DNA of 27,925 nucleotides from a virus. The position numbers were made by a program, and so were the translations under genes. Positions 1 to 27,925 of this stretch are shown in pieces. The stretch is from IMG/VR virus record IMGVR_UViG_3300028895_000339, positions 1-27,925 of that record; one strand, 5' to 3'. The notes below the pieces were generated by a model that did no database searches, was not told the DNA's origin, and saw only the letters and a list, made by a program, of their open reading frames with translations. Numbering within the stretch: position 1 is the stretch's first letter; each line of letters opens with the position of its first letter.

Positions 1-2
1 CG

Positions 3-662
3 GCACCATGTGGGACGCGGCCCAGCCCCTGCGGCTGGCGGTGTGAGCCGCTCTACGAGGCCGAGGCGGCGGGGCGGAAGGCGGCCAATGGCGGCGACCG
101 TAGACCGGAGGTGGCAAGATTGCCACCTCCGGTTGAAACGGCGAAGGCCCGCGACGAGGCGGCAGCGACGGCGAGCGTGTCGGCACGCTACATTCAAGAC
201 GCGAAGAAGATCGCGGCGGAGTCTCCCGAGACTGCTCAGAAGGTGCGAAGCGGCGTCCTCACCCTGCAAGACGCAAAGCGGGAAATCAAGGTACAGCGGC
301 AGACCGCGGCCGCCGCGTCGGACGATTGGCCCGACGACGAGACGAACCTGCGAAAGCGGCTCGACGCCGGCGAAACGATCGTCGTGAATCTTGACCGCCA
401 GCACCACATCGTGGGATACGCCCGATCACGCGGCCTGCTGACCGTCGTAGATCGTTCGTCGCCGTGGGGCAATCCGTTCATGCTCAACGACGATGGCGAC
501 CGGGACGCCTGCTGCGACAAGTACCGCGATCACTACTTGCCACACAAGACGCGGCTCATGTCTGAGGTGCGATCGTTGCGTGGCCGCGCGCTCGGGTGTC
601 ACTGTGCGCCCGAGCGGTGTCACGCCGATGCGATTGCCGAGGCAGCGGAGGCTGGACGATGA
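3..662 (+). CDS. ParB-DUF4326 fusion protein, C-terminal part (continues from 27573)
   Basis: This is the distal part of a ParB-like protein whose N-terminus is at the right end of the window. From base 48 the frame matches the right-end gene exactly, so the joined gene (27573-27875 plus 48-662) would encode about 305 aa. Visible here are a charged linker, a helical KorB/ParB-type helix-turn-helix stretch (TASVSARYIQDAKKIA) and a C-terminal domain with VVDRSSPWGNPF and GCHCAPERCHADAIAE. Those two motifs are the hallmarks of DUF4326. The family is known as a small Cys/His-containing phage domain of unknown function. ParB/sulfiredoxin-fold proteins bind DNA or hydrolyse nucleotides, and a regulatory or DNA-modification role is only inference. 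The stop overlaps the next ATG (ATGA). Bases 1-47 do not match the expected upstream sequence. An internal ATG at 111 is not the natural start. Confidence 0.8.
   Translation, partial: APCGTRPSPCGWRCEPLYEAEAAGRKAANGGDRRPEVARLPPPVETAKARDEAAATASVSARYIQDAKKIAAESPETAQKVRSGVLTLQDAKREIKVQRQTAAAASDDWPDDETNLRKRLDAGETIVVNLDRQHHIVGYARSRGLLTVVDRSSPWGNPFMLNDDGDRDACCDKYRDHYLPHKTRLMSEVRSLRGRALGCHCAPERCHADAIAEAAEAGR
48..97. repeat. Terminal direct repeat, left copy
   Basis: These 50 bases are identical to 27876-27925, the last bases of the window. The offset is 27,828 bases, a multiple of three, so the ParB-like reading frame is continuous across the join. This is the signature of a circular assembly or a terminally redundant phage genome. 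The repeat starts at base 48, not base 1, because the first 47 bases do not match the sequence preceding the right copy. Confidence 0.95.
104..133. repeat. Perfect 30-bp palindrome inside the ParB-like gene
   Basis: Arms ACCGGAGGTGGCAA (104-117) and TTGCCACCTCCGGT (120-133) are perfectly complementary, separated only by GA. It lies in the linker between the ParB core and the helix-turn-helix, 7 bases after the terminal repeat. A 14-bp perfect stem in coding DNA is unusual. It could be a binding site for the encoded ParB-like protein, an RNA hairpin, or the reason the assembly broke here. Confidence 0.85.
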
Positions 663-1384
663 AGATTACAGGAACCGTCTTGGCGACCACGATGCCGGAG
701 GAGTCGAAAACCCACGGGCTGACGGTGTGCGGCGCCGTCTACGACCACGACAACGACCGGCTTGTGCGGATCTGGCCGCTGCCCGTGGCCGGCAAGATGT
801 TCCGCCGGTGGAACGTGCTGGAAATGGATGCCAGCAAGAGCCGCCGCGACCATCGCCGGGAGTCATACGACTTGAACTGCGACGGCCCCCGTGACGCGCA
901 CAAGGCGATCACGGTAAAAGGTGTGCTTCCACAGCCGAAGCGAGTCGATCTGCTGAACAAGATTGGACGCCCCGCGTGGCGTGCAGAGAGCATGGCGGCA
1001 ATGTCCGGCGCAAAGATGTCGCTTGGACTGATCCGCAGGCCCTGCACGGAGATCGATATCGTGGTGGCCGGAGTTGAGCAGGAGGACGCTGCCAACGCCT
1101 TCACGCGCGACGAGCTGGGGATGAGCTACCGGATGCGGTGGCAAGACGGGCCTGGGTGCCCCGTCGAGGTGCAGTTCAATGCGTGGGAGATCTACCGGGC
1201 GTACCAGAACGGGATGAGGCTGTCAGACATCCGCGATCGTCTCCGCGTCGGATCGCCGGAGCACGACGTGCTGATCGTGCTCGGCAACATGAACGCCGTT
1301 CGGACAAGATACCTGGCCGCTGCGGTGTTTCCCCTCAAGGCAGAAGGTGTAGGCGTTCCATCCCTGTTCAGTGCGTCCGCCTGA
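659..1384 (+). CDS. Conserved phage hypothetical protein, possibly OB-fold
   Basis: The product is 241 aa. The ATG at 659 overlaps the upstream stop (ATGA) and has GGAGG at 647-651. The N-terminal stretch (ITGTVLATTMPEESKTHGLTVCGAV, then LVRIWPLPV) has the look of a beta-barrel entry seen in dual OB-domain proteins: a variable strand, a short turn, then a strand with an R-I-W/R-P motif. The C-terminal half (VEVQFNAWEIYRAYQNG, then the stretch ending LIVLGNMNAVRTRYLAAAVFP) is mixed alpha/beta. I do not recognise the family with confidence. It lies between the ParB-DUF4326 gene and the helicase gene, so a role in early DNA metabolism or gene control is plausible. No signal peptide or membrane segment is visible. 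Confidence 0.7.
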   Translation: MKITGTVLATTMPEESKTHGLTVCGAVYDHDNDRLVRIWPLPVAGKMFRRWNVLEMDASKSRRDHRRESYDLNCDGPRDAHKAITVKGVLPQPKRVDLLNKIGRPAWRAESMAAMSGAKMSLGLIRRPCTEIDIVVAGVEQEDAANAFTRDELGMSYRMRWQDGPGCPVEVQFNAWEIYRAYQNGMRLSDIRDRLRVGSPEHDVLIVLGNMNAVRTRYLAAAVFPLKAEGVGVPSLFSASA

Positions 1385-1424
1385 TACCTTCGGCGGGCTC
1401 TCGTCGTGAACCAGGGAGACATGG

Positions 1425-2711
1425 ATGTCCACCCCGTACCAGGACGCCCTGCTCGACGTCGAGGCAGTGGCCGTCTGCGTCTGGCTCGACCGCCTCGCCG
1501 GCTGGGAGGAGGCCGACGCCACCGTCATCACCGACCCCATCCTCCGCCGCATGGCCGAGATCGCCCGCGATGCCCCCGTGGCCATCGAGGAGCTCCGCTG
1601 GCGGCTCACCCGCGAGGGCCACGACCACCTCGAGGTGGGCGATCGCATCACCCGCATCGAGTGGGCACGCCACGACCACGAGGCTCAGGAGCGGGCCTAC
1701 GAGCGGCTGAGACGGGCGAGCCCATCCGCCGGCGTCGATCCCTGGCAGGTCGTCTACAGCGACACGCCGCCGCCGCCCGAGGCCCTTGCCGAGCCGATCA
1801 TCGACGGCCTGCTGCGTCGCGGCGAGACGATGAACGTGATCGCCCCCCCGAAGATCGGCAAGACGTGGCTCGTCCACGGCCTCGCCCTGTCGCTCGCGTC
1901 CGGCTGGCCGTGGCTCGGCCACCTGACCACCGAGAGCCGCGTCCTCATCATGGACAACGAGCTGCACGAGGCGACGCTGCGGTACCGCCTCGGCACGGCG
2001 ATGGCCGCCGCCGGGCTCGACCCCAAGAACAACCTGCAGGCCATCAGCCTGCGGGGTGCCCTGATGAACCTGTACGCCGTCTGCGACTGGCTGTCGTCGT
2101 TCCCCGCCCGCCGGTGGGATGTCGTGGTCTGCGACGCCTTCTACCGCATGGTCCCGGAAGGCAAGTCGGAGAACGACAACGCCGAGATGGCCGCCCTCTA
2201 CAACCACATGGACCGCGTGGCCCACCGCCTCGGGATCGCGTGGGTGCTCATCCACCACTCGTCGAAGGGCAACCAGGCGGGCAAGACGGTGACGGACGTG
2301 GGCAGCGGCGCCGGCTCGATGTCGAGGGCGGCGGATTGCCACCTCGTCCTGCGCCGGCACCGCGACGAGGGCTGCGTGGTCATGGAGGCCGCGGCCCGGT
2401 CGTTCCCGCCGCCGCCCGCAATCGGGCTGCGGTGGTCGTTCCCCAGCTGGGTGCGGGACGACGACCTCGACACCGAGGCCCTCGACGACGGCATGCCGCC
2501 CTCGTCGGCCGACCGCTGGCCCCTCGAGCGGGTGCTCTCGGAGTTCGTGACGCCGGCGGGCATCCGGCTCGCCGACCTCAAGCAGCGGCTGCAGGATGCA
2601 GGCTGCTCCCAGCGTCACGCACGCGACACGATCAAGGCGATCGAGGCCATGCGGGGCATGGTGGTCACCGACTTCAACGGCGATCGCGTGCTCACCAAGG
2701 GAGTGAGTTGA
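1425..2711 (+). CDS. RepA-like hexameric helicase (AAA_25 family ATPase)
   Basis: The product is 428 aa, with the start at ATG 1425 behind AGGGA at 1413-1417. The RecA-like core is clear: Walker A APPKIGKTW (residues 140-148), a second strand with VLIMDNE (173-179), Walker B WDVVVCDAF (231-239), motif IHHSSKG (276-282), and the GSGAGSMSRAAD loop (293-304) typical of AAA_25/RepA proteins. The family prototype is the RSF1010 RepA helicase, a ring-shaped 5'-3' replicative helicase. Residues 1-110 are an extra helical domain of unknown role, and the last 70 residues look like a winged helix (IRLADLKQRLQDAG, then QRHARDTIKAIE). It is probably the phage replicative helicase. It sits directly before a repeat-rich non-coding block that could be its origin. 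Other RecA-like ATPase roles cannot be excluded. Confidence 0.88.
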   Translation: MSTPYQDALLDVEAVAVCVWLDRLAGWEEADATVITDPILRRMAEIARDAPVAIEELRWRLTREGHDHLEVGDRITRIEWARHDHEAQERAYERLRRASPSAGVDPWQVVYSDTPPPPEALAEPIIDGLLRRGETMNVIAPPKIGKTWLVHGLALSLASGWPWLGHLTTESRVLIMDNELHEATLRYRLGTAMAAAGLDPKNNLQAISLRGALMNLYAVCDWLSSFPARRWDVVVCDAFYRMVPEGKSENDNAEMAALYNHMDRVAHRLGIAWVLIHHSSKGNQAGKTVTDVGSGAGSMSRAADCHLVLRRHRDEGCVVMEAAARSFPPPPAIGLRWSFPSWVRDDDLDTEALDDGMPPSSADRWPLERVLSEFVTPAGIRLADLKQRLQDAGCSQRHARDTIKAIEAMRGMVVTDFNGDRVLTKGVS

Positions 2712-2718
2712 GCCGATG

Positions 2719-2739
2719 GCTATTCACGTCGCTATTCAC
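2719..2739 (+). repeat. Tandem direct repeat (iteron-like)
   Basis: GCTATTCAC occurs at 2719-2727 and 2731-2739, a period of 12 bases, followed by a degenerate GTTCAC at 2743-2748. Such short direct repeats beside a replication gene can be initiator binding sites. Two and a half copies is too few to be sure. Confidence 0.55.
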
Positions 2740-2751
2740 CCGGTTCACCCC

Positions 2752-2825
2752 GAATCCCGGGCGTTAGCCCGGCGCTCGCCGCCCTACAGGCGAGCGGCGC
2801 CGAGGCTAACGCCCGACCGGGATTC
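2752..2825. repeat. 74-base imperfect stem-loop with CGTTAGCC core
   Basis: GAATCCCGG (2752-2760) pairs with CCGGGATTC (2817-2825). GCGTTAGCC (2761-2769) pairs with GGCTAACGC (2804-2812), leaving a 4-base bulge (2813-2816). GCTCGCC (2774-2780) pairs with GGCGAGC (2789-2795), and a further GGC/GCC pairing is offset by a small bulge. The loop is about 8 bases. No T-run follows, so it is not a standard terminator. It could be an origin structure, a REP-like element or an RNA processing signal. Confidence 0.8.
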
Positions 2826-2865
2826 TGTCAAGCTCGATCGGAATAGTCTGAATTCACTTCAGGAA

Positions 2866-2881
2866 GTCGGACAAGTCCGAC
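2866..2881. promoter_or_regulatory. 16-bp palindrome before the helix-turn-helix gene; possible operator
   Basis: GTCGGAC-AA-GTCCGAC is a perfect inverted repeat ending 11 bases before the ATG at 2893 and touching the ribosome-binding site (GGAGGA, 2884-2889). It partly overlaps a second short palindrome, ACTTC-AG-GAAGT, at 2856-2867. Dyads of this size are typical binding sites for dimeric regulators. The small helix-turn-helix protein encoded immediately downstream is the obvious candidate ligand, which would imply autoregulation. Confidence 0.55.
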
Positions 2882-2892
2882 ACGGAGGAACG

Positions 2893-3201
2893 ATGCCCGA
2901 TACACCACCCAAGCGGCTCACCGCCTTCAACCTCGTGCCCGCGATCGAGGCCATCGTGGAGCAGCCACGCGACACCTGGAAGGTCACCACCGGCCCGCGA
3001 GCCGGCGAGGCCCTCGACATGCTCGCCGGGATCGGAATCGAACAGGCGGACATGAGCATTGCCGAGGTGGCCGCCGTCGCCGAAGTCAGCCGCCACGCCG
3101 TCCGCACCGCCCTCGCGCGGTGGCAGAACGACTGGAGCCCGCTCGGCCGCGAGATCGCCTACACCAGCTGCATGGACCACATGCAGCGGGAGGAACCATG
3201 A
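2893..3201 (+). CDS. Small helix-turn-helix DNA-binding protein
   Basis: The product is 102 aa. The ATG at 2893 has GGAGGA at 2884-2889. The frame stays open further upstream, but that extension would run through the stem-loop and is Arg/Pro-rich. The C-terminal half contains a helix-turn-helix pattern (MSIAEVAAVAEVSRHAVRTA, about residues 54-73): a helix, a turn after AEVS, then a basic recognition helix. The N-terminal half (LTAFNLVPAIEAIVEQPRDT) is probably a small helical domain. It probably acts as a transcriptional or replication regulator at the palindromes just upstream. The family is not identified. Its stop overlaps the next ATG. Confidence 0.75.
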   Translation: MPDTPPKRLTAFNLVPAIEAIVEQPRDTWKVTTGPRAGEALDMLAGIGIEQADMSIAEVAAVAEVSRHAVRTALARWQNDWSPLGREIAYTSCMDHMQREEP

Positions 3202-3428
3202 GCATCCCCGGCGGCCGGCTCAAGGAGCCCACGCCGCACCCCTGCCCGCCAGACGATCAATGGATCGTTCTCCTCCCGCAAGGCCATACCCCGCAGGACA
3301 TGTCCTTCGTCGAATACGAAGAATGCGACCTGCCTCCCATCTTGACAGCACGCTTCGGACCCGGCAGGCTGTCGCGCACACGAACCAGGGGCCTCCTGCG
3401 ATGGACGCCCGACAGGAGCAACACATGA
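3198..3428 (+). CDS. Hypothetical protein
   Basis: The product is 76 aa. The ATG at 3198 overlaps the previous stop (ATGA) and has GGGAGGA at 3188-3194. The N-terminal half is proline-rich with a hydrophobic strand (QWIVLLPQG) and an acidic patch (SFVEYEECDLPP). The C-terminal part is basic (RLSRTRTRGLLRW). No motif, signal peptide or membrane segment supports a function. Spacing and overlaps on both sides support it as a real member of the early operon. Confidence 0.6.
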   Translation: MSIPGGRLKEPTPHPCPPDDQWIVLLPQGHTPQDMSFVEYEECDLPPILTARFGPGRLSRTRTRGLLRWTPDRSNT

Positions 3429-4222
3429 GATTCCTCACGACCACCCGACCGCCAGAGGGCATCCTCGGCCACGATCTCGGCATCGAGTGGGCGCCGCCCG
3501 TCTTCTTCCGCCGCGACGAGCCCGATCCGGAGCCCGCTGCCGGCCGCGTCGTCGCCCAGATCCTCGACGCCATGTCCGACGGCCACCGCGCGGTCACCCT
3601 TCGCGACTGGTGCAACGACGCGGTCATGCCCGTGACACAGAACCGCGACTGGTGGACGCACGCCACCGAGGCCCTCGCCAAGCAGCTCGGCGGACTTGAT
3701 CGCGCCCCAGAGTGCATCGCCGTCGATCATGCCCGCTATCCCGGCAGGCGCACGCCCGACGAGCAGCGGTGGCTGATCGCCCAGATCGACGCCCTCCGCA
3801 ACGCCACCGATCGCCTCGGCCTGTACGGCATCCACGGCGTCGAGCCCACCGTCTGGACATCAGCCGATCGCTACGCATGGCTTGACGACGATGCGTACTC
3901 GATCGAGTCCATCCCCTGGACGATCATGCCCGGCCAACACCGCAACCAGGACGGCCCGCCCACCGTCCTCGAGTTCGCCGGCGTCGTCCATGCCCTCGAG
4001 GCCCGCGGATTCGACACCTGCGTCGTCTGGTCCGATCCCGGCGTCGACGCCTTCGGCCGCTGGAAGACGCGGCCCGATCATTGGCACGCCCTCCTGACCG
4101 TGGCCGCCCTCCTCCGCGGTCGTCGCGTCGAGGTGCCCGCATGGGAGCCGCCGTCGTGGCTGCCGGGGCAGGCCGAGCAGCCAACGACGACGGGGCGGGT
4201 GTTCGGGGAGATGCAGCCGTGA
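3425..4222 (+). CDS. Hypothetical protein, possible TIM-barrel-like fold
   Basis: The product is 265 aa. I chose the ATG at 3425, which overlaps the previous stop and has AGGAG six bases upstream; an in-frame ATG at 3401 is less well placed. The chain alternates hydrophobic strands with helices, for example ECIAVDHARY, DRLGLYGIHGVEPTVWT, IESIPWTIMPGQH and GFDTCVVWSDPG. That rhythm recalls alpha/beta barrels of glycoside-hydrolase type, but I cannot identify catalytic residues. It has no signal peptide. The C-terminus (VFGEMQP) sits on a junction sequence that recurs at two later gene boundaries. Function unknown. Confidence 0.65.
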   Translation: MRFLTTTRPPEGILGHDLGIEWAPPVFFRRDEPDPEPAAGRVVAQILDAMSDGHRAVTLRDWCNDAVMPVTQNRDWWTHATEALAKQLGGLDRAPECIAVDHARYPGRRTPDEQRWLIAQIDALRNATDRLGLYGIHGVEPTVWTSADRYAWLDDDAYSIESIPWTIMPGQHRNQDGPPTVLEFAGVVHALEARGFDTCVVWSDPGVDAFGRWKTRPDHWHALLTVAALLRGRRVEVPAWEPPSWLPGQAEQPTTTGRVFGEMQP

Positions 4223-4446
4223 GCGACGAACGAGACATCGTGGAGCGGCTGCGGGCGGAGAACAGGAGGCTCGCCATGCTCAACGAAGCGAAAGAGGCCG
4301 AGAGCGCTGCAATCCTCGACTGGATCGAGCAGCGTGCCACACTCGCCGAGCGGGCGAGTGCATGGTGCGCCGCGATGGATGCGTCCGGCCCCATCAGGCA
4401 GGCGTACTTCGATCGGCGCTCAGCCGAGCGGGAGGTGCAGCCGTGA
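4219..4446 (+). CDS. Small coiled-coil hypothetical protein
   Basis: The product is 75 aa with a GTG start at 4219 overlapping the previous stop (GTGA); GGGGAG at 4205-4210 is the likely ribosome-binding site. The sequence is a highly charged helix (IVERLRAENRRLAMLNEAKE) with a heptad-like spacing of Leu/Ile, followed by a shorter helical part with two tryptophans. It shares the ERLRAE coil motif, also visible as matching DNA, with the next small gene. It may be a duplicated small phage protein. Function unknown. Confidence 0.6.
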   Translation: MSDERDIVERLRAENRRLAMLNEAKEAESAAILDWIEQRATLAERASAWCAAMDASGPIRQAYFDRRSAEREVQP

Positions 4447-4628
4447 GCGACGTCATCGACGAGCATGTCAAGTTCCTTCTGGTGTTGGCGGACGATATGG
4501 AGGCTGACGACTATCTCGGTGACGCTACCCGCCTTCGGAAGATTGCCGCCGAGATCGAGCGGCTGCGGGCGGAGGTGGAGGATCTCCTCGCCGCGCTCGA
4601 TCGGCAGGGCAAGGAGGATCGCCCGTGA
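4443..4628 (+). CDS. Small acidic coiled-coil hypothetical protein
   Basis: The product is 61 aa with a GTG start at 4443 overlapping the previous stop; GGAGG at 4431-4435 gives good spacing. The N-terminus (DVIDEHVKFLLVLADDMEAD) is an acidic amphipathic helix, and the C-terminal half (IAAEIERLRAEVEDLLAALD) is a coiled coil. It has no catalytic or DNA-binding motif. It shares ERLRAE with the preceding gene product. Function unknown. Confidence 0.6.
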   Translation: MSDVIDEHVKFLLVLADDMEADDYLGDATRLRKIAAEIERLRAEVEDLLAALDRQGKEDRP

Positions 4629-4678
4629 GAGGACCAACTATCCGGAATCTCCGGAAGGTTGCGGAGGTGCAGCCGTGA
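4625..4678 (+). pseudogene. 17-codon mini-ORF, possible remnant of a junction-duplicated small gene
   Basis: A GTG at 4625 overlapping the previous stop opens a frame of 17 codons that ends in EVQP-stop. The gene at 4219-4446 has the same ending (REVQP), and the gene at 3425-4222 has EMQP. The shared tail and shared junction DNA suggest the last codons of a deleted small gene. It may instead be an incidental leader for the nuclease gene. Confidence 0.35.
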
Positions 4679-5052
4679 GCGCCTCGCAACGACGCAAGGG
4701 TGCCCGTGGCGAACTCGAGGCCGCCGCCGCACTCCGGGCCATCGGCCTCGACGCCGAACGATCCGCACGCAACGGGGTCGCCTCCGGCGAAGATCTCCAC
4801 CACGCCTTCCCCGGTGCCCGCATCGAGGTCAAGTGGTGCGAGGCCTGGCGGATCCCGGCATGGTGGACCAAGCTCGTCTACGAGGCGGGTAGACTGATCC
4901 CCGTCCTCATGATCCGCCGGCGACGCTTCCCATGGCTCATGGTGATCCGCGTCGAGGACTTCCCCGCCCTGGCCGCCGCCTACGCGAAGGCACAAGGGCG
5001 ACCGATCTACCCCGAGGTGACACAATGCGAAAGCGATACGCAGCAACCCTGA
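4675..5052 (+). CDS. PDDEXK nuclease, Holliday-junction-resolvase-like
   Basis: The product is 125 aa with a GTG start at 4675 behind GGAGG. The order of motifs fits the archaeal-Hjc-like/phage PDDEXK resolvases: a basic N-terminus (SQRRKGARGELEAAAALRAIG) with the first-helix Glu, an Arg-Asn turn (ERSARNGVASGED) carrying the Asp, then IEVKWCE supplying the E-x-K pair, followed by a helix with WWTKLVYEAG and a strand PVLMIRRRR. Such enzymes cleave branched DNA with Mg2+ before packaging. Length and position next to the replication module agree. It could also be another small restriction-like nuclease. The last 28 bases overlap the next gene. Confidence 0.72.
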   Translation: MSASQRRKGARGELEAAAALRAIGLDAERSARNGVASGEDLHHAFPGARIEVKWCEAWRIPAWWTKLVYEAGRLIPVLMIRRRRFPWLMVIRVEDFPALAAAYAKAQGRPIYPEVTQCESDTQQP

Positions 5053-5600
5053 TCGCCGCCGGTTCGATGATCGGCGGGGCAGGATCGGCGCTGGCCACCA
5101 AGTCCCTCGACGGGGGGCGGGGGGGCGTTGTGCGCGTCCAGGACGCGACGCCGATCCGCGAGGGCGAGTACCCGTTCACCGCGCAACTCGTCGTGCCGTT
5201 CAACACCGAGAACTCGATGCGATCCGTCGCACTGCCGGCCCTTCCGGAGGGCACCGATCGGGTGCTGATCGAGATGGGTGCCGTGGCCGACCTGCCGATC
5301 ATCGGCTCGTCCAGCCCGCAGGTCGTGTTCTTGGCCATGCTCGGCGGAGCCCGGGTGCGGCAGGTGGACGGGTTCAGCCCCGGCGGCGTCCGGCTGAACG
5401 CGGGCGGCACGACGGGTATTCTGCCAGGGACGACCCCCGGTGAGGCCGAGGGCTACGGGTCGATCGAGATCCCCGCGTGGGATGTCGATGCCCGGCTGCA
5501 GATCACCTGCGACGACTCGGTCGGCCTGCTGAGCGTGGGCGGCGAGATCGAGGGATCATGGATCCTGACGGCCACGGTGATCCCGATCGATCTGGACTGA
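5025..5600 (+). CDS. Exported hypothetical protein with signal peptide
   Basis: The product is 191 aa with the start at ATG 5025 behind GAGGTGA, 28 bases inside the end of the nuclease gene. The N-terminus is a textbook Sec signal: MRKR, a hydrophobic stretch (YAATLIAAGSMIGGAGSA), then ALA before T, a likely cleavage site. There is no lipobox. The mature part is beta-rich and of mixed polarity (FTAQLVVPFNTENSMRSVALPAL, SWILTATVIPID). It would act in the host envelope or be released. It lies between DNA metabolism and lysis-like genes. No family is recognised. Confidence 0.65.
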   Translation: MRKRYAATLIAAGSMIGGAGSALATKSLDGGRGGVVRVQDATPIREGEYPFTAQLVVPFNTENSMRSVALPALPEGTDRVLIEMGAVADLPIIGSSSPQVVFLAMLGGARVRQVDGFSPGGVRLNAGGTTGILPGTTPGEAEGYGSIEIPAWDVDARLQITCDDSVGLLSVGGEIEGSWILTATVIPIDLD

Positions 5601-5761
5601 TACAACCCAGCCCCGGCGGGCATCCATCTTGATCACTCACACCAACGGTCTATGTCCGGCGGTAGAGGAGCAGTGGATCCCGACCCGCGAAGTCCGCCCG
5701 CCGGGGCATTCCCATCGACCTTGCCGCGTCCAACCCCGATTTTCTCGCAGGAGAAAAACCC
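5601..5761. other. Intergenic region before the lysis-like genes
   Basis: These 161 bases hold no convincing gene. A 37-codon frame starting at ATG 5652 is proline-rich and has no family signal. The main feature is the hairpin at 5740-5757 just before the next start. No clear promoter or T-run terminator is visible. Confidence 0.6.
5740..5757 (+). promoter_or_regulatory. Hairpin enclosing the ribosome-binding site of the holin-like gene
   Basis: TTTTCTC (5740-5746) and GAGAAAA (5751-5757) form a perfect 7-bp stem with a GCAG loop. The only good ribosome-binding site, GGAG (5750-5753), is partly in the stem, and the GTG start is at 5762. Folding would hide the site, so translation of the holin-like protein may be structure-controlled. 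Confidence 0.6.
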
Positions 5762-5956
5762 GTGAAGAGCTGGAAGACCACCGCCGCCGGCATCGCCGCC
5801 GCCATCGCCGCGATCGCCACTGCAGCCTCGGCCTACCTCGACGGCGACCCGGCCACCGAGCCCGAGTGGGGCATCGTCGTCGCGGCCCTGTCCGCTGCCA
5901 TCGGCCTGTTCATGGCACGCGACAACGACAAGCGGTCGGAAGATGTCGGGGCCTGA
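5762..5956 (+). CDS. Small two-helix membrane protein, holin-like
   Basis: The product is 64 aa with a GTG start at 5762 and GGAG nine bases upstream. There are two hydrophobic segments, AAGIAAAIAAIATAASAYL (residues about 8-26) and WGIVVAALSAAIGLFMA (about 36-52), separated by an acidic turn (DGDPATEPE). The tail is charged (RDNDKRSED). This layout is common in small phage membrane proteins near lysis genes, and a holin or holin-accessory role is inferred from topology and position, not homology. It overlaps the metallophosphoesterase gene by 14 bases. Confidence 0.65.
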   Translation: MKSWKTTAAGIAAAIAAIATAASAYLDGDPATEPEWGIVVAALSAAIGLFMARDNDKRSEDVGA

Positions 5957-6833
5957 CAAGGCCCGCGGATGGTGGGTGGAACGCCCGCACCCGCGCACAA
6001 CCAGGATTCACCTCGAGGGACCACCGAGCGCCACATGGTGCCGGTGGTTCCTGTTGCGTTCGGACGCACACCACGACAACCGGCACTGTCGCCGCGACGT
6101 CGAACATCGGCACCTGCAGGAAGCGGAAGAGCGCGACGCGATCATCCTCGACTGCGGTGACCTGTTCTGTGCGATGCAGGGCAAGTGGGACAAGCGAGCC
6201 GATCCGACCAGCCTGCGGGACGAATACCGACTCAACTACCTGGACAGTCTCGTCCGCGAGGCGGCTGCCCTCTACGAACCGTACGCCCACCGATGGGCGC
6301 TGATGAGCCCGGGCAACCACGAGACGAGCATCCGCAAGCGGCACGAAACCGACCTCACCGAGCGGCTCGTCACGACGCTGAACGAACGCACCGGATCGAC
6401 CATCCAGAAGGGCGACTACGCCGGTTGGATTCAGATCCGCCTGCACTTCCCCAATGCGGAACGCGGACGATGCGGCACGTTCCGCATCGCGTATCACCAC
6501 GGGTACGGCGGTGGCGGCCCGGTCACGAAGGGCACGATTCAGTCCAACCGCAGACGGGCGATGCTGCGTGACTACGACCTCGAGTGGATGGGCCACATCC
6601 ACGAATCGTGGGTGCATCGCGACGTGGTCGAGGGGCTCGCCTCAAGCGGCCGTCCGATGTACCAGGACGTGTTCAGTTTGAGGACGCCCGGGTACAAGGA
6701 CGAGTGGAGCGGAGGCAACGGATGGCATGTCGAACGCGGAGCACCGCCGAAGCCGATCGGTGCGTGGTGGATGAAACTGGAATGGTGCTTCCGCCTGGGG
6801 CGGCTGGTGCCGACGTTCGAGGAGGCGAGGTAG
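5943..6833 (+). CDS. Calcineurin-like metallophosphoesterase
   Basis: The product is 296 aa with an ATG at 5943 and CGGAAG just upstream. All metal-binding motifs of the family are present: SDAHHDN (residues 40-46, variant of D-x-H), CGDLF (71-75), GNHE (124-127), YHHG (184-187) and GHIH (217-220). Members use two metal ions to hydrolyse phosphomono- or diesters, and phage members are found near lysis or structural genes with unknown substrates. The first ~30 residues are basic and could be read-in from the overlap; a later start is possible but no ATG lies close before the first motif. No signal peptide is visible, so it is probably cytoplasmic. Confidence 0.85.
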   Translation: MSGPDKARGWWVERPHPRTTRIHLEGPPSATWCRWFLLRSDAHHDNRHCRRDVEHRHLQEAEERDAIILDCGDLFCAMQGKWDKRADPTSLRDEYRLNYLDSLVREAAALYEPYAHRWALMSPGNHETSIRKRHETDLTERLVTTLNERTGSTIQKGDYAGWIQIRLHFPNAERGRCGTFRIAYHHGYGGGGPVTKGTIQSNRRRAMLRDYDLEWMGHIHESWVHRDVVEGLASSGRPMYQDVFSLRTPGYKDEWSGGNGWHVERGAPPKPIGAWWMKLEWCFRLGRLVPTFEEAR

Positions 6834-6834
6834 C

Positions 6835-7023
6835 ATGTGGGCCGCCATCCTCAAGGCGTTCATCCTTGCGTTCCTCGAGTGGCTCGGCGACCGGGCGAGC
6901 GAACCGAGCACGGGCAGGGCTGCAGGTCGCGATGATGCTTTGCGTGACCGGATTCGCAGTCGGGTGCGTGCGGAGCAGGACCGTCTTCGTCGAGCCCGGG
7001 GCTCCGATCAGGATCGGACCTGA
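6835..7023 (+). CDS. Small membrane-anchored protein, candidate inner-membrane spanin
   Basis: The product is 62 aa with an ATG at 6835, one base after the previous stop, behind GAGGCGAGG. The N-terminus MWAAILKAFILAFLEWLG is a hydrophobic anchor followed by a charged, helical, Arg-rich tail (DDALRDRIRSRVRAEQDRLR). The lipoprotein gene at 6932 starts inside it in another frame, the classic Rz/Rz1 arrangement for two-component spanins that fuse the inner and outer membranes during lysis. The tail is short and could be cytoplasmic, so the assignment is tentative. Confidence 0.55.
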   Translation: MWAAILKAFILAFLEWLGDRASEPSTGRAAGRDDALRDRIRSRVRAEQDRLRRARGSDQDRT

Positions 7024-7153
7024 TGCGGTTGGGTACATCTACCATCTCGACGACGCGGGGGAATGGACGCTCAGCAGCGGGCGCGTCGCCATCCCCGAGG
7101 GCTGGTATTGCGTGGCCCCGGAGGATGGGATCGATGGTGGTCAAGAGGACTGA
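6932..7153 (+). CDS. Small lipoprotein, candidate outer-membrane spanin, nested with the previous gene
   Basis: The product is 73 aa from the ATG at 6932. The start MMLCVTGFAVGC gives a hydrophobic run ending in a lipobox-like A-V-G-C, then RSRTVFVEPGAPIRIGPDA. The n-region is very short. A TTG at 6866 in the same frame would add a basic stretch (NRARAGLQVA) and a more usual lipoprotein signal, so the start is uncertain. The mature part (GYIYHLDDAGEW, RVAIPEGWYCVAPED) resembles small lipoproteins that I recall near phage lysis genes. It overlaps the preceding gene by 92 bases in a different frame and the next gene by 20. A lipoprotein here implies a host with an outer membrane. Confidence 0.6.
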   Translation: MMLCVTGFAVGCVRSRTVFVEPGAPIRIGPDAVGYIYHLDDAGEWTLSSGRVAIPEGWYCVAPEDGIDGGQED

Positions 7154-7349
7154 CGAGGGCAAGTGGACCGCGAGCCTGACGCCGGGCACGTGGTTCGCCG
7201 TCGCCCCGATTGCGGCGAGCATCGTGGGCGGCTGGTACGTCCTGCGTGCCGACATGGAGCAGCAGCGTCAGCTGCTCGAGCGGATCGAGCAGAGGCAGAT
7301 TCAGCTTGCCGAGCGGGTCAGTCGCATCGAGGGGCAGATCAATGAGTGA
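7134..7349 (+). CDS. One-span membrane protein with coiled coil (lysis-associated?)
   Basis: The product is 71 aa. I chose ATG 7134 with GGAGG at 7120-7124; ATG 7125 lies too close to that site. The order is a polar N-terminus, a membrane segment (TWFAVAPIAASIVGGWYVL, about residues 19-37), then a heptad-patterned coil (MEQQRQLLERIEQRQIQLAERV). The topology fits an i-spanin or an XhlA-like holin accessory protein, with the coil outside the inner membrane. It is the last gene before packaging and overlaps the terminase small-subunit candidate by 8 bases. Confidence 0.6.
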   Translation: MVVKRTDEGKWTASLTPGTWFAVAPIAASIVGGWYVLRADMEQQRQLLERIEQRQIQLAERVSRIEGQINE

Positions 7350-7650
7350 CGCGCTGGACATGTCGGACGGCCGCGATCGTGCGGCCTTGCGTGCCGGCGT
7401 GTCGCGCGGATGGGGCGTCACGGCCGACAAGCAGCGTCGGTTCATGGAGGCCCTCGACCGGGCGCTCGAGGCGGCGATTGCGGACGGCAACGCCCGCGAC
7501 ATCAACTCGTGCGTGAAGACGCTGGTGTCGATCGTCGGGCAGGTGCAGGCGGACGAGCATCTGGACCGCAAGTACGCCGAGGCCGCCGAGGGCAACCCGG
7601 ACGGCGTGACGAGGATCGTGGTTGAGTACGGCGACGATCAGGCTGGCTAA
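7342..7650 (+). CDS. Putative terminase small subunit
   Basis: The product is 102 aa with an ATG at 7342 behind GGGG and overlapping the upstream stop. It lies immediately before the large terminase gene and overlaps it by 29 bases. The chain is mainly helical: RAALRAGVSRGWGVTADKQ, MEALDRALEAAIADG, RDINSCVKTLVSIVGQVQAD, then an acidic tail. Small terminase subunits are helical oligomers that recognise the packaging site, and proteins of this size and pattern occupy this position in many siphoviruses. No classical helix-turn-helix is obvious, so the call rests mainly on position and helical pattern. Confidence 0.6.
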   Translation: MSDALDMSDGRDRAALRAGVSRGWGVTADKQRRFMEALDRALEAAIADGNARDINSCVKTLVSIVGQVQADEHLDRKYAEAAEGNPDGVTRIVVEYGDDQAG

Positions 7651-8890
7651 GCCGCACGCCGCCCAGCGGCAGGTGATGGCCGAGGCGGGGCGCTACAACG
7701 TCCTTGCCTGTGGCCGCCGCTGGGGCAAGACCGTGCTCGGTGCCAACCTCGCCCTCCGGGCCGCCCTCGAGGGCAAGCCCGTCGGCTGGTTCCACCCCAC
7801 CTACAAGATGCTGGGCGACGTGTGGCGGGATGTGCTCCGCCGGGTGAAGGGGCTGTCGCCCGAGCTCTACACCGTGTCCGTCCAAGAGAAGCGGGTCGAG
7901 CTTGCGACGGGCGGGCTCATCGAGTTCTGGTCGCTCGACAGCCCCGACGGCCCCCGCGGACGCAAGTACGCCCGGGTGATCGTGGACGAGGCGGCGATGA
8001 TCCGCGAGCTCGAGGAGGCATGGACGGCCGCCCTCCGCCCGCTGTTGACCGACTACCGCGGGGATGCGTGGTTCATGAGCACGCCCCGCGGCATGAACTA
8101 CTTCCACCGGCTGTTCATGAAGGGCGGCGACGATGACTGGCGATCGTGGCAGATGCCGACCTCGGCGAACCCGCACATGCACCCCGACGAGATCGAGGCG
8201 GCGCGTGGCGAGTTGCCCGAGGCCGTGTTCTCGCAGGAGTACCTCGCCGAGTTCATCGCGGACGCGGCCAACCCGTTCGGGATCGAGGCCATTCGTCGAT
8301 GCATTCGGGCGGATCTGCCTGACGCTGCCGGCCCGGTCGCCGCATGGGGAATCGACCTGGCCAAGTCGTCCGACTGGACCGTTGCCATTGGCCTCGATGC
8401 TCAGGGCCGCCTGCGGGCTTTCCAGCGGTGGCAGAGCGACTGGATGAACACGGTGGCCCGGGTGTCCGCGATGATTGCCGACACCCCGGCCACCGTGGAC
8501 TCGACGGGCGTGGGCGACGCGATCGTGGAGCAGCTGCAGGCCAAGTGCCCCCTGGTCGAGGGATTCAAGTTCAACCGGACGAGCAAGCAGCAGCTGATGG
8601 AAGGATTGGCCGTGGCGATCCAGCAGGGGCGGATCGGGTACCCTGCCGAGGGCGAATGCAAGCGGTTGATATCGGAACTCGAGATGTTCCGTTATGAATA
8701 CCATGCAACGGGCGTCCGGTACGAGGCCCCCGCCGGCGAGCACGACGACTGCGTCGATGCCCTCGCCCTTGCGTGGCGATGCCTTGCGTCCGGGCCACAG
8801 GCTCCCGTGCTGGACAGCGGGCGGTCGCCCGGGCCGGACGGTGCCGATTGGTGGCAGGATCGGGTCGAGAACGAGGACATGTGGGTATGA
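7622..8890 (+). CDS. terL: Terminase large subunit
   Basis: The product is 422 aa. It starts at TTG 7622 behind GAGGA (7611-7615), because the conserved N-terminal PHAAQRQVMAEA precedes the first ATG. ATPase motifs: Walker A CGRRWGKT (30-37), Walker B VIVDEA (119-124), coupling motif STPRG (153-157). The RNase-H-like nuclease follows with the Asp residues in AWGIDLAKSSDW (D245), VDSTGVGD (D293) and EHDDCVDALALA (D376-D379). The enzyme pumps DNA into the prohead and cuts concatemers. The domain set and length are complete for the Terminase_6/Terminase_1 type. The exact subfamily, and thus cos versus pac packaging, cannot be read by eye. Confidence 0.95.
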   Translation: MSTATIRLAKPHAAQRQVMAEAGRYNVLACGRRWGKTVLGANLALRAALEGKPVGWFHPTYKMLGDVWRDVLRRVKGLSPELYTVSVQEKRVELATGGLIEFWSLDSPDGPRGRKYARVIVDEAAMIRELEEAWTAALRPLLTDYRGDAWFMSTPRGMNYFHRLFMKGGDDDWRSWQMPTSANPHMHPDEIEAARGELPEAVFSQEYLAEFIADAANPFGIEAIRRCIRADLPDAAGPVAAWGIDLAKSSDWTVAIGLDAQGRLRAFQRWQSDWMNTVARVSAMIADTPATVDSTGVGDAIVEQLQAKCPLVEGFKFNRTSKQQLMEGLAVAIQQGRIGYPAEGECKRLISELEMFRYEYHATGVRYEAPAGEHDDCVDALALAWRCLASGPQAPVLDSGRSPGPDGADWWQDRVENEDMWV

Positions 8891-8893
8891 GCA

Positions 8894-11176
8894 ATGGCTG
8901 ACAGCCCGAACCTGATGCACGAGGCCACCATCGGATCCGCCATCCAGGCGTCGCGCCCGATGGCGTACCGCTGCGACCCGCATGAACTGCTCGCCCGCTA
9001 CGGCATGTGGGTTCACCGATGCGTGACCCTGAACGCCTCGGCTGCCGCGTGCGTCCCGATCCGACTCTACACCGTCGACACCTCCGGCGACATGCGTCGG
9101 TACGGCAAGGCCCGCAGCCTCGACGCGGCGACGAAGGCCCACGTTCACGGCCGGCGCGAGGTCGTGCCGTCGCCGTCGGCCAAGGCCGCGATGCGTGGAT
9201 ACGAGGGCGACCTGGTCGAGATCATGGATCACCCGATCCTCGACCTGCTGAACAACATCAACCGCTGGACGGAGGGCTACGGCTATCGCGAGTCGCTGTA
9301 CGCCGACCTTCAGATCTTCGGCCGCGCGTACACGCTGATCGTGGGCACGGGCGAGCCGGAGGAACTGTGGCGGATGCCGCCGCAGAAGATGAAGATCATC
9401 CGCGATCCGGAGGCGTTCGTCGGGGCGTTCCAGTTCGGCGATTCGACCAATCGCGTGAACTACGACCCGGGCGAGGTGCTGTGGTTCCGGCTGTTCGACC
9501 CGGTCAATCCGTGGGAGGGCTACGGGCCGCTCGAGGCATGGCTGAAGACCATCGACTCGATGCACCATGTCGCCGCGTTCCAGGACGAGCTCTTCCGCCG
9601 TGGCGGTGCCCCCGACTACATCGTGACGAGCAAGCGGGATCTCTCGCAGGAACAGAAGCGATCGTTCCGGCGTGAGTGGCGGCGGCTGTTCGGCCGGCTG
9701 TTCCGGCGCGAGGAAACGGTTGGTTTCCTTGGTGGCGAGGACGTGAGCCTGCAGAAGCTGACCGAGTCGCCGCGGGAGCTCGAGTTCACCGCGTCGCAGG
9801 ATCAGCTGCGTGACACGATCGGCCAGGCGTTCGGCGTGCCCAAGGCCCTGCTCACCGCGGACGACGTCAACCGCAGCAATGCGATGGAGGCGAGCAACGC
9901 CCATATGCGGCTGACCATCTGGCCGATGGTGCAGCGGGTGGAGGACGTGCTCAACGAGCAGCTGGTACGCCGGTGGGGCGAGAACCTGTTCATCATGCAC
10001 GAGAACCCGATCCGCGAGGACGCGACGATCCGGATCGCGGATCGGGCGTCGAAGCTGGCGTCGGGTTGGTCGGTGAACGAGGTGCGTGCGGACGACGGGG
10101 CGGAATCGATCGACGACCCGTACGCCGACATCCCGCTGGTGGCGAGCGGCGTCGTTTCTTTGGAGCGGGCGATCGAGCCACCGCAGATGCCGGACTTCGG
10201 CTTGGGCGGCCCGGACGAGCCCGACGATCCGGACGACGACGGCGACGATGAGCCGGACGCCCCGGAAGACGACGACGATCCGACCGCCGAGCAGATCGCG
10301 GACGAGCTCGAGCGTCGGGGATTCCGGATCGTCGCGCCGGTCACGCTCAACGGCTACTCCGGCTGCGGTTGCGGCAAGGCCCAATCACAGCGTGAGATGT
10401 GGCTGAAGGCCGATGTAAGCGGCAAGCCGCGCGAGATCGCCGGCGAGGCGAAGGGCTTGGCCGAGGAACTGGCGGACTTCTTTCGCCTGAAGATCGTGGC
10501 GGTGCTGCCGATCTTCGATCGCGTGGTGGTGCCGCCGCCGCTGGACGTGGTCCTGCCTGAAAGCGAGCGTGCCGCCGAGGAGGCCGAGGTGTCGGCGATC
10601 GCCGAGCCGCACGTCCGCGAGGCGACCCGCCGCGGCGGCCAGAAGGCACTGGACGAGATCGGGGCGGAGGTAGCGTTCGACCTAGACAACGCCCGCGTGC
10701 GTGCGTTCATCGCGGATCAGAGCCGCGTGATCGGCCGGGCGGCGACGGACAGGTGGCGATCGGACATCCGCGAGATCCTGCTGACGGGCACCTCGGAGGG
10801 GTTGACCGTCAATCAGATCGCGGATCGCATCCGTGCATCGACCGATCAGGCCGGATGGAAGGCCGAGCGGATCGCCACGACGGAGATCGGGTTCGCGGCG
10901 ACGGCGAGCCGGGATCAGGCGTACGCCCAATCCGAGATCGTCGTCGGCAAGGAATGGCTGCTCTCAAGCGATGCGTGTCCGCTGTGCGAGGCGATGGCGG
11001 CCGACTTCAACGCGGCCGGCGTCGCGCCCGGCGAGTCGTTTCTCAAGACGGGCAGCGTCTACACTTACGAAGGCGGCCCGCCGAACGGCATCAAGATCGA
11101 CTATCGTGACATTGTCGGCGGCGACGCGCACCCGTACTGCCGATGCACGATCGTTCCGGTGCTGGCGGGCGAGTGA
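8894..11176 (+). CDS. Portal protein fused to a Mu gpF-like (MuF) head domain
   Basis: The product is 760 aa from ATG 8894, three bases after the terminase stop. Residues 1 to about 420 are a phage portal: HPILDLLNNINRWTEGYGY, LYADLQIFGRAY, WRMPPQKMKI, LWFRLFDPVNPWEGYGPLEA, then FGVPKALLTADDVNRSN. An acidic Asp/Glu/Pro linker covers about 434-465 and is followed by SGCGCGK (about 489-495). The C-terminal MuF domain has CPLCEAM (695-701) and ends with HPYCRCTIVPV (746-756). The portal forms the dodecameric DNA gate, and MuF proteins are minor head proteins in or around it. They are usually separate genes, so each portal subunit here would carry one MuF domain. No toxin domain is visible. Confidence 0.92.
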   Translation: MADSPNLMHEATIGSAIQASRPMAYRCDPHELLARYGMWVHRCVTLNASAAACVPIRLYTVDTSGDMRRYGKARSLDAATKAHVHGRREVVPSPSAKAAMRGYEGDLVEIMDHPILDLLNNINRWTEGYGYRESLYADLQIFGRAYTLIVGTGEPEELWRMPPQKMKIIRDPEAFVGAFQFGDSTNRVNYDPGEVLWFRLFDPVNPWEGYGPLEAWLKTIDSMHHVAAFQDELFRRGGAPDYIVTSKRDLSQEQKRSFRREWRRLFGRLFRREETVGFLGGEDVSLQKLTESPRELEFTASQDQLRDTIGQAFGVPKALLTADDVNRSNAMEASNAHMRLTIWPMVQRVEDVLNEQLVRRWGENLFIMHENPIREDATIRIADRASKLASGWSVNEVRADDGAESIDDPYADIPLVASGVVSLERAIEPPQMPDFGLGGPDEPDDPDDDGDDEPDAPEDDDDPTAEQIADELERRGFRIVAPVTLNGYSGCGCGKAQSQREMWLKADVSGKPREIAGEAKGLAEELADFFRLKIVAVLPIFDRVVVPPPLDVVLPESERAAEEAEVSAIAEPHVREATRRGGQKALDEIGAEVAFDLDNARVRAFIADQSRVIGRAATDRWRSDIREILLTGTSEGLTVNQIADRIRASTDQAGWKAERIATTEIGFAATASRDQAYAQSEIVVGKEWLLSSDACPLCEAMAADFNAAGVAPGESFLKTGSVYTYEGGPPNGIKIDYRDIVGGDAHPYCRCTIVPVLAGE

Positions 11177-11385
11177 TGCAGCGGTGGTACGACGACAAGG
11201 CCATGCGAGCGGATCCGTCGCCCATGTCGTGGGTGTCGGTGATCGACGGCGACAAGCAACCGACGCTGATTGCAGTTCAATCGCAGATCTTCGAGCGGAT
11301 CGAATGCGAATGTCGCAGGATCGTGGGCCGGGAGGGTGTTCTGAAGCGTGACGGCCCCGACTGGCGGTACGAGGTAATCCAGTGA
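11176..11385 (+). CDS. Small hypothetical protein between portal and protease
   Basis: The product is 69 aa with an ATG at 11176 overlapping the portal stop (TGATG). The sequence begins MQRWYDDKAMRADPSPMSW, has a strand-like core (VSVIDGDKQPTLIAVQ), and a helix with two cysteines (FERIECECRRIVGRE). No family is recognised. Position suggests a head-assembly or accessory protein. Its stop overlaps the GTG start of the protease. Confidence 0.6.
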   Translation: MQRWYDDKAMRADPSPMSWVSVIDGDKQPTLIAVQSQIFERIECECRRIVGREGVLKRDGPDWRYEVIQ

Positions 11386-12011
11386 ACCGCAAGACCTGCG
11401 TGACGAAGATCGACGGCCGCGGCGAGCGTGCCCTGACGGCTAACATTTCGACCATCGCGGTGGACCGCGAGGGCGACGTGTTGCTGCCGTCCGGCATCGA
11501 CGTGTCGGACTTCAAGGCCAACCCGGTCGTGCTGCTCGGCCACGATGCGTCGGCCCTGCCGATCGGCAAGGCGACGAGCATTCGCAAGACGCCGAGTGCG
11601 GTGGTGGCCGACATGGTCTTCGCCGAGCGGCCGGCGGCCCACCCCGACGCGGCCGAGTGGGTGCCGGACACCGTCTACGATTTGTTCAAGCAGGGCGTGC
11701 TGAATGCGTTCTCGGTCGGGTTCACGATCGAGAACGCCCGGGCGGCGACCCGCAAGGACATCGACCGCCACGGCGAAGGCGTCCGCAGGGTCATCACCCA
11801 GTGGAAGCTGCTCGAGTTCAGCGTCGTCACGATCCCGGCCAACCAGGACGCACTGGTCACCGCGGTCAAGGACGGCCTGCTCGATCGCCGGTCGTTCACT
11901 TACGATATGCTGTCCGACGGGTTGGCCGAGCCGGCCGGCCCGATCACCATGCGGCTTGCGTCGCCGCGTGTCCTCTCGGTCGAGGGGACGAAGACGCTTC
12001 GCCTCCGCTGA
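11382..12011 (+). CDS. HK97-family prohead protease (S78)
   Basis: The product is 209 aa with a GTG start at 11382 overlapping the previous stop. Motifs of the HK97 prohead protease are clear: VVLLGHD with the candidate catalytic His (H54), FSVGFT with the candidate Ser (S111), and KLLEFSVVTIPANQDA (143-157). The enzyme matures the prohead by cutting the N-terminal delta domain of the capsid protein and then itself. It sits directly upstream of the capsid gene, as usual. The C-terminal 50 residues are variable and may be removed by self-cleavage. Confidence 0.92.
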   Translation: MNRKTCVTKIDGRGERALTANISTIAVDREGDVLLPSGIDVSDFKANPVVLLGHDASALPIGKATSIRKTPSAVVADMVFAERPAAHPDAAEWVPDTVYDLFKQGVLNAFSVGFTIENARAATRKDIDRHGEGVRRVITQWKLLEFSVVTIPANQDALVTAVKDGLLDRRSFTYDMLSDGLAEPAGPITMRLASPRVLSVEGTKTLRLR

Positions 12012-12023
12012 GGGGGCACCCGT

Positions 12024-12041
12024 GCGACCGCACTCGGTCGC
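12024..12041 (+). other. Hairpin in the protease-capsid spacer
   Basis: GCGACCG and CGGTCGC form a perfect 7-bp stem with a CACT loop, without a T-run. It lies in the 121-base spacer (12012-12132), the only sizeable gap within the head genes, and nothing else is recognisable there. It may stabilise or process the abundant capsid mRNA. Confidence 0.6.
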
Positions 12042-12132
12042 CGCGAGTTCTGACGCCGGACGCAAGTGTCTGGGCGTGGTTCGAGCGGTACCCGTGGGGC
12101 GGATCTGATCGGTCACATGGGAATCGCTACCA

Positions 12133-13572
12133 ATGCGATGGGATGCTTTCTGTGGCCAGCTCAAGGAGCTCGGCTACGACGGCCCCACCGATCAGTTCAC
12201 GTCCGTGACGGCGTGGCTGCGGGATGAGGGCTACAACACCGAAACCGTGGAGGCGGACGGCAAGACGTTCGACCTCCGGGACATGTTCGACAACCGCCCT
12301 GGCAAGCCGCTCGACGCGAGCAAGGCCGCGAAGCGTGCCGAGTTCGAGGACGAGGTGGATCGTCGTGTGCGTGAGGCGGTCGCCCGCCTCGAGGGTGCCA
12401 AGACCTACAAGGGCGGCGGCGTCGCCCGCGAGGTCAAGCACGAGGTGAAGGTTGGCAACGACCGGCTCACCGACGATCCCCGCGGCGGCTTCAAGTCGGC
12501 CGGCCACTTCTACGCCGAGGTCGCCAAGGCCGGCAAGCGTGACGGTGGCGGGATCCCCGACTCGCTGGCCCGCTGGGACCAGGTGAACAAGGGCACCCTC
12601 ACCGACTACGGCCAGGAGTCCGTCGGTGCCGACGGCGGCTTCGCCGTTCCGTCGGAGTTCCGCGACGCGATCATGTCGAAGGTGATGGGCGAGGACTCGA
12701 TCGCGGCTCGCTGCGATCAGTACACCCTGACCCGCAACAGCATGGCCGTGCCGGACGACGAGACGACCCCGTGGCAGACCAGTGGCGGCATCCTCGCCAA
12801 CTGGGAAGGCGAGGCCGGCACCTACGAGCAGAGCAAGCCCAGCCTCAAGCTGAAGGAGCTTCGTCTCCGCAAGCTGACCGCGCTTGTGCCGGTCACCGAG
12901 GAACTGCTCGAGGATGCGACCGCCATTGAGGCGTTCGTGTCCCGCAAGGCGGCCGAGAAGCTCGACTTCAAGCTCGGCGAGGCCATCTTCCGGGGCAACG
13001 GTGCGGGCCAGCCGCTCGGCTTTCTGAACTCGGACGCTCTCGTCGAAGTCGCCAAGTCCCAGGAGCCGAATGCTCAGACTGCCGACACCCTCGTCCAGTA
13101 CAACATCGAGCGCATGTGGGAGCGGATGTACGCCCCGTACCGTGCCAACGCGGTGTGGTTCGTGCATCACACGGTCGAGAAGGAGCTGATGCGGCTTTCG
13201 TTCTCGGGCCGCGACGACTCCGGCGATGCGGTGGCGAACTCGAGCCCGATCGGCTCGTACATCGCCCCGGGTGGTCTGGCGAACAGCCCGCTTGGTTCGC
13301 TGCTCGGCCGGCCGGTCATCGTCACCCAGCACTGCAACGAGCTCGGCGACGCCGGCGACATCATCTTCGCCGACCTCAGCCAGTACTGGCTCGGCATGAA
13401 GGCCGGCGGGATCGATGCTCAGACCTCGATCCACCTCTGGTTCGACCAAGACGCCGTGGCCTACAAGTTCCGTATGCGTGTGGACGGCCAGCCGTGGCTC
13501 TCCACGCCGATCGCGTCGCGTGACGGATCGGTGACTCAGACGGCCTTCGTGTCCCTGGCTGAGAGGGCTTGA
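12133..13572 (+). CDS. Major capsid protein, HK97 fold
   Basis: The product is 479 aa. An in-frame stop at 12106 and the sequence support ATG 12133, although the ribosome-binding site is weak. The first ~150 residues are the charged, helical delta (scaffolding) domain, with a coiled stretch about DASKAAKRAEFEDEVDRRV and a flexible Gly-rich segment. The HK97 fold follows: GADGGFAVPSEFRDAIM (about 170-186), KPSLKLKELRLRKLTALVPV, TEELLEDATAIEAFV, FRGNGAGQPLGFLNS, FVHHTVEKELMRL, and LLGRPVIVTQHCNELGDAGDI with IIFADLSQYWLGMK. These match Phage_capsid (PF05065) landmarks. The upstream protease probably removes the delta domain around residues 130-160. Confidence 0.95.
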   Translation: MRWDAFCGQLKELGYDGPTDQFTSVTAWLRDEGYNTETVEADGKTFDLRDMFDNRPGKPLDASKAAKRAEFEDEVDRRVREAVARLEGAKTYKGGGVAREVKHEVKVGNDRLTDDPRGGFKSAGHFYAEVAKAGKRDGGGIPDSLARWDQVNKGTLTDYGQESVGADGGFAVPSEFRDAIMSKVMGEDSIAARCDQYTLTRNSMAVPDDETTPWQTSGGILANWEGEAGTYEQSKPSLKLKELRLRKLTALVPVTEELLEDATAIEAFVSRKAAEKLDFKLGEAIFRGNGAGQPLGFLNSDALVEVAKSQEPNAQTADTLVQYNIERMWERMYAPYRANAVWFVHHTVEKELMRLSFSGRDDSGDAVANSSPIGSYIAPGGLANSPLGSLLGRPVIVTQHCNELGDAGDIIFADLSQYWLGMKAGGIDAQTSIHLWFDQDAVAYKFRMRVDGQPWLSTPIASRDGSVTQTAFVSLAERA

Positions 13573-13574
13573 CC

Positions 13575-14015
13575 ATGAGTAGCTCACCCAACGCCAAGTT
13601 CACCGAATACTGCGGCCTGAACGTCTATGACTGGGATCCGGGCGGGACGTCCTACGTGGCGTTCTCCGCCACCTGGCAGTCGCTCGAGGGCGTCGAGCAG
13701 ATCCTGGGTGTTCTGTTCAGCACCACGGCGCTGATCACGGCAGAATCGCAGCTCAAGATTCAGGTTGCGACCGATGCCTCGGGCACCGGCGCGACCGACG
13801 TGGTCGAGGGCACCGCCGGCGACGCCGACGCTGCCGGCGATTACATCGTCGTCGCTGCCAGCCGTGGTGAGTGCATCGCCACTCTTCCCACGGCGACGCA
13901 CTTCATGGTGCTCGGCAAGTCTGCCACTGGCACCGACGAAGGTTCCGGCGTCATTCTGACCTCGACTCCCAAGTACCAGCAGGCCGACCTGCTTGCGAAC
14001 AGCATCGCTCCGTAA
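13575..14015 (+). CDS. Putative head decoration/structural protein
   Basis: The product is 146 aa with an ATG at 13575, two bases after the capsid stop, behind AGAGGG. The chain is rich in Ser, Thr, Ala and Gly with short beta strands (YVAFSATWQSLEGVEQILGVL, QLKIQVATDASGTG, DYIVVAASRGE), like a beta-sandwich virion protein. Its position right after the capsid is typical of decoration or stabilising proteins. It shows a faint resemblance in size and strand order to the next gene product. Function inferred from position. Confidence 0.6.
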   Translation: MSSSPNAKFTEYCGLNVYDWDPGGTSYVAFSATWQSLEGVEQILGVLFSTTALITAESQLKIQVATDASGTGATDVVEGTAGDADAAGDYIVVAASRGECIATLPTATHFMVLGKSATGTDEGSGVILTSTPKYQQADLLANSIAP

Positions 14016-14443
14016 TGCCTGTTTCGACGCGATATCCCGGCGACGTGGTGGCGGTGATCGGCAGCATTCCCGCGAGGGCATTTGCCGGCGCCGCTACCTC
14101 GTCGCGGATCCGGTTCGGCGACTACCACTCGTTCATGGTGGTGGTCGACACGAACGTGGTCGCCACGTCGATCGATGCCAAGGTCATCGTGTACGACGCG
14201 GCCACCAGCGGCAACTCGTTCGACCTGCCCGGTGCTGCCATCACGCAGCTCGGGGCTGACGATGACGGTTCCACCTGCGTGATCGAGTTTGACGCACTCG
14301 GCGCGCCTGCGGGATACGACTGGTTCGGCGTCACGATGACGGCGAGCGGTACCTGTACCGGATCCGTCATCATCCTCGGTGTCTATCCACGATCCGATGC
14401 CGCGTCGGCCGATCAGGCCGTCACGGAGCGGGTCGTCGTCTGA
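14015..14443 (+). CDS. Putative beta-rich structural protein, second in tandem
   Basis: The product is 142 aa with an ATG at 14015 overlapping the previous stop (TAATG); no ribosome-binding site is visible, so translation is probably coupled. Strands YHSFMVVVDTN, AKVIVYDAATSG, CVIEFDALGAP, YDWFGVTMTASG and VIILGVYPRSD suggest a beta sandwich. It may be a decoration or head-fibre protein. It could be a distant paralogue of its upstream neighbour. Confidence 0.6.
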   Translation: MPVSTRYPGDVVAVIGSIPARAFAGAATSSRIRFGDYHSFMVVVDTNVVATSIDAKVIVYDAATSGNSFDLPGAAITQLGADDDGSTCVIEFDALGAPAGYDWFGVTMTASGTCTGSVIILGVYPRSDAASADQAVTERVVV

Positions 14444-14461
14444 CCCCCGGTTCCCCGGCGT

Positions 14462-14477
14462 CCGGCCTCCGGGCCGG
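14462..14477 (+). other. GC hairpin before the head-tail connector gene
   Basis: CCGGCC-TCCG-GGCCGG is a perfect 6-bp stem with a 4-base loop, followed by GCGTCGGGTTT and the ATG at 14488. The T-run is only three bases, so it is at best a weak terminator. There is no ribosome-binding site before 14488, so the hairpin may influence translation of the connector. Confidence 0.5.
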
Positions 14478-14487
14478 CGTCGGGTTT

Positions 14488-15636
14488 ATGGCCCTGACAG
14501 CCCTACAGCTCGCGGATCTTCGCGGCAAGGCGAAGCTCTACCTCGGCATCAGCGACGACGATCCGGCCTTCCAGATCGACGCGATGGCCGTGTACGACGA
14601 TCTGACGAACAACACCACGAGCACGATCCAAGTGACGAATACCGGGATCACGCTCGTCGGTGACGACGAAGGCACGGACACCGTGACCTTCGCCGGCCTG
14701 CTCGCCGACACGCTCGAGGATCTGCGTACGTCGCTGCTTGCGGCCAACGCCAATCTGCAGATCACGATCCTTGCCGCTGACGAAGTCGCGGCGACGGATC
14801 TGGTGCGTCTCGCTCCGGCGGACATCGCCGGGCAAGCGAACGAAAAGACGCTCAAGGCCGAGAACACCGCTCTGTTGGATCTGCTGATCGAGGGCACTCT
14901 GGCTGGCATCGAGGCCTTCCTCGGACGCAACCTGTTCTCGGCGACGTACCGCGAGCGGGTGTATCCGAGCGGCGGGCTGGTCACGCTCAAGCAGCCGAAT
15001 GTCACTCGCCTCGATCAGTTCTCGGTCGATCCGGAAGACGCGATTGCCGTCACCTACACGGGCTCCGACACGATGGCCCACGTCGAGGTGAGCAGCACGG
15101 CGGTGGTTCTGCGGAGCTTCAACGCGACGACCACGACCACGTCCCTCTCGCGATCGACGTACACGAACACGGCCACCATGGCCGCGGCGATCGATGCCGT
15201 GTCGGGCTGGTCGGCCACGGCGCGCGTGACGGTGCCGACGGATCGCCTGATCGAGACGCCCGGCTGGGACGCCAAGGGCACGAGTGTCGAGCTCCAGTAC
15301 TGGACCGACTACGACGGCGAGTACGAGGTGGACTACGAGGAGGGCCAGCTGCGTATTCGGATCCCGTCGTACACGGGCGGGATCTGGTATCGCGGCATGG
15401 GCTCGGTGCTCTATCAGGCCGGCTACACCGAACTGCCTCGCGACATCGAGCAGGTGCTGCTGACGCTGATCAAGTCGTCCTACGACGCGACGAAGCGGGA
15501 CGGCTCGGTGATTGCGGAGCGGCTGGGCGACTACTCGTACCAGCTTGCGCAGGAGTCGCTGTCCGGCGGCGTCAGCAAGGCGAACATCGCGTCTCAGCTG
15601 GCGGTGCTCGATCGATACCGGAGGATGCTCCCGTGA
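14488..15636 (+). CDS. Head-tail connector (gp6-like adaptor) with extra domains
   Basis: The product is 382 aa from ATG 14488. The helices expected of HK97 gp6-like adaptors are present but interrupted: LADLRGKAKLYLGI near the N-terminus, LLIEGTLAGIEAFLGRNLFS in the middle, and a C-terminal block DIEQVLLTLIKSSYDATKR to SQLAVLDRYRRMLP. Adaptors form the ring under the portal. Usual members are about 100-200 aa; here two Thr-rich beta inserts (about 40-120 and 195-260, both with TLEDLRTSLLA- or TMAAAIDAVSG-like segments) enlarge it. The acidic YDGEYEVDYEEGQLRIRIP strand pair is typical of the family. Confidence 0.75.
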   Translation: MALTALQLADLRGKAKLYLGISDDDPAFQIDAMAVYDDLTNNTTSTIQVTNTGITLVGDDEGTDTVTFAGLLADTLEDLRTSLLAANANLQITILAADEVAATDLVRLAPADIAGQANEKTLKAENTALLDLLIEGTLAGIEAFLGRNLFSATYRERVYPSGGLVTLKQPNVTRLDQFSVDPEDAIAVTYTGSDTMAHVEVSSTAVVLRSFNATTTTTSLSRSTYTNTATMAAAIDAVSGWSATARVTVPTDRLIETPGWDAKGTSVELQYWTDYDGEYEVDYEEGQLRIRIPSYTGGIWYRGMGSVLYQAGYTELPRDIEQVLLTLIKSSYDATKRDGSVIAERLGDYSYQLAQESLSGGVSKANIASQLAVLDRYRRMLP

Positions 15637-15950
15637 GCATCCAGACGATGACGGACGAGACTTCGGCGGTGGTGACCCGCCAAGGTGCCCCGTCGCTGAC
15701 GACCGGGGCTCGGACGATTACCACGGTGTGGTCGGGTCGGGTGCGGCTGCAGCCGCTGAGCGGGGCGGAGCAGGCGAAGTACAGCAGGGACACCGAGGTG
15801 GTCAACGCGAAGGCCTACATTGCGGGCAGCACGCCGATCCTGTCGGGCGACACCCTGTCGGTGGGCTCGACGGCGTACATCGTCCGTGCGGTGCGTGACA
15901 TCAACCTGCTGGGCCGCCTCACGACGCTCGAGTTGGAGCGGCAGCGGTAA
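15633..15950 (+). CDS. Head closure / head-tail joining protein
   Basis: The product is 105 aa with a GTG start at 15633 overlapping the previous stop. A Ser/Thr-rich N-terminus is followed by a small beta barrel (TVWSGRVRLQPLSGAEQ, KAYIAGSTPILSGDTLSVG, TAYIVRAVRDINLLGRLTTL). The pattern of a short G-D-x-L-x-V-G element followed by a final strand pair matches SPP1 gp16-like/Phage_H_T_join stoppers. The gene order (adaptor, stopper, gp10-like, terminator) supports this call. Confidence 0.68.
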   Translation: MSIQTMTDETSAVVTRQGAPSLTTGARTITTVWSGRVRLQPLSGAEQAKYSRDTEVVNAKAYIAGSTPILSGDTLSVGSTAYIVRAVRDINLLGRLTTLELERQR

Positions 15951-16432
15951 TGGCTGCCGTGCGTGGTCCAGACGGTCGGTTCATCAAGGCCGGCACCGTG
16001 TCCGATCAGACGGCTGCGTTTTCGGCCGCCCTCGTCAAGGCCGTGATGGAGGCGACCGAGCGGCAGACGCGGGAGATTGCCACGGCCATCCTCCGCGGGT
16101 ACCAGGGCACGCCGGGCATCCTGCGGGTCAACCCGACCCGCCGGCTGCCGTCGGGCAACCGCGTCGGCACGGACCCGTCCGCTCCGGGCGAGCCGCCGAA
16201 GCAGGTCACGGGCACCCTGCAGCGTGAACTCGACACCGACACCGAGCGGCAGGGTGACCGGGCGGTGGGGCGGATCGGCTACCGGAGCGGGTCGCCGGCG
16301 TCGCAGTACGCCCCTGCCCTCGAGTACGGCACGAACCGGATGGCCGCTCGTCCGTTCCTGCGTCCCGCCCTTGATGCACATAAGCAGGACTTTATCCGCC
16401 GGCTGCAGCGGATCGGGGAGAAGCTGGGGTAA
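15950..16432 (+). CDS. HK97 gp10-like neck/tail-completion protein
   Basis: The product is 160 aa with an ATG at 15950 overlapping the previous stop. The signature is in the C-terminal half: GRIGYRSGSPASQYAPALEY, GTNRMAARPFLRPALDAHK and a final amphipathic helix. The Y-A-x-x-x-E-x-G-T...R-P-F-L-R-P-A-L pattern is characteristic of HK97_gp10 family proteins found at the head-tail interface. The N-terminal helix (AFSAALVKAVMEATERQTREI) is also typical. Confidence 0.85.
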   Translation: MAAVRGPDGRFIKAGTVSDQTAAFSAALVKAVMEATERQTREIATAILRGYQGTPGILRVNPTRRLPSGNRVGTDPSAPGEPPKQVTGTLQRELDTDTERQGDRAVGRIGYRSGSPASQYAPALEYGTNRMAARPFLRPALDAHKQDFIRRLQRIGEKLG

Positions 16433-16845
16433 TGGGCGTGCTGCAGGTCAACGTGTGGAACGGGCTGGCTGCCCACCTGGACGCCGTGTCGTCGTTCAAG
16501 ACGGCGATCGGGGGCAGGATCTACTACGGCATTGCGCCGGAAGCGGTCCAGCGTCCCTATGCCGTCGTCACGTTCATCGACGATGTACCATTCAACGCGT
16601 TCACGCACGACGGGTACGAGACGCGCGTACAGTTTTCGATCTACGGTGACGAGGCCATCGGGCATCGATCCGTGATCGACATCGCGGACAAGCTTCGGGC
16701 GAGACTGCATCGGGTGCGGTTCACCGTCGTCGATCACGAGCCGATGCAGGCCGTGTTCGCTAACAGCCGCGGGGCGTTGCTGGAAGATCAACTCTGGCGG
16801 ATGGATATGGACTTCATCCTCCGCGGCTTTGAGAGTGGGAGCTGA
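16432..16845 (+). CDS. Tail terminator / tail completion protein (DUF3168-like)
   Basis: The product is 137 aa with an ATG at 16432 behind GGGGAG. Features match the DUF3168/gpU-like family: an N-terminal helix, RPYAVVTFIDDVPFN, a strand with VQFSIYGDEA, helix DIADKLRARLHR, and a final strand MDMDFILRG. These proteins cap the tail tube and stop its polymerisation. Position just before the tail tube gene agrees. Confidence 0.8.
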   Translation: MGVLQVNVWNGLAAHLDAVSSFKTAIGGRIYYGIAPEAVQRPYAVVTFIDDVPFNAFTHDGYETRVQFSIYGDEAIGHRSVIDIADKLRARLHRVRFTVVDHEPMQAVFANSRGALLEDQLWRMDMDFILRGFESGS

Positions 16846-16848
16846 CAC

Positions 16849-17298
16849 ATGGCTGTCGTTGCTGGGACCGAAGGAAGCGTCGTGTTTGCGAACGGGTACG
16901 CCGTCAAGGTGACCGCGTGGACCATTTCGGTCGAGGCCGACGAGGTGGACATCACCTCGTGGGACGAGTACGGGGTGTCGTCCGACGCGGCTGCGCGCCT
17001 TGCATCGTGGGATGCGTACCTCGGTGGACGGAAGCGTTGGAGCGGCACCTACACGGCCGTCTTCGACTCGGCGACCGATCCGTACACGAGCAGCACGCCG
17101 CTGGGCATGACGGCAGCTGCTGGCTCGGCAGATTTCTTCATCGACAACAATGCGGGCGGCACGGACAGCAAGTTCTCGGGGAGCATCATCGTGACGGGCA
17201 TCGAGGCCACGAACGACGTGTCCGACGCTGCGCGGATCACCTTCTCGTTCCGCGGCACCGGGGTTCTCACCTACACCGAACAGACTGCCGGCGGTTGA
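16849..17298 (+). CDS. Major tail protein (tail tube)
   Basis: The product is 149 aa with an ATG at 16849 behind GGGAGC. The beta-rich sequence reads EGSVVFANGYAVKVTAWTIS, DEVDITSWDEYGVSS, then KRWSGTYTAVFDS and ends with ITFSFRGTGVLTYTEQ. The D-x-T-x-W/S...G...G-x-Y arrangement is seen in siphovirus tail tube proteins, which stack as hexameric rings. The location between the terminator and the chaperone/tape measure genes is diagnostic. Confidence 0.82.
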   Translation: MAVVAGTEGSVVFANGYAVKVTAWTISVEADEVDITSWDEYGVSSDAAARLASWDAYLGGRKRWSGTYTAVFDSATDPYTSSTPLGMTAAAGSADFFIDNNAGGTDSKFSGSIIVTGIEATNDVSDAARITFSFRGTGVLTYTEQTAGG

Positions 17299-17310
17299 TA
17301 GGAACAGACA

Positions 17311-17649
17311 ATGCTGGATACCGGGATCGAGTTCGTCCTCAGCGACGGGCAGACGTACACGCTGCACCCGCTCACCCTGCGTGACTGGTCGGCGTTCGCG
17401 GAATGGGTGGGCGAGCGCGAGGGCAAGAAGCTCGTCGCCTTCGACGCGATGATGCAGGCGGCGGAGACGATGAGCGGGATGCTCTGGCTCGTCCACCGCT
17501 CGTTCCGGAAGGCACATCCGCAGGTCGGCATCGATCGAGTCATGGACTTGCTCGGATCGCTCGACCGCCTGGCGTCGATCGGTGCCAGGGTGATGGCACA
17601 GCCGGACGCGGATCCGGACCCTCACCGGGCCGAGGAGGCGGTGACCTGA
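17311..17649 (+). CDS. Putative tail assembly chaperone, first gene
   Basis: The product is 112 aa with an ATG at 17311 and AGGAA upstream. It begins with a beta hairpin (IEFVLSDGQTYTLHPLTLRDW) and continues with helices (FAEWVGEREGK, FDAMMQAAETMSGMLWLVHR). This start pattern is usual for gpG-type tail chaperones, which guard the tape measure protein. No slippery heptamer for the expected -1 frameshift was found near its end, and the next gene restarts at TGATG. Confidence 0.7.
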   Translation: MLDTGIEFVLSDGQTYTLHPLTLRDWSAFAEWVGEREGKKLVAFDAMMQAAETMSGMLWLVHRSFRKAHPQVGIDRVMDLLGSLDRLASIGARVMAQPDADPDPHRAEEAVT

Positions 17650-17861
17650 TGGACCTTGCACTGATCGCCGCCCACCTGTCCAACTCGTCCCTGGACGAGG
17701 TGGCGGGGTGGTCGCTGCGTCAGTGCGTTGCGGTGACTCGGCGATATCGATCGGTGCTGCCGTTCCTCGGGCTCGGTGCCGACAGCAAGGCCGAGCCCGT
17801 GCGTGACCCGCAGGCGGTCAAGTCGATCGCCCATGCCTTCGGATTGGTGCGTCCGTCGTGA
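17649..17861 (+). CDS. Putative tail assembly chaperone, second gene
   Basis: The product is 70 aa with an ATG at 17649 overlapping the previous stop by one base. It is helical (MDLALIAAHLSNSSLDEVAG, WSLRQCVAVTRRYRSVLPFLG). It occupies the place of the gpGT extension or gpT-like product before the tape measure gene. In classical siphoviruses this part is made by frameshifting; here coupled reinitiation looks likely. Its stop overlaps the tape measure start. Confidence 0.6.
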   Translation: MDLALIAAHLSNSSLDEVAGWSLRQCVAVTRRYRSVLPFLGLGADSKAEPVRDPQAVKSIAHAFGLVRPS

Positions 17862-19264
17862 AGATCGCCGAAGCATTCGTCGAGATCAGTGCCCGGTTCG
17901 ACAAGCTCAAGCAGGGTTTGTCAGGTGCCGTGTCAACGGCACGCACTCAGGTCGGAAAGATCGAAGGCCGGTTTGCCAAGATGCGGGCAACCGTGGGCGC
18001 TGCCTTTGACGGATTGGCGAAGAAGGCTCGGGAATCGTTCACTCAGATTGGCGGCGCAATCACCGGCGCGGCGACCGGACTTCTTGCATTCGTCGACCGC
18101 ACGGCTGCGATCATCGATGAGCAGGCGAAGTTCGCCCGCCGCGTCGGCGTGACCGTCCAGTCTTTGCGAGAGTTCGAGCACGCAGCTGAACTGTCCGGAA
18201 TCCAAGCCAATCAGTTCCGGATGGCGTTGCAACGATTGACGCGACGGTCTGCGGAAGCCGCGATGGGCACCGGGGAAGCCAAAGACGCGCTGGCGGAACT
18301 GGGCATCAACGCCGAAAAGTTCGTCGGTCTTTCGCTTGAAGACAAGATGGGCGTGCTGGCGGATGCGTTCGCCAAAGTGACAAACCAGGCCGACCGAGTT
18401 CGCCTCGCGTTCAAGCTGTTTGACGCCGAAGGCGTGGCGATGGTCCAGATGCTCGAGAACGGCCGCATCGGCCTTGCATCGATGACGGCTGAGTTTCGCA
18501 GGCTTAATGGAGTCGTTACGGACGATTCGGCAAAGGCCCTCGAAGACTACAACGACTCGATGACGAAACTGAGGGCGACATTCAGTGGGCTTGGCGTCGA
18601 GTTGGCAACCGGATTGGCGCCTGCACTTCAAGCAATGGCCGAAGAGTGGACGATCTGGCTTCGCCGTGTGAAGGACACAGAGCTGTCGCTGAGTGGTGTT
18701 CTCGGGCTGCTTCGCGACATCGTCGCAAATTCCGTTTTTGGCGGCCTTCTTGGTTTGACGCCAGACACCTCGCTGGCACCCGACGAGCGTGGCGCAACGG
18801 AAACCCGTTCGGAGGCCGCACGCGAGAGGTTGCGCCGCGAACGTGAAATGGCGGAAATGTCCACGCAGGTCTTGATGGAGGAGGCGCGGCGAGAGTTTCA
18901 GCGAGCGCTGGCATACACCTCTCAGTACACCGGGTTGCCAGGCGCCGCATTCCTGCGCCCTCGCGGGTATGGGGAGTTCAGCACGGGCGGCAGAGGCAAC
19001 GAGGGCACACCGTTCACCCCCGGCCCCGGCTTCCTGCCCACGTCGTCGGCTCTGGACAAGCCGCTGGCCGCCGTGACGCAGGCGATCACCACGGCCGTCG
19101 CGTCCGGCATCGAGTCCGTCAGCACGGCGATCGGCGGCTTCAACGCCGGCGTCGAGCAGCAGATCCAGCGCAACATGCTGACGCAGTCGCAGCAGCAGAC
19201 CAGGCTGCTGCGTGACATCCGAGACGGCGTCAACGCGGCCCAGTCCGGAGGGGCATTCACATGA
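17858..19264 (+). CDS. Tail tape measure protein
   Basis: The product is 468 aa with a GTG start at 17858 overlapping the previous stop. It begins with VEISARFDKLKQGLSGAVS and long helices, then a family-typical segment SLREFEHAAELSGIQANQFR, ALQRLTRRSAEAAMGTGEAK and LGLSLEDKMGVLADAFAKV-like text, with a hydrophobic segment near FGGLLGL. The C-terminus is Gln-rich and helical. Tape measure proteins set tail length; with about 0.15 nm per residue this would give a tail near 70 nm. Glutamate codons GAA are about as common as GAG from 17870 to about 18960, whereas the 3' end and neighbouring genes use mostly GAG, hinting at a mosaic joint. Confidence 0.85.
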   Translation: MKIAEAFVEISARFDKLKQGLSGAVSTARTQVGKIEGRFAKMRATVGAAFDGLAKKARESFTQIGGAITGAATGLLAFVDRTAAIIDEQAKFARRVGVTVQSLREFEHAAELSGIQANQFRMALQRLTRRSAEAAMGTGEAKDALAELGINAEKFVGLSLEDKMGVLADAFAKVTNQADRVRLAFKLFDAEGVAMVQMLENGRIGLASMTAEFRRLNGVVTDDSAKALEDYNDSMTKLRATFSGLGVELATGLAPALQAMAEEWTIWLRRVKDTELSLSGVLGLLRDIVANSVFGGLLGLTPDTSLAPDERGATETRSEAARERLRREREMAEMSTQVLMEEARREFQRALAYTSQYTGLPGAAFLRPRGYGEFSTGGRGNEGTPFTPGPGFLPTSSALDKPLAAVTQAITTAVASGIESVSTAIGGFNAGVEQQIQRNMLTQSQQQTRLLRDIRDGVNAAQSGGAFT

Positions 19265-20088
19265 GCGCATTCCCCGGCACGGGCGAGTTCGGCGCGAATC
19301 CCCAGGTGCGGGTTGCCCGCGTCATCGGTGGCGAATCGTTCGAGCGATCGGGCGAGCGGGACCGCCGGAGAATCCAGTGGTCCGTCACGCCGAAGGATCC
19401 GAGCGTCGAGGCACAGGTGGCGACGGCGACGCTGGCGTGGCGTGCCGTCGGCGTCCAGGTCGGCGACGCCCACCCGGAAGATCCGTCGCTGCGGGCGTCC
19501 GAGTTCCGCGTGTCGCAGACGCGCGAGAACCGGTACGCATGGGTCGTCGAGTGGACGTACCAGCCGGTATCGCCCACGGACCCCGGCGGCGACGACCCGA
19601 CCGAGCCCGGGTTCGTCGAGGTGAACGTGGACAACGAAGTCGAGTTCCAGGACTTCTACGTTCAGGGTGCAGACTTCTACACCAATGGCCTGCCCCCGCT
19701 CCCGCCGCAGCCGACGACGATCGGAGAGATCATTGCCGTGGATGGCCGGCCGACGAGTCTGCCGGTGCGCACGATCCGGGCCGACATCTCCATCATCGTC
19801 GAGGGCTTTCCGGACTTTGCCACGTTCGCCACGGCAAGCGGCCGACGGAACAACGTGACATTCCTAGGCGGTGCTGTCGGCAGCATCCTGTACACGGGCG
19901 CCCGATCGAACCGCATCGCACCGAACCGGTTCCGCGTGACGCACACCTTCGTGCAGGACGAGTTCTTCCACATGCGTCAGATCGGCACGTTCGATCCTGA
20001 CACGGGCGATCTGATCGACTGCTTTGTAATCCAGCCTTTTCGCAACTTCGCCGACTTCCAAGCCGTGCTTGGGTTGCCGCCGCTGTGA
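19261..20088 (+). CDS. Tail protein downstream of the tape measure, distal-tail candidate
   Basis: The product is 275 aa with an ATG at 19261 overlapping the tape measure end. It is rich in beta strands (QVRVARVIGGESFERSGERD, RYAWVVEWTYQPVS, VRTIRADISIIVEGFPDF, NRFRVTHTFVQDEFFHMRQI) with a central Pro-rich linker (SPTDPGGDDPTEPGF). Genes here usually encode distal-tail or baseplate hub proteins. I cannot match a specific family by eye, so the call is positional. Confidence 0.6.
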   Translation: MSAFPGTGEFGANPQVRVARVIGGESFERSGERDRRRIQWSVTPKDPSVEAQVATATLAWRAVGVQVGDAHPEDPSLRASEFRVSQTRENRYAWVVEWTYQPVSPTDPGGDDPTEPGFVEVNVDNEVEFQDFYVQGADFYTNGLPPLPPQPTTIGEIIAVDGRPTSLPVRTIRADISIIVEGFPDFATFATASGRRNNVTFLGGAVGSILYTGARSNRIAPNRFRVTHTFVQDEFFHMRQIGTFDPDTGDLIDCFVIQPFRNFADFQAVLGLPPL

Positions 20089-20603
20089 CGTACTACCCCA
20101 GGTTCAACAGCGGCCAGAACAAGCTCACGCCCGAGTTGCTCAACCGGGCGATGGACGCTCTGCAATGGTTCGAGTCGAACCGCCGGCGGATTGCGTTCAA
20201 GAAGCCGGATCAATATGTGCGTCGTCGCGACGTGCCTGGATTCTGGGCGATCATCCTGAACTCGACGCCGGTGAGCGGGCAGCCGAATCGGTGGGAGTAC
20301 CAGTGGATCGAGGCCAAGAAGAACGGACGCGGGTACGGCACATGGGCGCCGGATCCGGAAGGACGCAGCAGCGTCAACGACGGCAACGCCTATAACGTGC
20401 TCGAGAACCCCAACGACGGCACCGGCGTCGAGGGCATCGGCGTGGACGTGGATACTCTGCCTGGTACTTTCGCCATCAAGCCCGTGCCTGCCAGTACGCT
20501 CGTCCGGATGTCCACGATCAAGGCCCCGGCTGATGAACCGGAAGAGCCGGCAGTGGTGGAGTACTGGTTCTCATACTGGAATGCCGTGGATGGCCAGTGC
20601 TGA
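20085..20603 (+). CDS. Putative minor tail protein
   Basis: The product is 172 aa with a GTG start at 20085 overlapping the previous stop. An N-terminal helix (KLTPELLNRAMDALQWFESN) resembles the short oligomerisation helix of tail adaptor proteins. Then come beta strands (FWAIILNSTPVSG, YQWIEAKKNGRGYGTW, TFAIKPVPASTLVRMS). It ends with an acidic Pro-rich turn and VEYWFSYWN. Function inferred from position only. Confidence 0.58.
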   Translation: MTYYPRFNSGQNKLTPELLNRAMDALQWFESNRRRIAFKKPDQYVRRRDVPGFWAIILNSTPVSGQPNRWEYQWIEAKKNGRGYGTWAPDPEGRSSVNDGNAYNVLENPNDGTGVEGIGVDVDTLPGTFAIKPVPASTLVRMSTIKAPADEPEEPAVVEYWFSYWNAVDGQC

Positions 20604-21856
20604 TGACGCACGCGCATTGGACATGTTGCTGCACTGGCGGTCCAGTCTGTTACCCGATCATCCTTTGTCCGTGTGACGAAGGATCGTTCTCGCCCGGGCT
20701 GAACGCCTTGCAGTTCGGGCTCGTCTGCGGGCAGGGTGTTGCCCAGGCATTGATCGGCGGCGGCGCCGGCATCTGCACGAACGACCAGGGCGAACTGCCA
20801 GGTATCTACGAGCCCGGTGGAACGTACATCGTCGAAGTCCCGGACGGCCAGGGCGGACTTCCGGGCGGCCCGCTTTGTTTCAGCGTGTCGCCCGAACCGG
20901 GCAGCATCTTCCTCGACGTGGTGGCGGCGTGTCCTGCCGTCTTCGGTCAGCCGTCGACTTCGACCTGCGACAATCCGGACTGCTGCGAGGAGGTGATCGT
21001 TCCGATCGAAGTCTTCGTGTTGCAGTGGTGCGGGCCGTGCCCGACGAGCCAGAGTCCGCCGTTGGATGCGTCGCAAACGACGCAGTACGCTGCCGTCGGT
21101 TCTGTCCCGGATGGATGCGACGTCGTGCAGATCACGCTCAACGGCAATCTGTACTGCTTCGAGGTGATCCGTCCGAGCGTCTTCGTGAACTCGGACACGC
21201 CGCTTGTTTCCATTGAGGTGTGTTACGACGAATGCGAAGGACCGCCCGGCGAACCGAGCGCGTGCTGCGTCATCGAGGCTCCGCCGACCAGTTGCACCGA
21301 ATGCACTCCGGAACTGTGCCCGAACACGTTTACCATTGTCATTCCGGCGTTGTCCAGGCTGTGCTGCCGCCACGACGGTACGCCCGTGGGTCCGCCCTGC
21401 AATCCGACTGTTGGATCATGCAACTTTGCTGATCCGGACGAATGCCCGGTTCTTACAACGATCACGTTTGAAGACTGCGCCGTAGGCGACCCGCTTTCCA
21501 TTTCTCCGGAACAGCCATTGCTGTATGAAGGGCGATACAACCCGGCCATCACGCGCATCGAATGTTTGACGCGCGGCGAGTTCACCGTCCCGTGCCAATC
21601 CTGTTCCGGATGGGGTGGATGTGGGGCGACGACGTGCGTACCGAACGATTCGTTATGGCCTCTCGGCGAAAGCCGCTGGATTTTTAGAACCAACTTCATT
21701 GGCTGGTTTGTGCGCATCGGTCCAGAATCGGTTTGTCCGCTTGGCAACTATCGTTTCTGCCGATTTGCGAGTCAGGCTCAGCCACCAAACGAACAAAAAT
21801 TCGTGAGGCGTGACGACTTCCTGCCCATCAACGCTTTGACATTGCAGGCCGTCTGA
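20603..21856 (+). CDS. Very cysteine-rich putative tail/virion protein
   Basis: The product is 417 aa with ATG 20603 overlapping the previous stop by one base (a GTG at 20597 is an alternative). I count 37 cysteines, nearly 9 percent, in clusters such as WTCCCTGGPVCYPIILCPC, CDNPDCCEE, CGPC, SCTECTPELC and CQSCSGWGGCGATTC, between beta strands (TYIVEVPDG, EVFVLQWCG, VVQITLNGNLYCFEV). It has no signal peptide, consistent with assembly in a virion. The cysteines could bind metal or form disulfides after release. The last ~80 residues have few. Its base composition is visibly less GC-rich than its neighbours. I know no established family for it. Confidence 0.65.
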   Translation: MTHAHWTCCCTGGPVCYPIILCPCDEGSFSPGLNALQFGLVCGQGVAQALIGGGAGICTNDQGELPGIYEPGGTYIVEVPDGQGGLPGGPLCFSVSPEPGSIFLDVVAACPAVFGQPSTSTCDNPDCCEEVIVPIEVFVLQWCGPCPTSQSPPLDASQTTQYAAVGSVPDGCDVVQITLNGNLYCFEVIRPSVFVNSDTPLVSIEVCYDECEGPPGEPSACCVIEAPPTSCTECTPELCPNTFTIVIPALSRLCCRHDGTPVGPPCNPTVGSCNFADPDECPVLTTITFEDCAVGDPLSISPEQPLLYEGRYNPAITRIECLTRGEFTVPCQSCSGWGGCGATTCVPNDSLWPLGESRWIFRTNFIGWFVRIGPESVCPLGNYRFCRFASQAQPPNEQKFVRRDDFLPINALTLQAV

Positions 21857-22272
21857 TGCACAGCGGTTGCGTCCACTACGATCCGACGAGCAGGCACGCA
21901 GGCCGGTGTGCCCTGGGCATCTACGGCGCGGGCACGGTGAGCCCTGGTACCTGCCTCGTCCAATGCCAGTCGTTCACAGGCAACGAGACGCTGCGTGCCG
22001 CCTATCGCCGCCGGGTCATGCTCACGGCCAACGGCATCGATGTCAGGACGATGCAGCCGGCCGTCGCCGTCACCGTCCACCGCTGGCTGGGCATCGACTG
22101 GATTGGGAAGCCGTGGCCGCTTCGCCTCCGGGTGCGAACCTCGTGGCCGTTCGTGGCCATCGAGGATGCCCCCGGCTGCGGCTGTATCATGAGGCTGAAG
22201 CGGCTGTGGCAGCGGCTGCGGCCGGCGAAGCCAAAGAAGGGATGCGGATGCCGTTCATCAGCGTCAACCTGA
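21856..22272 (+). CDS. Cysteine-motif hypothetical protein with two C-terminal CGC motifs
   Basis: The product is 138 aa with an ATG at 21856 overlapping the previous stop. The N-terminus has four cysteines spaced like a zinc-binding module (GCVHYDPTSRHAGRC, then GTCLVQC). A basic middle (AAYRRRVMLT, VTVHRWLGIDW) leads to two GCGC elements: APGCGCIMRLKRLWQRLRP and KKGCGCRSS. It adjoins the cysteine-rich gene, so the two may form one module. No known function; a role in tail assembly or metal binding is inference. Confidence 0.62.
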   Translation: MHSGCVHYDPTSRHAGRCALGIYGAGTVSPGTCLVQCQSFTGNETLRAAYRRRVMLTANGIDVRTMQPAVAVTVHRWLGIDWIGKPWPLRLRVRTSWPFVAIEDAPGCGCIMRLKRLWQRLRPAKPKKGCGCRSSAST

Positions 22273-22568
22273 CCACGACCGGCTGGAGGTCGCAGGCCAT
22301 CGAGGTCGGCGCGTCCACCAGGCTGGCCCTCGCCGTCGATCATGACGACGCGACGTACAGCTGGACGTTGGGGGCGCTGACGCTGCAGTGGACGGTGGAC
22401 GAGGACCGCAAGGTGTGGGTGGACTTCGATCCGGCGATCGTGCTGTTGTCCGGCACCCGTGGCTACCCGCGGGTGCCCGTCGCCGGCGTGCTGGCCGTCC
22501 GCCTCCGCTGCGCGGCTCCCGATACCGGGGCAGACCCGTCCTGCCGCCTGGACTACCTGCTGACATGA
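22248..22568 (+). CDS. Small beta-rich hypothetical protein
   Basis: The product is 106 aa. I chose ATG 22248, with AAGGG at 22237-22241, over ATG 22242, which is too close to that site. It overlaps the end of the preceding gene by 25 bases in another frame. Strands FISVNLTTTGWRSQAIEVG, TYSWTLGALTLQWTV, KVWVDFDPAIVLLSG and VLAVRLRCAA suggest an immunoglobulin-like sandwich. Probably a small virion component; function unknown. Confidence 0.58.
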   Translation: MPFISVNLTTTGWRSQAIEVGASTRLALAVDHDDATYSWTLGALTLQWTVDEDRKVWVDFDPAIVLLSGTRGYPRVPVAGVLAVRLRCAAPDTGADPSCRLDYLLT

Positions 22569-23284
22569 GCGACGCCGCGAACATCCCGTACGCCCAGCGA
22601 GAGCCGGACGACTGGACGGGCTCGCCGCTCGATGTCGATGGCGCCTTGGACGAGTTGGCGTCGAGGACGTCGGACGCAGAGACGGCGATCGACGCGCGGA
22701 TCAAGTACGCCGACATCAAGGGCAACGGGATCATCGCGAGGTCTGCCCCGACGGACTTCGAGAATCGGACGATCACCGCCGGTACCGGCATCACGGTGAC
22801 GGACGGCGACGGTGTGTCCGGGAATCCGACGATCGCGAGTCTGATCGACGGTGCGTCGTACTACGCCGGATCGAACAGCAGCACATTCACGACCTCGGAA
22901 ACCGATGTCCCATTCGACACGGCGAATCGCACGGCTTCGTTCGTGTCGGTATCGAGCGGTGCATTCACCGTGTCGGCGGATGGCGTGTACATGATCACCG
23001 CATCGGTGAACGCCAACCAGAACGGCAGTTCGACGCTGTCGGCCTGGTACGCTCGCCTGATGGTGGACACCGGCTCAGGCTACGCGGAGACGTACCCTTG
23101 TCGTACGTCGGGCGTGACCGACAACGCGGTCCATGACTGGCAGTCCGGCTCGTTGTCGTGCATCATCCCGCTCGACAACGGCGACTCGTTCAAGATCACC
23201 GGTGCTCGAGCGTCCGGATCGGCCACGTTCGAATGGCGCGGTGGCCTCGGATACTGTCACATCACCATTCTGAGGATCGCCTGA
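22565..23284 (+). CDS. Tail fibre-like protein with C1q/TNF-like head
   Basis: The product is 239 aa with an ATG at 22565 overlapping the previous stop. Residues 20-60 form a helical trimerisation stem (LDVDGALDELASRTSDAETA). Then comes a fibre repeat TITAGTGITVTDGDGVSGNP, a motif common in tail fibres. The C-terminal 140 residues look like a C1q/TNF jelly roll: ASFVSVSSGAFTVSADGVYM, ITASVNANQNGSSTLSAWYA, SLSCIIPLDNGDSFKI and GGLGYCHITILRIA. Such heads bind receptors on the host surface. Confidence 0.75.
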   Translation: MSDAANIPYAQREPDDWTGSPLDVDGALDELASRTSDAETAIDARIKYADIKGNGIIARSAPTDFENRTITAGTGITVTDGDGVSGNPTIASLIDGASYYAGSNSSTFTTSETDVPFDTANRTASFVSVSSGAFTVSADGVYMITASVNANQNGSSTLSAWYARLMVDTGSGYAETYPCRTSGVTDNAVHDWQSGSLSCIIPLDNGDSFKITGARASGSATFEWRGGLGYCHITILRIA

Positions 23285-23598
23285 TGCCGAGCCTGCGGGA
23301 CTATCTCATCGGTAGGATCGAGGCCGCCGGCTATCAGGTGGCCGACATCGAGCTCATCACGTGGGATACCAGGACCGAGTACGCCGACGGCACGACGTGG
23401 GTGCCCACGAATGCGGCTTCGTTTTCGCAGTCTGCCCAGCGTGTAGACATCGGCGACGTGGGCACGGATGCTCGGACGCGGATCCGGTTTCACATGCGGA
23501 CAGGGGCGGTGTACCAGTGGATCGGTGACGATTTCGTCCGCGTGGACGACGTGCCGCGATCGATCGAAGTGACGCCCGCGATGTTGCGGGGAGAGTGA
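23284..23598 (+). CDS. Hypothetical protein in the tail fibre region
   Basis: The product is 104 aa with an ATG at 23284 overlapping the previous stop (TGATG). An N-terminal helix (MPSLRDYLIGRIEAAGYQVA) is followed by strands (ELITWDTRTEYADGTTWVP, RIRFHMRTGAVYQWIGDDFV). It resembles no family that I recognise. Location suggests a fibre chaperone or a small virion protein. Confidence 0.55.
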   Translation: MPSLRDYLIGRIEAAGYQVADIELITWDTRTEYADGTTWVPTNAASFSQSAQRVDIGDVGTDARTRIRFHMRTGAVYQWIGDDFVRVDDVPRSIEVTPAMLRGE

Positions 23599-23608
23599 GG
23601 CAGGGACA

Positions 23609-24808
23609 ATGGCAACCATCAAGTGGCTTGGTGGAGCGACGGCGGTGGCCCAGGTGTCCACCGTCACGCTCAACAACGACTTCAACGACAGCGAAACCGC
23701 ACTGTCGATCACGCTGACCGCCGAGGACGGGAGCACGACGCAGAGTGTCAGCATCACGCCCAGCGGAACCAACGAGACGACGATCGCAGCTGCTCTGCAG
23801 GTTGCATGTGCAGCTTCCTCGCAGAGTCTGTTTCAGGCGATCACGTTCACGGCGGCCAGCAACGTCGTGACGCTCACGGCGAACACCGCCGGCGTCCCGT
23901 TCTACTTCGCTTCGGCGGTGACCGGCGGCGCTGGCACGACGACCGACGCGACGGGCACGTCAAACGCCGGCCCGAACGATTGGAACACCGCGGCGAACTG
24001 GTCCACCAATGCCGTGCCGACGAACTCCGATTCCGTGGTCATCGCGGACGGCGACTTCGACATCCTGTACGGCCTCGACCAGTCGAGCGTGAGCCTGGCA
24101 AACCTGTCGGTGAACGTCGGTTTCACGGGGAACGTCGGCGACATCGGCAACGAGTACCCGCTGCAGATCAACGGCAACGTCGCCAACATCCGCGCGTCGG
24201 GTCGTTTCCTTTGGTCGGGTGACCTGCCCGTTTGGATCATTTCTCAGACAGCCCGTGGTTCCGACGCGGTTGTGCTGAAGGATACGACCGGACTTGCGGT
24301 GTACATCTTGGGTGTCAACTGCATCGGCGAAGTGCGGATTCAAAACGGATCCGGCGCACCGACCGTGACGATGACCGAGTGCCCGCGTGCTCAGTGCACG
24401 ATCGAGGACGGCGTGTCGGGTGGCACCCTGTTCTTGGGTTCGGGTACTGTCGTCAGCGAGTCCGACATCAACAACGTCACCATCTGGGGCGGCACTCTGA
24501 CGATGAATGATTCGGGCATCTACGGTACCCTCGAGCAGTTGGGCGGCGTCATCAACGCGAACGGTTCGCCGGACTCGGGCAACAACGGGGGCGAGTGGTT
24601 CGGCTCGCAACCGAAGGTGTACGGCGGCCTGCTCACGTTCGCCGCCAACACGCAGACGGCGGTGACGATCGAGAGCGGTATGCAGGTGTACGGTGGGACG
24701 GTCAACTTCCGCAGCGGCCTCCAGAACATCACGTTCGACGTGAATCCCACGGTCTGGGGCGGGCAGGTGCTGACGGATCAGGGCCTCGCCTTCGACCCGA
24801 CCCCCTGA
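23609..24808 (+). CDS. Beta-helix-like tail/surface protein
   Basis: The product is 399 aa with an ATG at 23609 behind AGGGA. The first 110 residues are Thr/Ser-rich strands. They are followed by NDWNTAANWSTNAVPTNSDS, a motif common before right-handed beta-helices in autotransporter-like and phage surface proteins. From about residue 150 on, short repeating strands with Gly/Asn turns (SLANLSVNVGFTGNVGD, VTIWGGTLTMNDSGIYG, LEQLGGVINANG, YGGTVNFRSGLQNITFD) suggest a beta-helix. It is the last gene of the late operon, directly before the terminator, and may be a receptor-binding or depolymerase-like protein. Confidence 0.65.
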   Translation: MATIKWLGGATAVAQVSTVTLNNDFNDSETALSITLTAEDGSTTQSVSITPSGTNETTIAAALQVACAASSQSLFQAITFTAASNVVTLTANTAGVPFYFASAVTGGAGTTTDATGTSNAGPNDWNTAANWSTNAVPTNSDSVVIADGDFDILYGLDQSSVSLANLSVNVGFTGNVGDIGNEYPLQINGNVANIRASGRFLWSGDLPVWIISQTARGSDAVVLKDTTGLAVYILGVNCIGEVRIQNGSGAPTVTMTECPRAQCTIEDGVSGGTLFLGSGTVVSESDINNVTIWGGTLTMNDSGIYGTLEQLGGVINANGSPDSGNNGGEWFGSQPKVYGGLLTFAANTQTAVTIESGMQVYGGTVNFRSGLQNITFDVNPTVWGGQVLTDQGLAFDPTP

Positions 24809-24831
24809 GCCGGTCCACGCCCTGCTCACCC

Positions 24832-24870
24832 GCCCCGCCCGGGCCTCCCCGCGGCGGGGCGATTTTTTTT
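24832..24870 (+). terminator. Intrinsic terminator of the late operon
   Basis: GCCCCGCC (24832-24839) pairs with GGCGGGGC (24853-24860), followed by GA and eight Ts (24863-24870). A shorter inner stem, CCCCG-CGG-CGGGG (24847-24859), can form instead. It lies 23 bases after the stop of the beta-helix gene and is the only hairpin with a strong T-run seen in the window. Confidence 0.92.
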
Positions 24871-24998
24871 GGAATCGGGCTCAAGACGGGCCTTCCCAGT
24901 GGCCGATGACCCCGTTAGCCTTAGCGAGTCGGGCCGGCACGGAGCCGCGAGGGGGCAGGACGCCCCGCCCGACCGAACCACGAACCAGGGAGTCCGAC
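24871..24998. promoter_or_regulatory. Non-coding leader of the early operon; expected promoter region
   Basis: This 128-base stretch follows the terminator and precedes the first early gene, so a promoter is expected. I cannot point to convincing -35/-10 boxes. It contains CGTTAGCC at 24913-24920, shared with the large stem-loop after the helicase gene, followed by TTAGCG, and a weak hairpin (GGGGC-AGGAC-GCCCC, 24952-24966). CAGGGAG before 24999 is the ribosome-binding site. Confidence 0.45.
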
Positions 24999-25220
24999 AT
25001 GAACCAGCGACGAGTCCGCTACGAACTGCGTCAGCCGCTCGCAGGAGCGGCCTGCCCCGCCCGCGAGGGCAAGACCATCAGCCGCCACCGCACCCTCGAG
25101 GGAGCCCGCAAGGCCCGCGAGCAGCGTGCTCGTGGGGCCGCCTCGCAGGGCGGCTGGTCCGAGGCCGTCATCTACGACACGATCGATCAGACGGTCGTCA
25201 CGCTGGAGGACGTGCTGTGA
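24999..25220 (+). CDS. Small basic hypothetical protein
   Basis: The product is 73 aa with an ATG at 24999 and CAGGGAG upstream. The sequence is very basic (MNQRRVRYELRQPL, SRHRTLEGARKAREQRARG), with a final acidic strand (SEAVIYDTIDQTVVTLEDVL). It could be a nucleic-acid-binding early protein. It is the first gene after the terminator. No family is recognised. Confidence 0.6.
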   Translation: MNQRRVRYELRQPLAGAACPAREGKTISRHRTLEGARKAREQRARGAASQGGWSEAVIYDTIDQTVVTLEDVL

Positions 25221-25492
25221 ACACCTACGCCCTCCTTCGTCACCCGGATAAGTACCTGTGGTGGGGCACCGTCTCCGCCGGCCGCGAGGGCTGGGTGGAC
25301 ATGCACATGGCCCACGAGTTCGGCGACGACCCCGAGCGGATCGGGATGCACTGCGCCATCATCGACGCCCACACCGGCGTCAAGCCGATCGTCGAGTGGC
25401 ACACCCGAGCCCCGCAGCGGGACTGGGCCGGCGAGCGGAACACGCCCGAGTGGCAGGCCATGAACAACCGGTTTTCGGGGTTCGGATCATGA
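25217..25492 (+). CDS. Hypothetical early protein
   Basis: The product is 91 aa with a GTG start at 25217 overlapping the previous stop. It is rich in Trp and His: LWWGTVSAGREGWVDMHMAH, HCAIIDAHTG, IVEWHTRAPQRDW. The His, Asp and Glu residues might bind metal, but no family pattern is visible. It probably takes part in host takeover or DNA metabolism, given its operon. Confidence 0.6.
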   Translation: MNTYALLRHPDKYLWWGTVSAGREGWVDMHMAHEFGDDPERIGMHCAIIDAHTGVKPIVEWHTRAPQRDWAGERNTPEWQAMNNRFSGFGS

Positions 25493-25707
25493 GTGCCATC
25501 GTGAAGCGCAGCGTGTCCGACGACGACCTCCGTGACCTCGCCAAGCGCATCGAGCCGATGTGCGTGCTCGAGTGGCACGAGGACCAGAAATGGCTCGTGC
25601 AGCAGATGCAGCGGAAGCTCGCGGGCCTGCCGTACGATCGCGAGATCGACGACGTGTTTGCCCAGGTCATCCTGGCCGCTCAGGCGATCCGCCGCATCTT
25701 CGACTGA
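25489..25707 (+). CDS. Small helical hypothetical protein
   Basis: The product is 72 aa with an ATG at 25489 overlapping the previous stop (ATGA). It is predicted all-helical: SDDDLRDLAKRIEPMCVLEW, EDQKWLVQQMQRKLAGL, EIDDVFAQVILAAQAIRRIF. No motif is recognised. Early operon member of unknown role. Confidence 0.6.
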   Translation: MSAIVKRSVSDDDLRDLAKRIEPMCVLEWHEDQKWLVQQMQRKLAGLPYDREIDDVFAQVILAAQAIRRIFD

Positions 25708-25719
25708 TCCTCCTGTGGT

Positions 25720-25735
25720 GGGGGTATTTGCCCCC
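25720..25735. other. Short hairpin in the spacer before the recombinase gene
   Basis: GGGGG-TATTTG-CCCCC forms a 5-bp stem without a T-run. The 129-base spacer (25708-25836) has no gene, and the N-terminal extension of the recombinase frame into it is Arg/Pro-rich and not credible. A weak attenuator or an internal promoter region is possible. Confidence 0.45.
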
Positions 25736-25836
25736 GTGTGTCGCCTCCGGGCGGCCACGGGGTTTCACGAATCACGGCACGCCGGACGCCGCGGCCGGCC
25801 AGCCGAACACACAGCGGCAGAACCGAGGAGCCCATC

Positions 25837-26664
25837 ATGGCACTCAGAGCGACGAAGCAGCGGCGCAAGCCGCGGCTGCGGTGTCTCATCTACGGCCCGC
25901 CCGGGGCTGGGAAGACGACGGCAGCCATCCAGTTCCCCTCCCCCTACATCATCGACACCGAGGGCGGAACGGACTACTACGGCGAGATCATTGAGCGGAG
26001 CGCCGGGGCCGTCTTTCGCACGTCGTCGATCGACGAGGTCATCCGCGAGGTGAGAGCCCTGGCGACCGAGTCGCACCCGTACAAGACGATCGTGCTCGAT
26101 CCGTTTACCACGCTGTTCGACACGGCGGTCGAGGAGGGCATGGCCCTCAAGGGCGACGAGTTCGGCAAGCACACGGCGTACGCCAAGAGCAAGAGCAAGG
26201 CCCTCATCCGCATGATGGATGCGGCCGACATGAACATCGTGCTCACGAGCCACGAGGCTCCGAGGTGGGACGCGGGCAAGGAGGCGGGCACGAAGCCTGC
26301 GGGCTGGGCGGATTTGCCGTACTTCGCCGACGTCGTGTTCGCCCTGCGGACGATCGGCAAGAAGCGCATGGCCCGCGTCGAGAAGTGCCGCCCGAAATGG
26401 TTCGAGGACCAGGGCCAGTTCGAGTGGTCGTTCGAAGCCATCTCGGACGCGGTCGGCCCGGACCTGTTCGCCGACGTCGAGCAGGCGGTGTTTGCGACGG
26501 AGGAGCAGGCCGAGCGTCTGCGTCATCTGACCGGCATGGTCAAGGGTGGGGACGAGAGGCTCGCAAAGTTCATGAGCCGCATGAACGCCGAGGCCATCAC
26601 GGACATCAAGGCCGACGAGGTGTCGGCTGTCATCAGCAAGCTCGAGCAGGAGATTCAGGCGTGA
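25837..26664 (+). CDS. Sak4-like/AAA_24 recombinase ATPase
   Basis: The product is 275 aa with an ATG at 25837 behind CGAGGAG. The RecA-type core has Walker A YGPPGAGKT (19-27), IIDTEGGTDYYG (38-49), Walker B YKTIVLDPF (82-90) and a sensor-like NIVLTSHEAP. The C-terminal region (ATEEQAERLRHLTGMV) is helical. Phage proteins of this AAA_24 type, including Sak4, promote single-strand annealing or strand exchange during replication, and act with a single-strand DNA-binding protein, exactly the next gene here. It has no long RecA N- or C-terminal domain. A general phage nucleotide-binding role remains possible. Confidence 0.85.
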   Translation: MALRATKQRRKPRLRCLIYGPPGAGKTTAAIQFPSPYIIDTEGGTDYYGEIIERSAGAVFRTSSIDEVIREVRALATESHPYKTIVLDPFTTLFDTAVEEGMALKGDEFGKHTAYAKSKSKALIRMMDAADMNIVLTSHEAPRWDAGKEAGTKPAGWADLPYFADVVFALRTIGKKRMARVEKCRPKWFEDQGQFEWSFEAISDAVGPDLFADVEQAVFATEEQAERLRHLTGMVKGGDERLAKFMSRMNAEAITDIKADEVSAVISKLEQEIQA

Positions 26665-27110
26665 ATGACTTCCACTACGACCCCACCGCGTTCGGCGACT
26701 TCGACCCCGACGCCGGCCCCGAGTTCGAGCCGCTGCCGAAGGGCGACTACGAGGCGGTGATCGCCGTCGCGGAGGCCAAGACGAGCAAGGCGGGCAATCC
26801 GATGATCGCCCTGACGCTCGAGATCGACCACGACGGCTCGACGCGCAAGGTGTGGGACTACCTCACCTTCAGCGACGCGGCCAAGGGCGTCGTCGGGAAC
26901 AAGTGTGCCGCCCTCGGGCTGCTCGACGAGCTGAAGGACGGCACGCTGACGCCCGAGTCCTTCCTGGGCTGCATGTGCCGGGTGCGGATCAAGCACGAGA
27001 CTTCGGAGCAGTACGGCACCCGCGAGAAGGTGGCGTTCTACCACCAGGGCACGCCGCAGCCGAAGCCGGCGCCGGCGGCTCCGATCTCCGAGGCGGACAT
27101 CCCGTTCTGA
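26661..27110 (+). CDS. Single-strand DNA-binding protein (DUF669-like)
   Basis: The product is 149 aa with a GTG start at 26661 overlapping the recombinase stop (GTGA). The N-terminus (MNDFHYDPTAFGDFDP) and the strand LPKGDYEAVIAVAEAKTSKA, then PMIALTLEIDH and a pair of cysteines near GCMCRVRIKHETSEQYGT match the DUF669 layout of phage SSBs. A Pro-rich linker leads to EADIPF, the acidic-hydrophobic tip that bacterial-type SSBs use to recruit partner proteins. It coats single-strand DNA and probably loads the recombinase. Confidence 0.85.
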   Translation: MNDFHYDPTAFGDFDPDAGPEFEPLPKGDYEAVIAVAEAKTSKAGNPMIALTLEIDHDGSTRKVWDYLTFSDAAKGVVGNKCAALGLLDELKDGTLTPESFLGCMCRVRIKHETSEQYGTREKVAFYHQGTPQPKPAPAAPISEADIPF

Positions 27111-27130
27111 TTCTTCTTCTCCTCGTTCGT

Positions 27131-27160
27131 GCCCGGGGCGGGCTTCGGCCTGCCCCGGGC
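27131..27160 (+). other. Strong UUCG-capped hairpin after the SSB gene
   Basis: A 13-bp stem (27131-27143 with 27148-27160, one G-U pair) closes a TTCG loop framed by C and G, the especially stable C(UUCG)G tetraloop. It ends six bases before the GGAGG (27166-27170) of the next gene. There is no T-run on either strand, so it is not a standard terminator. It could protect the SSB mRNA 3' end or control the next gene. Confidence 0.85.
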
Positions 27161-27175
27161 GATACGGAGGCACCC

Positions 27176-27283
27176 ATGCACCGCATCCTGTCCCTGATCG
27201 CTCTGCCGTTCTACCTGGTCGCCTGTCTCGTCCTGCTGCCGCTCGCGGTGGAGCAGGGGCGGGAGGAGGGGGTCGTCAAGTGA
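27176..27283 (+). CDS. Small one-span membrane peptide
   Basis: The product is 35 aa with an ATG at 27176 and GGAGG at 27166-27170. After MHR comes one hydrophobic segment (ILSLIALPFYLVACLVLLPL), then a charged tail (AVEQGREEGVVK). It probably inserts in the inner membrane with a short tail. Function unknown. Its stop overlaps the next GTG start. Confidence 0.6.
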   Translation: MHRILSLIALPFYLVACLVLLPLAVEQGREEGVVK

Positions 27284-27576
27284 ACAAGCCTTTCCAGATC
27301 AAATCAACGCTGCACGCCCTTCATGTGGAATCCGCCCGAAAGCAACAGCGCGCCCACTTCCGCGAGATCATCGAGGTCGCCGAAGCGGGCGGCGAGTGCG
27401 AGTGCGACGTGTGCAACGCCGTCATGGTGCCGCTCATCTGCCGCACGCCCTCGTGGCTTGACAAGAACGAGGAGTGGATCGGTTCGGTCGTCTGCCGCCA
27501 CTGCGGGGCGAAGCTGGTGGACGAGTCGTTCATCGGTGCCTGGAACATGCGCGGGAAGATCGGGGGCGACTCATGA
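27280..27576 (+). CDS. Cys4 zinc-ribbon-like early protein
   Basis: The product is 98 aa with a GTG start at 27280 behind GGGAGGAGG. The first 35 residues are helical and basic. Two cysteine pairs (CECDVCNAVM and VVCRHCGAKL) separated by about 30 residues form a probable zinc ribbon; an extra Cys lies in PLICRTPSW. Such modules bind nucleic acid or protein partners. It precedes the ParB-like gene and overlaps its start (ATGA). Confidence 0.68.
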   Translation: MNKPFQIKSTLHALHVESARKQQRAHFREIIEVAEAGGECECDVCNAVMVPLICRTPSWLDKNEEWIGSVVCRHCGAKLVDESFIGAWNMRGKIGGDS

Positions 27577-27925
27577 GCGACCACCCGTTCCACGACGTCG
27601 TCGAGCTGTTCCCGAGGATGACGGACGAGCAGTTCGAGGCGCTCGTGGATGACATCAAGGCGAACGGCGTTCGCGTGCCGGTCCTGATGCACGAGGGACA
27701 GATCGTCGATGGCCGCCACCGCTGGCTCGCGTGCGATCGGCTTGGCATCAAATGTCCGACGACCAACCTTGAGCTGAATGACGGCGAGTCAATGGTGTCG
27801 TACGTCATCGCCCTGAACCTGAAGCGCCGCCACCTGACGACGTCGCAGCGGGCGATGGTTGGCGTCGACGCCCTTCCGCTCTACGAGGCCGAGGCGGCGG
27901 GGCGGAAGGCGGCCAATGGCGGCGA
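27573..27925 (+). CDS. ParB-like nuclease-fold protein, N-terminal part (continues at 48)
   Basis: An ATG at 27573 overlaps the previous stop (ATGA), and the frame is open to the end of the window (117 codons). The ParB/sulfiredoxin fold is visible: PRMTDEQFEALVDDIKANGV (14-33), PVLMHEGQIVDGRHRWLACD with the D-G-R-H-R box at 46-50, and YVIALNLKRRHLTTSQRAMV, the ParB box-III-like helix. ParB-type phage proteins act as DNA-binding regulators or cofactors of DNA modification; some cleave or hydrolyse nucleotides. The frame joins bases 48-662 to give a fusion with DUF4326. Confidence 0.85.
   Translation, partial: MSDHPFHDVVELFPRMTDEQFEALVDDIKANGVRVPVLMHEGQIVDGRHRWLACDRLGIKCPTTNLELNDGESMVSYVIALNLKRRHLTTSQRAMVGVDALPLYEAEAAGRKAANGG
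27876..27925. repeat. Terminal direct repeat, right copy
   Basis: This copy is identical over 50 bases to 48-97. It ends at the last base of the window. The unit length implied by the offset is 27,828 bases. Confidence 0.95.

Follow-up and report, generated by a model that had tools for sequence, protein, structure and literature searches.

The reading frame at 20603-21856 of the window (the whole stretch of DNA analysed, a linear IMG/VR virus record of 27,925 bases from an uncultured tailed phage) encodes a real and unusual protein, and the present analysis adds the finding that its extreme cysteine content recurs in the tail-tip region of related phages. The preliminary description of this DNA had reported 37 cysteines in 417 residues, and both the coordinates (ATG at 20603, stop codon ending at 21856) and the count (37/417, 8.87%) were confirmed; an in-frame GTG at 20597 would lengthen the product by two residues. 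Its characterization of this content as extraordinary also held. Among 765 plus-strand ORFs of at least 150 aa drawn from the window and the related loci (median cysteine content 0.75%, 99th percentile 5.4%), the protein ranked second, exceeded only by its positional analogue in the related locus L079 (9.9%), and the probability of 37 cysteines in 417 residues under a binomial model with 1-2% cysteine was 3e-23 to 1e-13. The tail proteins encoded upstream contained 0-0.6% cysteine. The remaining composition was skewed as well, with 48 prolines, 42 glycines, 3 histidines, a single lysine, a single methionine and a pI of 4.1.

The genes of the window (Table 1) were arranged in the order TerL, portal, protease, capsid, head-tail genes, major tail protein, tape measure, g19261, g20085 and Cys-rich gene, with the small eight-cysteine protein and then the weakly C1q/BclA_C-like protein on the 3' side; the latter is possibly a fibre or receptor-binding tip, and its start probably lies nearer ~22568. 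Judged by this gene order the tail module appears siphovirus-like (non-contractile), and family scans of the window, which covered the small ORFs in part, identified no contractile sheath. The Cys-rich gene thus occupies a tail-module position downstream of the tape measure, as looked for in an adhesin or receptor-binding protein. Its earlier placement in the tail region agreed with our reading of the window, and because the same order was found in L079, a tail-tip location for the 417-aa protein is supported.

Table 1. Features of the window discussed in the text.
Feature	Coordinates	Strand	Remarks
TerL	7622-8890		
Portal, Mu-F-like C-terminus	8894-11176		
Protease	11382-12011		
HK97-type major capsid protein	12133-13572		
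Major tail protein	16849-17298	+	assigned by position and conservation; query for tail-related phages
Tape measure protein, short (468 aa)	17858-19264	+	phrog_9483, E 3.6e-44
g19261 (275 aa), conserved tail gene after tape measure	19261-20088	+	homologues in L079, L081, L083, L088, L090
g20085 (172 aa), conserved tail-tip gene directly upstream of Cys-rich gene	20085-20603	+	homologues in L084, L079
Cys-rich tail-region protein	20603-21856	+	417 aa, 37 Cys; no family or homologue in the searches described
Small Cys protein (138 aa)	21856-22272	+	8 Cys (5.8%); coupled start TGATG
C1q/BclA_C-like protein	22388-23284	+	weak matches, below curated cut-offs

Several other features of the head and tail genes were recorded. 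The tape measure comprises only 468 aa, and a short tail is therefore predicted; the tape measure at the same position in L079 comprises 957 aa. A two-gene tail-assembly-chaperone region spans 17311-17861, in which ATG 17649 is the most likely start of the second ORF; this ATG overlaps the stop codon of the first ORF (TGATG), which therefore suggests coupling and not an obvious frameshift. At its N-terminus the capsid protein is extended by about 110 aa, a long addition that was matched over its full length in L001-L012, not in most proteobacterial relatives. A structure model of g19261 built from four sequences reached a pLDDT of 49.9 with PDB matches at noise level; for residues 109-237 the top PDB matches were tail-terminator proteins (Z 5.4-6.1, within noise), and the C-terminal half of the model is consistent with a tail ring protein. 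The same model had 14 matches in BFVD, mostly to uncharacterised phage proteins. The AlphaFold2 single-sequence model of the 417-aa protein reached a pLDDT of 35.6, too low to bear on its fold or on the beta strands named in the preliminary description, although its few secondary elements were nearly all strands.

The Cys-rich ORF is a real coding sequence by frame, its synonymous-codon score being the best of the six frames, and it is joined at both ends to neighbouring genes by one-base TGATG overlaps (the g20085 stop on one side, the downstream start on the other). The score itself was low, however, at 0.06 versus 0.25-0.33 in the neighbours. A GC content below that of the neighbours had been pointed out previously as a sign of separate ancestry; the value was indeed lower (0.604 versus 0.62-0.67 in the flanking tail genes), although the dip was modest, and GC3 was 0.706 versus 0.77-0.84. 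Because GC, GC3 and codon usage are all atypical, separate ancestry of the gene is plausible.

To follow the region into other phages, capsid relatives with head genes in common with the window were fetched from IMG/VR; the closest of these, L001-L003 (94-99% capsid identity), all end before the Cys-rich region. Tail-related contigs that do cover it were obtained by using a major-tail-protein alignment as the query. In L079 the tape measure is followed by homologues of g19261 (E 7e-18) and g20085 (E 1e-3), a Cys-rich protein of 576 aa with 57 cysteines and a 205-aa protein with 8 cysteines that matched phrog_13558. L084 encodes a Cys-rich protein (341 aa, 26 Cys, 7.6%) three genes after its g20085 homologue (E 1.5e-25, 41% identity), and L085 a 401-aa protein with 19 cysteines together with an overlapping 15-cysteine ORF that weakly matched phrog_13558. 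The siblings L086 and L087 each encode a ~510-aa protein with 3.7-4.7% cysteine and a ~150-aa protein with 8 cysteines. Including the window, six of six tail-related loci thus had a downstream protein that comprises 300 aa or more and contains 3.7-9.9% cysteine, a count in which L086 and L087 are siblings and the relatedness of L085-L087 is that of a weak major-tail-protein match. None of 28 head-related control loci, each of which continues downstream for at least 8 kb past the capsid gene, had such a protein (at least 300 aa and at least 3.7% cysteine), although this control is imperfect because some of the contigs break off not far from the tape measure.

The small Cys protein of the window, in which GCGC patterns were seen, corresponds in position to the small Cys proteins at 9908-10522 of L079 and 14111-14713 of L085, and it had no match in the family scans. 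The C-terminal 36 residues of the L084 Cys-rich protein (7974-9023; GLGD..KSCAGCKKRQGLLN) matched phrog_32048; this C-terminus also weakly matched proteins of the Nonlabens phages P12024S/L, here joined to a Cys-rich protein.

Conservation of cysteines in homologues, the check proposed in the preliminary description, could be followed in the sibling pair, the one homologous pair among the positional analogues. The large Cys-rich proteins of L086 and L087 were identical at 276 of 501 aligned residues (55%), and cysteine columns were kept at 19/23 positions in the large protein and 7/7 in the small one, with only tryptophan more conserved. In the large pair (L086 17278-18906 and L087 16870-18462) the last ~60 residues were near-identical while the rest was ~50% identical; this near-identical stretch is a seven-cysteine knuckle, outside which ~12 of 16 cysteines were kept (manual count), and it may reflect either recent recombination or strong constraint. 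Because cysteine-richness recurs in other tail-related phages and the cysteines are conserved within this pair, the view that the cysteine-richness of the tail-tip region is not accidental is supported.

Similarity between the window protein and its Cys-rich analogues was nowhere above shuffled controls, and these may therefore be unrelated proteins with composition alone in common. Since the trait recurs in related phages in which no similarity is detectable, extreme cysteine-richness seems to be a property of the position and not of a single protein family. No homologue of the 417-aa protein was found in PHROGs, Pfam, NCBIfam, PDB, INPHARED or PLSDB, in IMG/VR and GTDB peptide scans, or in 396 genomes of the Acidobacterium's phylum and 398 of the alphaproteobacterium's phylum. 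Two weak matches were rejected, one that by eye resembled lysine 2,3-aminomutase and one with six stops inside. A literature search returned no paper describing such a Cys-rich tail-tip protein. As to the host, capsid relatives in genomes were mostly proteobacterial, with identities of about 50% or less; g19261 was absent from the sampled genomes in the phyla of the alphaproteobacterial, Desulfobacteraceae and Neomarinimicrobiota centres, and had one partial match in the Acidobacterium's phylum, at a locus where no Cys-rich analogue was recognised. A planctomycete host is a suspicion of ours, prompted by similar Cys motifs.

How the cysteines are used is a question on which their spacing bears. 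The preliminary description had argued from cysteine pairs, triplets, CxC and CxxC motifs, an argument that we do not retain: in the 417-aa protein CC occurred 5 times (3.2 expected from shuffled sequences), CxC twice (3.2 expected) and CxxC three times (3.1 expected), and CC/CxxC enrichment was rejected because the counts were at shuffle level. A candidate internal repeat (VPDG...CF.V...CC, ~79-128 and 168-222) was likewise rejected (35 versus 32.9 +/- 6.1 in shuffled controls). Under an alternative that we consider unlikely, the protein would be a metal-binding scaffold whose cysteine clusters bind Zn or Fe-S and which organises the tail tip or acts as a late assembly factor. Mild CxxC excesses in the L079 analogue (10 versus 5.5, p 0.036) and the L085 analogue (4 versus 0.8, p 0.005) point in this direction, as do the knuckle-like CxxC/CGC patterns in the phrog_13558-matching small Cys neighbours of L079 and L085. 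The window protein, however, has no excess of CxxC or CxC, and hence no paired CxxC above chance of the kind looked for in Zn ribbons and other metal-binding proteins, and it matched none of the metal-binding families in Pfam, NCBIfam and PDB. Because CxxC is not enriched and histidines are few (3), metal binding is the less likely chemistry for this protein and disulfides are mildly favoured. Thirty-seven is an odd number, and therefore at least one cysteine would be free or intermolecular.

We therefore consider disulfides in the setting of the tail tip. The reading we prefer, to which we give about an even chance, is that the 417-aa protein is an adhesin or decoration protein of the tail tip, stabilised by disulfides and rapidly replaced, which folds in the reduced state and is oxidised after release. 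The sequences show the reading frame, its composition, its place in the operon and the recurrence of the trait; presence in the virion, disulfide state and adhesive function are what we infer. The protein would be a structural part of the tail tip or of the machinery with which a non-contractile tailed phage contacts its host, and would be made reduced in the host cytoplasm. Upon release into an oxidising environment its cysteines would form disulfide pairs, and these would keep small domains rich in Pro and Gly rigid. On such a framework loops and whole domains could change or be swapped between phages while the adhesive surface stays stable, and cysteine-richness could be kept where sequence is not because a disulfide framework would tolerate replacement of loops and domains. 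Rapid replacement would fit the atypical codon use and the lack of a homologue, and because related phages carry unrelated-looking but also Cys-rich proteins at this place, the comparison suggests a fast-changing, disulfide-hardened, host-gripping part at the tail tip. More tentatively, and as a possibility that we rate well below the preferred reading, a broad set of uncultured phages may have a tail-tip slot filled by unrelated, rapidly replaced proteins of 4-10% cysteine, a form of disulfide-scaffolded diversification of host attachment in which selection would keep the chemistry of the framework and not sequence or fold. A tail-tip position that repeatedly recruits such proteins without similarity would point to oxidation-dependent maturation of the virion outside the cell, and also to a chemical scaffold on which receptor binding could evolve fast.

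It is improbable, in our estimate, that the gene is instead a non-virion accessory of the late operon (a moron), encoding for example a secreted or host-surface-modifying Cys-rich protein. Atypical codon usage and the absence of homology to any structural family would suit such a gene, but it overlaps the preceding gene at its start and the following gene at its stop, related phages also encode Cys-rich proteins in this region, and no obvious signal peptide was seen in the protein by eye. We regard as quite doubtful a redox-triggered component, whose disulfides would keep the tip locked and be reduced at the surface of the host, an idea put forward as speculation for Agrobacterium phage Milano. 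In its favour, Milano tails contracted in vitro only when the reducing agent DTT was added to guanidine (PMC10811340), and the cysteine content of the 417-aa protein is ~4 times that of Milano structural proteins. Against it, the Milano locks join separate subunits of a contractile sheath and baseplate, no gene for a sheath was identified among the window genes scanned against families, and 37 cysteines in one chain suit intrachain stabilisation better than a switch.

The preferred disulfide-stabilised adhesin or decoration protein can be set beside known families and systems. In L079 a protein matching phrog_13558 (unknown function) directly follows the Cys-rich protein, and in L085 the matching ORF overlaps the end of the Cys-rich protein; in this the window differs, as neither its small Cys protein nor the 417-aa protein matched this family. 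Phrog_32048, also of unknown function, is represented at the C-terminus of the L084 protein, not in the window protein. Phage virion proteins are usually cysteine-poor (0.7-0.9% in T4 and A511 proteins), and the Milano virion, with a disulfide network and 2.1% cysteine in its structural proteins, departs from this (PMC10811340). Milano and the window phage are alike in the unusually high cysteine content of virion proteins (a putative one in the window), for which a role in stability and triggering has been proposed in Milano. They differ in that Milano has a contractile tail with cysteines spread over its structural proteins and paired in intersubunit bonds, whereas the window phage has a siphovirus-type module in which a single protein carries 8.9% cysteine.
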